A DNA stretch of 64,000 bases. Origin: an uncultured Collinsella sp. Lineage in GTDB: Bacteria > Actinomycetota > Coriobacteriia > Coriobacteriales > Coriobacteriaceae. The stretch spans positions 1 to 64,000 of the forward strand of contig CANRSF010000014.1 in assembly GCA_947642445.1 (NCBI GenBank), written 5' to 3'. A program made the translations under genes and the position numbers. This document shows, piece after piece, positions 1-64,000 of this stretch. Every line of letters starts with the position of its first letter. The stretch's first letter is position 1. The notes under the pieces are model-generated. The model was not told where the DNA came from. It saw nothing but the letters and a program-made list of their open reading frames with translations, and ran no database searches.

Positions 1-345
1 AGCGACACGCTCCTCTATCGGCTGGTGTTTAACCTGGTCGAAAATGCCATCCGTTACAGCCGCCCCGGCTCGACTGTCAACGTCTCCATCTGCGACAACA
101 ACAGCCGCGTGTTCCTGCGAGTCGAGGACCAGGGCCCGGGAATACCCAAGCAGTACCGCGAGAGCATCTTCCAACCGTTCTTTCGCCTGGATAAATCCCG
201 CAGCAGGGCATACGGCGGCGCAGGACTCGGGCTAGCGCTTGTCTGGGAGATTGCGGCGCTTCACGGTGGCACGGTAGAGGTCGAAACAAGTTCCGAGAAC
301 GGGACCGTGATGCTCGTGACCCTCTCAAAGGGGGCCACCACGTGA
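1..345 (+). CDS. Sensor histidine kinase, C-terminal HATPase domain (truncated by window edge)
   Basis: Open from base 1; N-box 'LVENAIRYS', G1 'VEDQGPGIP', G2 'GGAGLGLALV'. Confidence 0.85.
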   Translation, partial: SDTLLYRLVFNLVENAIRYSRPGSTVNVSICDNNSRVFLRVEDQGPGIPKQYRESIFQPFFRLDKSRSRAYGGAGLGLALVWEIAALHGGTVEVETSSENGTVMLVTLSKGATT

Positions 346-504
346 TCCGACTGTCCAGGGGTCCCACGGGACTGCGGACAAAAAGTTGGACCATCGGGTC
401 CGGTTTGGAGTCCGCATGACATACAGTAGAGCCGTGGTGGAGAGGGCCGGGGCCGCGTGCCCGCGCTACAATAAACTCCGCGAATCACCGGCGAAAGGAA
501 CACG

Positions 505-1047
505 ATGCAGGACGACAAGGACAGGCTCACACAACTCACCTCGGAGCAGAACATGCTACTCAACCGGCTTATGCTCAAGATGGTTGAATTCGATGCCGGC
601 GACCCCAAGCGCATCCAGCACTTCGTGAAGGTGGCAAGTCTCGCGCGCACCATCGGCGAGGCCGAAAGCCTGCCCGCGCACGAGCTCTTCACGCTCACCG
701 CGGCGGCGATCGTCCACGATATCGGCATCCACCCGGCCATCGAGAAGTACGGCTCCAGTGCGGGCAAACTACAGGAGCAGGAGGGGCCGGCGCCGGCTCG
801 AGCCATGCTGCGCGGTCTGGGCTTTGATGTCCAGACCGTCGAGCGCGTGGCATTCCTCGTCGGGCATCACCACACCTACGACGCCATTGACGGGGTCGAC
901 TACCGGATTCTGGTCGAGGCGGACTTCTTGGTCAACCTGTACGAGGACGGCTGCTCCAGGGACGCCATGCTCGCGGCACGCGAGAGAGTCTTCCAGACCA
1001 GGACAGGCATAACGTTGCTCAACGCCATGTTCGGCCTGGAGAGTTAG
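505..1047 (+). CDS. HD-domain protein
   Basis: H..D-type motifs 'AAAIVHDIGIHP' and 'VGHHHTYD' in a 180-aa ORF. Confidence 0.7.
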   Translation: MQDDKDRLTQLTSEQNMLLNRLMLKMVEFDAGDPKRIQHFVKVASLARTIGEAESLPAHELFTLTAAAIVHDIGIHPAIEKYGSSAGKLQEQEGPAPARAMLRGLGFDVQTVERVAFLVGHHHTYDAIDGVDYRILVEADFLVNLYEDGCSRDAMLAARERVFQTRTGITLLNAMFGLES

Positions 1048-1317
1048 TTCAAGCGTCATCAACCGCCTATAGTGGCGCATCTTTTTTAGTGCTCTGGGAG
1101 ATGTTATGAGCATTGCGTCGACGCGGTTGCCTTCGGTCATAAACGTAGGATACGTTTCCCGTTCGCGACCGGTAAATAGACGGTAAGCGATCGGTCGGCA
1201 CAACATCAGACCTCTCCTCCCAACTCGGAACGGTGCAAACGCGTAGTACAATGGGAGGAGATATCGTGCCCCGGAAGGAATCCTGCAGCACGTATCCAGC
1301 CTGACCGAAGGAGCGAC

Positions 1318-2259
1318 ATGAATTCCACCGTATCTTTCCTCAACGGCGGCGGCCTGGGAGCCGTCATCCTGATCGTCGTCCTGATTGTGCTGGCCTTCAA
1401 CGCGTTCTTCGTGGTGAAACAGCAAAACGCCGTTATCATCGAGCGTCTGGGGCGTTTCAGCGCCATCCTGGGCGCGGGCCTACACGCCAAGGTGCCATTC
1501 ATCGACCGCAAGGCGGCGACAGTGAGCCTCCGCACCATGAAAAACGGCTTCGATATCGACGTTAAGACCCAAGACAACGTGACCATCGGCCTCGAGGTCT
1601 CTGTGCAATACCACGTGAGCTACGAGCGCGGAGAGACGCCCGCGCAGTCCGGTGTCTACAAGAGTTACTACATGTTGCAGCAACCCGTGGCGCAGATGCG
1701 CGACTTCATCACCGACGCCCTGCGCTCCTCCATCCCCGTCTACACGCTCGACGAGGTCTTCGCCAAGAAGGACGATATCGCCAAGGACGTCAACGCCACC
1801 GTTTCCGGGCAGATGGCAGCCTACGGCTTCACGCTCGTCTCCACGCTCATCACCAAGATCGCGCTGCCGGCCGAGGTCGAGAACTCCATGAACGACATCA
1901 ACGCCGCCCAGCGCAAGCGCGCCGCCGCGCAGGAGCTCGCCGAGGCCGACCGCATCAAGCGCGTCACCGAGGCGACCGCCGAGGCCGAGGCAATGGAAAA
2001 GGCGGGCGAAGGCATCGCCGCCCAGCGCAAGGCTATCGCGCTGGGCATCAAGGACTCCCTCGAGATTATCCAGGAGACGGGCATCGGCAACGACGAGGCC
2101 AACCAGCTGTTCATGTTTACGCAGTGGTCCGAGATGATGACGGAGTTCGCTCGCACGGGTAAAACCTCGACGGTCGTGCTGCCGAGCGATTTCTCGCAGT
2201 CGGCTTCGATGTTCGAGCAGATGCTGACCGCCACGAAGGCCACCGATGACGAGCGCTAG
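1318..2259 (+). CDS. SPFH/Band 7 (stomatin-like) membrane protein
   Basis: N-terminal TM, 'VVKQQNAVIIERLGRFSAILGAGLHAKVPFIDR', then A/E/R-rich coiled coil. Confidence 0.85.
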   Translation: MNSTVSFLNGGGLGAVILIVVLIVLAFNAFFVVKQQNAVIIERLGRFSAILGAGLHAKVPFIDRKAATVSLRTMKNGFDIDVKTQDNVTIGLEVSVQYHVSYERGETPAQSGVYKSYYMLQQPVAQMRDFITDALRSSIPVYTLDEVFAKKDDIAKDVNATVSGQMAAYGFTLVSTLITKIALPAEVENSMNDINAAQRKRAAAQELAEADRIKRVTEATAEAEAMEKAGEGIAAQRKAIALGIKDSLEIIQETGIGNDEANQLFMFTQWSEMMTEFARTGKTSTVVLPSDFSQSASMFEQMLTATKATDDER

Positions 2260-2310
2260 GTTGGATGCCGTGGTCTAACCGACACCGCCCCATCGGCATC
2301 AGGAGGAGAC

Positions 2311-3219
2311 ATGGCTCGCAACCGTTTTTTTCCGAGATCATCCGACGGCAGCGGGGACATCGACCCGTTTAACGCTGGCGATCCCATTATGCCGCTCGAC
2401 GATGTTGTCCCCACGCGCGATGAGCGCGTGGGGCCGGCGAGCCGCGCGGAACGACCGGAGGAGGCGGAAGCACAGAATCCACAAGCCGTCCCCGCCACCG
2501 CAACCAAGGCCTGGACCGAGGCCAAGACCGCGTTCAAGGCTAAATCCAAGAAAAGGGCAACAGATGGCCGGCATGTGTCGCACCGGGCCGAACCAGAACC
2601 GGAGTCCGTCTCGGACGACGATTCCGGCACGGAGAAGACTACTGGGCACCGCTGGGGCATCAACGGATACTCCATCACAATCGGCATCATCTTTCTTGCC
2701 ACACTGCTGCTCGGTGTCGTCGCCAACTGTGGCTCAATGATCATCGCCTCGATTATCGGCGCGGATGTGCCACCAATCGAGGCGATGGGCGAATCGGACG
2801 ACGACACGGGGGAGGATGACGCGGCAAAGGCGCGAGACGACGCCGAAGCCGAGGACAGAGCGGTCTCCGATGCCGCGACCGCGCGTCTTGACCATCTCTT
2901 CGACGATCCCGCAACGGGCGATCTCATCAAACGTGGACTCGACCGCCAGTTGAAGACCAACTTCGGCTACACGGCCAACGAGCTCGGTATCGATGCCACT
3001 GCCTATGAAAAGTGGTTCCTTGGCACCATTGGCTACCGGCTCAACTGCGCCCAAGCCTACGGCGACGGCACGGGGTTCGCTGCGTTCGACGTCACGTCCC
3101 CCGACATCTACCGGATGTTCAACGACTTCTACACCAAGACATCCGATTACGTCTTGAGCAACAGACTCTACGGGACATATGGACCCGATGGAGTTGCCGT
3201 CGCGCTCACAGACGAGTAG
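2311..3219 (+). CDS. Hypothetical membrane protein; coding signal continues in frame past a TAG to 3381
   Basis: 302-aa ORF with one TM; in-frame continuation after TAG reads KAQMSVYFNEALSKAAVRDDGYLSAWLSKGNDGTWMVDDTSLRETLTYLVGAA. Confidence 0.55.
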   Translation: MARNRFFPRSSDGSGDIDPFNAGDPIMPLDDVVPTRDERVGPASRAERPEEAEAQNPQAVPATATKAWTEAKTAFKAKSKKRATDGRHVSHRAEPEPESVSDDDSGTEKTTGHRWGINGYSITIGIIFLATLLLGVVANCGSMIIASIIGADVPPIEAMGESDDDTGEDDAAKARDDAEAEDRAVSDAATARLDHLFDDPATGDLIKRGLDRQLKTNFGYTANELGIDATAYEKWFLGTIGYRLNCAQAYGDGTGFAAFDVTSPDIYRMFNDFYTKTSDYVLSNRLYGTYGPDGVAVALTDE

Positions 3220-3498
3220 AAGGCCCAGATGAGCGTCTATTTCAACGAGGCGCTCTCGAAAGCCGCGGTAAGAGACGATGGCTACCTGAGCGCCTGGCTC
3301 TCCAAAGGCAATGACGGCACGTGGATGGTGGACGACACGAGCCTTCGGGAGACCCTGACGTACCTGGTCGGCGCCGCGTAAGGCATGCCAGGCAAGGCGA
3401 ATGGGCAGATACCCGAGGGGATTGTCCCGTCGCCGCCCGTCTTGTCCCAGACGACGAGGTCCGCCAGACCCGTGGCCATGACGGCGACGGAGCGCCCA

Positions 3499-4029
3499 TC
3501 ACCCCAGAAGGTCACCCAGCACGGCCGCACCGGTTTTGATGATCCCGAAGACGAAGAACGGTAGAAGCATCGCGAGCAGTGCGTCCATGCGCGGATTGAT
3601 CGTCTCCGGGATCTTCGGCCCGCCGAAGAACAGCGTCCCGTCGGGCGCGAGGTAGTCGATGAGCGGGTACTCCGGCCCACAGCTGTACAAATCATCCCCC
3701 CAAGTCGCCCAACTCGGCTGTAAGGTGTCCCGCAGGACAACTTCCTCACCCGTCTGCTCGCACACGTATACCGGCGTGCCCAAGAACAGCGAGTCGTCAT
3801 GCTCCGAATCGCCCGTTGTCGCGCAGTGCCACTGCCTCGGGTTCTCCTCGCGCCAGCGGAGGGTCCCGTCCTCGTCACGCTCGAGTCTTTGGAAGACGTA
3901 ACGGAGCCGCGTGTAACCCCGGGCCCGGAGCTTGCGGTCGAGCAGAAAACCTTTGATGTCTCCCACGAGCACGACCAGACAGAGAGCTGTGAGAAAGACG
4001 CTTGTGACGAGTCCCATCAGCATGTCCAC
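3499..4029 (-). CDS. Hypothetical membrane protein with N- and C-terminal TM segments
   Basis: 176-aa ORF with hydrophobic ends. Confidence 0.5.
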   Translation of the reverse strand: MDMLMGLVTSVFLTALCLVVLVGDIKGFLLDRKLRARGYTRLRYVFQRLERDEDGTLRWREENPRQWHCATTGDSEHDDSLFLGTPVYVCEQTGEEVVLRDTLQPSWATWGDDLYSCGPEYPLIDYLAPDGTLFFGGPKIPETINPRMDALLAMLLPFFVFGIIKTGAAVLGDLLG

Positions 4030-4345
4030 GGCAGCCCCAACCTCTCGGACGAGATCATTTCACATTAATCATAGAGGACGTGAGCCACGGGCGAAAAGAG
4101 CGCCGGTAAGCGTTTACTGAACGCTTACCGGAACGCGCGAGCGTGCGGCGCAGACGGGTGGCGATGCCACGCCACGCTTTACTCCACATTAACCATCTAG
4201 AAAAACGCCATACGGAGACCGCTGACACGCCCATTGGGCTCGATTCGAGTTTCACGGACCCAGAAACGACCCCGTTTCCCTCGGGGAAAAATTTCGCGCG
4301 TCTACTCACTCGGGATGCTGTCAAGGCGGCGTCAATGCGTGCGAC

Positions 4346-5029
4346 CTACACCTTCTCGCTTTTCGAGGCTTCGTCTGCAGGACCATCGGAATCGATACGG
4401 AATCGATCGGCATACCATTCATCCGAAGCAATCACCTTATGGAGCATCTGGAGATGCAGGTCGACATAGTGGCAGAACGCCTTGCCGCATTCCACGAGAG
4501 GCGCATTGTTTCTCTCGTTGGGCTCGGCTCCAAAATTAAACTCGACCTCATAGCCCTCCCCAGGCACACCCATGCTCGGCAGAATATCAGTGGAGAAGTG
4601 AACGAATCCAGACGTCACCTTGTATACATCTTTTACCTTTGGATCGTACTTCTCGAGTAAGTCTTGAAGTCTTCTATCGAACATCTTCTCACCCGAAAAA
4701 TCTTTCAGCTTGTTCACAGGCACACCTTGAAACACCTGCTTGAGAAAGTCATCCTGGTCTTCGGCGGCGAATAACGCGAATGTCCGCAGGCAGACTCCAA
4801 CCTGTGCGCGGAGAAGCTGGGCGACGCAAACAAGATTCCTCGACTCGAGCATGGAGATGAATCCGTCTATCAGTCTCATCGCATACTCAGAGGAGGATGC
4901 CAGACATAGGTCCCATTGGGTAAAGTCGCCGTTCATGAAGGGAATCACTGCATTGCGCTCGGCGACTCTCAAGGCACTCAGGCTTTGTTCTATTTTCCCA
5001 GCTTCTTGTTTGAACTGTTCGCTATCCAA
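4346..5029 (-). CDS. Hypothetical soluble protein
   Basis: 227-aa ORF with normal composition; no recognised domain. Confidence 0.55.
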   Translation of the reverse strand: MDSEQFKQEAGKIEQSLSALRVAERNAVIPFMNGDFTQWDLCLASSSEYAMRLIDGFISMLESRNLVCVAQLLRAQVGVCLRTFALFAAEDQDDFLKQVFQGVPVNKLKDFSGEKMFDRRLQDLLEKYDPKVKDVYKVTSGFVHFSTDILPSMGVPGEGYEVEFNFGAEPNERNNAPLVECGKAFCHYVDLHLQMLHKVIASDEWYADRFRIDSDGPADEASKSEKV

Positions 5030-5186
5030 AATGCCCCCAAATGCCGGCTTCTCAACAAATCAGAAAAAGCAAGAGAGACAGAGATTAGGTTCATGCTCCA
5101 CTGAACCCGCGCTTCCAGTCGAGGTATTCCTCCTCGGAGATCTCCCCGGAGTCCCGTCTCTCGCGCCCCTCACGGAACTGTCCATA

Positions 5187-5429
5187 TCAGTGTAGCCAAT
5201 CCATGTAGACGTTGTTGGAGGACGGGTCCTTCCGAGCAACGGAGGCGGAGAACGCCTTCACGAGCTCGGGCTTGCCGGAGCGGCGCACCCCCGTGGTCAC
5301 CTTGATGCCCCGGGTGCCCTTGAGCGCCCAAAGCCACTCCATATACGTACTGCGGTCTACCCAAGCCATCATCAGCTCCTTATCGGTTTCGAAACCGAGA
5401 GAGCAATATGCGCAAGGGCGCGGCCGCAC
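5187..5429 (-). pseudogene. Remnant of N-terminus of an AAA ATPase (DUF4143-type)
   Basis: 'YMEWLWALKGTRGIKVTTGVRRSGKPELVKAF' resembles the Walker A region of these ATPases, with GKP in place of GKS/T; rest of protein missing. Confidence 0.55.
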
Positions 5430-5480
5430 GTGCTACAATGCGGCCATCAGAGATGAAAACGGAATTACGAGGATTGAGCC

Positions 5481-5672
5481 ATGTGGGATGAATTAGGCAT
5501 AAGCGCAGGAACGGCGATTATTATTATAATTGCGCTGTATTACGTTATCAAATGGGCAGTGAAAAATGGCATAAAAGAAGCCTATGGTGCCATCACCGGC
5601 AAGAAGAGCGATGAAGATGTCCAAAACGAAATAGACCTGGAAGGACTTGGATTGAATCAAGAAGATCGATAA
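5481..5672 (+). CDS. Small single-TM protein, 63 aa
   Basis: ORF with strong hydrophobic segment 'AGTAIIIIIALYYVIKWAV', followed by a hairpin. Confidence 0.5.
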   Translation: MWDELGISAGTAIIIIIALYYVIKWAVKNGIKEAYGAITGKKSDEDVQNEIDLEGLGLNQEDR

Positions 5673-5696
5673 ATCCAGTTTCATGGGCACCGAAAA

Positions 5697-5726
5697 GGCC
5701 TCCGTTCCCAAACGGGAACGGAGGCC
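5697..5726. terminator. Hairpin terminator candidate
   Basis: Perfect 13-bp inverted repeat ggcctccgttccc/gggaacggaggcc with 4-nt loop. Confidence 0.6.
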
Positions 5727-5738
5727 AAATGAACTAAC

Positions 5739-6727
5739 TTACTCCCACTCCACCGTGCCGAAGGGCATGGGGGTCAGGTCGTAGCAGACGCGGCAGATGT
5801 CGGGAACCTCGGCATTAACGCGAGCAGTCATGCGCTTGAGCAGTGCCCAGTCAAGCTCGGGCACCTCGGCGGTCATGACATCGACGGTGTTGATGCAGCG
5901 GATGATGCAGGGCCAGTCGTAGGCGCGCTTGCCCTCGCGCACGCCGGTGGCGCGGAAATCGGGCACGACGGCAAGGTAGAAGCTGGAAGGCCCCACGGCT
6001 TCGAACACGAACCTCACCGGCACCGGCGATTCCGCAGTGTCGCGGTAAGCGTACAGCAGGGCGAGGCACCCGCCGGCCGATCCGCCCCCGATGGCCATCT
6101 CGTTCACGGGGTAGCCCAGCTTGGCCGCCTCGGCGACCACCGCGTCCATGCTCTCTTGATTTCCAGAGACTGCGTGAGGATGTTCGCCCCGGGGTGCTGC
6201 TCGCTGAAAAGCGTGTAGTTGATACCCGCAGCCACGTAGCCCTGAGCGCAGAGCCAATGGAGGGTCCGCGCGTCGTCGGCCTTGTCACCGCTGGTGAACC
6301 CGCCGGAGTGCAGGTACACGACCAACCCGTAGTGCTGCCGCGACCGGTCGGCGGGTACATAGAGGTCGAACTTGTTCGCGTCGCCGTCGCCGTAGGGGAT
6401 GTCGGCATAAACCGTTCCCACCGAGTCGTTCCAAACGACGGAGAAATCGTCGCCGAGGGGATTGCTCACCAGCTTGATGGCCGCCGAAAGCGTGAAGACG
6501 GCAATGAATATCCCCACGTAGAGGAAGCCCCAGAGAATGCGGTGGCGCTTTTTGGATGGCTGCTCTGGCGCATCGGTGGCTTGGAGAGGAATCGCAGGAT
6601 CTCTAAAGCCATAATTACCTGCAGTACAAAGTGAGTACAGAATCAAAGCCACAAAATGACGTGAAATCAGTTGAATTCTGATCAAAATCGAACCGCCATC
6701 ATTGACAAGCCACTCGCTCCAATTCAT
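5739..6727 (-). pseudogene. Alpha/beta hydrolase (esterase-like), frameshifted, fused in frame to a GuaA C-terminal fragment
   Basis: ORF 6727-6104 carries the N-terminus ('YLHSGGF'); ORF 6257-5739 carries 'AIGGGSAGGCLALLYAYRD' and then switches to 'VVPDFRATGVREG...TVEWE' of GuaA. Confidence 0.7.
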
Positions 6728-8211
6728 CCAACTCTTAGCGCGTGACCATCAACGAGCTGTTCGATCAGCCATCTCGTTTGCCCTACAGCTTCCGCCAACC
6801 GGATATCGTGCGTGACCAGAAGGATCGCCCCGGGGAATCCAACGAGCAGTCTCTGCAATGCCTCTATCGAGCCGATATCGAGGTGATTGGTCGGCTCGTC
6901 GAGCACGAGGAAGTTGGGTTCCGCAACCAGCTTCTCCGCGAGCATCAGCTTTCGGAGCTCACCGGGGCTCAGGTCGTCGCCATCGAGCAGTCTATCGGGG
7001 TCGGAGTTCAGGCGTGCCACGATGGACAGGATACGCCCCTTTTGCTCTTGCGTATGCTTGCGCAGCTGCTCAAGGGCACGCTCTCGCTCGGCCGACGCAA
7101 CAACCTGAGGAACATAGGCAACCTTTATATTCTCGGGGACGGAATCGATGATGGCACGCACCAATAGACTCTTGCCCGTCCCATTTGCTCCGGTCAACAC
7201 CACATGGTCAGTTGGAGAGACCCAGAGCTGAGGCACATTCAAGCAGAACTCGCCCGCTAAGAGCCGAGTAGGACCAACGCGCGCAACGATACTCGATCTG
7301 GCGGCTTCTCCGAAATCGCTAATGCAGTGGTCGTAGCGCTTCGGCACAGAGTTCTCCGATAGCGTCGACTCCGCCCTCGCAAGACGTTCATCCATGGCGG
7401 CTGATAGTTTACCGGCTACACCGTCCTTCCCAGAGACTATGGCGCGCCCGATCCGCGCGCGCCCGTCGCTATCTCTCTTGTCCAGACCGCGCTTGCTGCG
7501 CTTGCCCTTCTGACGTGCCGCCTCCTCGCTCCTTCGCTGCGCCTCCGCCTTCAGCCGCTTCACTTCGCGCATAGCCTTCTCTCGGTCGTGCAGCGCGGTG
7601 GCACGTTCGCTTGCCGCCTGATCGCTCGCCTTCGAATAACCGCCCGGGCGCATGATCCAGCGTGCGCCGTCGCACAGGAGGCTCTGATCGACGAGGCCAT
7701 CGAGCAATTCCCTGTCATGGGAGATGAGGATGCCGACTCCATCGAATGAGGCTAGCGCCTCGCTCACGATTTCACGCGTCGGGGCATCAAGGTCGTTCGT
7801 CGGCTCATCCATGACGAGCACGTCGGGGCGAGCATAGAGCGCGCATGCGATCTGGAGTCGTTTCTGCTGGCCGCCTGAGAGCGTGTCGTAGCGCCAGGGC
7901 CAATCGTCTCCGATATGCAGAAGCGCCCTTGCACGCTGCGCTTCTTGGTTCCAGTCTGACGCGAAGTCGATAAGGTTCCCAGGTTCGAGCGAAGAATCCT
8001 GCTGGCAGTACACGGAGAACAGCTTCGGGCCCACCGTTCCGGAATCGGGCTCGATAAGGCGCGTGGCGATTCTCGCTAGCGTGCTCTTCCCGCATCCGTT
8101 GTCACCGATCACGGCAGTCCATCCTGAGGAAAACGTGACGCTGACATCCCTTACAGCGGGAGAGACCGCACCGGGATAGGTGTAACTAATGTTTGTGAGA
8201 TTCAACTGCAT
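6724..8211 (-). CDS. ABC-F family ATPase (two ABC domains, no TM)
   Basis: Two Walker A motifs (GDNGCGKST, GANGTGKS), LSGGQ and LSPGEL signatures, two 'DEPTN(D/H)LD' motifs. Confidence 0.9.
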   Translation of the reverse strand: MQLNLTNISYTYPGAVSPAVRDVSVTFSSGWTAVIGDNGCGKSTLARIATRLIEPDSGTVGPKLFSVYCQQDSSLEPGNLIDFASDWNQEAQRARALLHIGDDWPWRYDTLSGGQQKRLQIACALYARPDVLVMDEPTNDLDAPTREIVSEALASFDGVGILISHDRELLDGLVDQSLLCDGARWIMRPGGYSKASDQAASERATALHDREKAMREVKRLKAEAQRRSEEAARQKGKRSKRGLDKRDSDGRARIGRAIVSGKDGVAGKLSAAMDERLARAESTLSENSVPKRYDHCISDFGEAARSSIVARVGPTRLLAGEFCLNVPQLWVSPTDHVVLTGANGTGKSLLVRAIIDSVPENIKVAYVPQVVASAERERALEQLRKHTQEQKGRILSIVARLNSDPDRLLDGDDLSPGELRKLMLAEKLVAEPNFLVLDEPTNHLDIGSIEALQRLLVGFPGAILLVTHDIRLAEAVGQTRWLIEQLVDGHALRVG

Positions 8212-8627
8212 GGCGAGCTCCTTCGAAAGGAGGCCGCGCAGGGGTTAGGCACGCGAGCTGTGGAATCAAGACGAGAAGATACTGAAGCGACGCGGCACCC
8301 TAGCGCGCGACCGAGCGTACAAAATGGTCGTTTGGGCACCCTTAGTGGGCATCGCTAGTTCTTCATCTAACCTAACCTAACTCGAAGCGTCGCATGGCAA
8401 AGGCTCCGCTGATTGAATGATGCTCAGATTATAGCATGCGTATTGAATTGTAGCGCGCGTATTGAATATAGGTTTGAACCACGAACAAGCTGGGATAATG
8501 CATCATCACCCGCAAACCACCTGAAATTCTGCCAGCGAGTAATTCGAGGAAACGAATGTATCGACTGTGGGCAAGTATGATTAACTAAAGCAACACAAGG
8601 AGACGAATTGCAACACCAACAAGCGAA

Positions 8628-8657
8628 AATGGCTTAGCGATGCATCGCTAAGCCATT
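8628..8657. repeat. 30-bp perfect palindrome
   Basis: aatggcttagcgatgcatcgctaagccatt equals its own reverse complement. Confidence 0.9.
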
Positions 8658-8783
8658 GAATCGCCTCTTTGCAAAGTGAGAGAAATCCCAATGCGTTAAA
8701 AAAATCGTGTCAGAAAAGTACGCCTATTTACAAAGAAGTTCAAAGGAGCAAACTAATATAAAAAGTGCCTCTGAACTGGGGGT

Positions 8784-9188
8784 TTACTCCCACTCCACCG
8801 TGCCGACGGGCTTGGGGGTCAGGTCGTAGCAAACGCGGCAGATGCCGGGGACTTCGGCGGTAACGCGGGCGGTGATGCGCTTGAGCAGCGCCCAGTCGAG
8901 CTCGGGCACCTCGGCGGTCATGACATCGACGGTGTTGATGCAGCGGATGATGCAGGGCCAGTCGTAGGCGCGCTTGCCCTCGCGCACGCCGGTGGCGCGG
9001 AAGTCGGGCACGACGGCAAAGTACTGCCAAATGGTCAAGCCGGCCTTGTCGATCTCCTCACGCACGATGGCGTCGGCCTCGCGCAGCGCCTCAAGACGGT
9101 CGCGGGTAGATGGCACGGCATTCCGAGAGTTTACATCTCGGCACGCATGCTCAGTGAACACAATTTGATTGTCTAGCAATATTCCCAA
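8784..9188 (-). pseudogene. GMP synthase C-terminal fragment (divergent from the resident guaA)
   Basis: 'LREADAIVREEIDKAGLTIWQYFAVVPDFRATGVREGKRAYDWPCIIRCINTVDVMTAEVPELDWALLKRITARVTAEVPGICRVCYDLTPKPVGTVEWE'. Confidence 0.8.
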
Positions 9189-9237
9189 GTAAATTGTATA
9201 ATTCCAATTGTGATGGGATTATACAAAAGGACTTAAA

Positions 9238-10185
9238 TTGAGCAACTTTAACTCCTATCTAAAAGAGGAAATGGGGCTTTCAATCACCACCCATGAATGG
9301 GAAGGCGCCAGCCATCTCCCACTATATCTTGCCAAAGCGGCAAGATATCACCTGTGCATCTGCAACGGGGTCGACTTTATCGCCGCGGAGATAGAGCGGG
9401 GATCTTCCCTTCCCGAGCTCAAAAGAATCTCTGGCCATATTTCGGACAGAACGAGCCTTCCAGTTGTGCTCGTTGCGCAGATTGATGCGAGACAGCGCAA
9501 GGCCCTCGTATCGCAGGGGATTCCATTCGTCGTCCCAGGCAGACAGGCATTTCTCCCCATGCTGGGTTTTATTGCAAACGCCAGACGAGATTTATCCCCC
9601 CTTTCCAAAGTGATGGCTCCCAGCACCCAAGCTGCCCTGGTCGCCTTGATGGCAAACCCCGACCTCCGGACATCCGAGAAGCTGAGGGAAATGACAGGCA
9701 TGCCGTCGTCCAGCGTTTCACGGGCTCTCGACGATCTTTCCCGCAGAGGCCTTATCAACAAATCCAAGCAGGCGCGCCAGGTAATCATCGAGTGCAATGG
9801 CTCCCAAAACCAACTGATAAAAAGGGCAAAGGACTGCCTGCAAAACCCCGTGGCGCGTGTCACGTATACAAGAAGAAGTAAAGACACAGACTTTCTCCCG
9901 CTTGCAGGAGAAAGCGCCCTTTCCGAACGCAGCTTGCTTACTCCTCCCATAATTGAATGTCATGCATTATTAAAAAAGACCTTTAAGGCGAATAAGTTTG
10001 AAGAGATCCAGCTGGGAGAGTTACCGAATGAAGAGACGATTCGGCTCCAAATCTGGACATACGATCCACTCGTCGCCGGAAGGGGCGAAATTGACGACGT
10101 GTCTCTTGCGCTGACCCTCATCGATACAGAAGATGAACGCGTTATCGGCCAGCTAAACGCACTGTTTAAGGAGGAACTGTGGTAG
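9238..10185 (+). CDS. HTH-containing regulator/antitoxin of an AbiE-like (type IV TA) module
   Basis: Central winged-HTH 'LRTSEKLREMTGMPSSSVSRALDDLSRRGLINKSKQ'; stop codon overlaps the start of a nucleotidyltransferase-toxin-like remnant. TTG start assumed. Confidence 0.5.
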   Translation: MSNFNSYLKEEMGLSITTHEWEGASHLPLYLAKAARYHLCICNGVDFIAAEIERGSSLPELKRISGHISDRTSLPVVLVAQIDARQRKALVSQGIPFVVPGRQAFLPMLGFIANARRDLSPLSKVMAPSTQAALVALMANPDLRTSEKLREMTGMPSSSVSRALDDLSRRGLINKSKQARQVIIECNGSQNQLIKRAKDCLQNPVARVTYTRRSKDTDFLPLAGESALSERSLLTPPIIECHALLKKTFKANKFEEIQLGELPNEETIRLQIWTYDPLVAGRGEIDDVSLALTLIDTEDERVIGQLNALFKEELW

Positions 10186-10413
10186 CAAGCGACGTTTATG
10201 GACTGGATCGTTTCTCAGAGTATATGGAAGGTCTGGAAGACTGCTAAGCTCTTCTCAATGGACACATCGTCCGTGCTGCCCGAATCAATACAGACGGATA
10301 TGGCAGAGTTCTGCAAGACAGTCCAGATCCAGGGCGTCCCGTTAAAACAAATGGGAATTCCCCTGACCCTTGACGATGCCCTCGACTTACTTCGCCATGT
10401 GTACAGCCTGTAG
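10179..10413 (+). pseudogene. Internally deleted AbiEii-like nucleotidyltransferase toxin remnant
   Basis: GTG start overlapping the antitoxin stop: VVASDVYGLDRFSEYMEGLEDC*, then after a frame change a C-terminus-like piece '...IPLTLDDALDLLRHVYSL*'. Confidence 0.45.
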
Positions 10414-10439
10414 CAGAGCATACCGATAGAACACAGGCC

Positions 10440-11040
10440 AAGGCCATGATCATGGGGTTCAATCATGACGATAAGTCCGACGGTTCTGGCAAGGACGGCA
10501 TCACATTCATCTTCACCGATGACGTCGCCAAGAAGAACATGTTCGAGAAGGCCGACCTCGATAGCCTATTCTAGGAAATTAAGGACGATGGCTCTGCCAA
10601 CATAAGCTGGGAGAATACCTCCTTGCGCTCTTGGATCAGCGACTCTTTCTCGAATGGGCTCCCTTCGGACCTGAGCGAGCAGATTGTCTCCGTGGACAAG
10701 GCGGACGAATACTGGCTATATGAGTTATTGCGCATATCTGCTGCAAGAAGACTCTCAATACCAGCTATTCGATGACGTTGGCTTAACGGAAGACACTCCA
10801 AATAGCATCCTTGGGACATACGATTCGCAAGGCGGGAGCGGTTGGTGGCTCCGGTCTTGGGGAACTTATGGCGATAGGTTCACGGGGAAAGTCAACCACA
10901 TGCTAAACCCCTGCTTTAGGCGCATTTCTTCCCATGGAAATGACGAAGCTGCTTCCTATAGAAGCGATTACCAACCGTACTCGCACAGAACTTATGGCGA
11001 CGGCGAGCCATTTGTCGGCGTTAGGCCCGCACATTATTAG
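10440..11040 (+). pseudogene. Remnant of a DUF6273-like domain protein
   Basis: Pieces in different frames: 'GFNHDDKSDGSGKDGITFIF', 'WENTSLRSWISDSFSNGLPSDLSEQIVSVDK', 'GGSGWWLRSWGTYG...GVRPAHY'. Confidence 0.5.
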
Positions 11041-11621
11041 ATGTCGCCAGCAGAGTCGAGGTCTGCCTCAATCTTGACACGGCGCCTTTTCGCCGAGAAG
11101 TACGCTGCGCACAGGGTGGCAAATGTGACAACGGCGACTACCAGGCCGAAGTACGCGCCCGTAGCCAAGTTCGCCACCCAAAAGACACTTTCGAGCGGCA
11201 CAATCTGTGTCTCCGCAACACAGTACATCACCGCAATGACAAGTGCGCTCGTGACCCCGCTGATACCGCAGACGAGCAGGAAGTATCCAACAGGAAGACG
11301 CTCGGTTTGCCCAAAACGGTTGGTATCGACATAGCCCTTTCGCGTTTGCAGCACCGCACAAATCAGCATCACGATAACGAGCCACGCATACATGGCAGCC
11401 TCAACCGGTGTTACAGAGAGGTGCGGCATTTCGATGGCGTTGCTGTGAACCCACGCAACCTGTCGAGCTATAATCTGATAGAAAAGAATCATCAGCATGC
11501 CAAACGAAAGCAGCACGAAGCCAATCTTGTAAATCTTCGCGTTCTCCGCTTCCAAGCGCTCATCCTTTGGGCCTGCATACTCACGCCACTTTTGCACGAT
11601 TTTTAGATCTTCAAATTTCAT
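11037..11621 (-). CDS. Hypothetical 4-TM membrane protein
   Basis: 194-aa ORF with four hydrophobic segments, directly downstream of an XRE regulator on the same strand. Confidence 0.65.
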   Translation of the reverse strand: MKFEDLKIVQKWREYAGPKDERLEAENAKIYKIGFVLLSFGMLMILFYQIIARQVAWVHSNAIEMPHLSVTPVEAAMYAWLVIVMLICAVLQTRKGYVDTNRFGQTERLPVGYFLLVCGISGVTSALVIAVMYCVAETQIVPLESVFWVANLATGAYFGLVVAVVTFATLCAAYFSAKRRRVKIEADLDSAGDI

Positions 11622-11630
11622 AGTGGCCTC

Positions 11631-11861
11631 CTAAAGAGCGTTGGGGTCGGCTTTAATCTCGTCGTCCCAAAACAAGTCGTTCAACGTAACGCGCAGCGCT
11701 TTGCAGATTGCCACGCACAGGTTGAGCGTGGGATTGTAGCCACCGGCCTCGATCAGGCCGATGGTTTGACGCGTAACGCCAACGGCCTGGGCTAAGTCGG
11801 CTTGCGAAAGGCCAGCCGCCGCGCGCGCCGCCTTCATGCGTAGGTTCTTTTCGCCCGGCAT
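11631..11861 (-). CDS. XRE-family HTH transcriptional regulator
   Basis: 'LRMKAARAAAGLSQADLAQAVGVTRQTIGLIEAGGYNPTLNLCVAICKALRVTLNDLF'. Confidence 0.9.
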   Translation of the reverse strand: MPGEKNLRMKAARAAAGLSQADLAQAVGVTRQTIGLIEAGGYNPTLNLCVAICKALRVTLNDLFWDDEIKADPNAL

Positions 11862-12047
11862 AAAGTTCCTTTCGTGATATCGGACAGATATCCGTTGCAA
11901 CATGACAGAAATATATTGCATTTATCGGATAATGTCAACTATACCCGTCATTATAAAAACAATGTCCGCCATCGCCATACGGCATAGTGATTTCGATTCG
12001 CTTTTCAATCTTACTCGGACAAAACCGAGTCGGAAGGAACCGAGTAA

Positions 12048-13430
12048 GTGGAATTCATTGGCAGGGAACATGAACTCGCCCGTATTAAGAAAACGCTCAA
12101 GGCGTCCGAGCAGCGCAATGTTCTCGTTTACGGCAGACGTCGCGTCGGCAAAAGCGAACTCATCAAGCAGGCGCTAATCGATTTGTCAGACACCACAACG
12201 GTCTACAACGAGTGCCGCCAAACCTCCGAGGCGGACAACCTTGAAAGCCTTTCCGCCCTTGCCGCTGAAGCGCTGGGGTTTCCGCCGCTCGCTTTCGCGG
12301 GCATCCGCGAACTCATCGAATTTCTGTTTGCCCAGGCCAAGGATAAGAACTTCGTACTCATTCTCGACGAATACCCTTACTTGAGAGATGCGGTTAAAGG
12401 CTTAGACAGCATCCTTCAGACTTCAATCGACACCCATAGGGAAGACTCGCGTTTAAGCATCGTTCTGTGCGGATCCTACGTTGAGATCATGAAATCCCTC
12501 ATCGAACATGCGAGCCCCCTTTACGGACGAATCGACCTTACGCTCGAGCTTAAGCCCATGGACTACTTTGACGCCGCGAAGTTCTATCCCGCATTCTCGT
12601 CCGAAGACAAGGTGCGGCTCTACAGTGTTTTTGGCGGCATTCCCTTTTACAATCGCCTCATCGATCAATCCCAAAGTGTGCGCGACAACATCATCGAGCT
12701 CGTCACAGAACCCGGAGCCCGCTTAGAGAGCGAAGTTCCGTCCTATCTCGGCGCCGAAATCTCTAAGATGACCAACGCCAACGAAGTTTTCGGGGCTCTC
12801 GCACAAGGTTACTCACGCTGGGGAGATGTGCTGGCGCAGTCGCACGTCTCGAGCGGCCCCGCCATGGCAGACGTGCTCGACAAGCTCATCTCGCTCGAGA
12901 TCGTCCAAAAGCGTGCGCCCATCAACGACCCTACGAACAAGCGCAAGTCCGGCTACTTTGTGGTGGACCCGCTTTCGCTCTTTTACTATCGCTACGTCTT
13001 TCGAAATGCCTCCGCGCGTCAGCTGCTCGACCCAGAAGTCTTCTATGATCGCCATGTCGCCCAAGACTTCGAGGAAAACTACGTCCCGCATATGTTCGAA
13101 GAAATTTGTCGCCAATACCTCGTACGACAAAACAGATCCGGCATGGTCGAGCCAGCCTTCGACGCCATAGGCAAGTACTGGTACGACGGCCCCGTAAACA
13201 AAACGAGTGGCGAATTCGATGTGGTAACGCAAGACCCCGACGGTTACACATTCTACGAAGCCAAGTTCCGCAAATCTCCCATCACTCAAAAGATGGTTGA
13301 TCAGGAAATCGCTCAGGTCGAGGCAACGGGGCTAACATGCCATCGCTACGGCTTCTTCTCACGCTCCGGTTTTGAAGCCGACAAGAGCGACCGAACCATC
13401 TTCATCGACCTGTCGCAGATGTTTGAGTGA
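12048..13430 (+). CDS. AAA family ATPase with DUF234-like C-terminus
   Basis: 'EFIGREHELARIKKTL...VYGRRRVGKSELI', 'LILDEYPYL'. Confidence 0.85.
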   Translation: MEFIGREHELARIKKTLKASEQRNVLVYGRRRVGKSELIKQALIDLSDTTTVYNECRQTSEADNLESLSALAAEALGFPPLAFAGIRELIEFLFAQAKDKNFVLILDEYPYLRDAVKGLDSILQTSIDTHREDSRLSIVLCGSYVEIMKSLIEHASPLYGRIDLTLELKPMDYFDAAKFYPAFSSEDKVRLYSVFGGIPFYNRLIDQSQSVRDNIIELVTEPGARLESEVPSYLGAEISKMTNANEVFGALAQGYSRWGDVLAQSHVSSGPAMADVLDKLISLEIVQKRAPINDPTNKRKSGYFVVDPLSLFYYRYVFRNASARQLLDPEVFYDRHVAQDFEENYVPHMFEEICRQYLVRQNRSGMVEPAFDAIGKYWYDGPVNKTSGEFDVVTQDPDGYTFYEAKFRKSPITQKMVDQEIAQVEATGLTCHRYGFFSRSGFEADKSDRTIFIDLSQMFE

Positions 13431-13696
13431 ACATGATTCTTAGTGCAGCAGTTGGCTGAAATCGTTTCACCCATAATCGTTCGATTTTGTTTAGTGCATC
13501 TACGCCGCTATTAAATAAAACTCATCTGTATCTAAATCTGTTCAACAATGCCGCGTTATAGCCCAATGCCTCAGCTTCATCTTCGAACGCGCGTTCGATG
13601 GATTTCGTGTTGGGTGGAATCGCCCAAGGCCCGGGCTATGCTACCTTGACTATCTATATGACTAAAACGCAGCAAAGGAGCACCGAGAGAGCGAGT

Positions 13697-15694
13697 ATGG
13701 CAAAAAACACCGCAAACTATGGTAATGACAGTATCCGCCAACTCAAGGACGAGGAGCGCGTACGCCTGCGCCCCGCCGTCATCTTTGGCTCGGACGGCCT
13801 CGATGGCTGCGCGCACGCCGCTTTCGAGATCCTGTCCAACGCCGTTGACGAGGCGCGCCAGGGCTACGGCAAGCTCATCACCCTCACCGCTTTTCGCGAT
13901 GCCTCTATCCAGGTAGAGGATAACGGCCGCGGCTGCCCACTCGATTGGAACCCCTCCGAGAAGCGCTTTAACTGGGAACTCGTCTTTTGCGAGCTCTACG
14001 CCGGCGGCAAATACAACAACAACCAGGGTGGCGACTACGACTTCTCGCTCGGCACCAACGGCCTGGGCTCCTGCGCGACCCAGTACGCCTCCGAATACAT
14101 GGACGTCACGGTTTGGCGCGACGGCAACAAGTACTCCCTGCACTTTAAGAAGGGCAAGGTCGTCGGTGCCAAAAAGAAGGCACTCGAGATTGAGCCCAGC
14201 GACGAGGACCGTACCGGCACCACCATCAAGTGGCGCCCCGACCTTGAGGTCTTTACCTCCATCAGCATTCCCCACGATTGGTATCGCGAGACCATGCGCC
14301 GTCAGGCCGTGGTCAACGCCAACGTGACCTTCCGCCTGCGCATCGAGGGCGACGACGGTGAGTTTTCCGAAGAGGATTTTTGCTATCCCAAGGGCATCGA
14401 GGACTACGTGCTCGAGAAGGTCGGTACCGACTACCTCACCGAGCCTTTCTTTATCGAGGCCGACCGCCGTGGTCGCGACCGCGAGGACCTGCCCGACTAC
14501 AACGTAAAGATCACCGCATGCATGTGCTTCTCGCGCACCTTCATGATGCAGGAGTACTACCACAACTCCTCCTGGCTCGAGAACGGCGGTTCGCCCGAGA
14601 AGGCGGTCCGTAGCGCTCTGACCAGCGCCATCGACGCCTACATTAAGCAACAGGGCAAATACAACAAAAACGAGAGCGGCATCAAATGGCAGGACGTCCA
14701 GGACTGCCTAGTTCTGGTGACCAACTGCTTCTCCACCCAGACGTCCTACGAAAACCAGACCAAGAAAGCCATCAACAACCGCTTTATCCAGCAGGCCATG
14801 ACGGCATTCTTTAAGGAGCGCCTCTCGACCTACTTGATTGAGAACAAAGACGCCGCCAATAAAATCATGGAGCAGGTGCTCATCAACAAGCGCTCGCGCG
14901 AGAATGCAGAGAAGACACGCCAGAGTATCAAAACCAACCTGCAGCAGAAGACCGACATGGCCAACCGCGTGCAGAAGTTCATCGACTGCCGCTCCAAGGA
15001 CAAGAGCCGTCGCGAGATCTACATCGTAGAGGGCGACTCGGCAGCAGGCGCCATTCGCACCTCGCGCGATGCCGAGTTCCAGGGCGTTATGCCTGTCCGC
15101 GGTAAGATCCTCAACTGCCTGAAGGAGGATTATCCGCGCATCTTTAAGTCCGACATCATCATGGACCTCATGCGCGTGCTGGGCTGCGGCGTGGAGATCA
15201 AAGACAAGCGCATCAAGAACCTGGGCGCCTTTGACCTGGACAACCTCAACTGGAACAAGGTCATCATCTGTACGGACGCCGACGTCGACGGCTATCACAT
15301 CCGCACGCTCGTGCTCACCATGCTCTACCGCCTGGTGCCCACACTTATCGACGAAGGCTACGTGTATATCGCCGAGTCGCCGCTCTACGAGATCAACTGC
15401 AAAGAAAAGACCTACTTTGCCTACACCGAGCTCGAGAAGAACGGCATCCTTAAAGAGATCGGCGACCAGAAGTGCTCCATCAACCGCTCCAAGGGTCTTG
15501 GTGAAAACGATCCGGACATGATGTGGCTCACCACCATGAACCCCGAGACGCGCCGTTTGATCAAGGTGGAGCCCGAGGACGTCACCAAGATGGAAACCAT
15601 GTTCAACCTGTTGCTGGGCAACGACGAGGCGGGCCGCAAGCGCCATATCTCCGAGCACGGCAAGGAATACCTGGATCAGCTGGACCTGCAATAG
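13697..15694 (+). CDS. Type IIA DNA topoisomerase subunit B (GyrB/ParE-like, divergent)
   Basis: GHKL 'SNAVDEARQGYG', 'VEDNGRGCP', TOPRIM 'IVEGDSAAGAIR', 'PVRGKILN', 'TDADVDGYHIRTL'. Start chosen internal to the longest ORF. Confidence 0.85.
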   Translation: MAKNTANYGNDSIRQLKDEERVRLRPAVIFGSDGLDGCAHAAFEILSNAVDEARQGYGKLITLTAFRDASIQVEDNGRGCPLDWNPSEKRFNWELVFCELYAGGKYNNNQGGDYDFSLGTNGLGSCATQYASEYMDVTVWRDGNKYSLHFKKGKVVGAKKKALEIEPSDEDRTGTTIKWRPDLEVFTSISIPHDWYRETMRRQAVVNANVTFRLRIEGDDGEFSEEDFCYPKGIEDYVLEKVGTDYLTEPFFIEADRRGRDREDLPDYNVKITACMCFSRTFMMQEYYHNSSWLENGGSPEKAVRSALTSAIDAYIKQQGKYNKNESGIKWQDVQDCLVLVTNCFSTQTSYENQTKKAINNRFIQQAMTAFFKERLSTYLIENKDAANKIMEQVLINKRSRENAEKTRQSIKTNLQQKTDMANRVQKFIDCRSKDKSRREIYIVEGDSAAGAIRTSRDAEFQGVMPVRGKILNCLKEDYPRIFKSDIIMDLMRVLGCGVEIKDKRIKNLGAFDLDNLNWNKVIICTDADVDGYHIRTLVLTMLYRLVPTLIDEGYVYIAESPLYEINCKEKTYFAYTELEKNGILKEIGDQKCSINRSKGLGENDPDMMWLTTMNPETRRLIKVEPEDVTKMETMFNLLLGNDEAGRKRHISEHGKEYLDQLDLQ

Positions 15695-15739
15695 CAGCAA
15701 ATCGATAACGACGGCCCATAAGAAGTTCAAGAGGAAATC

Positions 15740-17980
15740 GTGGCAAAGAAGAAGACGAAGAACCAGCCAAAGAAAAAGCAGGTCAACGCCGAGAACGTCA
15801 TCGGCCTGCACTCCGAGGTCACCGACCAGCCGATCACGCAGACGCTCGAGGTCAACTACATGCCCTACGCCATGAGCGTCAACGTCTCGCGTGCATTCCC
15901 CGAGATCGACGGCTTTAAGCCCTCGCACCGCAAGCTGCTCTACACCATGTACAAGATGGGTCTGCTCAAGGGCGAGCGCCAGAAGAGCGCCAACATCGTG
16001 GGTCAGACCATGAAGCTCAACCCGCACGGCGATGCCGCGATCTACGAGACGATGGTGCGCCTGGCGACGGGCAACGAAGCGCTGCTTGCCCCCTTCGTGG
16101 AGTCGAAGGGCAACTTTGGCAAGTACTATTCGGGCGACCTGAGCTACGCCGCCTCGCGTTATACCGAGGCCAAGCTCTCCCCCATCAGTGCCGAGATCTT
16201 CAAGGACATCGACAAGGACCCGGTCGACTTCGTCGACAGCTACGACGGCGCCATGAAGGAGCCGCGTCTGCTGCCCACCACGTTCCCCAACATCCTCGTC
16301 TCGGCCAACAAGGGCATCGGCGTCGCCATGGCTTCTGACATCTGCGGTTTCAACCTCAACGAGGTCTGCACCGCCACGATGCACTACCTCAAGGATCCCG
16401 GCTGCGACCTGCTCGAGTACATGCCCATGCCCGACTTCTCGACCGGCGGCGAGATTATCTACCGCCGCGAGGAGATGGAGAAGATCATCGAGACCGGCCT
16501 TGGCAGCTTCCAGATTCGCTCCCGCTGGCGCTGGATTCCCGAAGAGCGCATCATCGAGGTGTACGAGATTCCCTACACCACTAAGACCGATGTCATCATC
16601 GAGCGCATCGTCAAGCTCTCCAAGGAGGGCAAGGTCAAGGAAATCGCAGACATCCGCGATGAAACCGACCTTTCGGGTCTGCGTATCGCCATCGACCTTA
16701 AGCGCGGTGTCGACCCCGACAAGCTCATGGCCAAGCTCTATCGCTCGACCACGCTGCAGGATTCGTTCTCGTGCAACTTCAACGTGCTCGTCGACGGCTA
16801 TCCCCGTGTTATGGGCGTGCGCCAGATCCTGCACGAATGGGTCAAGTGGCGTATTGAGTCCACGCGTCGCCGCATTAACTTTGACCTGGGAAAAAAGTCC
16901 GAGCGCCTGCACCTGCTGCACGGCCTCGAGGCTATTCTGCTCGACATCGACAAGGCCATCGCCATCATCCGCGGCACCAAGCTTGAGGCCGAAGTCGTGC
17001 CCAACCTTATGCGCGGCTTCGACATCGACGAGACCCAGGCCGAGTTTGTTGCCGAGCTCAAGCTCCGCAACATCAACGAGGAATACATCCTCAACCGCAC
17101 CAAAGACATCGCTAAGCTTGAGGGCGAGATTGCCGAGCTTGAGGAGATCCTCTCCAGCGAGGAGAACATCAAGAAAGTCATCAGCGACGAGCTGGCCGCG
17201 GTCAACAAAAAGTACGTGATGCCGCGCCGCACGGGCAGGATCGAGCCCCATGAGGTTATCGAGGTAAGCTTGGAGCCCGAGGTCGAGGAGTACCCGGTCA
17301 CCATCATGCTCTCGCGCGATGGCTACCTTAAGAAGATGACGGACCGCGTGCTCAAGAAGGCGACCACGCTCAAGTACAAGGACGGCGACAAGCCCTTTAT
17401 CGAGTTCCCGTCCTCCAACACGCACGAGCTGCTGGTCTTTACCAATAAGAGCCAGGTGTACAAGTGCAAGGTCGCGGCGTTTGAGGACACCAAGTCGGCC
17501 CAGCTGGGCTCGTACCTGCCGACCGATCTTGAGATGGAACCCGACGAGAGCGTCATCTGGGTCATCGACCCCGAGGACTACAAGGCCGACGTGCTGTTTG
17601 TCTTTGAAAACGGCCGCGTGGCGCGCGTCGCACTTGCCGGATACGTCACCAAGACCAACCGCAAGCGCCTCAAGAACGCCATCTACGGTGGCAGCAAGCT
17701 GCTGTATGCCCAGGTGCTCAAGGAAGATCGCGACATCGCGTTGGTCTCGAGCGACTATCGTTTGATGAACTTCAACACGTCGCTGCTCAAGACCAAGACG
17801 ACCACCAACACGCAGGGCGTCCAGGCCTTTACGACCAAGAAGGGCCGCTCGGTCACCACCGTCGGCACGACCGAGGAGATTCTTGGCGCCGGCGTCTCGG
17901 CCGAAAAGTTCACCGCACAGAGCCTCCCCTCAGCCGGTGCCCTCATGAAGGAAAACGACATGCCGAGTCTGTTTGACTAG
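15740..17980 (+). CDS. Type IIA DNA topoisomerase subunit A (GyrA/ParC-like)
   Basis: 'YMPYAMSVNVSRAFPEIDGFKPSHRKLLYTMYKMGLL', catalytic-Tyr region 'LSYAASRYTEAKLS'. Confidence 0.88.
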   Translation: MAKKKTKNQPKKKQVNAENVIGLHSEVTDQPITQTLEVNYMPYAMSVNVSRAFPEIDGFKPSHRKLLYTMYKMGLLKGERQKSANIVGQTMKLNPHGDAAIYETMVRLATGNEALLAPFVESKGNFGKYYSGDLSYAASRYTEAKLSPISAEIFKDIDKDPVDFVDSYDGAMKEPRLLPTTFPNILVSANKGIGVAMASDICGFNLNEVCTATMHYLKDPGCDLLEYMPMPDFSTGGEIIYRREEMEKIIETGLGSFQIRSRWRWIPEERIIEVYEIPYTTKTDVIIERIVKLSKEGKVKEIADIRDETDLSGLRIAIDLKRGVDPDKLMAKLYRSTTLQDSFSCNFNVLVDGYPRVMGVRQILHEWVKWRIESTRRRINFDLGKKSERLHLLHGLEAILLDIDKAIAIIRGTKLEAEVVPNLMRGFDIDETQAEFVAELKLRNINEEYILNRTKDIAKLEGEIAELEEILSSEENIKKVISDELAAVNKKYVMPRRTGRIEPHEVIEVSLEPEVEEYPVTIMLSRDGYLKKMTDRVLKKATTLKYKDGDKPFIEFPSSNTHELLVFTNKSQVYKCKVAAFEDTKSAQLGSYLPTDLEMEPDESVIWVIDPEDYKADVLFVFENGRVARVALAGYVTKTNRKRLKNAIYGGSKLLYAQVLKEDRDIALVSSDYRLMNFNTSLLKTKTTTNTQGVQAFTTKKGRSVTTVGTTEEILGAGVSAEKFTAQSLPSAGALMKENDMPSLFD

Positions 17981-18019
17981 GACGACGGCAGCCAAACCGT
18001 CATGGTTTAACTAAGCAGC

Positions 18020-18056
18020 GGGGCCCGGAGTGCAGCAACATCGCGCTCCGGGCCCC
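18020..18056 (+). terminator. Hairpin terminator candidate after the topoisomerase pair
   Basis: 11-bp stem ggggcccggag/ctccgggcccc. Confidence 0.55.
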
Positions 18057-18078
18057 ATGCATTACAGCAGCATCATCC

Positions 18079-19374
18079 CTATAGACAAAATGCCGCATAA
18101 AGTGGAACAGACATCAGCCCATCATTCATTCCGAAGGGCTTAGTCGATAGCCTGATTCGGCGCACGCCCGGATGGGTCTTTTTAAGTGAGGACAGGCTTC
18201 GAGATCTTGTGTTCTCTCCCGCCTTGACTTCAATCGCAGACAAGCATCCCTGCTTCTCTACTACAAAGTCGATTTCCGCACGATTATCTCGCGCCCAATA
18301 ATGCAGCGGATAGCCCATGGCTGAAAGCTGTTGGGCAACGTAGTTTTCGGTAAGTGCACCCATGAATGTGCCGCCGATACCGGAAAGAATATCGGCGCGT
18401 TGAGCACCGGCCTTGGAGACGAGCAGCCCTGTATCCGCCTGATAGATTTTAAAAGCAGAAGGGTTAACGAAGGCCTCTAAAGGGCTTTCGATCTGCCCGA
18501 CTAGGCTGCAGCGCGCCACCGTACCCGACAATACAAGCCAGTCGAGAGCATCTCCAAAGAGAGACGCATTGCCCCCCGCTCGCACTACCTTGTATTGAAA
18601 TTTACGATTCTCTTTGGCAAGCTGCTGTGGAATGGAATCGAAGCACGCACGCGTCTTTGCGCTCAAGCGCTCATCAGCATATTTATTAGTGTCGGCGGAG
18701 TATCCGTCGAGAATAATCCGATGCTTTTCGGCCACATCAATGATTGACTGATCATCGATGTACGTTTGGACCGCCTCGGGCATTCCGCCAACAACAAGAT
18801 ACTGCCGATAGAGCCCAAGCGCCTTTTCATGAAGGCTTGGCGCAAGAGGACCCATAAACTCGAATGATGAGCGTATCTCGTCGACCAGCTGATCGTGCCC
18901 CATCGCCCAGAGAAACTCCTCGAAATCGAGTGGAGTCATCTCAATCAAGTCGGTCTTTCCGACGGGGAACGAATACGACTGATGGTTAATGGCAACCCCC
19001 AGAAGCGACCCAGCAGCCGCAATGTAATACTCGGGAGCATCTTCGCAAAAGTATTTAAGGGAAGTGAGCGCTTCCTCGCATGCCTGGATCTCGTCAATGA
19101 ACAGTAAGGTTTTGCCAGGCACGATACGCTGTCCCGTACGAGCCTCGATCGCGCGTACGATCGAATGAGGGTCAAGACCGCCCGAAAAATCCGCTCGCGC
19201 CGACCGGTCGTTCTCAAGATTAACGTAGACAACCGATTCGAAAAGATCCTGAGCGTACGTTCTGAGCAGATAGGTCTTGCCACACTGGCGCACGCCTTTG
19301 ACCAGCAAAGGTTTTCTATCAGCCCTGTCTCGCCATTCCCTAAGGAGCTCGTCTGCCTTGCGACGCATACGCAA
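18079..19374 (-). CDS. ATP-binding protein (AAA ATPase + DUF4143)
   Basis: 'KPLLVKGVRQCGKTYLLRTYA', 'LLFIDEIQACEEALTSLKYF', C-term 'HYWARDNRAEIDFVVEKQGCLSAIEVKAG'. Confidence 0.88.
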   Translation of the reverse strand: MRMRRKADELLREWRDRADRKPLLVKGVRQCGKTYLLRTYAQDLFESVVYVNLENDRSARADFSGGLDPHSIVRAIEARTGQRIVPGKTLLFIDEIQACEEALTSLKYFCEDAPEYYIAAAGSLLGVAINHQSYSFPVGKTDLIEMTPLDFEEFLWAMGHDQLVDEIRSSFEFMGPLAPSLHEKALGLYRQYLVVGGMPEAVQTYIDDQSIIDVAEKHRIILDGYSADTNKYADERLSAKTRACFDSIPQQLAKENRKFQYKVVRAGGNASLFGDALDWLVLSGTVARCSLVGQIESPLEAFVNPSAFKIYQADTGLLVSKAGAQRADILSGIGGTFMGALTENYVAQQLSAMGYPLHYWARDNRAEIDFVVEKQGCLSAIEVKAGENTRSRSLSSLKKTHPGVRRIRLSTKPFGMNDGLMSVPLYAAFCL

Positions 19375-19540
19375 CCTTCCCTCATGAACTTCTGTTTGAC
19401 AATATTTTAACGCGGATTAATTTGTTTTCAGTTATTTTTCTGCGTTTAAAAATTGTTCTATACGGCACTTGAGGGAATGCGCCCCTATTCATATACTCGC
19501 GCTACATTCGATTGCACGAGACGCCAGCGAAGGGGCCCAA

Positions 19541-19624
19541 TGCAGAACGATAAAAACGTCATTGCACAGCTCACCCCGGAGCAGAACACGCTCTTCAACG
19601 CCATGTTCGGTATGCAGAGCTAGC
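19541..19624 (+). pseudogene. 27-codon internally deleted derivative of the HD-domain gene
   Basis: MQNDKNVIAQLTPEQNTLFNAMFGMQS* matches the first ~17 and last ~8 residues of the 505-1047 protein (MQDDKDRLTQLTSEQNMLLN...LLNAMFGLES*). Confidence 0.65.
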
Positions 19625-19785
19625 CAAAATGGATGCAAACGGTGGCTGACGGAATTGTCCGCGGGAGCATCAACGCATGGCAATCAGCACTCCTCTTGGT
19701 AAGGGCAGCAAGCATTTCCACCAACACCGATTGCCATGCGATCTTCTTGTTCATAGCTGCGCCGCCTGCCTGAAATGACCCGCAG

Positions 19786-20346
19786 TCAAGATGAACTGCA
19801 GGAATCATGGCGAGTCGTAACCGCTCGCATACCCCCTTCGGAATAGGCGCTGAGCAGCTCCTGAGCGTGGGCAAACTCGGGCCCTCGTCTCCAACCGAGC
19901 AGGCGGTTGACCGCGAGATTTCCCTGGACGTTGTGGACGAAGAGCAGATAGGCGTCCTCGCGCGAAAGCCCAGTCTCCTCCATGATCGAGGGAACCATCT
20001 GCTCGGCGCCGCGCTCGACGACGCGCTGTGCCACCCGGGCGTACGCGTCGTCATCCGAGTAGAGCAGATAATAGTCATCGTTTGCCGGCGGACGCTGGCA
20101 GAGGGCGCCCGCCTCCGTTCCCTCGAGCGGCGGCACCGCCGCCAAGGCCTCGTCGATAAGCGCGTCGAGCAGGGCGAACTTGTCCTCGTAGTGCAGATAG
20201 AACGTGCCACGGTTGATATCGGCGCGGCGGCAGATATCCGCTACCGTCATCTTCGCGAAGCCGACCTCGGCCAGCAGCGCGAAGAACGCCTCCCGTATGA
20301 CCGAGAGTGTATAGCGTCGGCGACGATCGATCTTCCCCGCTTCCAT
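19786..20346 (-). CDS. TetR-family transcriptional regulator (copy 1)
   Basis: 'IREAFFALLAEVGFAKMTVADICRRADINRGTFYLHYEDKFALLDAL'. Confidence 0.88.
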   Translation of the reverse strand: MEAGKIDRRRRYTLSVIREAFFALLAEVGFAKMTVADICRRADINRGTFYLHYEDKFALLDALIDEALAAVPPLEGTEAGALCQRPPANDDYYLLYSDDDAYARVAQRVVERGAEQMVPSIMEETGLSREDAYLLFVHNVQGNLAVNRLLGWRRGPEFAHAQELLSAYSEGGMRAVTTRHDSCSSS

Positions 20347-20489
20347 TACCCCTCCAATTGCAACGCTCGACAATGCCCGGCAAACGCTCGTTTATCGACA
20401 GCAGGCCGAAGCTGTTCATTGCTCTTAAGCAAATCGACATGGATACTTTTTATAGACACGTGTTTATAATAGCTGAAAGAAGGTATCCA

Positions 20490-21455
20490 GTGACCCTGTA
20501 CGAGCAGCTCGTTATCGAGCTCACCAACCAATCGTTTTCCCTTCAGGCCGCCTACCGCAGCGGCGGCACGCCCTATGAGCTGAGTGACCGCGAGCCCGAG
20601 CCCTACGACCAGCAAATCGAGGACTTCGCCCGCATGATCGAGGAAGCCGATTGCGTGCTGGCGGGCGGGGCCTCCGGGCTCTCCGCGGCGGGCGGCGGCG
20701 ACTTCTACTACGAGGACAACGCGACCTATCGCAAGCATTTCGGCAAATTCGCCGAGCGTTACGGTTTCAAGGGCGCTTTCGAGGGGTCGTTCTACCGCTG
20801 GCCCACCGCCGAGGCGCGCTGGGGATACCTCGCCACCTTCCTCGACACCACGCTCAACGCCCCGCTGCGCAAGCCCTACAGGGACCTCGACGCCATTCTC
20901 GCCGAGAAGGATTTCTTCGTGCTCACCACCAACCAGGACACGCAGTTTGTGAAGCTCTATCCCTGGGAGAAAGTGGCAGAGATCCAAGGCGACCACCGCT
21001 TCTTTCAGTGCTCCCGCTGTTGCACCGACGCGGTGTGGGATGCGGTCGAGCCGGTCTCCAACATGGTAGAGGCCATGGGAGACGGCCTTGAGGTTCCGAC
21101 AGAGCTCGTGCCGCGCTGCCCGCACTGCGGGGCAGAGGCGTTCCCCTGGGTTCGCGGCTACGGCAACTTCCTGCAGGGCGAACTCTACGAGGAGCAGTAC
21201 CGCAAGGTGTCCGACTGGCTCGACGCGCACGCACGGCAGAGGATCCTCTTCCTCGAGCTGGGTGTGGGCCGCATGACGCCCGCGTTTATCCAGGAGCCGT
21301 TCTGGGCCCTCACGGCGCAGTTACCGCAGGCCAGCTACATCGCCGTAAACAACAAGACGCAGTTTCTCCCCCGCGCGATCGAGGATCGGGGGCTCGCCGT
21401 TCGCGCCGACATCGCCGACGTGCTTGCCGACGTGCGCAAGACGCTGGGGAGGTAG
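20490..21455 (+). CDS. SIR2-family protein resembling class-M sirtuin (SirTM), paralog 1
   Basis: GTG start with upstream gaaagaagg; 'VLAGGASGLSAAGG', 'FVLTTNQDTQFVKLYPWEKVAEIQGDHRFFQC', C-x2-C zinc ribbon 'CPHC', 'LFLELGVGRMTP'. Confidence 0.75.
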   Translation: MTLYEQLVIELTNQSFSLQAAYRSGGTPYELSDREPEPYDQQIEDFARMIEEADCVLAGGASGLSAAGGGDFYYEDNATYRKHFGKFAERYGFKGAFEGSFYRWPTAEARWGYLATFLDTTLNAPLRKPYRDLDAILAEKDFFVLTTNQDTQFVKLYPWEKVAEIQGDHRFFQCSRCCTDAVWDAVEPVSNMVEAMGDGLEVPTELVPRCPHCGAEAFPWVRGYGNFLQGELYEEQYRKVSDWLDAHARQRILFLELGVGRMTPAFIQEPFWALTAQLPQASYIAVNNKTQFLPRAIEDRGLAVRADIADVLADVRKTLGR

Positions 21456-21458
21456 CGC

Positions 21459-22159
21459 ATGGAGACGGCGAAAGCAGTTCGCATAGGCAGGGCGCTAGCC
21501 GAAGCGGATCTTGTCATCATCGGCGCTAGCAACGGACTGGACATGGCAGAGGGGCTCAACCTTTTCTGCGCCGATGCTCATTTCCAAGAGGCGTACGGGG
21601 ACCTCGCCCAGGCAGACGGCATCGGCTGCATACTGCAGGGGCTTGCCTCCCCGGATGCCAGCGTGCGACGCCGATGGGCCGAGCGGTTTCATCAAAAGGA
21701 ATATCTCGAATATGAGCCCAGCCCGCTCATGAACGAGCTGCGGCGTCTTACAGAGCACGCTGACACCTTCGTGATCACGTGCAATATCGACGGGCACTTC
21801 GTACGCGCAGGGTTCAACGAGAACCGCGTGCTCGAGACGGAGGGGGGGGCATACGCACGTCGATCGACGAGCGGCGTCTCGCCCATCCAGACGCCCTCGC
21901 CACGGCCCAGCTCGAGGAGCTCGAGCGCCTTGTGCAAGCCCATCGCAACGGCAGGGTCGCCATCCTCGAACTTGGCGTGGGACTGCGCAACGGCATCATA
22001 AAGCACATGCTCGCCCAGATCGCGAACGTCTGCGAGCACGCCACCTACATCGTGTTCAACTACAGCCAGGCCATGGCGCCCGACGCCTCGTGCGAGACGA
22101 TTCTCGTTGACGGCGATATGACCCCGGCTTTCGAGGAGATTGCCCAATGCCGTCTCTAG
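21459..22159 (+). pseudogene. SIR2-family paralog 2, disrupted or phase-off at a G8 homopolymer
   Basis: ORF 21459-22001 homologous to about 'FNENRVLETEGG'; homology resumes in the 21779-22159 frame ('RVAILELGVGLRNGIIKHML'). Frame switch at 21842-21849 (8 G). Confidence 0.65.
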
Positions 22160-22995
22160 AGAGGGAAGCGTATAGGCTTCGAAGCCTTATCGACGATGCC
22201 GACGCCATCATCGTCGGCATCGGCTCGGGCATGTCAAGCGCCGCCGGGTTCAACCATTACAACCGCGCAGGCATGGCGCGCGCCGGAATGACGGACTGGC
22301 AGCAAGCCTTTGGCTTCAAGAGCCTTTTCGACGGCTTTTACCACCTCTACCCCAGCCTCGAGCAGCAATGGGCCTACTACGCGCGATACATCGACTTCAT
22401 GCTGCGCGAGCTGGCCTCGCAGCCCTATCTCGACCTACGGTCCCTCATCGGCCATAAGGACTACTTCATCCTGAGCACCAATGTAGACACCCAAGTCGAG
22501 AAGACGTTTCCCACCGAGAGGATCTGCAACTATCAGGGAAGCTTCGCGCACCTTCAGTGCAAGCAGCCATGCTGCGACGAGCTCTTCGATGCGAGCCCCT
22601 ACGTCGAGCGCATGCTCGCGGGCATGGCGGGGTTCGAGGTCCGCAGCGAGGATGTCCCCCGATGCCCGCATTGCGGCTGGCAGCTTGTGCCGTGGGTGCG
22701 CGACGACACGTTTCTGCAAGGTGCGGCATGGCGCGAGAGCCTCGGACGATACGAGCGCTTCGTGCGCGAGCGCAGCGATCGCCGCGTGCTGTTGCTGGAG
22801 CTCGGCGTGGGCGAGATGACCCCCGGCATCATCACGCTCCCGTTCTGGAGCATGACCGCGAAGCTGCCGGATGCGCACCTGCTGAGCGTAAACATCTCGG
22901 GCGGCTCGGCTCCGCTGCAGCTTGGAAGCAAGGCAGGGGCGATCCAGGCCGATTTGGGCGCCCTGCTCTCGGTGGCGCGGGCAGGTGGCGAGTAA
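22147..22995 (+). CDS. SIR2-family protein resembling class-M sirtuin, paralog 3
   Basis: 'AIIVGIGSGMSSAAGFNHY', 'FILSTNVDTQVEKTFPTERICNYQGSFAHLQC', 'CPHCGWQLVPWVRDDTFLQG', 'LLLELGVGEMTPGIITLPFW'. Confidence 0.78.
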   Translation: MPSLEREAYRLRSLIDDADAIIVGIGSGMSSAAGFNHYNRAGMARAGMTDWQQAFGFKSLFDGFYHLYPSLEQQWAYYARYIDFMLRELASQPYLDLRSLIGHKDYFILSTNVDTQVEKTFPTERICNYQGSFAHLQCKQPCCDELFDASPYVERMLAGMAGFEVRSEDVPRCPHCGWQLVPWVRDDTFLQGAAWRESLGRYERFVRERSDRRVLLLELGVGEMTPGIITLPFWSMTAKLPDAHLLSVNISGGSAPLQLGSKAGAIQADLGALLSVARAGGE

Positions 22996-23078
22996 CGCGG
23001 AGCGGTAGACGCGCAATGAGGTTTTAGCCGCAGCCTCCGAACGAGAGGGCTCGGAGGCTGGTATTCCTGAATCGCAGG

Positions 23079-23639
23079 TCACGATGGGTTATCGGAATCG
23101 CGAAGAGCGGATACCGCCAGTAAGCCCCCTTCGGAATAGGCGTTGAGCAGCTCCTGGGCATGGGCGAACTCGGGGCCTCGTCTCCAGCCGAGCAGGCGGT
23201 TGACGGCCAGATTGCCCTGGACGTTGTGGACGAAGAGCAGGAAAGCGTCTTCGCGTGAAAGCCCCGTTTTCTCCATGACCCAGGGAACCATCTGCTCCGC
23301 TCCGCGTTCTATGACGCGCTGGGCTACGCGAGCGTATGCGTCGCTGTCCGAATAAAGCAGGCGATAATCGTCGTCTGCCGGCGGACGCTGGCAAAGCGTT
23401 GCCGATTCAACCCCCTCAAGCGGGGGAGCCGCTGCCAATGCCTCGTCGATAAGCGCATCGAGCAGCGCGTACTTATCCTCGTAATGCAGATAGAACGTTC
23501 CCCGGTTGATCTCGGCGCGGCGGCAGATGTCCGCCACCGTCATCTTCGCGAAGCCGACCTCGGCCGGCAGCGCGAAGAACGCCTCCTGTATGACCGAGAG
23601 GGCGTAGCGCCGCCGGCGGTCGATCTTGGTTTCTCCCAT
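23079..23639 (-). CDS. TetR-family transcriptional regulator (copy 2)
   Basis: Nearly identical in sequence to the 19786-20346 product; same divergent arrangement. Confidence 0.85.
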   Translation of the reverse strand: MGETKIDRRRRYALSVIQEAFFALPAEVGFAKMTVADICRRAEINRGTFYLHYEDKYALLDALIDEALAAAPPLEGVESATLCQRPPADDDYRLLYSDSDAYARVAQRVIERGAEQMVPWVMEKTGLSREDAFLLFVHNVQGNLAVNRLLGWRRGPEFAHAQELLNAYSEGGLLAVSALRDSDNPS

Positions 23640-23782
23640 CGCCTCTCCAATCTGAGTCGTTTGACAATGTCCAGTAGCTGTTCGTTTATCGACAGGTGCA
23701 CGCGTTTGTTCATTGCCCCTGCGAAAATCAACAAGGATACTGTTTATAGACACCTGTTTTTTATAGCTGAAAGGGAGCACGG

Positions 23783-23983
23783 ATGACCCTGTGCGAGAAG
23801 CTCGGCATCGGGCTTGTCAGCCGATCGTTTTCCCATCGGGCCGTCTATCGAAACGGCGGCACGTCATACGATTTGAGCGATTGCGAGCCTGCTGCTTGCA
23901 AGCAAGATATCGAGGCTTTTGCCCGCAAGGTGGGGGAGGCTGATTGCGTGTTTACGGGAGAGGCAGGTAGGCAGGCGTTATGA
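23783..23983 (+). pseudogene. N-terminal remnant of SIR2-family paralog 1 (second copy)
   Basis: MTLCEKLGIGLVSRSFSHRAVYRNGGTSYDLSDCEPAACKQDIEAFARKVGEADCVFTG aligns with MTLYEQLVIELTNQSFSLQAAYRSGGTPYELSDREPEPYDQQIEDFARMIEEADCVLAG. Confidence 0.75.
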
Positions 23984-24669
23984 GCATCTGCATCAAAAAT
24001 CAGATTCAGAATATGAATATCGTCATCGGCTGCACGGTGGGGTGTCCATATTGCTATGCCCGTAACAATGTGAAACGTTGGCATATGATTGACGACTTCG
24101 CTGATCCTGCGTTCTTCCCGAGCAAGCTCAAGATGATGGAAAAGAAACGGCCGCAGAACTTTCTCCTTACCGGCATGAGCGATCTCTCCGGGTGGAAGCT
24201 GGAATGGCGAGACGAGGTATTTGCAAAGATCCATGAGAATCCACAGCATCAGTTCCTGTTCCTGACCAAGAGACCCGATTTGCTGGATTTAGATACCGAC
24301 CTGGAAAACGCATGGTTCGGCGTTACGGTGACGAGGAAAGCGGAGCTGTGGCGTATCGACGCCCTTCGGAAAAACGTCAAAGCAAATCACTTCTTCGTTA
24401 CTTTTGAGCCGCTATTCGACGATCCCGGTACGGTCGACCTTTCCGGAATCAACTGGATCGTCGTCGGTACCATGACCGGGGCGCAGAGCAGGAAGGTTCA
24501 TACGGAACCGGAGTGGGCATGGTCTTTGACGGACCAGGCGCACGCGCTTGGCATTCCAATGTTTATGAAGGAAGACCTCGTCTCTGTCATAGGGGACGAA
24601 AACATGATTCAGGAATTGCCGGAAGAATTCGAAAGAGTGCTGGAGGTGCAGAGAACATGGCGGAAGTGA
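23980..24669 (+). CDS. Radical SAM-like protein, first gene of a 'radical SAM mobile pair' (protein A-like)
   Basis: 'NIVIGCTVGCPYCYARNNVKRWHMI' (CxxxCxxC), 'WIVVGTMTGAQSR'. Confidence 0.75.
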   Translation: MSICIKNQIQNMNIVIGCTVGCPYCYARNNVKRWHMIDDFADPAFFPSKLKMMEKKRPQNFLLTGMSDLSGWKLEWRDEVFAKIHENPQHQFLFLTKRPDLLDLDTDLENAWFGVTVTRKAELWRIDALRKNVKANHFFVTFEPLFDDPGTVDLSGINWIVVGTMTGAQSRKVHTEPEWAWSLTDQAHALGIPMFMKEDLVSVIGDENMIQELPEEFERVLEVQRTWRK

Positions 24670-25565
24670 TCGATGGAATCCTCATCAATGAGGTGGAAGC
24701 AAAGAACATCATGACCAAGTCCAGCCTGCCGGTAGGCGGCTACTCGGTCAATCCCTATGTAGGCTGCACGCATGCCTGCAAGTATTGCTATGCCTCCTTT
24801 ATGAAGCGCTTTACCGGACACAAGGAGGAATGGGGCACCTTTCTTGATGTGAAGCATTGGCCGGAAATCAAGAATCCGAAGAAATACGCTGGACAGCGGG
24901 TGGTTATCGGTTCTGTGACGGATGGCTACAATCCACAGGAGGAGCGATTCGGGAATACCAGGAAACTCCTGGAGCAGCTGATTGGCAGCGATGCAGATAT
25001 TCTGATCTGCACAAAGTCCGATCTTGTGGTACGGGATATCGATCTGCTGAAGAGGCTTGGACGAGTGACCGTTTCATGGTCGATCAACACGCTGGATGAG
25101 AACTTCAAGAACGATATGGACTCCGCGTCGAGCATCGAGCGTCGTATCGCTGCTATGAAGCAGGTGTATGACGAAGGTATCCGTACGGTCTGCTTCGTGT
25201 CCCCGGTATTTCCCGGCATCACGGATTTTGAGATGATTTTTGAGCGAGTAAAAGATCGGTGCGATTTGTTTTGGCTCGAAAATCTCAATCTTCGGGGTGG
25301 TTTCAAAAAAGCGATCCTGGATTATATCGCCGAGAAACATCCCGATCTCGTACCGCTTTACGATGAGATCTATAACAAGCGCAACCGTAGCTATTTTGAA
25401 GCGCTTGAAGTAAAAGCCGAGGAAATGGCCAAGAAGTACGATTGCCCCTTTGTGGACAACGAAATGCCTTATGGCAGAGTCCCCCAGGGGCATCCGGTGA
25501 TCGTGGACTACTTCTATCACGAGGAAGTCCGAGGGTCGGATAATAGCGGAAAAAGAAATCGTTAA
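24657..25565 (+). CDS. Radical SAM protein, second gene of the pair (protein B-like / SPL family)
   Basis: 'YSVNPYVGCTHACKYCYASFMKRFTGH' (CxxxCxxC), 'VVIGSVTDGYNPQE'; overlaps the stop of the upstream gene. Confidence 0.8.
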   Translation: MAEVIDGILINEVEAKNIMTKSSLPVGGYSVNPYVGCTHACKYCYASFMKRFTGHKEEWGTFLDVKHWPEIKNPKKYAGQRVVIGSVTDGYNPQEERFGNTRKLLEQLIGSDADILICTKSDLVVRDIDLLKRLGRVTVSWSINTLDENFKNDMDSASSIERRIAAMKQVYDEGIRTVCFVSPVFPGITDFEMIFERVKDRCDLFWLENLNLRGGFKKAILDYIAEKHPDLVPLYDEIYNKRNRSYFEALEVKAEEMAKKYDCPFVDNEMPYGRVPQGHPVIVDYFYHEEVRGSDNSGKRNR

Positions 25566-25726
25566 ACGGAAACCGACGACGATTCGCTCGAGCGATTAGC
25601 GTCCACGCGTGGCTTCTGCCGATTGGCGCAACGGGCGACGGATTAAGGGATCGCTCGGGCGGATGATCCCGCTGCAGTACAGGCGGTCGCTCAATTTAGC
25701 GGCATGAGCGTTTTCGCACGGAAAAC

Positions 25727-26047
25727 CAGTATCTTGTACCGTGGGTGCGCGACGGCACGTTTCTGCAGGGTGCGACATGGCGCGAGAGCCTCGGACGATA
25801 CGAGCGCTTCGCGCACGAGCGCGGAGCTGGCCGCGTGCTGCTGCTGGAGCTTGGCGTGGGCGAGATGACCCCCGGCATCATCACGCTCCCGTTCTGGAGC
25901 ATGGCCGCAAAGCTGCCGGATGCGCATCTGTTGAGCGTAAACATCTCGGGCGACTCAGCCCCCTTGCAGCTCGGAAGCAAGGCGGAGGCAATCCAGGCCG
26001 ATTTGGGCGCACTGCTCTCGGCGGCGCGGGTGGGCGACGGTGCTTAA
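25727..26047 (+). pseudogene. C-terminal remnant of SIR2-family paralog 3 (second copy)
   Basis: 'VRDGTFLQGATWRESLGRYERFAHERGAGRVLLLELGVGEMTPGIITLPFWSMAAKLPDAHLLSVNISG' nearly matches 22690-22995. Confidence 0.8.
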
Positions 26048-26260
26048 GCCTCTTTGTTAGTCGCTTTGAGATAATCCTCGTCGTTCACAGGCTCCAACCA
26101 CTCGTTGGAGGTCTCCTCGCCCGGAACCTCCAGCGCGAGATGGGAGAACCAGCCGTCGGGCGCGGCTCCGTGTCAATGCTTCACCCCCGGGGCGATGTTG
26201 ACCACATCGCCCGGGCGCAGCTCCTGTGCCGGCTTTCCCCATTCCTGGTAAAACCCTCGA
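26048..26260 (-). pseudogene. Cupin-domain protein remnant with nonsense mutation
   Basis: Minus strand reads 'YQEWGKPAQELRPGDVVNIAPGVKH*HGAAPDGWFSHLALEVPGEETSNEWLEPVNDEDYLKATNKEA*'. Confidence 0.6.
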
Positions 26261-26440
26261 CCAGTCACAGCATGCCGGCAGCGAGGTCAATGCGCATTCG
26301 CTCATGCTACAATCCAACCACCAGAGATGAAAACACAGTCCCCGTCGGGTAGTCGTGGGCGTGCGGGAGTCCGCATCAGTAACCTGCCTCCTTGGTTGTC
26401 CCTTCTCTGCATGGTCATCTACATAAAGGAGGAACCAACC

Positions 26441-26860
26441 ATGCAGATCAGCGTGTCATCCACCCTGACCGTATATCATGACGGCCAATTCTGGGTCGGG
26501 CTGGCGGAGCATGTCGAGGACGGCAGATACGGCGCCGCCCGCATCGTCTTCGGCGCGGAACCGTCCGATGAGGAAATCCTGCAATTCGTTACAAGCAAAT
26601 GGGCGAAGCTCGCGTTCTTCGGTGACGAGGCCACGGAAACAAGCAAGCCCGCGAAGAATCCCAAGCGACGCGCTCGCGAGGCAGCGAAAGCCCTTAAGCG
26701 GCCCGCGGTGAGCACCAAGGCACAACAGGCGCTCGCAGCACAGCGGGAAGCGATGAAGCGGGAGTCGGCTCAAGCAAGAAGCCAGCGTCGCGCGGATGAG
26801 GCGGAGGCGCGCTTCGAGCAGCGAAAGCTGAAGCGCAAGCAGAAGCATCGCGGGCATTGA
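26441..26860 (+). CDS. YjdF-family protein
   Basis: 'STLTVYHDGQFWVGLAEHVEDGRYGAARIVFGAEPSDEEILQFV', basic KR-rich C-terminus; RBS aaaggagg. Confidence 0.75.
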   Translation: MQISVSSTLTVYHDGQFWVGLAEHVEDGRYGAARIVFGAEPSDEEILQFVTSKWAKLAFFGDEATETSKPAKNPKRRAREAAKALKRPAVSTKAQQALAAQREAMKRESAQARSQRRADEAEARFEQRKLKRKQKHRGH

Positions 26861-27077
26861 TCGCCATGTGCAGCAAGGCAAACCATATACAGCAGTGGGG
26901 CCAGCTCCACTTGAAGCCGACGCCGCGTAGACGCTAATGGTGACGGCTATGCACGGGCACGGGCGAGCCACTGCACTTCACAGCTTGTTTCTCAAGTTTC
27001 TCAAGTATTTGGGACGCACACGCGGCGTTCAAAAATGCGGAGCGACTCCACATGGCTCGAGACTGAGCCGAAGTGCC

Positions 27078-27527
27078 CTACTTCTCGCCCTCCAGCAGCC
27101 CCACGATACGGTCGATGTCGACGGCGAAGTGGGGCCTTCCCTCGCGCTCGTAGCGGTCGAGGTACGCCTGGCACTCGGAGACAATGCGCTTGGTGTTGCC
27201 GTCGATGATGCGCTGGAGCGTCTCGTAGTAGGCCGAGCCCTCGGTCCTGAAGCGGCGCTGGTAGGACTTGGTTATGGGGAACATCTTGATGTAGTGGATG
27301 CCGTGGCGGCAGCCGAGGCGCGTCGTGGGGCGGGGTGGCAACGCAAAGTACTGGTCTTTGGGCACGTTGGGGGCGATGTTGGAATGCAGCGGTACGGCGA
27401 AGTCCCTGCGCTTCCCGCGGAAACGCAGCCTCACCACCACGATGCAGGGGAGATTGTGCTTAAGCATGAGCTCGCGGTCGCCCTCGACGAGGTCGAAGAA
27501 GTCCTGGGAGATGGATACGACCTTCAC
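27078..27527 (-). CDS. Possible ToxN/AbiQ-like (type III TA) toxin
   Basis: GTG start; 'VVSISQDFFDLVEGDRELMLKHNLPCIVVVRLRFRGKRRDFAVPLHSNI...GIHYIKMFPI' resembles the mobile ToxN-like fold pattern. Confidence 0.4.
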   Translation of the reverse strand: MKVVSISQDFFDLVEGDRELMLKHNLPCIVVVRLRFRGKRRDFAVPLHSNIAPNVPKDQYFALPPRPTTRLGCRHGIHYIKMFPITKSYQRRFRTEGSAYYETLQRIIDGNTKRIVSECQAYLDRYEREGRPHFAVDIDRIVGLLEGEK

Positions 27528-27791
27528 CGGTTGCGCCTCTTCATACGAAGTGGGGCCCGCATCGCTGCAGGCCCCTACAGGTGGGCGATATTCTACGCCT
27601 TGCGGCACCCCGTCGCCCACGGAGGTTAAACGTACACGTAAGCCGTACTCTGAAAGCCGCGGCTTCCGGCAAGCAGTTTATACCACGAAAGGTCGCTTTC
27701 AACGCGCATAGCTCGCAAAATAACACTCGCTGGGCCGTCACCCCTGGCAGTTGCCCTCCAATCTTCATTGGAGTCAGCAGGTCAATTCATA

Positions 27792-27842
27792 TAGTTATGG
27801 GGGTGTATCCTAAAGGAAATCAAATTTATACCCCCATAACTA
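27792..27842. repeat. 13-bp perfect inverted repeat, 25-nt spacer
   Basis: tagttatgggggt ... acccccataacta. Confidence 0.85.
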
Positions 27843-27849
27843 AGGAATT

Positions 27850-27866
27850 TTCTATTCCCACTCAAT
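27850..27866. repeat. Att-like direct repeat, copy of the guaA 3' end
   Basis: ttctattcccactcaat, identical to 30410-30426. Confidence 0.85.
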
Positions 27867-28090
27867 GACTAGGGCCCTGGTGTAATTGGCTTGATCACCG
27901 TTCCGGGAACCGGTATCGACCTACCTGTCCGCCGAGCTCTTTCTTCAGCTCCAGCCTAGTATCTGATTCGCGCCGTTATAAGCGAAAACCGAAGAGATGC
28001 GTCTTAGCCAAGAAAAGAAGGTTAGCCTCATCTTACTGCATAATTCGTGTGTTATAGTTAGATGGCTCTAACTGTTTGGGGGCGACAGCC

Positions 28091-28720
28091 ATGCACGAAC
28101 GCGAGGGTTTTTGGGACAAGAACGCCGGTCGGTATGACCGTTTCATGCGAAACGACCGGGCGGCGTATGAGAAGATGTATGGGCTGATCCGGCCGGTGGT
28201 GAAAGCAAAGACCGTGCTGGAGGTTGCCACCGGCACGGGGCTTGTCGCAAAGAGCGTCGTGGATGCGGCGGCGCGCATCGAGGCTACGGACGCCTCTGCA
28301 AAAATGATCCTTGAAGCAAAGCGGGACAATCAATCCGCAAAGCTGCACTTTTCCGTGCAGGATATGTTCCGCCTGCCCTATGCGCAGAAGTCCTTCGAAG
28401 TGGTGATCGCGTCCAACGCGCTTCACATAGTGCCGCATCCGGAAAAGGCCCTGCAAGAAATCAGGCGGGTGCTGAAGGACGACGGTGCGCTCATCGCGCC
28501 AACCTTCACCCACGCGGGGAACTCGGTTTCCGGCAAGGCAAAAGCCTTTTTCATGAGCATGGCGGGATTTCCCCTCCACAGCAGATGGACGAGCGAGGAA
28601 TACCTGCGTTTCCTGCGTCAAAACGGCTGGGCGGTGCGGAAAAGCGCGGTGCTGAAGGCCTCGTTCCCGTTGACCTATGCGGAATGCACGAAATCGGAGG
28701 GGCCAGATGTCGTTCTTTGA
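28091..28720 (+). CDS. Class I SAM-dependent methyltransferase
   Basis: Motif I 'VLEVATGTGLVAKSV', 'FEVVIASNALHIVPHPEKALQEIRRVLKDDGAL'. Confidence 0.85.
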   Translation: MHEREGFWDKNAGRYDRFMRNDRAAYEKMYGLIRPVVKAKTVLEVATGTGLVAKSVVDAAARIEATDASAKMILEAKRDNQSAKLHFSVQDMFRLPYAQKSFEVVIASNALHIVPHPEKALQEIRRVLKDDGALIAPTFTHAGNSVSGKAKAFFMSMAGFPLHSRWTSEEYLRFLRQNGWAVRKSAVLKASFPLTYAECTKSEGPDVVL

Positions 28721-29312
28721 AAACACCCGCAAGCCCGTGGGCCTCGGCGGAAAACTTATGGTTGCCATGATGAACCTGGGCCACAGCCCTGTGGCGCGGT
28801 GGGGACTTCGATTTCTACGACTTGCGCCAAATGCCAAGGTGCTGGATTGCGGCTGCGGCGGCGGGGCGAACATAAAACGGCTGCTGAAAAAATGCCCGCA
28901 TGGCGTCGTCAAGGGCGTCGACTATTCGCCCGTCAGCGTGGAGAAGACTAGAAAGCTCAACCGAATTGCAATTCAGGAGGGGCGTTGCGCCGTTCTGCAA
29001 GGCAGTGTGGCGGATATGGTGTTTGAGGATAGCTACTTCGATGCCGCCACGGCCTTTGAGACCGTCTATTTTTGGCCTGATTTGCCCCGATGCTTCCGTG
29101 AGGTCTGGCGGACGCTGAAGCCAGGCGGGACAATTCTCATCTGCAACGAGAGCAATGGCGATACGGACAAGGACGAGAGGTGGACGCAGATCATCGGCGG
29201 CATGACCATCTACAAGGACATTGAATTAAAGGCGTATCTGGAGCAGGCGGGTTTTCACGAGGTGCAGATACGCAAAAAGAAAAAGTGGCTCTGCGTCACG
29301 GCGCGGAAGTAA
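28707..29312 (+). CDS. Class I SAM-dependent methyltransferase
   Basis: 'AKVLDCGCGGGANIKRLL', 'FREVWRTLKPGGTILICNE'. Confidence 0.87.
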   Translation: MSFFENTRKPVGLGGKLMVAMMNLGHSPVARWGLRFLRLAPNAKVLDCGCGGGANIKRLLKKCPHGVVKGVDYSPVSVEKTRKLNRIAIQEGRCAVLQGSVADMVFEDSYFDAATAFETVYFWPDLPRCFREVWRTLKPGGTILICNESNGDTDKDERWTQIIGGMTIYKDIELKAYLEQAGFHEVQIRKKKKWLCVTARK

Positions 29313-29426
29313 GGGCATCAAGCACGGGCATTTTTGCATCCATCCTGCACATGAGTTAGGCATGACGGTCATAGCGGCTGTGCTGGCGGCAATTATGACA
29401 GTTTTTATTCACTGAGGAAGAAACCT

Positions 29427-30257
29427 ATGAAATGTAAAATTGAGAAAAACACCGTGCAGGAGACGCTGATCCTTCCGCTGTATTCCCGGAAGCTGTGTAC
29501 GGAGCTGTACCCGAACCTTTACAAGGATGAAACAGCGGTTCGTCTGCTCGGCCAGATCGACTACGACTTTTCAGAGGCAGAGAAAAACTCCCGCAGCCTG
29601 ATGCAGCGCTTTGGTGCGCTGGAGGTGGCCATGCGGCAGGGTGATCTTGCTTTCGAGGTGCGGGATTACCTGAAAGACCACCCCAATGCGGCGGTGGTCA
29701 ATCTGGGCTGCGGGCTGGACAACACCGGCAGAACCTGCGACAACGGTAGATGCAAGATCTACAATCTGGACTTCCCGGATGTGATTGCCTTGCGGCAGCA
29801 GCTGCTGCCCGCCGGGGATCGAGAACAAAATATCCCCTGCGACCTGAAAGACACCGCATGGTTTGGCAAAATCGATGCCTCCGGCGGGGCGGTGTTCTTT
29901 GCCTCCGGAGTGTTCTATTACTTTCTGACCCAGCAGGTCCGGGAACTGGTGCGGGGGATGGCGGACGCTTTCCCCGGCGGTGTGCTGGTCTTTGATGCTG
30001 CCAATCGGACGGCAGTAAAGATGATTGCAAAAACATGGCTTAAGACTGCAAAAATCAAGGATGTGGGGGCATATTTTGCGGTTTCGGATGCCGCCAAGGA
30101 AATCGGCACGTGGAACAGCCGTCTGCAGGTCACAAGTCGCGGCTATATGCTGGGTTACAACGATTTGAGAGACCCTTCTGTCAGCGGCTTTTTCCGGTTT
30201 CTCGCAAGGGTCGGTGACAACGGGATGAAAATGCAAATCGTGAAAATTAGATTTTAA
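29427..30257 (+). CDS. Class I SAM-dependent methyltransferase (leucine carboxyl-MT-like)
   Basis: 'AVVNLGCGLDNTGRTCDNGRCKIYNLDFPDVIALRQQL'. Confidence 0.83.
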   Translation: MKCKIEKNTVQETLILPLYSRKLCTELYPNLYKDETAVRLLGQIDYDFSEAEKNSRSLMQRFGALEVAMRQGDLAFEVRDYLKDHPNAAVVNLGCGLDNTGRTCDNGRCKIYNLDFPDVIALRQQLLPAGDREQNIPCDLKDTAWFGKIDASGGAVFFASGVFYYFLTQQVRELVRGMADAFPGGVLVFDAANRTAVKMIAKTWLKTAKIKDVGAYFAVSDAAKEIGTWNSRLQVTSRGYMLGYNDLRDPSVSGFFRFLARVGDNGMKMQIVKIRF

Positions 30258-30266
30258 AAGGCAAAA

Positions 30267-30383
30267 ATGAAGCCCATTCACTTTGACGTTGAAGAAGACG
30301 GCTTTTACGGCACATATTGGGCGTGCAAGAACACGCATACAGCAGCGGGCACGGATTCAATTGAAACCGTGCCCGCTATCTAA
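30267..30383 (+). pseudogene. Short N-terminal remnant, possibly of an alpha/beta hydrolase
   Basis: MKPIHFDVEEDGFYGTYWACKN... truncated just before the att-like repeat. Confidence 0.35.
30344..30377. terminator. Hairpin, terminator candidate
   Basis: 11-bp stem agcgggcacgg/ccgtgcccgct. Confidence 0.5.
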
Positions 30384-30409
30384 TACTATATTATTATATA
30401 GAACGTCTG

Positions 30410-30426
30410 TTCTATTCCCACTCAAT
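30410..30426. repeat. Att-like direct repeat inside the guaA 3' end
   Basis: ttctattcccactcaat, second copy of 27850-27866. Confidence 0.85.
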
Positions 30427-32010
30427 CGTCGCGGGCGGCTTGGACGTGATGTCGTAGCACACGCGGTTGGCGCCGGGGACCTCGGCCACGATACGACCGG
30501 AGATGCGGGCCAGCACGTCGTAGGGCAGCTTGGCCCAGTCGGCGGTCATGGCATCGCTGGACTCGACAGCGCGAAGGATAATCGGGCGCTGGTAGGTGCG
30601 CTCGTCTCCCATGACGCCGACGGACTTAATGTCGGGCAGGACCGCGAAATACTGCCAGCAGCTGTGCTCGGAGTTGCGCTCGCCGGTCTGCTCAAACAGG
30701 CGCTGGTTGTAGGCGTCGAGCTCCTCGCGCACGATAGCGTCGGCATTCTTGAGGATCTCGAGCTTCTCCTTGTCGACCGCACCGATGATGCGGATGGCCA
30801 GACCCGGGCCCGGGAAGGGCTGACGGAACACGATGTGACCCGGCAGGCCCAGCGCCAGGCCAAGCGCGCGGACCTCGTCCTTAAAGAAGTGATCGAGCGG
30901 CTCGATAAGGTCGAAGTGCACGCCCTCGGGGAACGGAATCAGGTTGTGGTGGCTCTTGATGGTGGCCGTCTTGCCGCCCGTCTTGCGAGCGCCGGACTCG
31001 ATGATGTCGGGGTAGATGGTGCCCTGAGCCAGGTACTTGACCGGCTTGCCATCGGTCTCGAGCTGCTGCGCCACGGCGAAGAACTCTTTCCAGAACTGCG
31101 TACCGATGATGCGGCGCTTCTCCTCGGGCTCGGTCACGCCGGCCAGAAGCTCGGCATAACGGTCCTCGGCGTGGACGTGGATAAAGTCGACGTCAAACTG
31201 CTTGGTGAAGACCTCCTCCACCTGCTCGGGCTCGCCCTTACGCAGCAGGCCGTGGTTGATGAACACGCAGGTCATCTGCTTGCCCACGGCGCGAGCGCCC
31301 AGCGCAGCCACGACGGAGGAGTCGACGCCACCGGACAGGGCCAGGATCACGCGGTCGTCGCCGACCTTCTCGCGGAAGTCTGCCGTCATGGTCTCGACCA
31401 GGTTGTCCATGCTCCAGTTGGGCTCCAGGCCGCAGATTTCAAACAGGAAGTTGCTCAGCAGCTGCTGACCGTACTCGGAGTGCTTGACCTCGGGGTGGAA
31501 CTGCGTGGTGAAAATCTTGCGCTCGACGCACTCCATGGCGGCAACCGGGCACACGTCGGTGCTGGCGGTAACGGTAAAGCCCTCGGGCACCTCGGAAACG
31601 GCGTCGCGATGGCTCATCCACACGGTCTGCTCCATGGGCGTGGAGTTAAAGAGCTTGGCGCCGGCCGTGCGCGTAATGGTGGCGCGACCGTACTCGCCCA
31701 CCTCGGAGTGGCCGACCTTGCCGCCGAGCGTCACGGCCGTGATCTGATGGCCGTAGCAGAAGCCCAGGACGGGAAGGCCCAGGTCAAAGATGGCGGGGTC
31801 GATGGACGGAGCGTCCTCGGCGTACACGGAGGCCGGGCCGCCAGAAAGGATGAGCGCAGAGGCGTTCATCTCGCGAATCTCATCGGCCGAGATGTCGCAG
31901 GGGACGATCTCGGAATACACGTTGAGGTCGCGGACGCGACGGGCAATGAGCTGACCGTACTGCGCACCAAAGTCGAGTACGAGGACCTTTGCGGAAGCCT
32001 TTTGATCCAT
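30412..32010 (-). CDS. guaA: GMP synthase (glutamine-hydrolysing)
   Basis: 'VLVLDFGAQYGQLIARRVRDLNVYSEIVP', 'PVLGFCYGHQ', 'LALSGGVDSSVVAAL', C-term '...NRVCYDITSKPPATIEWE'. Confidence 0.97.
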   Translation of the reverse strand: MDQKASAKVLVLDFGAQYGQLIARRVRDLNVYSEIVPCDISADEIREMNASALILSGGPASVYAEDAPSIDPAIFDLGLPVLGFCYGHQITAVTLGGKVGHSEVGEYGRATITRTAGAKLFNSTPMEQTVWMSHRDAVSEVPEGFTVTASTDVCPVAAMECVERKIFTTQFHPEVKHSEYGQQLLSNFLFEICGLEPNWSMDNLVETMTADFREKVGDDRVILALSGGVDSSVVAALGARAVGKQMTCVFINHGLLRKGEPEQVEEVFTKQFDVDFIHVHAEDRYAELLAGVTEPEEKRRIIGTQFWKEFFAVAQQLETDGKPVKYLAQGTIYPDIIESGARKTGGKTATIKSHHNLIPFPEGVHFDLIEPLDHFFKDEVRALGLALGLPGHIVFRQPFPGPGLAIRIIGAVDKEKLEILKNADAIVREELDAYNQRLFEQTGERNSEHSCWQYFAVLPDIKSVGVMGDERTYQRPIILRAVESSDAMTADWAKLPYDVLARISGRIVAEVPGANRVCYDITSKPPATIEWE

Positions 32011-32278
32011 GGTTTCCCCCTCTTGTTGGCGGGGAGCCGGTGCCCACCCGCGTGAATGAACGAAAATAACCTCCATAGTGTACACGTTATATGGGGTTTC
32101 TCGTCCCTCGCAGCCATCAGCGCACGGCAAACGCACGACCTGGGCCCCTATTTGACGGCAATTGAAGTGTTACCAAACGTTACAGATGATGTAATACGTT
32201 TGAACATTGGACGCCCTGTGCCACAATACTGCCGAACGACTCCGCCTCTGCGGCGGCAAATACGATAGGAATACCAGC

Positions 32279-33292
32279 ATGAAGCGCATACTTCTCATCG
32301 CCACGGGCGGCACCATCGCATCGACCGAGGACGGCAATGGCCTCTCCCCCGCCCTGACCGGTGAGGAGCTCGCCCAGAGCGTCCCCGAGATCTCGGGCCT
32401 CTGCGAGCTCGACGTCGTGCAGCCCATGAACATCGACAGCACCAATATGCGCCCCAGTGACTGGATGCGTATCCGCGACGTCATCGTCGAGGGTTATGCC
32501 GACCACGACGGCTTCGTGATTCTGCACGGCACCGACACCATGAGCTACACCGCGGCGACGCTTTCCTATCTGATTCAGGACAGCCCCAAGCCTATCGTAC
32601 TCACCGGCTCGCAAAAGCCCATGGGCAATCCCTTTACCGACGCCAAGCTCAACCTGTACCAGAGCCTGCTCTATGCGCTCGACGAGCACTCGCACGACGT
32701 CTCAATCGTGTTTGGTGGCGTCGCCATTGCCGGCACACGCGCCCGCAAGCAGCGCACCATGAGCTTTAACGCGTTCATTAGCGTCAACTATCCGCCCATT
32801 GCCTACATCCGCAACGACCGCATCGTGCGCAACGGGCTCCACGGCACTCATCAGGGCGAAAACCCGGTGCGTTTCTACGACAGCATCGACCCGCGTGTAT
32901 TTGTACTCAAGCTTACGCCCGGCGTAAACCCGGGTATCCTGGACGCCCTTGCCGACAGCTACGATGCTGTAATCCTGGAGACTTTTGGCATTGGCGGTAT
33001 TCCCGAGTTTGGCGAGTCCGGCGAGTCATTCCAGGAGGCGATTTTCCGCTGGGTCGATTCGGGCCGCACCGTCGTTATGACCACGCAGGTCCCCGAAGAG
33101 GGCCTCGATCTGGGCGTTTATGAGGTCGGCCGTGCTTACGCCGATCATCCGGGCATTCTGCGCGGCGACGACATGACCACCGAGACGCTCGTGGCCAAGA
33201 CCATGTGGGCACTCGGCCAGTCACGCGATGCCGCCGAAATCCAGCGCCTGTTCTACAGCCAAGTCAACCACGACCGCATCCCGATGGCGTAA
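32279..33292 (+). CDS. L-asparaginase (type I-like)
   Basis: 'ILLIATGGTIAST', 'FVILHGTDTMSYTAATLSY', 'VLTGSQKPMGNPFTDA'. Confidence 0.92.
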   Translation: MKRILLIATGGTIASTEDGNGLSPALTGEELAQSVPEISGLCELDVVQPMNIDSTNMRPSDWMRIRDVIVEGYADHDGFVILHGTDTMSYTAATLSYLIQDSPKPIVLTGSQKPMGNPFTDAKLNLYQSLLYALDEHSHDVSIVFGGVAIAGTRARKQRTMSFNAFISVNYPPIAYIRNDRIVRNGLHGTHQGENPVRFYDSIDPRVFVLKLTPGVNPGILDALADSYDAVILETFGIGGIPEFGESGESFQEAIFRWVDSGRTVVMTTQVPEEGLDLGVYEVGRAYADHPGILRGDDMTTETLVAKTMWALGQSRDAAEIQRLFYSQVNHDRIPMA

Positions 33293-33314
33293 TTCAGTTG
33301 TCGACGGGTATCCC

Positions 33315-33533
33315 CTATTCGATGCCCTCGAGAAGCTCTGATACCGTCATGCCGAGTGCGGGCGCGATCTTAAATAGAACCTTGAGCGTGAAATTTGCCG
33401 TCCCATCTTCGATTCGGTCGAGGTAGGGTCGGCTGATTCCTGTCGCCACACAAAAATCGACCTTGGAGATACCAAGGTCCCTGCGCGTCTGCTCGACTCG
33501 CTTGCCAAGAATCTGTTTCGCACGTTCGTCCAT
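33315..33533 (-). CDS. XRE-family HTH regulator
   Basis: 'RRDLGISKVDFCVATGISRPYLDRIEDGTANFTLKVLFKIAPALGMTVSELL'. Confidence 0.88.
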   Translation of the reverse strand: MDERAKQILGKRVEQTRRDLGISKVDFCVATGISRPYLDRIEDGTANFTLKVLFKIAPALGMTVSELLEGIE

Positions 33534-33609
33534 GCAGCCGAGTTTGAAATGGAGCCGAACATAAACGTAAACTATAGTTTACGTTTTGCCGAATACACAG
33601 GAGTTTTCT

Positions 33610-33999
33610 ATGTCGGGTTCTTCGGTCCGCATGTACCGAGCCACGCTTCGCACAAACAGCGCACCGCCCAAGCTCGTCGTCGTTGAAGCAGAATGCCTTT
33701 CGCCCGATGAGCGCACAGCATTTGCATTGCTATCAAGTCGCGTCGTCGCCATTCTGGTCCCTTGCCCGGCGCAAGGTGAACTTGCCATTCAATGCCAAAC
33801 GCACGGCTGCTCGCTCAATCAGGCTGCCGTAATCGCAACCAGCCAACGCGGCCTGTCGCTCCTTTTAGAAGCCGGCATAGCACTCGCCCTTTGCGGCGCC
33901 GGATACGAAAACGAGGCCGCCGCCGACATGGTCTTTAAACCACGATCGAGCGGCGGCCTCGCAGCAGCCATTGAATATGTGTGCAGGCTCGTTGCCTAA
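33610..33999 (+). CDS. Hypothetical protein
   Basis: ~130-aa ORF with normal codon bias, divergent from the XRE regulator. Confidence 0.6.
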   Translation: MSGSSVRMYRATLRTNSAPPKLVVVEAECLSPDERTAFALLSSRVVAILVPCPAQGELAIQCQTHGCSLNQAAVIATSQRGLSLLLEAGIALALCGAGYENEAAADMVFKPRSSGGLAAAIEYVCRLVA

Positions 34000-34008
34000 A
34001 AGGACAAA

Positions 34009-34392
34009 CTAGAAACCAAAGCCAAAGCCCATTCCGGTAATCGCCGAGTACATAAAGTAAACGTTAATCACGTTGAGAAACACACCCGTGATGCAACCGT
34101 TGCGCAGGTAGCGCTCGCACACGATGCGCGCCATGGCGGCGGAGTCATCATTGTTCTTGGCCTGGCGTCCCGCCGTAAAGTACGTTGCCACGCTCAGCAG
34201 CAAATTGAGCACCGGAAGCGCCAGCAGCTCGTAGCTCTTGCCCCAGCGCGTCACCTCGCCGGCTGCGTTAAACTTCGTTGCCACCTCGGGGCCAATGTTG
34301 GGGATTACAAACGCTGCGACCACCAGCGGAAGCACCGCAAGCACCAGCAGCGCGATGCCCATGTAGCCGGCTTTTTTGCCATATTTGAACAT
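34009..34392 (-). CDS. DUF1648/SdpI-like membrane protein
   Basis: 'LPLVVAAFVIPNIGPEVATKFNAAGEVTRWGKSYELLALPVLNLLLSV'. Confidence 0.65.
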   Translation of the reverse strand: MFKYGKKAGYMGIALLVLAVLPLVVAAFVIPNIGPEVATKFNAAGEVTRWGKSYELLALPVLNLLLSVATYFTAGRQAKNNDDSAAMARIVCERYLRNGCITGVFLNVINVYFMYSAITGMGFGFGF

Positions 34393-34403
34393 GCGCGTCG
34401 TCC

Positions 34404-35480
<1,077 letters not shown>

Positions 35481-35607
35481 GACAGCTCCTTTTGGTACAG
35501 GTACTTCAAACTGCATAAGTATAGCGCCGCCGCAGCATCCGGGCGAATCCGGACACCGCGGCGGCGCAAATGAAGCAGAGATGTGTGAGAGTTCGAGACA
35601 GCAGTCC

Positions 35608-36978
<1,371 letters not shown>

Positions 36979-37106
36979 TCAATCCATCCCCGCACGCGGC
37001 CTGTACGGTTTGGAATTGTTACCTAGAAGTGGAGTTTTTTATCTCTAGAATCGGCCTTGCGGTGCATACCGGCTCTGCAAGGCCGATTGTTTCGATGGAC
37101 GATGGT

Positions 37107-38717
37107 TTACAGAAGACTCTCGAACTTCAGAAGACTCTCGAACTTCTCGCGAACCTGCGGGACGGTAAGGCCGATGATGACCTGGATTGACTGACCTTGG
37201 ATCACCAAGCCATGCGTACCGATCGCCTTGAAGGAAGCCTCGGGTGCAACGACGCTCTTGTCCTTGACGTTAACGCGCAGACGGGTAGCGCAGTTAGTTA
37301 CATCGATGATGTTATCCGTGCCACCGAGCAGATCGAGGATGTTCTCGGCAAGCACCAAGCGCTCATCATCTTTACTCTGGGCGACCGATTTGCCAGCAGC
37401 AGCACCGCTCTGCTTTTGCTTGTAGTCGGCCTTGGACTTGAGCTCGACCTCAACATCGTCATCCTCGCGACCGGGGGTCTTAAAGTCGAACTTGACGATC
37501 AGGAAACGGAAGACCACGACCCAAAGGGCGGTAAAGCACAGACCGACAAGGATGGAGATGGTGTACTGCAGACCGTGTGCGGCCCAAAGGGGCAGCCAGT
37601 CCCACGAGAGCATCGAGATGATGCCGCCGTCGAAGATGCCCACGACGCCAAGGAGGTTTTGAGCCATGCAGCCGAGCGCTCCGAGCACGCAGTGGACGAC
37701 GAACAGGCCGGGCGCGATGAACAGGAAGGTGAAGTCAAGCGGCTCGGTGATACCGCAAAGCATAGCGGTAAGGGTGACGGGAATGAGCAGAGCCTTGACG
37801 CGCTGCTTGCGCTCGGGCTTGGCGGTCATATAAAACGCAATGGCGACGCCAAGCGAGCCGAAGACTTTAGTCCATCCAGGGCAGGTATAGGCAGCCCAGG
37901 GTGCGGCATCCTTAAGAGCAATGCTCGGATCGGCAGCCAGTTGGGGCAGGATGTTAGCCCAAGCGGCAAAGATGCCGCCATTGACCGCCGCGTTGTCGTA
38001 ATAGAACGGCGTATAGATAAAGTGGTGAAGGCCTGTAGGGATCAGCACGCGCTCGAAGAAAGCAAAGACACCCACGCCAAACGTACCGGCGGAAAGGATG
38101 AATCCCTGGAAGGCGGAGATAGCAGCCTGAACATGCGGCCACACCAGGCAGGCGATAAGAGCGACCGGAACCATAACGAAGAAACCGATCATATAGATGA
38201 ACACGGAGCCCGAGAACACGCCCAGCCACTCAGGAAGTTCGGTGTCGAAGAACTTGTTATGCAGCATCGTGGCGATACCAGAGATAATGAGCGCGCCCAT
38301 GATGCCCATGTCAAGCGTTTTGATGCTTGCGATAGTGGCAAGACCAGTACCGCTGCCCGCCTCGACAGAGTAGTCGACACCAAAGACAGGGCCCCACTGC
38401 CCCAAGATTGTGCTTACAAAGTAGTTGAAGGTAAGGTAGATGGCCAAAGTCTCCATGCAGCAGCGAGCGTTCTGCTTGTTCGCGAGCGAGATTGGCAACG
38501 CTACGCAAAACAGCAACGGCATCTGGTTAAAGAGCGTCCAACCACCCTGGAGCAGCACATTCCAGCAATCAAACCAAAGATGACCCGCAGTGGCCATCTC
38601 GCCAAAGATCGCCTCGGTGGTAAACAACGTACCCAGGCCGACGACGATTCCGGAAAATGCGAAAAGAATTGCAGGCGTGTACATTGCACCGCCGAAACGT
38701 TGTATCTTTTGCATCAT
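37107..38717 (-). CDS. PTS alpha-glucoside transporter, EIICB
   Basis: EIIC TM region 'GLHHFIYTPFYYDNAAVNGG', EIIB 'IIDVTNCATRLRVNVKD'. Start chosen at MMQKIQRFGGAMYTPA. Confidence 0.92.
   Translation of the reverse strand: MMQKIQRFGGAMYTPAILFAFSGIVVGLGTLFTTEAIFGEMATAGHLWFDCWNVLLQGGWTLFNQMPLLFCVALPISLANKQNARCCMETLAIYLTFNYFVSTILGQWGPVFGVDYSVEAGSGTGLATIASIKTLDMGIMGALIISGIATMLHNKFFDTELPEWLGVFSGSVFIYMIGFFVMVPVALIACLVWPHVQAAISAFQGFILSAGTFGVGVFAFFERVLIPTGLHHFIYTPFYYDNAAVNGGIFAAWANILPQLAADPSIALKDAAPWAAYTCPGWTKVFGSLGVAIAFYMTAKPERKQRVKALLIPVTLTAMLCGITEPLDFTFLFIAPGLFVVHCVLGALGCMAQNLLGVVGIFDGGIISMLSWDWLPLWAAHGLQYTISILVGLCFTALWVVVFRFLIVKFDFKTPGREDDDVEVELKSKADYKQKQSGAAAGKSVAQSKDDERLVLAENILDLLGGTDNIIDVTNCATRLRVNVKDKSVVAPEASFKAIGTHGLVIQGQSIQVIIGLTVPQVREKFESLLKFESLL
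37112..37147. repeat. 18-bp perfect tandem duplication inside the PTS gene 3' end
   Basis: agaagactctcgaacttc x2, giving C-terminal KFESLLKFESLL. Confidence 0.95.
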
Positions 38718-38864
38718 GACGGGGAATCCCCCTCTCTTCATTCGGAGCGCTGCGGTTTTGGCTTCACTCGAGACCGCAGACGCGCCGTTTGCGTGTACCT
38801 CGTGCAATAGGACGGGTGGGCCCGCTTCCCTGACTTCTTGCGCTTCTATTTTTATCATATCACT

Positions 38865-38878
38865 TATCTAGACAAGTT
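38865..38878. promoter_or_regulatory. Putative GntR-family operator (copy 1)
   Basis: tatctagacaagtt, exact reverse complement of 38993-39006. Confidence 0.6.
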
Positions 38879-38992
38879 AATACGGTTTCCATGTTCGGTC
38901 AGCGGTCGATAATTGACGGTGAACGGTTTGTTTCAAAGGTTTTGCCTGTTATTGCCTGTTTGTCTAAAACTTCTTAAACAAAATATTTATCA

Positions 38993-39006
38993 ACTTGTCT
39001 AGATAG
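38993..39006. promoter_or_regulatory. Putative GntR-family operator (copy 2)
   Basis: aacttgtctagata. Confidence 0.6.
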
Positions 39007-39073
39007 GCTTGTATAAGAATGTTTGCATACCTATACTTCATTACAACATTCACCGCCACGTTAAGGAGTCATC

Positions 39074-40099
39074 ATGAAAAGCGCGGTCTTCTATGGAAAG
39101 CACGATCTCAGGGTCGAGGATTCGACAAAACCGGCCGTGGGCAAGCGTGACGTTCTGATCAACGTCAAAGCTTGCGGCGTCTGCGGCACCGACGTGCATA
39201 TCTATGAAGGCGACAAGGGCGCAGCCGACGTTACCCCGCCCACAATCCTTGGTCATGAGTTCGCTGGCGTTATCGAGGCCGTGGGCTGCGATGTCACCGG
39301 CTTTAAGCCGGGCGATCGCGTGTGCATCGACCCAAACCATCCCTGCGGCTGCTGCGAACCCTGCCGTGACGGAATCAACCACTACTGCGAGCATATGACC
39401 GGCTACGGCACCACCGTTAACGGCGGCTTTGCGGAGTACTGCTCCGTCGATATGCAGCAAGTCTACAAACTGGGGGATCACACCAGCTTTGAGCAGGGCG
39501 CCATGACCGAGCCCGTGGCGTGCTGCCTGCACGGCATCGATATGTGCAACATCAAGCCCGGCAGCACGGTTGTCGTTATCGGCGGTGGCATGATCGGCCT
39601 GCTCATGATGCAGCTTGCCAAAAACGCTGGTGCTACCAAAGTCGTTTTGCTCGAGCCCGTCGAGGGCAAACGCGAGGTTGCGCTCAAACTCGGCGCCGAT
39701 CTGGCAATTGATTCCATCCACGAGGACGTCCCAGCCCGCCTGAAGCAGGAGGGCGTCGGCAACGTCGACGTTGTAATCGAATGTGTCGGTAAGCCCGTCA
39801 CCATTGAGCAGGCCATTAGAATCGCCGGCCATAAGGCCACGGTTATGATGTTCGGACTTACCAAGCCCGATGAGACGATCACCGTCAAGCCCTTCGAGGT
39901 CTTCCAGAAGGAGCTTGTGCTCACCTCGTCCTTCATCAACCCTTATACGCAGCGTCGCGCACTCGAGCTCATCGACTCGGGCAGAATCGACGTTTCTTCG
40001 ATGGTCGCCAAGGTGGCTTCCCTCGACGAACTCGGCGCCATCCTGTCAGACCCGGCCCTGCGTGCCATGGGCAAATATATAATCGATCCCAGCAAGTAA
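39074..40099 (+). CDS. Zinc-dependent MDR alcohol/polyol dehydrogenase
   Basis: 'CGVCGTDVHIYEGD', 'ILGHEFAGVIEAVG', Zn ligands 'HPCGCCEPCRDGINHYC', 'VVVIGGGMIGLL'. Confidence 0.92.
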   Translation: MKSAVFYGKHDLRVEDSTKPAVGKRDVLINVKACGVCGTDVHIYEGDKGAADVTPPTILGHEFAGVIEAVGCDVTGFKPGDRVCIDPNHPCGCCEPCRDGINHYCEHMTGYGTTVNGGFAEYCSVDMQQVYKLGDHTSFEQGAMTEPVACCLHGIDMCNIKPGSTVVVIGGGMIGLLMMQLAKNAGATKVVLLEPVEGKREVALKLGADLAIDSIHEDVPARLKQEGVGNVDVVIECVGKPVTIEQAIRIAGHKATVMMFGLTKPDETITVKPFEVFQKELVLTSSFINPYTQRRALELIDSGRIDVSSMVAKVASLDELGAILSDPALRAMGKYIIDPSK

Positions 40100-40164
40100 A
40101 TCGATTGACACCTGCGCGGACGGCCCTCATCCGCCGTTCACGCACCCAACTCTAGGAGACCGTC

Positions 40165-40920
40165 ATGGCGCGAGCCATCTTCCAAACTATTTATGACAAC
40201 GTGAAGCAGTCGATTGACGACGGCACATACGCCTATCAGAGTTATCTGCCTTCGGAGACTGAGCTCACGCAGCTGTTTGACTGTTCGCGCATGACGGTCC
40301 GTCGCGCCATCTCGATGCTTGCGGCAGATGGTTACGTGCTCCCCCAGCAAGGCAAAGGCATGCGCGTCATTCGCAACATCAGTGACGAGAAGAGTCGTGG
40401 CGGCGGCGGACTCGAGACCTTTAAGGAAATCGCGACCAGCCGAGGCTTTGAGCTCAAGACTGTCACCACCGTCTTTGAGCTCCTCGTCTGTAGCAAGGCA
40501 CTCTCCAGGATTACCGGGTTTCCCGAAGGCTGCGAGCTTACGCGCGCCAAACGCATCCGTTATGCAGACGGACAAGCCGTGTGCTCCGACGACTCCTATT
40601 ACCTAAGTTCACAAGTACCGGGGCTGACACCCGAGATTGTCAACGACTCGATCTATCGTTACCTCGAAGAAGATCTTGGCATTAAGATTGCCACGGGCAA
40701 ACGCGATGTAACGATCGAGCATCCCACGCCCGAGGATACGCGCGTGCTCGATCTCGACGACTTTAACGCACTCGCCGTTATACGCGGGCAGACCTACAAC
40801 GCCGACGGCATCCTTATGGAATACACCGAGACAAAGCAGGTTCCCAGCTTCTTTTTACTCCATGAAACCGTGACGCGCAACGGTACCGGTCGAACCGGCC
40901 ACCAAAGCAGCATGAACTAA
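40165..40920 (+). CDS. GntR-family regulator with UTRA domain
   Basis: 'YQSYLPSETELTQLFDCSRMTVRRAISMLAADGYVLPQQGKGMRV'. Confidence 0.92.
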   Translation: MARAIFQTIYDNVKQSIDDGTYAYQSYLPSETELTQLFDCSRMTVRRAISMLAADGYVLPQQGKGMRVIRNISDEKSRGGGGLETFKEIATSRGFELKTVTTVFELLVCSKALSRITGFPEGCELTRAKRIRYADGQAVCSDDSYYLSSQVPGLTPEIVNDSIYRYLEEDLGIKIATGKRDVTIEHPTPEDTRVLDLDDFNALAVIRGQTYNADGILMEYTETKQVPSFFLLHETVTRNGTGRTGHQSSMN

Positions 40921-40929
40921 CCATCTATT

Positions 40930-41001
40930 AGTTGCGGTGGAATAGCTCCTAGAATGGCCAGCTTAAGGGCAAAACAGGAACTATTCCACCGCAACTTTTT
41001 T
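40930..41001. repeat. Long hairpin (16-bp perfect arms) followed by a T-run
   Basis: agttgcggtggaatag ... ctattccaccgcaact tttttt. Confidence 0.8.
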
Positions 41002-41033
41002 GGCCGGTGGGGCAGTACCTGTCCCACCGGCCA
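41001..41033. repeat. Palindrome with GGGACAGGT core
   Basis: tggccggtggggcagtacctgtcccaccggcca; one mismatch in 15-bp arms. Confidence 0.8.
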
Positions 41034-41051
41034 TCATTTACGCTCTTTTAG

Positions 41052-42305
41052 CTAGTCCGCGAGCTTCTCCACCTGATCGAGCATCTTGTCGAGCTTGGCC
41101 TTTGCTTCGGCCTTGACCTTCTCAGCTTCTTCGTGAGCCTTCGCCTTCTGGGCGGCCTTTTCCTCGGCTTCGGGATCGACGACGACCAGATTGGACGCGT
41201 CGTGCTCAACCAACTTGAGCGCATGCTCGGGGCACACCTTGACGCAGGCACCACAGCCCAAGCAATACGTGGATTCCAGTGCAAAGCGGCCGCTTCCCAC
41301 CAGATCGCAGGCAAACGTGGGACAAACGTTGACGCACTCGCCACACGACGTGCACTTGTCAAAATCGCACTCCGGCGTGCTCACCTGCATGTTCTGGGCA
41401 AGCTCGGGATGGTTTTGCAGCGTCGAGAGCACCAGCTGCCGCCCGTGCGTGAGCGTACGGCGACGCTTGGTCGTCGTGGTGCCGCACATGGTGTTGAGCG
41501 TACGCTCCAACTGGGTAATCTGGTGGCGATGGGCTTTGAGCTTCTGCGTCACCGAGGCCAGCGCCGCCGTTGCCGGGTTGAGCTTGGTCACCGTCAGGCC
41601 CGTGGTGCGGGCGATCTTTTCCATGTACTCCTTGCGCTCGTACTCGCGGCGCTTATGGCATTTGAGGCTCTTGGGGTCGACCTCCAAGCCCATACCCGTG
41701 CCTGCCCACTCCTCGGCGGTAGCAATGGCCTCGCCCAGGATGTCCTCGCCACCGGTGTTGCGGCATTTATCGCACACGCCCAACGGCAGGTACACGCTCA
41801 CGTTGGGATAGTCGGCCAGTACCGAAAACCAGGTCTCGGCCGTAATATCGCCCACACAGGCAACAACAACCTCGTTCTCGCGCGGCATGCGCTTAAGGGC
41901 GCGCGTGCAGGTGACGTAGGCGGTCTCGTGGCTCGTAGCCGCCGAGACAATGTCGTCGTAGACGTTTTTGGGCGCCAGGCGCGGCGAGATGATTGCCTCG
42001 GTCGGACAGGCAGCGGCGCACAGGCCGCACTTGCGACAGGAGTCGAGGATCTCGATGGCGTCTTCCTCGACCTCGATAGCGTTAACCGGGCACACGTCCA
42101 TGCACGCGGTGCAGCCGCTCTTTTCGTTTTTGCAGGTCAGGCACGGAATGGTGTTGCCGCGCGGACGCTCCTTGTAGTCGGCAGGATTCCACTGCGGCGC
42201 CGACGGATCGAGTGCATCGGTCACACCGCCAAGCGGGTTTTTAAGAAAGTCGAAACCCTTGCTGATCTCGATAATGTCATCAAACAGATCGTGTTCCTGC
42301 GCCAT
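41052..42305 (-). CDS. 4Fe-4S ferredoxin-domain protein (multiple clusters)
   Basis: 'CLTCKNEKSGCTACMDVCPVNAI', 'CRKCGLCAAACPTEAI', 'CTSCGECVNVCP', 'CLGCGACVKVCP'. Confidence 0.88.
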   Translation of the reverse strand: MAQEHDLFDDIIEISKGFDFLKNPLGGVTDALDPSAPQWNPADYKERPRGNTIPCLTCKNEKSGCTACMDVCPVNAIEVEEDAIEILDSCRKCGLCAAACPTEAIISPRLAPKNVYDDIVSAATSHETAYVTCTRALKRMPRENEVVVACVGDITAETWFSVLADYPNVSVYLPLGVCDKCRNTGGEDILGEAIATAEEWAGTGMGLEVDPKSLKCHKRREYERKEYMEKIARTTGLTVTKLNPATAALASVTQKLKAHRHQITQLERTLNTMCGTTTTKRRRTLTHGRQLVLSTLQNHPELAQNMQVSTPECDFDKCTSCGECVNVCPTFACDLVGSGRFALESTYCLGCGACVKVCPEHALKLVEHDASNLVVVDPEAEEKAAQKAKAHEEAEKVKAEAKAKLDKMLDQVEKLAD

Positions 42306-42456
42306 GCGCGGCCCCTCCCTGAGCAGTGCAAACAAGCAAGAGATTATGATACGCCATCGGCCCACGCCTCGGGCAAATTACACGCGGAGCACCTTTGAGG
42401 CAAATAGACCATGGCCTATCGCCGTCTCGATTGCACAAGGTCAATCAAGCGCCAAA

Positions 42457-43524
42457 CTATGCCTCGCACATGAGCTGCAGGAGCTTTTGTTTGGTCACCT
42501 TGGCCTGCTCGTTGGCCATGTTACGCTCGTTTCTAAAGACCGCATTTGCAACACCCTGCAGATCGGCATCGGAAATCTCGCCAAGACCCAGCTCCTCGAG
42601 CGTCGTCGGCAGACCAACGCGCTGGCAAAACTCGAGCACCTGATCAAGCTCGGGCGCACGCTCCAGGCGCAGCTGCACCACCAGACCAAATGCCACGGCC
42701 TCACCATGCATGGCCTTGCACTCGGGCAGAATCGTCAGGCCGTTGGCGATGGCATGGGCAAGCGCTAGGCCACCGCTCTCAAAGCCGACGCCCGAGAGCA
42801 GAATATTGCACTCGATCAGGCGCTCAACCGCCGGCGATACACGGCCCTTTTTGAGATCGCGCTTGGCAGCGACGCCGCACTCCATGAGTGTGTCATAGCA
42901 GGCACGAGCCGCGACCAGGGCCAAGTGCCCCGGCGTTCCACCATGCTCGTTGGCGCCGTGCGCCGCGGCGCACGAACGCGCCTCGAAGTACGTTGCCAGC
43001 GCATCGCCCATACCAGCGACCGTCATACGCAGCGGGGCCGCCGCGACCACGTTGGTATCGACCACGACTAGGTCTGGATTCTTCTCGAGCATCAGATAGC
43101 GGTCGAACGACCCATCCTCGTGATACAGCACCGAAATCGCACTGCACGGACCGTCCATCGAAGCCGCCGTGGGGCATACACACAACGGCAGCTCGGCATA
43201 AAACGCTACTGCCTTGGCGATATCGAGCATTTTGCCGCCGCCAATACCCACCACCATGTCGCAATACTCAGCCTGGGCTTCCTTAGCCATTTTTACAACG
43301 GCCTCTTCCGTACACGGACCGTTGTAAATCTTAAAGAACGGCTCGCTTAGATCTTTGTCCAGAAATCCATCGACAATCTGTCTGCACAGTCGATCCTCGG
43401 TGCCCTGGTCAAACAAGACATAGGCAGCGCAGCCCAACCATGACAAATACCTACCCTGACGCGAAAGCTCGCCCGGCCCCTGAACATACCGGCCGGGGCC
43501 GCCATAAACCATGGGAAGCGTCAT
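42457..43524 (-). CDS. Iron-containing alcohol dehydrogenase, glycerol-dehydrogenase-like
   Basis: 'DMVVGIGGGKMLDIAKAVAFYAELPLCVCPTAASMDGPCSAISVLYHEDGSFDRY'. Confidence 0.85.
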   Translation of the reverse strand: MTLPMVYGGPGRYVQGPGELSRQGRYLSWLGCAAYVLFDQGTEDRLCRQIVDGFLDKDLSEPFFKIYNGPCTEEAVVKMAKEAQAEYCDMVVGIGGGKMLDIAKAVAFYAELPLCVCPTAASMDGPCSAISVLYHEDGSFDRYLMLEKNPDLVVVDTNVVAAAPLRMTVAGMGDALATYFEARSCAAAHGANEHGGTPGHLALVAARACYDTLMECGVAAKRDLKKGRVSPAVERLIECNILLSGVGFESGGLALAHAIANGLTILPECKAMHGEAVAFGLVVQLRLERAPELDQVLEFCQRVGLPTTLEELGLGEISDADLQGVANAVFRNERNMANEQAKVTKQKLLQLMCEA

Positions 43525-43554
43525 ACGAGAATCCGCCCTTCATCAAACAACGAT

Positions 43555-43616
43555 TGGTGCAAACTAACCTGCCCCCTGCACCAACTTGTGCATTGGGGAC
43601 AGGTTGCTTTGCACCA
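43555..43616. repeat. Imperfect palindrome with GGGGACAGGTT core
   Basis: tggtgcaaactaacctgcccc ... ggggacaggttgctttgcacca. Confidence 0.75.
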
Positions 43617-43624
43617 TAGCAAAA

Positions 43625-43655
43625 AGGGGCAAAGCCGTCTGTCGGCTTTGCCCCT
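43625..43655 (-). terminator. Rho-independent terminator for the gldA-like gene
   Basis: 13-bp stem aggggcaaagccg/cggctttgcccct with U-tract on the minus strand. Confidence 0.8.
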
Positions 43656-43668
43656 CCTTAGATTTGTT

Positions 43669-44769
43669 TTACTCATCCATGAGGTAATAATGACCCAGCG
43701 CGTCGGCACCCAGGATGGCGTTTGCGACCATCTCGGGCGTCACCTCAAACGGCATGTTGCACATGGTGTCCTCGGGCGCGCACGCGGCCTCGGCAACAAT
43801 CATGGCCTTCTCGCGCGTAACCTCGGCAACGCCAAGTTCCTTCATCGTGACCGGCAGGCCCAGCTCAATGCAGAAGCCCAAGACTTCCTCGAGCTTCTCG
43901 GTCGGGGCATCCTCGAGTACCAGCTGGACGATGGTGCCGAAGGCGACCTTCTCGCCGTGATACATGCCATGGCACTCGGGCAGCATCGTCAAACCGTTGT
44001 GGATGGCATGAGCAGCAGCAAGGCCTGAGCTCTCAAAGCCAATGCCCGAAAGCAGCGTGTTGGCCTCAATGATGTGCTCAACGGCAGGCGTAAGCGCGCC
44101 CTTCTCCAGCGCGACCTTGGCCTTGACGCCATCGGCCATAAGCGTCTCGTAGCAGAGCTTGGCGAGCGCCAGGCCGGCCATTCCGCCCTTGCCGCCAGCG
44201 CAAGTGCCGCCGTCGGCATCGTGCGTCGCCTGGGCCTCAAAGTAGGTTGCGAGCGCATCGCCCATTCCGGAAACCGTCAGGCGCACCGGGCTCGCCGCGA
44301 TAACCGTCGTATCCATCAGGACAATGTTGGGGTTTGCCTTAAGGAAGAGGTACTTGTCGAACTGGCCGTCATCGGTATAGAGCACCGAAAGCGCCGAACA
44401 CGGGGCATCGGTCGAAGCAATGGTGGGGCAAATGATAACCGGGGACTCCAAGTAGTAGGCAACGGCCTTCGCGGTGTCGAGGATCTTGCCGCCACCGACG
44501 CCGACGATGATGTCGCAACCGTTGTCGCGAGCGAGCGCAACCAGGCGATCGACCTCGCCCTTGGAGCACTCGCCGTTAAAGTCCTCAAACAGCAGCTCGG
44601 CCTTAGCCTCAGCAAAACCGCCCTCGATCTTAGCACCGACGCGCTTCTTGCCCGAAGGCGTCACGATGACGAGGGCCTTAGCGCCGAGCGGCTCGACATA
44701 GGAACCGAGCTTGGCCAGCTCGTCCGGGCCCTGGATGTACTTGCTGGGGCTATTGAAAATTGCAGCCAT
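43669..44769 (-). CDS. gldA: Glycerol dehydrogenase
   Basis: 'IFNSPSKYIQGPDELAKLGSY', 'GVGGGKILDTAKAVAYYLESPVIICPTIASTDAPCSALSVLYTDDGQFDKYLFL'. Confidence 0.88.
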   Translation of the reverse strand: MAAIFNSPSKYIQGPDELAKLGSYVEPLGAKALVIVTPSGKKRVGAKIEGGFAEAKAELLFEDFNGECSKGEVDRLVALARDNGCDIIVGVGGGKILDTAKAVAYYLESPVIICPTIASTDAPCSALSVLYTDDGQFDKYLFLKANPNIVLMDTTVIAASPVRLTVSGMGDALATYFEAQATHDADGGTCAGGKGGMAGLALAKLCYETLMADGVKAKVALEKGALTPAVEHIIEANTLLSGIGFESSGLAAAHAIHNGLTMLPECHGMYHGEKVAFGTIVQLVLEDAPTEKLEEVLGFCIELGLPVTMKELGVAEVTREKAMIVAEAACAPEDTMCNMPFEVTPEMVANAILGADALGHYYLMDE

Positions 44770-44791
44770 AACCATCCCATTCTCTAAAATA

Positions 44792-44831
44792 AAAAAGAAA
44801 GGGGCTCCGTACAGATACGTGCGGAGCCCCT
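44792..44831 (-). terminator. Rho-independent terminator for the downstream Fe-ADH gene
   Basis: Stem aggggctccg/cggagcccct followed on the minus strand by ttcttttttatttt. Confidence 0.8.
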
Positions 44832-44852
44832 CGTTACGATAACAAGAGTCGA

Positions 44853-46076
44853 TTAGAAATCGATGTCGGTGTCGTAGTAGCAGGCCTTGAGAATCTTCTC
44901 GAAGTCGGCAGCCTTGGTCTCACGCGGGTTCTCGGGCGTGCAGGCGTCGGTCTCGGCGTTCGCGGCGATCTCGGGCAGCTTGGCGAGGAACTCCTCCTCG
45001 GAAACCATCTGCGGGTTCTCGGCGTCGACCTTCACGCCACCATTCGCGTAATCCTTGATGGACTGCGGAATGTTGAGCTGGTCGTTGAGGTCGCGAATCT
45101 TCTGGACGAGCGCAGCGATGAGCTCCTCGTTGGTCTCGCCGGGAAGGTGCAGGATCTCCTTGGCCACGTAAGCATAACGCTCGGCAGCACGGGGATCCTT
45201 GGAGTTCCACTGGATGACCTTGCCCAGGTACATGGCGTTAGCAGCACCGTGGATGATGTGGCCGTTCTCGAAGGCAGCACCGGTCTTGTGAGCCATGGAG
45301 TGAACGATGCCGAGCAGGCCCGAGGAGAAGGCGATACCGGCGATGCACTGAGCCTCGTGCATGTGCTGACGGGCCTCATGGTCGCCAGCATAGGACTTGG
45401 GCAGCCACTCGACGATCTCGCGGATGCCGTGCAGAGCGTTGGCGTCGGTGAACATGGAAGCGCAGGTGGAAACGTAGGCCTCCATGCAGTGGGTCAGAGC
45501 GTCCATGCCGGTGTGAGCGCACAGCTTGGCGGGCATGGTGTAGGTGAGCTCGGGGTCGACGATGGCGACATCAGGGGTGATGTTGAAGTCGGCCAGCGGG
45601 TACTTGATGCCCTTGGCGTAGTCGGTAATGACGGAGAAGGCAGTGACCTCGGTAGCGGTACCGGAGGTAGAGGAGATGGCGCAGAAGTGAGCCTTCTGAC
45701 GCAGCTCGGGGAAGCTGAACGGCTGGATGATGTTATCGAAGGACTCCTCGGGATACTCGTAGAAGACCCACATGGCCTTAGCGGCATCGATGGGCGAGCC
45801 GCCGCCGATGGCGATAATCCAGTCGGGCTCGAACTCGCGCATGGCCTCGGCGCCCTTCATGACCGTCTCGATGGACGGATCGGACTCGACGCCCTCGAAC
45901 AGCTTGACCTCCATGCCGGCCTCTTTGAGGTCGGCCTCAACGTCCTGCAGGAACCCGCCGCGGCGCATAGAGCTGCCGCCAGAAACGATGATGGCCTTCT
46001 TGCCCTTGAGGTTCTTCACCTCGTGGCGAGCGCCCTCACCAAAGTACAGATCGCGAGGATTGGTAAAACGTCCCAT
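44853..46076 (-). CDS. Iron-containing alcohol dehydrogenase (butanol dehydrogenase-like)
   Basis: 'IIAIGGGSPIDAAKAMWVFYEYP', 'HTGMDALTHCMEAYVS', 'GIVHSMAHKTGAAFENGHIIHGAANAMYL'. Confidence 0.92.
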   Translation of the reverse strand: MGRFTNPRDLYFGEGARHEVKNLKGKKAIIVSGGSSMRRGGFLQDVEADLKEAGMEVKLFEGVESDPSIETVMKGAEAMREFEPDWIIAIGGGSPIDAAKAMWVFYEYPEESFDNIIQPFSFPELRQKAHFCAISSTSGTATEVTAFSVITDYAKGIKYPLADFNITPDVAIVDPELTYTMPAKLCAHTGMDALTHCMEAYVSTCASMFTDANALHGIREIVEWLPKSYAGDHEARQHMHEAQCIAGIAFSSGLLGIVHSMAHKTGAAFENGHIIHGAANAMYLGKVIQWNSKDPRAAERYAYVAKEILHLPGETNEELIAALVQKIRDLNDQLNIPQSIKDYANGGVKVDAENPQMVSEEEFLAKLPEIAANAETDACTPENPRETKAADFEKILKACYYDTDIDF

Positions 46077-46576
46077 ACTGTGCCTCCTAAACAAGCCCCT
46101 CTTAGACTTGCGTATATAACGGAGCACCCGATTGGCTCCGTTAGGACCGTTTTGCGCGTTGCCGGCGATGACAATGCGCGATGTCTAAACGTCTCAACGC
46201 TCAGACAAACACTATTCTACCGTTCTGGTTGGTCAGTTATTCACCTAAAGCCGACAATGATGAAACGTTTTTTCTATCCCTGAAGACCCTTGTGGGGCAT
46301 TCATACTCCCAAGCTGGGCAAACGTTTTATCAAGGTTGACCACATATCCCGGGCAGGACTGTGGCCCTCCAAAATGTGCCCCGTTCGCCGCCAAAAATCG
46401 ACCGTTTGCGGCATCGTGATACCACTCAGTCGTCCAAGGTGCCGACATTTGTGCGACATCCGTCTTCGTGGTGCAAAGGTGCATGTCCAAGTGCGGCACC
46501 CCCGGTGTGCCACATGCGGGTAAACTAGAACCTTATATAGAGACATTTGAACCCTAACCGCAGCAAAGGAGGCCCC

Positions 46577-47653
46577 ATGGCATTCGATCCCATTCAAGAG
46601 GATTGCCATCGCCTCGTTCTTGAGGCCTTGCGCCGCGACAATATCCCGCTCACCGACGGTGCCGCCGTAGAGCGTCTGATGGAACAATTCACCCGCAACC
46701 CCGCGCCGCTCATCGTGCACGACCGCGACCGCGCCGGGCACCTCATTGCCAAGGTGGTCGAGGCTGTCGACTACCGCATTCCCTTTATCCCTGACGATAC
46801 CCAGGCAGAGCAAGAAGAGGCCGCTGCCGAGAACATGCTTCGCGAGGCAGCCGCGCTCGACCCCACCAACTGGGATGCCCAGCGCATGCTGACCGCCCTC
46901 ACCGCCAACTCCAACGAGGAGTACGTACAGTACTTGGTATCCAAGCGCGATGAAGTCGAGCACGACCTGGCACTCAAGATCGCCTCGGCGCAGGACCCCT
47001 ACGAGCGTGAGGCCGCAGGCGACCTTATGCGCCGTCCCTACCTGCGCTGGCTTGCCGCCCTTGCGTCACGCGCCCTCATTAGCGGCCGCTATCGCATGTC
47101 GCTCGAAGCCGCAAACTGCAGCCTCGACTTTGCCCCCAACGATCCGGCCGGCGTCCGCCACACCGCAATGCTCGCCATGGCTAAGCTCGAATACCCCGCC
47201 GAGGAGCTCAAGCGCTTTCGCTCTGCCCACTCCGTCCCCTATCTCACCAACACGCCGCTGCGCCGTCGTCCCAAGGACGCGGAGCGCGACTTGGACCCAT
47301 GGACGCTCATCGCGCTGATGAGCGCAGCCTGGCGCGAGCTGGACTACGAGGGTGCCGAGCACTACTTGCGCATCCTTGCACGCTCGTGCCCACACGCAGC
47401 CGAGGCGCTCTACTTCCAAACCGAGTTTCCCGATGGCGTCTATGCCCGCGTCAACGTGGGCGTGGGCTCCACCGACGAGCTTGTCCTTGCGCTGTCCGAG
47501 GCGACGCCGGTACTGCAAGAGGGCTTGGGCGCCCCCGACAACGCCAGCTTTGCCGCCTGGGTCGCCACCAACGATATCGTGCGTTCCCAGATTGACGAGC
47601 GCATCCTGCGGGCGGCCGAGCAGGGCCTGCCGTTTAAGGGAGGAGACCTCTAA
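46577..47653 (+). CDS. Hypothetical TPR-like protein
   Basis: Long ORF, RBS aaaggagg, native codon bias; stop overlaps next start (taatg). Confidence 0.7.
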   Translation: MAFDPIQEDCHRLVLEALRRDNIPLTDGAAVERLMEQFTRNPAPLIVHDRDRAGHLIAKVVEAVDYRIPFIPDDTQAEQEEAAAENMLREAAALDPTNWDAQRMLTALTANSNEEYVQYLVSKRDEVEHDLALKIASAQDPYEREAAGDLMRRPYLRWLAALASRALISGRYRMSLEAANCSLDFAPNDPAGVRHTAMLAMAKLEYPAEELKRFRSAHSVPYLTNTPLRRRPKDAERDLDPWTLIALMSAAWRELDYEGAEHYLRILARSCPHAAEALYFQTEFPDGVYARVNVGVGSTDELVLALSEATPVLQEGLGAPDNASFAAWVATNDIVRSQIDERILRAAEQGLPFKGGDL

Positions 47654-48696
47654 TGGATCCGAGCGTCTACATCCCCGCCTACCTGGAGCGCGCCTACCTT
47701 GCGTCGCACCCCGAACTCACCGATGCAGCACGCGAGCTTGTCCATAACGACGTGAGCGTCAACCCTCATAAGTATGCGCAGACCGAGCATGCCCAGGCAC
47801 TGCTGTCCTATGCAGGCGTCCACCGCCACCTGCTCGACGAGCTCCATCGCATCGAGGACATGGGCAGCGACGAGGAGTTTGAACAGACGCGCAACCACCT
47901 GTTCGACGATACGCGCGATGAGCTGCTCAAGATCGTCCGCGTCGACGCGCTGGCCGTCGATGCCCAGCTGCTCGCCATCATTTTGGCGGACACGCCCGTC
48001 GACGCCTGTCTGGGCGACCTGATGAAACTCGAGGCGACCACGACCGATTACCTGCAGCAAAGCGTGCCCGGGTTCGACATGGAGGCCCCGCACTACTGGG
48101 CCAACAAGGTGCTGGCAGACGGCGTGACGGCGGCCGATCTCACCGTAAGCGAGCCGGCTCTTATCGGGTGGCTCCACACGCTCGAGGCCATCTCGCAGCT
48201 GTGCATGGCGAGCGCTCGCTACCGTGCTGCCGCCAACTACGCCCGCCGCGTCCTTAAGGCGGAAGGCTATCCCACCCGAGCTGCAGGCACCGTGCTACTC
48301 GCCCTCGCTCGCCTAGAAGACGAGGACGGCTTTTTTGCCCTGGCCCACCAGCTCGAGGAGCAGATGGGGGCCGATACCCTCGAGAACTCCCCCTGGTACC
48401 TGCTCGCCCGCACGATCTTGCTGTTCAAAACGAACAAGATGCGCCCGGCGACACGCGCGCTGCGTGAGTTTGCCAACCGCTGCGAGGGCGGCGCGTTCTT
48501 TTTGCTGAACCCCATGTATCAGACGCCGTACCTTCCCTGCCGGCCCGAACCGCACGACCCCTGGGACCTTTCGCATCAGGCAGTTTGGGAGGCCGACGGC
48601 ATCATCTCGGATACTCCCGACTTTGCCCCCTGGGCCAGCGCTTGCGAAGACGTATCGCAGCTTGCCCAGGAATTTGCGCGCCGTTACGGCTTTTAA
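47653..48696 (+). CDS. Hypothetical helical repeat protein
   Basis: Start overlaps the preceding stop; similar length and helical composition. Confidence 0.7.
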   Translation: MDPSVYIPAYLERAYLASHPELTDAARELVHNDVSVNPHKYAQTEHAQALLSYAGVHRHLLDELHRIEDMGSDEEFEQTRNHLFDDTRDELLKIVRVDALAVDAQLLAIILADTPVDACLGDLMKLEATTTDYLQQSVPGFDMEAPHYWANKVLADGVTAADLTVSEPALIGWLHTLEAISQLCMASARYRAAANYARRVLKAEGYPTRAAGTVLLALARLEDEDGFFALAHQLEEQMGADTLENSPWYLLARTILLFKTNKMRPATRALREFANRCEGGAFFLLNPMYQTPYLPCRPEPHDPWDLSHQAVWEADGIISDTPDFAPWASACEDVSQLAQEFARRYGF

Positions 48697-48741
48697 CGGC
48701 GCAAACGCCACGACCATGTCATTCACGTTAGGAACGGCTTC

Positions 48742-50919
48742 ATGAACTTCCGCTCATCTCTCGCCTGCACCTCGAGCGATATCGCCCGCTGGGGGCTGCG
48801 CTCCGTCCTTAAGCGCCAGGGCGGCGTACTCCCCGGCCGCATCGCCATGAAGATCGACCCCGAGCTGCTAAGCGACCTCGCGGGCCTTGTCGACCGCAGC
48901 GTGGTAATCACCGGCACCAACGGTAAGACCACCACCTCCAACCTCATCGCCGATGCCGTTGCCGCCAGCGGCGCCACCGTGGTATGCAACCGCGCCGGAA
49001 ACAACATGGAGCCGGGCGTGGTTGGTGCCCTGCTCGAGGCGCGTGGCAACCTTAAGCGAACCGCCAGCAGCAAGCGCGTAGGCGTCTTTGAGTGCGACGA
49101 GCTCTACACGGTGCGCGTCCTGCCCAAGCTCAAGCCGACCTACTTTGTGCTGCTCAACCTGTTCCGCGACCAGCTGGACCGCTACGGTGAGATCGACCAC
49201 ACCCAGGACGTCATCGCCCACGCGCTGGAGCTTTCGCCGACAACGACGCTCATCTATAACGCCGACGATCCGCTGTGCGCCTCGATCGCCGCGCGCGTCC
49301 CCAATATGAGCATCGCCTTTGGCATCGACGGCGCCACGGACACCGAGTCCGATCGCATTAGCGACTCGCGTTTTTGCTCGCAGTGCAACGCGCCGCTGGA
49401 GTATGACTATGTGCAATACGGCCAGCTCGGCGCCTACCATTGCCCCTCGTGCGGTTGGGCACGCCCTGCGCTTGTCCGTCGCGTGACGGGCGTGGAGCTC
49501 GGCTGCGACGGCTACGATTTTGACCTGGTCTTTGGATCTGCGTCCAACGCGGCTGCCGTACACATCGCCACGCGCTACAACGGTCTGTACATGGTCTACA
49601 ACGTTGCTGCCGCATTCTTTGCCGCACATGAGTTGGGCGTGGATACGGCGCACCTGCAGCCCACGCTCGATGCCTACGTCCCCGCCGGCGGACGCATGGG
49701 CCGCTGGAACATTGCCGGCCGCACCGTCGAGGCAAACCTGGCCAAAAATCCCGTGGGCTTCGATCGCCAGATTCAGTCCATTAAAACGGCAGGCGGCAGG
49801 CTCTGCGCCTTCTTCCTGAACGACAACGATGCCGACGGCCACGATGTATCGTGGATCTACGACGTCGACTTTGAGCGCATCGCCGACACGCCGGGTCTTG
49901 TCGCCTTTGCCGGAGGCACGCGTGCACACGACATGCAGGTACGCCTCAAGTACGCCGGCATCGATGCCGCGATTATCTCGAACGTCGCGCAGGCAATTGG
50001 CGCCGTGGCAGACGAGGCCGCCGATGACACCTTCTACGCAGTCGCCAACTACACGGCCTTCCCGCCGCTGGTCAAGGAGCTCGACGAGCTTAAGGGCGCC
50101 GATGCGAGCTCGGTTGCCTCCCACGCCGCAACGCGCGCCAATGGCAGCGCTGTCCCCACCGATATTGCGCCGGTCGAGCTCTCGCGCCCCCTGCGCATCG
50201 TCTACCTGTATCCCGATGCCCTCAACCTCTATGGTGACGGCGGCAACGTCATTGCCCTCGAGCGCCGCTGCGCCTGGCGCGGCATTCCCGTGCGTGTGGA
50301 CGAGGTCCGCATGGGCGAGTCGCTCGATCTCGCCGACGCCGACATCGTCATGATGGGCGGTGGCTCCGACCGCGACCAACTGGCCGTGGCACACGAGCTG
50401 CTCGCTCAAAAAGACAAGGTCGCAGCCTATGTTGAGGACGGCGGCTCGCTGCTCGCTATCTGCGGCAGCTATCAGCTGCTCGGCCGTTCGTACTATATGG
50501 GCGAGAATCGCATCGAGGGCCTGGGCGTCATTGCCGCCGAAACCGTGCGCGGCTCCGACCGCCTGATCGGCAACGTCGCCGTCAAGACCGACCTGGCACC
50601 CGAGCCCTTTGTGGGATTTGAGAACCACGGCGGCCGCACCCTGCTCGATGCGGAGGCCACGCCGTTCGGAACGTCCGTCGTCACGGGCACCGGCAACAAC
50701 GGCGACGACGGCTTTGAGGGCCTCATCTACAAGGGCGTCATCGGCACGTACCTACACGGACCGGCACTACCCAAGAACCCCGAGCTCGCCGACTGGCTCA
50801 TCGCCCACGCCCTTGAGCGCCGTGGCGACGCACAGGCCGCCGCCCTGCTGCCGCTCAAGCCCCTCGACGACACCTACGAGCACGCCGCCCACGACGCCGC
50901 GATGACGCTCCTCCCCTAA
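48742..50919 (+). CDS. MurT-GatD fusion: lipid II isoglutaminyl synthase in one polypeptide
   Basis: N-half Mur ligase 'VVITGTNGKTTTSNLIADAV' with zinc ribbon 'CSQCN...CPSCG'; C-half class I glutamine amidotransferase 'YLYPDALNLYGDGGNVIALERRC', 'LLAICGSYQLLG', 'GTYLHGPAL'. Confidence 0.9.
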   Translation: MNFRSSLACTSSDIARWGLRSVLKRQGGVLPGRIAMKIDPELLSDLAGLVDRSVVITGTNGKTTTSNLIADAVAASGATVVCNRAGNNMEPGVVGALLEARGNLKRTASSKRVGVFECDELYTVRVLPKLKPTYFVLLNLFRDQLDRYGEIDHTQDVIAHALELSPTTTLIYNADDPLCASIAARVPNMSIAFGIDGATDTESDRISDSRFCSQCNAPLEYDYVQYGQLGAYHCPSCGWARPALVRRVTGVELGCDGYDFDLVFGSASNAAAVHIATRYNGLYMVYNVAAAFFAAHELGVDTAHLQPTLDAYVPAGGRMGRWNIAGRTVEANLAKNPVGFDRQIQSIKTAGGRLCAFFLNDNDADGHDVSWIYDVDFERIADTPGLVAFAGGTRAHDMQVRLKYAGIDAAIISNVAQAIGAVADEAADDTFYAVANYTAFPPLVKELDELKGADASSVASHAATRANGSAVPTDIAPVELSRPLRIVYLYPDALNLYGDGGNVIALERRCAWRGIPVRVDEVRMGESLDLADADIVMMGGGSDRDQLAVAHELLAQKDKVAAYVEDGGSLLAICGSYQLLGRSYYMGENRIEGLGVIAAETVRGSDRLIGNVAVKTDLAPEPFVGFENHGGRTLLDAEATPFGTSVVTGTGNNGDDGFEGLIYKGVIGTYLHGPALPKNPELADWLIAHALERRGDAQAAALLPLKPLDDTYEHAAHDAAMTLLP

Positions 50920-50925
50920 CGACCC

Positions 50926-50962
50926 AACCACCACAAAGGGGACAGGCACCTTTGTGGTGGTT
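50926..50962. repeat. Palindrome with GGGGACAGG core
   Basis: aaccaccacaaagg ggacaggca cctttgtggtggtt, 14-bp perfect arms. Confidence 0.85.
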
Positions 50963-50983
50963 TTGACCCGCCACGGCAGTTTG

Positions 50984-51038
50984 TCTCAATCTGTAACATC
51001 TAGACCGTTAAAAGTCGTCTTACTGTTACAGATTGAGA
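50984..51038. repeat. REP-like hairpin 1 (15-bp arms, 25-nt loop)
   Basis: tctcaatctgtaaca ... tgttacagattgaga. Confidence 0.85.
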
Positions 51039-51063
51039 TATTCGTCCCGACGCCCGCCGTCTG

Positions 51064-51118
51064 TCTCGATCTGTAACAGATAGAGCCGATTTGCCCGCCC
51101 AGATGTTACAGATTGAGA
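51064..51118. repeat. REP-like hairpin 2 (15-bp arms with one mismatch, 25-nt loop)
   Basis: tctcgatctgtaaca ... tgttacagattgaga; 80 bp downstream of hairpin 1. Confidence 0.85.
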
Positions 51119-51219
51119 TGTTTGAATATCGGGATAGAGAGTCAGCTCCTGTGTGGTGGTTTTCCAGTTTACCAACGATATACGCGCCGGCAAAAAAGTC
51201 TGCTATACTCTTTCCCGCT

Positions 51220-51296
51220 GTCCCCATCGTCTAGCGGCCAAGGACGCCACCCTTTCAAGGTGGATATCGCGGGTTCGAATCCCGCTGGGGGCACCA
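51220..51296 (+). tRNA. tRNA-Glu (UUC), CCA encoded
   Basis: Cloverleaf: gtcccca...tgggggc acceptor, ccacc-ctttcaa-ggtgg anticodon arm (TTC), gcggg-ttcgaat-cccgc T arm, ACCA. Confidence 0.95.
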
Positions 51297-51307
51297 CAGA
51301 ATCTGAG

Positions 51308-51340
51308 AAGCCCGTTACCAATTCGGTAGCGGGCTTTTTG
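51308..51340 (+). terminator. Rho-independent terminator after tRNA-Glu
   Basis: agcccgttacc aattc ggtagcgggct ttttg. Confidence 0.8.
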
Positions 51341-51467
51341 CTACCCATACGCCGGGATTCGAACCCGACAGGGTGCGGAGCTGAGGAAACGCGCAAGCGT
51401 TTTCCAGCGCAGCACGCAAGGAGCGGAGCGACGCAGCGGAAGCGAGCGGCGGAAGCCGCACGCGGAC

Positions 51468-51485
51468 ATCCCGCTGGGGGCACCA
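51468..51485. repeat. Direct repeat of the tRNA-Glu 3' end (18 bp)
   Basis: atcccgctgggggcacca identical to 51279-51296. Confidence 0.85.
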
Positions 51486-51575
51486 ACTTTAAAATGTTCG
51501 AACCCGCCGGATGTAAGGTCCGACGGGTTCGTTCTTTTTGCCGTTATAAGACGAAAAGTACTCAACGCCCTTGCG

Positions 51576-52337
51576 CTAGATGAACAGCTCGCATTCTTTT
51601 CGCTCAGAGCAGGCTTTGCTCAACATCTTGGTAGCCGCAGAGAGCATGACGGGATTTACCGCGCGAGCGCCCCGCGGACATACGGCGACACAGCGCATGC
51701 AAGAGATACAGGCCTTTTTGTCCACCCACTTGGGATCGTCTTTGTCGATAGCGCCAACGGGACACACTGCGACGCAAGCCCCGCAGGCGGTGCACTCCTT
51801 TGTGGCCCTAGGCACCATACCGGTACCCCCGGCTTTCTTATAGGGACGATTACCCGGAATAGCCGGCTCAGAAGCATCTCCTGCAGACATCTTTTGCTGA
51901 ATCTGATCCGCAAACCCAGCGAGCTGCGCCGCGTCCTGTGCATCAGGCCGACCGGCGGCAAACTGGCGAACAATAGAATGCTCGGCGATGGCAGAAACCG
52001 CCGCGATCACCCGAAAGCCCGCATCTTTCGCCGCATCCTCAAGCTCGACCAGCGTGTCCTCATACGCGCGATTTCCGTAAACGCAAACCAGAACCGCCTG
52101 CGCACCGTTTCCCCGCATCATACCCAAGCGCTTCGCGGCCACAGCCGGGACTCGCCCGCCATACGAGGGCACCGCGACCACGGCTACATCCTCTTTTGTC
52201 ATCGCAACTGTGCGAAAACCAAGCCCGCTATCGGTCAGATCTACAGCAACGGTTTCCCCTTCCAACGCATTGGCAATGTAGCCAGACGCCTTTTCCGTTC
52301 CGCCGGTCGGGCTAAACACGATATCGAATACCTTCAT
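51576..52337 (-). CDS. EFR1-type flavodoxin + 4Fe-4S ferredoxin protein
   Basis: 'DIVFSPTGGTEKASGYIA', 'CTACGACVAVCPVGAI', 'CISCMRCVAVCPRGAR'. Confidence 0.85.
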   Translation of the reverse strand: MKVFDIVFSPTGGTEKASGYIANALEGETVAVDLTDSGLGFRTVAMTKEDVAVVAVPSYGGRVPAVAAKRLGMMRGNGAQAVLVCVYGNRAYEDTLVELEDAAKDAGFRVIAAVSAIAEHSIVRQFAAGRPDAQDAAQLAGFADQIQQKMSAGDASEPAIPGNRPYKKAGGTGMVPRATKECTACGACVAVCPVGAIDKDDPKWVDKKACISCMRCVAVCPRGARAVNPVMLSAATKMLSKACSERKECELFI

Positions 52338-52520
52338 CGGATAATCCTCCCCTTTACGAACAAACGCCCGAAACGTCCGCATGCCAAAACAGGTTACAAC
52401 TTTTAAGATGCCACGCGTGAAACGCCTGCTCGGCTGCAAGTTCAAAGAAGGTCAAAGCGGCAAAAAAGAAGGGGCCTCGCACAGGCGAGACCCCTTCGCA
52501 CGCAAAATCAAACGCGTCTG

Positions 52521-54608
52521 TTACACATAGAACAGGATGTCGTCGTAGGTCGGGACCGGCCAGTAGTCGGCGGCGACGATCTCCTCCATGGCATCCACGG
52601 CGGCGCGCAGCGTATCCATAGCGGGAACGACCTCGTGTGCATACACATTGGCCTGCTCCTGACCATCGAGGGCTTCGGCCTTCTGATGCACGGCATCGAG
52701 CGCCTTGATGGAATCGTTGATGGTGGTGATGCCGTTGCAGAGCTTGTTGAGCGTGTTCTGCTCGCACTGCATGGCGGCCTCGGCACCGGCGGCACGAATA
52801 GTCTCAAGGCCCTTAGCGACCTTGGTGGCATAGGCGGTAATGACCGGGCGATAGGTACGACGCGCCTCGCGAACCATCGTGGTGGCCTCGATGTTCATGA
52901 GCTTGTTGTACTTCTCGAGCTTGCAATCGTAGCGGCACTGGGCCTCAGCCTTGGTCAGGACACCCGTCTCCTCAAAGAGCGCAATGGCCTTATCGGAAAC
53001 AAAGGCGGGCAGGGCATCGGCCGTGGTCTTGTTGTTGGCAAGGCCGCGCTTCTCGGCCTCGACGGGCCACTCGTCGGAGTAGCCATCGCCGGAGAACAGG
53101 ATGCGCTGGTGATCGGTCAGCACCTTCTTGCAGTACTCGAGCGCGGCGTCCTGGAACTCATCCTCGGGCGTACCCTCAAGCGCGTCGGCGAAGGACTTGA
53201 GCGACTTGGCCACGGCGGCATCGAGCACCAGGTTGGAGTCGGAGACGTTCTGCTCGGAGCCGCAGGCACGGAACTCAAACTTATTGCCGGTAAAGGCAAA
53301 CGGGGAGGTGCGGTTGCGGTCGGTGTTGTCCTGCATCAGCTTGGGCAGGGTATCGGCGCCCAGGTCGAGCACGCCGCGCGTGGCATGGACGGAAGCCTTG
53401 CCATCGATGATCTTCTCGACGACCTCGGTAAGCTGGTCGCCCAGGAAGATGGACATAATCGCCGGAGGAGCCTCGTTGGCGCCCAGACGATGGTCGTTGC
53501 CGGCCGAGGCAACGGAGGCACGCAGGAGCTCCTGATAGTTATCGACGGCCTCGATCACCGCGGTGAGGAAGACGATGAACTGCAGGTTGTCGAGCGGGGT
53601 GTCGCCCGGATCGAGCAGATTCTCGGACTCGGTGCCAAGCGACCAGTTGTTGTGCTTGCCCGAACCGTTGATGCCCTCGAAGGGCTTCTCGTGCAGCAGG
53701 CAGACCAAGTCGTGGCGGGAGGCGATGAGCTTCATCTTCTCCATCATGACCAGATTCTGGTCGATGGCCTCGTTGACCTCGCCATAGACCGGTGCGAGCT
53801 CATGCTGGCAGGGAGCAACCTCGTTGTGCTTGGTCTTGGCGGGAATGCCAAGCGCCCACAGTTCATCGTCCAGATCCTTCATATAGGCCGAGACAGTGGG
53901 GCGGATAGCGCCAAAGTAGTGCTCCTCGAGCTCCTGGCCCTTGCAGGGAGCAGCACCAAAGAGGGTGCGGCCGGTGATGACCAGGTCCTTGCGCTTGCGG
54001 TAAGCGTCCTTCTTGATCAGGAAGTACTCCTGCTCGTCACCCACGGAAGGAACGACCTTCTTGGGGGTCTTGCCAAACAGCGCCAAAACGCGCTTGGACT
54101 CACGCGAGAGCGCGGTCATGGAGCGCAGCAGCGGGGTCTTCTTGTCCAGGGCCTCGCCCGTGTAGGAGCAGAAAGCCGTGGGGATGCACAGGACATCGTC
54201 CTTGATAAAGGCGGGGCTGGTGGGGTCCCAAGCGGTATAGCCACGGGCCTCGAAGGTAGCGCGCAGGCCGCCGTTGGGGAAGCTCGAGGCATCGGGCTCG
54301 CCCTGGATGAGGTTCTTGCCCGTAAACTTGGTAATGGCGGTGCCGTCGTGGTTGGGCTCCAGGAAGCTGTCGTGCTTCTCGGAAGTAATACCCGAAAGCG
54401 GCTGGAACCAGTGCGCGTAGTGCGTCGCGCCCTTGGAGATGGCCCAGACCTTCATGGCGTGGGCAACGGCGTTGGCCACATCCAGGTCGAGCGGCTCACC
54501 GCCCTCGAGGGTTGCAGCAAGGCGCTTCCAAATGTCCTTGGGGAGGTAGTCCTTCATGACTTCCTCAGAGAACACCATGGTCCCGAAGCGGTCAGTAAGT
54601 TCGGCCAT
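52521..54608 (-). CDS. glnN: Glutamine synthetase, type III
   Basis: ~700 aa; '[30 protein letters not shown]', '[24 protein letters not shown]', '[26 protein letters not shown]'. Confidence 0.95.
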
Positions 54609-55034
54609 ACGGAACTCCCTTCGTATCGGCACCGCGTGAGAAGCGGTGTTGATTACTAACGAACGAGTCATAGCTTAGACTCGCCGTGTTTCCGCGACAT
54701 TACCGTTATGTTGCCGTCGCGAAACCAATCATTGAGGTTACCCTATCGAGGCGGCGTTGCCACCCTCAACAGCCAATCAACTGCATAAATTGCAGACCTC
54801 TCCCCATGGTTTAAGGGTAGCCAATTTGGGACGGGGCTTTATTAACTGGTATTTCGCATCAGATACCATTCAATATAGCCCCATCCTACATTGACCGCTC
54901 TGTTATAGGAAATGCCGATAGCAAGGCATCTTTGATTGGTATCCCCAAATAGCGAGTGAAACTCCACCGTGGCACAGTGGTGCAGTAGAATCCTTACAAC
55001 ACATCACACTATTACGTATCTAGAGGAGCACGAT

Positions 55035-55907
55035 ATGCGCGTCGACGAGGTTTTTAAGCAGGCAGCATCCCAGGGCACCGCGCCCGTTTCGTTTGAGATG
55101 TTCCCGCCCAAGGGCGAGCTGACCCTCGATACGGCTCGCGAAGTGGCAGGCAATCTGTGCAAGCTTTCGCCGAGCTTTGTCTCGGTCACCTGCTCGGCCG
55201 GCGGCTCGGGCAACGGTGCCACCACCGCCCCCATCGCGCATATGATTACGAGCGAATTCGATACGCCCTCGGTAGCGCACCTCACCTGCGTTGGCCGCAC
55301 CCACGCCGGCATCGCCGCCAAGATTGACGAGTATCGCTCGGCCGGTGTGGAAAACGTGCTAGCCCTGCGCGGCGACCTGCCCGCTGGCGCGACTGAGGAT
55401 GACAAGCCCGCCTCGGACTACGCCTACGCCCGTGACCTCATCCCCGAGCTCGTCGACGCCGGCTTTTGCGTGGGCGCCGCAGCCTACCCTGAGGGTCACA
55501 TTGCCTGCGAGGATCTCAACCTCTCGGTCGAATACCTCAAGCAAAAACAGGACGCCGGCGCGAGCTTCTTTGTGACGCAGCTCTTTTTTGACAACGAGTG
55601 CTTCTACCGTTTTCGTGAGCTTGCCGACAAGGCCGGCATCACCGTGCCCATTACCGCGGGCATCATGCCGTTTATGGGCAAGTCGCAGATCAGCCGCATG
55701 GTCTTTATGTGCGGCGCGTCGCTGCCCTCCCCCGTCATCAAGATCCTCGCCAAGTACGAGAACGACCCCGAGAGCCTGCAGGCAGCCGGTGTAGATTATG
55801 CCGCCCGTCAGCTTTGCGACCTCAAGGAGCACGGTGCCGACGGTCTGCACCTGTACACTATGAATCGTCCTGCGATCGCCGCAACCATTATGGAGCGCCT
55901 GGGGTAA
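55035..55907 (+). CDS. metF: Methylenetetrahydrofolate reductase
   Basis: 'PVSFEMFPPKGE', 'FVSVTCSAGGSG', 'THLTCVGRT'-like 'VAHLTCVGRTHAGI', 'VLALRGDLPAG'. Confidence 0.93.
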   Translation: MRVDEVFKQAASQGTAPVSFEMFPPKGELTLDTAREVAGNLCKLSPSFVSVTCSAGGSGNGATTAPIAHMITSEFDTPSVAHLTCVGRTHAGIAAKIDEYRSAGVENVLALRGDLPAGATEDDKPASDYAYARDLIPELVDAGFCVGAAAYPEGHIACEDLNLSVEYLKQKQDAGASFFVTQLFFDNECFYRFRELADKAGITVPITAGIMPFMGKSQISRMVFMCGASLPSPVIKILAKYENDPESLQAAGVDYAARQLCDLKEHGADGLHLYTMNRPAIAATIMERLG

Positions 55908-56695
55908 TGGAAAAACCGCACATCGATACAGCTTTTGGTGAAGTGCCGGCCGACCTTGCGTCGCCGGCGCTCTACCGTATCGATGCTGCCCATCGCCCCC
56001 GAGTCGACCGTGCCGAGATGCTGCGGTATCTGGGCTACGGCGGCCAGCAGATTGAGCCCGAGCTGTCGCAGCGTATTGAGCTTGTCGTTGAACGTTTGGA
56101 ACTGGACATTGAGCCCCGTGGTGTGCGACGCGTGTTTGCCGTCGATGCCACGGGCGTCGACGAGCAGGGCGAGCCTTGCATCCGTCTGGTCGGCACCAAC
56201 GTTGAGCTGCGCGGTCGTGATATCTATCGACATCTCAAAGATGCCCGCTTTGCCGCACTCATGGCATGCACCCTCGGCATGGACGCCGAGCGTCGCCTGC
56301 GAACCACGGGAGCCCAGCAGCCCCTAGAGGGAGCCGTGCTCGACGCCGCATGCTCTGCCTATGTAGAAGCCGCCGTCGAGCAGATGGACCAACAGGTCAA
56401 GGCTGCGGCCGCCGTACACGGACTCGCCGGTAACTGGCGCTTCAGCCCCGGCTACGGCGACTGCCCGCTTACGGCCCAGCACTCAATCGTGGCTGCGCTC
56501 AACGCCACGCGGCTCATCGGGCTTACCGTCACGCCGACCAGCCTGCTCATGCCCACCAAGAGCGTGACCGCGGTGATCGGTCTGTTTGATGGCAAGGTCC
56601 GCGACGCCCAGAGCCGCCCCACCTGCAATATCTGCCGCATGCGCGAGCACTGCCGCTTCCGCGCCGCCCACACCACCTGCTATTCCAGCCATTAG
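55907..56695 (+). CDS. Stand-alone vitamin B12-dependent methionine synthase activation-domain protein
   Basis: 'MLRYLGYGGQQI', 'LRGRDIYRHLKDA', 'FSPGYGDCPLTAQHSIVAALNATRLIGLTVTPTSLLMPTKSVTAVIGL'. Confidence 0.85.
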   Translation: MEKPHIDTAFGEVPADLASPALYRIDAAHRPRVDRAEMLRYLGYGGQQIEPELSQRIELVVERLELDIEPRGVRRVFAVDATGVDEQGEPCIRLVGTNVELRGRDIYRHLKDARFAALMACTLGMDAERRLRTTGAQQPLEGAVLDAACSAYVEAAVEQMDQQVKAAAAVHGLAGNWRFSPGYGDCPLTAQHSIVAALNATRLIGLTVTPTSLLMPTKSVTAVIGLFDGKVRDAQSRPTCNICRMREHCRFRAAHTTCYSSH

Positions 56696-56704
56696 GAGCC
56701 CTCG

Positions 56705-59260
56705 ATGTTTACTCCGCTTATCACCCATGATTCCGACGGTACCGCGCTGGCAGCGCCCGTCAATACTGCGCGTTGTAACGGCGCCACGTACAAGACGCGC
56801 ACGATCGACGACCTTCGCATTAAGGACGATCGCCTGCGCGCCGCCATCGAGGGCACGGGGCATCTGCTGTTCGACGGCGGCATGGGTACCATGCTGCAGG
56901 CGGCCGGCATGAAGGCCGGCGCCCTGCCCGAGCTGCTCAACTTTGAGGAGCCTCAGGTCATCACCGATATCCAGCGTCAGTACGTCGAGGCTGGCTGCGA
57001 CGTAATCACCGCCAACACCTTTGGCGCCAACGCCCACAAGCTCGACGGCGCCGCCACCGTGGCAGATGTCTTTGCCGCCGCCGTCGCCTGCGCCCGCGCG
57101 GCCGGCGCCCACTATGTCGCCGGCGATATCGGCCCCATCGGCGCACTGCTTCGCCCCTTGGGCACCCTGAGCTTCGACGAGGCCTATGACCTCTTTGCCG
57201 AGGAAGTGCGCGCCGGCGTCGACGCGGGCGTGGACCTCTTTATTATCGAGACCATGACCGACCTTGCCGAGATCAAGGCTGCCGTCCTCGCCTGCCGCGA
57301 GAACTCCGACCTGCCCGTCTTTGCCACCATGACCTTTGAGGAAGACGGTCGCACGTTCCTGGGTACGAGTCCCGAGGTGGCCGCCGTCACGCTCGACGCC
57401 ATCGGCGCCGACGTTTTAGGCATCAACTGCAGCCAGGGACCGGCCGAGCTCCGAGGGCTCGCCGCACGCATGCTCACCGTTACCGACAAGCCCGTTATGG
57501 TGCAGGCCAATGCGGGACTGCCCCGCGTGGACGATGACGGCAATACCGTCTTTGACATCCAGGCACCCGAATACGCCGAGGCCGTCGCCGGCATGATTGA
57601 GGACGGCGTGAGCGTCGTGGGTGGCTGCTGTGGCACCACGCCCACGCACATGGCGGCACTTCGCACCCTCATCGACAACCACACGCCCAGCCCACGTCAC
57701 CGCAAGCCCAGTATGTCGGTCACGAGCGCCCAGACGGTCGTGGACCTTCCCTGTGACGGCCACAAGATCGCCGTCATCGGCGAGCGCATCAATCCCACCG
57801 GCAAAAAGCGCCTGCAACAGGCCCTGCGCGACGGCGACCTAGACTACGTCGTGAGCCAGGGCATCAGCCAGCAGGAACAGGGCGCCGACATCCTGGACGT
57901 CAACGTAGGCCTACCCGAGATCGACGAGGTCAAGATCATCCAGCAGGCGACCGAGCAGCTCCAGGGCTCCACGCTGCTGCCGCTGCAGATCGACTCCACC
58001 GACCCCGCAGCCGTCGAGGCAGCCGTGCGCCGCTACGCCGGCAAGCCCATCATCAACTCGGTCAATGGCAAACGGCAAATCATGGATGAGATCTTCCCGC
58101 TAGTCGCCCACTACGGCACCAACGTCGTCGGTCTCACACTCGACGAAGGCGGCATTCCCGATACCGCCGAGGCTCGCTTCGCCATCGCCGAGCGCATCGT
58201 GGCAGAGGCCGCCCGTTACGGCATCGGACCGAACCGCATCCTCATCGACTGCCTGGTCATGACCGCCTCGACCAACCAGCGCCAGGCCGAGCAGATCCTG
58301 CGCGCCATGTCCCTGTGCAAGGAGCGTCTGGGCGTCAAATGCGCACTCGGCGTGTCAAACATCAGCTTTGGTCTGCCCGCCCGCCCGCTGCTGGGCTCGG
58401 TCTTTTTGGCTGCCGCCTTCGGCGCGGGCCTGGACGCCCCCATCATGAACCCAGGTTCCAAGCGCTTTATGGATACCGTCTACAGCTATCGCGTCTTGAG
58501 CGTTGAGGACGAGCGCTCGACCGGATACATCGAGCGCTACGCCGGCTGGACCGATCCGTACAAGATCGCCGCTAACCCGGCAGCAGCTCAAGCAGTATCG
58601 AGCGATGCCGCGCCTGCCGCAAGCACCACCGCAAGCGCCGATGACGACCCCATCCGCCACATGGTCGTCTCGGGCCGCAAGGGAGAGATCGCTGCCGAGA
58701 CCGAGCGTCTGCTGGCAGACCACGACGCCATGGACCTCATCAACAATCACTTTATCCCCGCCCTCGACGAGGTCGGCGTCCTCTTTGACCAGGGCAAGTT
58801 CTTCTTGCCGCAGCTTATGGCCTCGGCCGAGGCCGCGCGCGTGGGCTTCGACACCATCAAGCGCCTGATGCCCGCCGGCGAGATCGCCGACAAGGGCAAG
58901 ATCTGCGTGGCCACCGTCAAGGGCGACATCCACGATATTGGCAAGAACATCGTCAAAATGCTGCTCGACAACTACGGCTATACCGTCTTTGACCTAGGCC
59001 GCGACGTCGACCCGCAGGAGGTACTCAAGACCGTCAAGGAGCGCGACATTAAGCTCGTCGGCCTCTCGGCGCTTATGACCACCACGGTCGTCGCCATGGA
59101 GGAGACCATCAAGCTGCTTCATGCCGAGGTCCCGGGCGTCAAGATCATCGTGGGCGGCGCCGTGCTCACCCCCGAATACGCCAAGCAGATCGGTGCGGAC
59201 TACTACGCCAAGGACGCCGCCGAAAGCGCTCGTATCGCCGAAGAGGTCTTTGGGCAGTAA
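56705..59260 (+). CDS. metH: Cobalamin-dependent methionine synthase lacking its activation domain
   Basis: Hcy-binding 'LLFDGGMGTMLQAAG...GGCCGTTPTHMAAL', pterin-binding 'IGERINPTGKKRLQQAL', B12-binding 'VKGDIHDIGKNIVKMLLDNYGYTVFDLGRDV'. Confidence 0.93.
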   Translation: MFTPLITHDSDGTALAAPVNTARCNGATYKTRTIDDLRIKDDRLRAAIEGTGHLLFDGGMGTMLQAAGMKAGALPELLNFEEPQVITDIQRQYVEAGCDVITANTFGANAHKLDGAATVADVFAAAVACARAAGAHYVAGDIGPIGALLRPLGTLSFDEAYDLFAEEVRAGVDAGVDLFIIETMTDLAEIKAAVLACRENSDLPVFATMTFEEDGRTFLGTSPEVAAVTLDAIGADVLGINCSQGPAELRGLAARMLTVTDKPVMVQANAGLPRVDDDGNTVFDIQAPEYAEAVAGMIEDGVSVVGGCCGTTPTHMAALRTLIDNHTPSPRHRKPSMSVTSAQTVVDLPCDGHKIAVIGERINPTGKKRLQQALRDGDLDYVVSQGISQQEQGADILDVNVGLPEIDEVKIIQQATEQLQGSTLLPLQIDSTDPAAVEAAVRRYAGKPIINSVNGKRQIMDEIFPLVAHYGTNVVGLTLDEGGIPDTAEARFAIAERIVAEAARYGIGPNRILIDCLVMTASTNQRQAEQILRAMSLCKERLGVKCALGVSNISFGLPARPLLGSVFLAAAFGAGLDAPIMNPGSKRFMDTVYSYRVLSVEDERSTGYIERYAGWTDPYKIAANPAAAQAVSSDAAPAASTTASADDDPIRHMVVSGRKGEIAAETERLLADHDAMDLINNHFIPALDEVGVLFDQGKFFLPQLMASAEAARVGFDTIKRLMPAGEIADKGKICVATVKGDIHDIGKNIVKMLLDNYGYTVFDLGRDVDPQEVLKTVKERDIKLVGLSALMTTTVVAMEETIKLLHAEVPGVKIIVGGAVLTPEYAKQIGADYYAKDAAESARIAEEVFGQ

Positions 59261-59286
59261 CACAACGGAAACAACCGAGCACCAAA

Positions 59287-59323
59287 ACGTGCCGCACGCG
59301 CCACTTGGCACGTGCGGCACGTT
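59287..59323 (+). terminator. Hairpin after metH
   Basis: aacgtgccgcacg / cgtgcggcacgtt. Confidence 0.55.
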
Positions 59324-59368
59324 AGAATAGATAAGACTATGCTCGTTTTGGCAGATAGGAGCGCAAGG

Positions 59369-60733
59369 ATGGCGATCACGCCCGCAGAAATCGCGGAAAC
59401 CCGCGGCATGGTTGAGGAGCAGAACCTCGACATCAGGACCATCACCATGGGTGTTTCGCTCATGGGTTGCGGTGACGAGAACCTCGACCGCATGTGCACG
59501 AAGATCTACGACCACGTGACGCACACGGCTGAGCACCTGGTCGAGACCGCCGAGAACCTCGAGCGCGAGTACGGTATCCCCATCGTCAACAAGCGCGTTT
59601 CCGTCACCCCGGTGGCGCAGATTGCCGCGTGCTGCAAGGATGAGGACCTCACCCCCATCGCGCATGCCCTCGACCGCGCGGCCGAGACGCTCGGCATCGA
59701 TTACCTGGGCGGCTTCTCCGCACTCGTCCAGAAGGGCATCGGCGACGCCGACCGCCGCGTCATCCAGTCCATCCCCCAGGCGCTCGCCACCACGAGCCGC
59801 GTCTGCTCCAGCGTCAACGTCGCCAGCCTGCGCGCCGGTATCAACATGGATGCCGTGCTCATGGCCGCCCAGACCATCATCGATGCCGCTAAACTCACGG
59901 TCGACCAGGATTCCGTCGGCGCTTCCAAGTTTGTCTGCTTTGCCAACATGGTCGAGGACTCCCCGTTTATGGCGGGCGCCGTCCACGGCGGTGGCGAGGC
60001 CGACGCCGTCATCAACGTAGGCGTCTCGGGCCCCGGCGTTATGGCCGCAGCCCTGGAGACGCTGCCCGATTCCGCATCGATGATGGAGGTCGCCGAGAAG
60101 ATTAAGCAGACCGCCTTTAAGATCACCCGTGCCGGTGAGCTCATGAGCCGCGAGGCCGCCCGTCGCCTGGGTGTCGAGAAGGGCATCGTCGACCTGTCGC
60201 TGGCGCCTACGCCTGCCATCGGTGACTCCGTTGCCCGCATCCTCGAGATCATCGGTGTTGGCACCTGCGGTGGCCCGGGCACGACCTGCGCGCTCGCCAT
60301 GCTCAACGATGCCGTCAAGAAGGGCGGCGTCATGGCCAGCTCCAGCGTGGGCGGTCTCTCCGGCGCCTTTATCCCCGTGTCCGAGGATGCCGGCATGATC
60401 GCCGCCGTCGAGGCCGGTGCGCTTTCGCTCGAGAAGCTCGAGGCCATGACCTGTGTGTGCTCCGTTGGCCTGGACATGATCGCCATCCCCGGCGACACTC
60501 CGGTCGAGACCATCGCCGGCATTATCGCCGACGAGATGGCCATCGGCGTTATCAACAACAAGACCACGGCCGTCCGCGTGATTCCCGCTATCGGCAAGGG
60601 CGTGGGCGACTGCGTCGAGTACGGCGGCCTGTTTGGCCGTGCGCCCATCATGCCGGTGAACCCCAATGCCGGCACCGTACTTGCCCACCGCGGTGGACGC
60701 TTCCCGGCACCGCTGAACTCGCTGAAAAACTAG
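59369..60733 (+). CDS. PFL-like protein of the DUF711/UPF0210 family
   Basis: '[19 protein letters not shown]', '[19 protein letters not shown]', '[23 protein letters not shown]'. Confidence 0.85.
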
Positions 60734-60749
60734 CTGAGGGTTCGGGCGA

Positions 60750-60891
60750 GGAGCCCCGCCGCCGGGCGGCAGACATATAAGGTCGCCTGCTCGGACAGTC
60801 CTGACTCGCACGGAGAGCACATTAAGTGCTCTCCGGCTCGTGCGGAACTCGCGATCGACCTTATATGTCTGCCGCCCGGCGGCGGGGCTCC
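60750..60891. repeat. 142-bp element with 36-bp perfect terminal inverted repeats and an internal hairpin
   Basis: ggagccccgccgccgggcggcagacatataaggtcg (60750-60785) is the exact reverse complement of 60856-60891; inner cggagagcac/gtgctctccg. Confidence 0.92.
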
Positions 60892-61056
60892 CGCACAACG
60901 GGACCTCGGCTGGGTTCTATCCCTTTGGCAGTCGCTTCGCTTCTGCCCTACTTTGCTGGTATGACGGTTTGGCGTTGGATCGGTTCTTTCTGATATATGC
61001 TGGTTGCGGCTCTTCTTTTGGGAGGGGCCGCTTTTTTGTTGCTAGGAGGTTGGCCC

Positions 61057-61944
61057 GTGGCTGATGATTTGATTCGCTCTGAGCTGCTTTCTGCTGATTG
61101 GAATGGCGAATGGATGCGCCAGCAAGCTGGTCGGCGGCGGGCTGATGACTCTTTTGAGTGGGATAAGCGGGCTCGGCATTTTCGACCGCTTGAGACTGCT
61201 CCGTATGCCCGGGACTTTATGAAGCTGTTGGCGTTAAAGCCTGGTGAATCGGTGCTTGATATGGGATGTGGGGCTGGGTCGATTGCTATTCCGCTTGCTC
61301 GGGCTGGGCATCTTGTAATTGCTGCTGACTTTTCCCCTGCTATGTTGGCCACGCTTGATGCTGGTATTAAGTACTATGGGCTCGAGGATCGCATTACGCC
61401 GCTTGAGCTTGCTTGGGATGATGATTGGGATTTGGTTGCACCGGTTGTGAAAGCGGTGGATGTTGCCTTTGCCAGTCGGTCGGTTACGACGACCAATCTA
61501 AAAGGTGCGCTTTCCAAGCTTGATCGTACGGCTCGTCGGCGTTGTGCTGTCACGATGGTCGCCAACTCCAGCCCGCGCTATGACCTGCACCTGATGAACG
61601 CCATCGGCGTCTCGGTTACCCGCAGCAACGGATTTGTATATGCCTTTAACATCCTTATTCAGATGGGTGCGTTGCCGCAGGTCACGTATTTTGAATCGCC
61701 CCGCCGCGACACCTTCGATAGTCTTGAGGCGGGCGTGGCGGACTTTTCTCGCATGCTCGAGCATGGCAACGAGGATAAGATTGACCGCCTGCGCGACTAT
61801 ATCGCCCACCACATGATCGAGAACCCCCATGCCGGCGAGCCGGGATCCAAGGGCGTACCGCAGGGACGTTACATGCTCGACCACATCCGCAAAGTCCGAT
61901 GGGCGTTTATCGCCTGGGAACCGGTCTCCGTACCCCGCCCGTAG
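61057..61944 (+). CDS. Class I SAM-dependent methyltransferase
   Basis: GTG start with ggagg; 'ESVLDMGCGAGSIAIPLARAGHLVIAADFSPAML'. Confidence 0.85.
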   Translation: MADDLIRSELLSADWNGEWMRQQAGRRRADDSFEWDKRARHFRPLETAPYARDFMKLLALKPGESVLDMGCGAGSIAIPLARAGHLVIAADFSPAMLATLDAGIKYYGLEDRITPLELAWDDDWDLVAPVVKAVDVAFASRSVTTTNLKGALSKLDRTARRRCAVTMVANSSPRYDLHLMNAIGVSVTRSNGFVYAFNILIQMGALPQVTYFESPRRDTFDSLEAGVADFSRMLEHGNEDKIDRLRDYIAHHMIENPHAGEPGSKGVPQGRYMLDHIRKVRWAFIAWEPVSVPRP

Positions 61945-62102
61945 CCCATCTAAAGCTTGCATCGTCTTCCCGCCCGGCATCCGCATTCTTTGCGAACTGG
62001 GCAAACGCGCTCCACACCACGCCGTTCCTGCGCTATCGTGGGACAGCTCACGTAGATTAAGGCCCCATTGCGGGGCGCCCCATACATAGAAAGCGAGAAC
62101 CC

Positions 62103-62402
62103 ATGGCACTGACAGGAGCCCAGGTCAAGCAGCTTCGCAGCATGGCCCATCACCTCAACCCCGCCATCATCATCGGTAAGTCCGATGTCAACGAGGGCAC
62201 CGTCGAGCAGACGGTCGCCTACCTGGAGAAGCACGAGCTCGTTAAGTGCTCCGTGCTGGACGGCTCCAGCCTTTCTGCCCGCGAGGCCGCCGAGGAGCTC
62301 GCCGAGCGCTGCCACGCCGACGTCGTTCAGGTTATCGGCCGCAAGTTCTCGCTGTATCGCGAGTCCTCGCGCAAGGATATCGAGAAGATCAAGCTCGTCT
62401 AA
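62103..62402 (+). CDS. YhbY-family (CRM domain) RNA-binding protein
   Basis: 'LTGAQVKQLRSMAHHLNPAIIIGKSDVNEG...VVQVIGRKFSLYRES'. Confidence 0.93.
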   Translation: MALTGAQVKQLRSMAHHLNPAIIIGKSDVNEGTVEQTVAYLEKHELVKCSVLDGSSLSAREAAEELAERCHADVVQVIGRKFSLYRESSRKDIEKIKLV

Positions 62403-62426
62403 AACCGACTGGCCATACCGAGTAGC

Positions 62427-62462
62427 CTGTGGGCGTCCGAGTGATTCGGGCGCCCGTTTTTT
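62427..62462 (+). terminator. Rho-independent terminator after yhbY-like gene
   Basis: gggcgtccgagtgattcgggcgcccgttttttat. Confidence 0.7.
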
Positions 62463-63969
62463 ATCGCTCGACAAGCACGCGCTTGAGCCTGCCTTCGACC
62501 AGGCGCTCATACAGGCGCCTTGTCTCGGGCTCAGGCACGCCTTGAACCTGCTCTCGCAGGTGGTGCATGTGGCCGCTGTATAGCTCGACAACATCGCGGC
62601 GTCGTCCCGCCGCACCGTAAACGCGCATGGCACAGCGAACCATGTCCTCGCGCGCAGTCTCTTGGCGAAGCCCCGATTCAACGAGCCAAATTGCCGATTG
62701 CAGGTCATTTTCCTCGAGAGCGGCATTCGCTCCCCTAATCATGCAGTCGATGTACTTGGATTGCATAATGTGGCGCATGCGCGTAAAAAACGTGGGATTG
62801 CAACCGGTGGGAACATACAGCGGCCCCGCGTAGAGCTGCTCAACCTTAAGACAAAGCTCAACCAGGTGAGGGCCTCTCGCGCCCATACGGTTTCCCAGGA
62901 TCTCGCGGCTCAGCTGGTCAAAGAGCCTTACATCGGTCTTAACGTAGTCGCCGTTGAGTCCGATGCATTCATTTTGGATGAGCACACACGACTTGCCATC
63001 CGGCGTCGGTCCCAAAGCCGACCGCAAGCGCGATATCGTCGAGTACAGGTTGTTGCGGGCGCTATTGAACTCGGCATGGGGCCACAACTCCATTGCCAGC
63101 GTCTCGCGGTCGACGAGCGCATCCATGCCCAGTGCAAGCCGCTCGGCAAGCGTCGCCGCCTTCTTGCGGCGCCACATTTTGTCCGTGATGGGAAACCCGT
63201 CGCGCTCGGCGCGAAACGCCCCAAACATGCGAATCTCGATATGGTCGATGGTATCAACGGCTTCAACCTCGCCAGCCTGGAACAGGCGCTCGCCCTCCCC
63301 TTCCAAATCGTCGCGCAGCGAGTACCGCGACAGCTCGCGCACGGGAAGCTTCTTGCGAATCCTGGTCGCCGGCTCGCCCAGACAATGCATGGCAAGGCGC
63401 GCAAAGAGCCGATACGATGGTTCCAGAATCCCCGCGCGATTCATGGACATCCAGGCCGCAAGATCGCTATCTCGCCCCGCGCAAGCCAAATGCAGCGCCA
63501 CCATCCAGGCTTCTGCACCACCAACCTGCGTCTGGCTTATATCGAGCAACTCCGCTTCCTCGCGTACCGAAACCATCGAGGTGTTACGCAGATACGCCGC
63601 GCGCTCCAGCAGCAATGCGTTATCGCGCATGTACGCAATCGACTCCTCGGCAAGTTTGAGCACTTGGACCGCACGGAACTTTGCATTAACCGGCCGTCCC
63701 TCTGCCAGCGACTGCCAGCCTTCTAGCAACAGGCCAAACAGCTGAATCTGGTTGTCGCGCATGCGCACGGCAAAACGATCGAGCTCGTTGAACGCCGCGT
63801 CGTCGGTTACCGGCAGGCCGGAAAGGAGCCGCCGTGCCGCCAACACCATGCGCACCCAGATAGCCATCGCCTTAAGCCCACGCACGTCGAGCGCCTCCCG
63901 CACCACCGTCATCTCGTCGTCGCGCTCGTCGGTTCCCGTAAACGACCCGTCAAAGAGCTCCACCAGCAT
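62461..63969 (-). CDS. BTAD-type (SARP-like) transcriptional regulator, probably continuing beyond the window
   Basis: 'IRMFGAFRAERDGFPITDKMWRRKKAATLAERLALGMDALVDRETLAMELWPHAEFNSARNNLYSTISRLRSAL' winged helix plus C-terminal helical BTAD; frame open to the window end. Confidence 0.78.
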   Translation of the reverse strand: MLVELFDGSFTGTDERDDEMTVVREALDVRGLKAMAIWVRMVLAARRLLSGLPVTDDAAFNELDRFAVRMRDNQIQLFGLLLEGWQSLAEGRPVNAKFRAVQVLKLAEESIAYMRDNALLLERAAYLRNTSMVSVREEAELLDISQTQVGGAEAWMVALHLACAGRDSDLAAWMSMNRAGILEPSYRLFARLAMHCLGEPATRIRKKLPVRELSRYSLRDDLEGEGERLFQAGEVEAVDTIDHIEIRMFGAFRAERDGFPITDKMWRRKKAATLAERLALGMDALVDRETLAMELWPHAEFNSARNNLYSTISRLRSALGPTPDGKSCVLIQNECIGLNGDYVKTDVRLFDQLSREILGNRMGARGPHLVELCLKVEQLYAGPLYVPTGCNPTFFTRMRHIMQSKYIDCMIRGANAALEENDLQSAIWLVESGLRQETAREDMVRCAMRVYGAAGRRRDVVELYSGHMHHLREQVQGVPEPETRRLYERLVEGRLKRVLVER

Positions 63970-64000
63970 GCTATCGGCCCGTATAACAATCCCCGCGATG

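Follow-up and report, generated by a model that had tools for sequence, protein, structure and literature searches.

The two radical SAM genes in a 64,000-nucleotide stretch of DNA from an uncultured Collinsella sp. (contig CANRSF010000014.1; the whole stretch is called the window here) are probably the immobilised descendant of a mobile three-gene cassette, MarR-A-B, and the recombinase of that cassette is probably the tyrosine integrase of an 11.6-kb mobilisable element. On a wider scale, the balance tips, somewhat less firmly, towards an integron-like cassette system in gut Firmicutes that would be driven in trans by this integrase and a Tn916-type excisionase. Cargo cassettes without recombinase genes share the attachment sites of the element, and the system may be the route by which the ‘radical SAM mobile pair’ entered several phyla. 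The cassette and its ends, the exchange of its neighbours, the ends shared with the element and the losses in Collinsella are all apparent from the comparison of genomes.

No paper on the radical SAM mobile pair or its mechanism was found in the open-access literature. The comparison defines the ends exactly and supplies a site as well as a candidate enzyme, which makes the mobility of the pair accessible to bench testing. The cassette appears to hop between gut and oral bacteria, with a stranded copy in the window. The same arrays carry aminoglycoside adenylyltransferase-like, GNAT and MATE genes as well as regulators, and the system could serve as a general route of gene exchange among gut commensals.

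The Collinsella locus

The sequence-only reading had placed the two overlapping genes in the families annotated by NCBI as radical SAM mobile pair proteins A and B. This family assignment is right; both matches (Table 1) exceed the curated cut-offs (355 and 410 bits, respectively). The pair was further described as lying in a second, gutted TetR/SIR2 locus, between a TetR/SIR2 start and the end of SIR2 paralogue 3 (~100 codons). Alignment of the two loci bears this out, including the missing middle. Three repeat blocks align, namely 19785–20084 with 23078–23377 (80%), 20491–20671 with 23784–23964 (73%) and 22684–22983 with 25733–26032 (90%); the right breakpoint, formerly put at ~25727, moves to 25733. 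With a GC content of ~50.5% against 58.8% for the window, the pair is, as supposed, an import.

Table 1. Features of the two TetR/SIR2 loci in the window.
Feature	Position	Strand	Remarks
First TetR/SIR2 operon (TetR1, SIR2-1, SIR2-2, SIR2-3)	19786–22995		Form found in pair-free relatives
TetR2 (second TetR/SIR2 locus)	23079–23639	−	TetR_N PF00440; diverged from TetR1
Promoter region of captured unit	23735–23782	+	Keeps one half of a 20-bp palindrome; putative operator
SIR2 paralogue 1 start	23783–23983	+	66-aa ORF; first ~60 codons SIR2-like
Left junction zone	23951–23979	+	SIR2 homology ends at ~23951–23964; homology to foreign pairs starts at 23970–23980
Radical SAM mobile pair protein A	23980–24669	+	229 aa; TIGR04471, 410 bits; PF07505 DUF5131; CX3CX2C intact
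Radical SAM mobile pair protein B	24657–25565	+	TIGR04470, 598 bits; PF04055; CX3CX2C intact
Non-coding stretch	25566–25732		167 bases; entire stretch common to L003, L004, L006 and L011
SIR2 paralogue 3, last ~100 codons	25733–26047	+	90% to 22684–22983; joined by secondary deletion
Ancestral right flank of single TetR/SIR2 operon	26048–26268		Adjoins SIR2-3 in relatives G006 and G008

Gene B starts at the ATG at 24657 and overlaps gene A by 13 nt. The stop codon of the SIR2 start overlaps the ATG of gene A as ATGA, the same type of overlap as that between MarR and A in intact cassettes. The palindrome of which the captured unit keeps one half is complete in the first operon (20450–20469; TTATAGACACGTGTTTATAA).

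Two minor features of the region may be recorded here. SIR2 paralogue 2 (21459–22159) is frame-shifted and split into two frames near a G run at ~21843, for which sequencing error, pseudogene formation and slippage are candidate causes. An azaaromatic (yjdF) riboswitch (RF01764; 60.8 bits, gathering score 45) lies at 26317–26419, directly 5' of a DUF2992 (YjdF) gene; RF01764-like sequence also flanks the TetR-pair block of a Coriobacteriia metagenome-assembled genome (L040) on both sides (8408–8545 and 10979–11100), the second copy without the gene.

Origin and decay of the captured pair

The genome that contains the window is 2.02 Mb in size, and its pair-bearing relatives are Collinsella. 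Among 45 genomes of the genus, TetR2 and the pair occur, at 99% identity, only in this genome and two others (G019 and G040); since these share the same block of TetR2, SIR2 start and pair, an assembly artefact is excluded. In relatives that lack the pair (G006 and G008), the operon is single and reads TetR-SIR2-1-2-3; its right flank corresponds to window 26048–26268. Two further genomes (G043 and G018) retain operon fragments and no pair, so that decay of the operon does not require the pair.

The TetR gene, at first taken for a near-copy, is a diverged paralogue (dN 0.094 and dS 0.75 against TetR1). TetR2 stands closer to the TetR that adjoins the pair in L040 (86.6% identity) than to TetR1. 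The pair in L040 is located elsewhere, beside zinc-transporter-like genes (neighbours read by eye). There, only 14 SIR2 codons precede, in frame, what is left of the MarR end (about 20 bp); in the window, the SIR2 start is fused to A, perhaps with a few bases of the MarR end. At the other side of the pair, the first ~38 bp of the non-coding stretch are common to L040 and resemble the start of the tail found in long-form cassettes (see below). The sequence after B in L006 and L011 (also L003 and L004) runs ~60 bp past the point that corresponds to 25733; beyond this, L006 joins SIR2-3 at another point, and L011 joins a region with a GNAT-like gene. This extension indicates that the junction at 25733 is a later deletion. 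The two junctions had been regarded as a record of the acquisition; the right one is the product of this deletion and the left one is a fusion rather than an insertion scar. The window locus itself therefore cannot show how the pair was acquired, which intact copies elsewhere can.

One explanation would have the cassette inserting directly into the SIR2 operon, with later decay of its ends. This is compatible with the resemblance of the first ~12 bp after B to the long-form tail, and with the MarR remnant fused to SIR2 codon 14 in L040. Set against it are the dissimilar SIR2 break points (codon 14 in L040, ~60 in the window) and the kinship of TetR2 with the TetR of a unit that resides elsewhere; together these suggest that the TetR-pair block may have arrived ready-made. 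Direct insertion is accordingly the less favoured course, though one to be taken seriously. In the preferred reading, a related lineage gave rise to the TetR-pair block, which then entered the window lineage by recombination with the resident operon.

Whatever its path, the window copy is without MarR, the MarR promoter and either cassette end. Neither TTCNNG|TTTG end (the bar marks the point at which flanks switch) was found near the window pair; both are present in 20 other loci. The MarR family model TIGR04472 has no match in the window's genome or in three other genomes with the captured form (search of G000, G019, G040 and the genome of L040); control genomes also lack the family, and the model does recognise the MarR of an intact cassette (L036; 293 bits, cut-off 240). 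Comparison of the window pair with foreign copies gives dN/dS values of 0.05–0.19, which indicate that A and B are under strong purifying selection.

The intact cassette and its ends

A scan of one genome per species yielded 338 stretches encoding relatives of B, of which 80 were kept for comparison. These derive from Lachnospiraceae, Ruminococcus, Faecalibacterium, Treponema and others, and protein identity is mostly 87–95%. Carrier isolates include Blautia massiliensis GD8, Faecalibacterium prausnitzii and Roseburia inulinivorans. Most have a MarR gene of 143–144 aa 5' of A, with the same overlap as in the captured form, and the MarR promoter contains a palindrome with arms of 15–19 bp. This three-gene unit is already modelled by NCBI (TIGR04472, TIGR04471 and TIGR04470). 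The pair alone, as judged from these loci, is not the complete unit; the usual form has MarR in front and defined end sites.

All-against-all comparison of the loci places the left break in homology ~527–555 bp before A. The right break follows B after 0–11 bp in a short form and after 97–113 bp in a long form. In the 20 loci with both ends typed, the cassette closes on the right with the stop codon of B (CGCTAA) and opens on the left with TTTGGAGAATTG, both being almost constant. The length from site to site is 2,134–2,137 bp. Element and neighbour are separated at each end by a 6-bp spacer of variable sequence, for the most part TTCCAG or TTCAAG, next to TTTG. Across the same 20 loci, distinct neighbours number 17 on the left and 19 on the right; flanks switch precisely at TTCNNG|TTTG, and particular neighbour cassettes reappear in new pairings.

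This relatively uniform pattern has exceptions. A second form of the left end has its boundary at CGGAATTTACC (for example in L009, L012 and L013), and spacers and arms also vary; the left-end rule is only partly understood. Target-site duplication was considered as a source of the spacers and rejected, as the left and right spacers match in 7 of the 20 loci, compared with 5.7 after shuffling. The suggested search for empty sites did not deliver one: joined flanks were sought in 65 Blautia and 31 Faecalibacterium genomes, and only the separate halves were found, which instead revealed shuffling. Apart from a tRNA, Rfam detected no RNA in seven cassette loci, and nothing in the long-form tail came near a gathering score.

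Several further copies of the pair deserve mention. Pair cassettes occur in phage-like surroundings and IMG/VR viral contigs (L008, L013, L133 and L134), and in L008 and L013 an adjacent ORF was judged by eye to encode a phage tail protein. Eight viral contigs carry the pair; the exact left-end motif was not found in viral contigs. A diverged pair (66.8% DNA identity) is present on ~98-kb and other Bacteroides/Parabacteroides plasmids from many species (plasmid hits H4–H20). Gene A is internally deleted or without a start, and B intact, in L048 (4706–5080), L034 and L070; L073 and L075 have B and no detectable A.

Other cassettes sharing the same sites

MarR-A-B is not the only cargo of these sites. 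They also bound an HxlR cassette (957–960 bp) in several contexts, a 410–412-bp cassette with a gene for 115 aa, and further cassettes with GyrI-like, DUF1706, GNAT, peptidase S51 and aminoglycoside-adenylyltransferase-like genes. In many of these cassettes, 2 bp separate the stop codon from the site. Tabulated junctions place a single cassette beside many partners, with the swap point at TTCNNG|TTTG. The occurrence of the pattern is non-random, with 80 matches in 16 genomes against 4 for the reversed pattern. Within one locus (L012), two integrase-gene ends that are 93% identical are followed by MarR-A-B in one case and by the peptidase S51 cassette in the other, and the same right flank comes after each. 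Judged by these shared sites and exchanges, MarR-A-B is one of many mobile cassettes, arranged in integron-like arrays that lack an integron integrase.

The related integrase genes of L012 are arranged in tandem (3402–4421 and 9920–11524), the second near a tRNA; a different cassette follows each, and then the same flank.

The 11.6-kb element and a candidate recombinase

A motif-based search for recombinases right beside the cassettes at first gave no consistent neighbour. Most loci are without a serine recombinase or an IS200-type transposase next to them, which counts against such enzymes as the cassette movers; a Resolvase domain is present in 5 of 54 proteins encoded upstream of cassettes, and 1 of the 54 is IS200-like. 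Serine recombinases use a 2-bp core, and a variable 6-bp spacer is better suited to strand exchange by tyrosine recombinases. The involvement of serine or IS200-type enzymes is therefore improbable.

The first clue to another enzyme was a site 129 bp behind a tyrosine recombinase gene; the chance expectation for a site behind the integrase is 0.003 per 420 bp. Among integrases of the 98–100% identity subgroup, the distance from stop codon to site is exactly 132 bp in all but one complete copy; in the 86% subgroup it is 140 bp, with the site inverted. About half of the more distant integrase homologues have no site behind them, nor has one close copy (L244). The integrase gene belongs to an element of ~11.6 kb, with a constant left end at 27811–27813 (four comparisons, five copies) and its right end at the site; one copy is located at ~2944812–2956409 of G150:C4. 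The element encodes a MobA/MobL relaxase, a Tn916-type Xis, a tyrosine integrase (Phage_integrase), a two-component system and an ABC transporter, with integrase, excisionase and relaxase all inside the precise ends. On its left, the element adjoins methyltransferase and HxlR cassettes in G150 and G199; these cassettes are also seen beside MarR-A-B.

The tyrosine integrase of this element is the best candidate recombinase for the cassettes; that it acts on them is inferred from the shared ends and neighbours. It is present in 16 of 40 genomes, all of which were chosen as cassette carriers or relatives of carriers, and so some hosts may use another enzyme.

The same breaks bear on whether the pair could have spread solely by homologous recombination between similar flanks, the sites being ordinary conserved intergenic sequence. 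Some neighbours are indeed common to several loci, and recombination between TetR/SIR2 copies probably remodelled the window as well. However, the typed flanks are unrelated and break at one sequence, L012 carries different cargo at paralogous sites, and the integrase element breaks at this very sequence at both ends. This explanation is largely refuted and very improbable.

The favoured, integrase-driven scheme can be outlined as follows. An intact MarR-A-B unit of ~2,135 bp, with its own promoter and long palindromic operator, would recombine as a whole at sites with a 6-bp spacer that lie directly after host genes, adjoining other cassettes that share its ends. The integrase of the element, together with Xis, would act in trans, and the cassettes would circularise; neither an excised circle nor a recombination product came to light in the comparison. 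In Collinsella, a copy would have become attached to the TetR/SIR2 start and been stripped of both ends, MarR and the MarR promoter. The captured pair would then be read from the TetR/SIR2 leader by translational coupling, putatively under TetR control. Since it has no cassette ends, it could not move by the cassette route; the Collinsella copy may thus exemplify a cassette turned into a fixed part of a host regulon.

Comparison with known systems

The window copy resembles the NCBI radical SAM mobile pair system in family membership, gene order and gene overlap; unlike that system, it has a TetR/SIR2 start instead of MarR. Integrative mobilisable elements with Tn916-type Int/Xis and a MobA/MobL relaxase are matched by the 11.6-kb element, which has all three and precise ends; the difference is that the sites described here also bound many small, unrelated cassettes without recombinase genes. 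The pdif modules of Acinetobacter plasmids are small modules with tyrosine-recombinase-like sites and variable 6-bp centres, and would be similar in these respects, whereas the cassette arms are not known to be dif-like and the cassettes are chromosomal, in Firmicutes.

A further parallel is with integron gene cassettes and CALIN arrays. These, too, consist of non-autonomous cassettes in the same orientation, with stop codons that abut the site and cargo that is shuffled between genomes. In contrast, IntI is lacking here, the site is ~20–30 bp with a variable 6-bp spacer, and the cassettes may have their own promoter. The likeness raises the question of an unrecognised integron, in which attC-like hairpins would be the substrate of a true IntI-type integrase, the gut Firmicutes arrays being relics that no longer have the enzyme. 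The attC sites of integrons have R and L boxes and are recombined as a folded single strand; a check for such folding gave weak hairpins only (−1.5 to −6.8 kcal/mol). Besides the array structure, an imperfect inverted repeat (AAATTCC..GGAATTT) at cassette junctions and true IntI genes in two Treponema carriers would fit. However, matches to IntI (TIGR02249) are below the cut-off in the window's genome and in every gut Firmicutes carrier tested, and an element with a non-IntI integrase bears the same site at both ends. The sites are also far shorter than the attC sites of Treponema denticola, which measure 63–68 bp (PMC3607928). An unrecognised integron is thus unlikely, if slightly less so than movement by serine or IS200-type enzymes; true integron integrases could contribute to movement in a few oral Treponema carriers. 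In Treponema putidum (L019), the pair lies ~60 kb from a true integron integrase.

Proteins A and B

Alignments with 22 and 28 relatives show that the cysteines of the CX3CX2C motif are invariant in both proteins (C18, C22 and C25 in A; C36, C40 and C43 in B). Protein A matches the B component of the PADLOC candidate defence families PDC-M41 and PDC-M30 at ~100 bits each, probably through its DUF5131 domain. Protein B shows a relationship to two radical SAM families, PA0069 and Rv2578c, and a weak one to spore photoproduct lyase. The modelled structures are weak, with pLDDT values of 77.5 (A) and 66.4 (B); that of A gave no structural match at E below 0.001, and that of B retrieved nothing but generic radical SAM folds, which include spore photoproduct lyase. 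A sequence search of solved structures returned none for B and none credible for A.

The pair is linked to MarR, TetR, flavin-reductase-like or Rrf2/cupin-like neighbours (read by eye). An inducible two-enzyme stress module would fit this linkage, the purifying selection and the fixed coupling. It might be guessed that A and B act together in a repair or modification reaction induced by stress or xenobiotics; nucleic acids as the target of such repair or modification are a tentative suggestion, with the odds against it.

Elsewhere in the window, positions 18079–19374 encode a DUF4143/AAA_14 ATPase that matches the PADLOC candidate PDC-S01 (531 bits).
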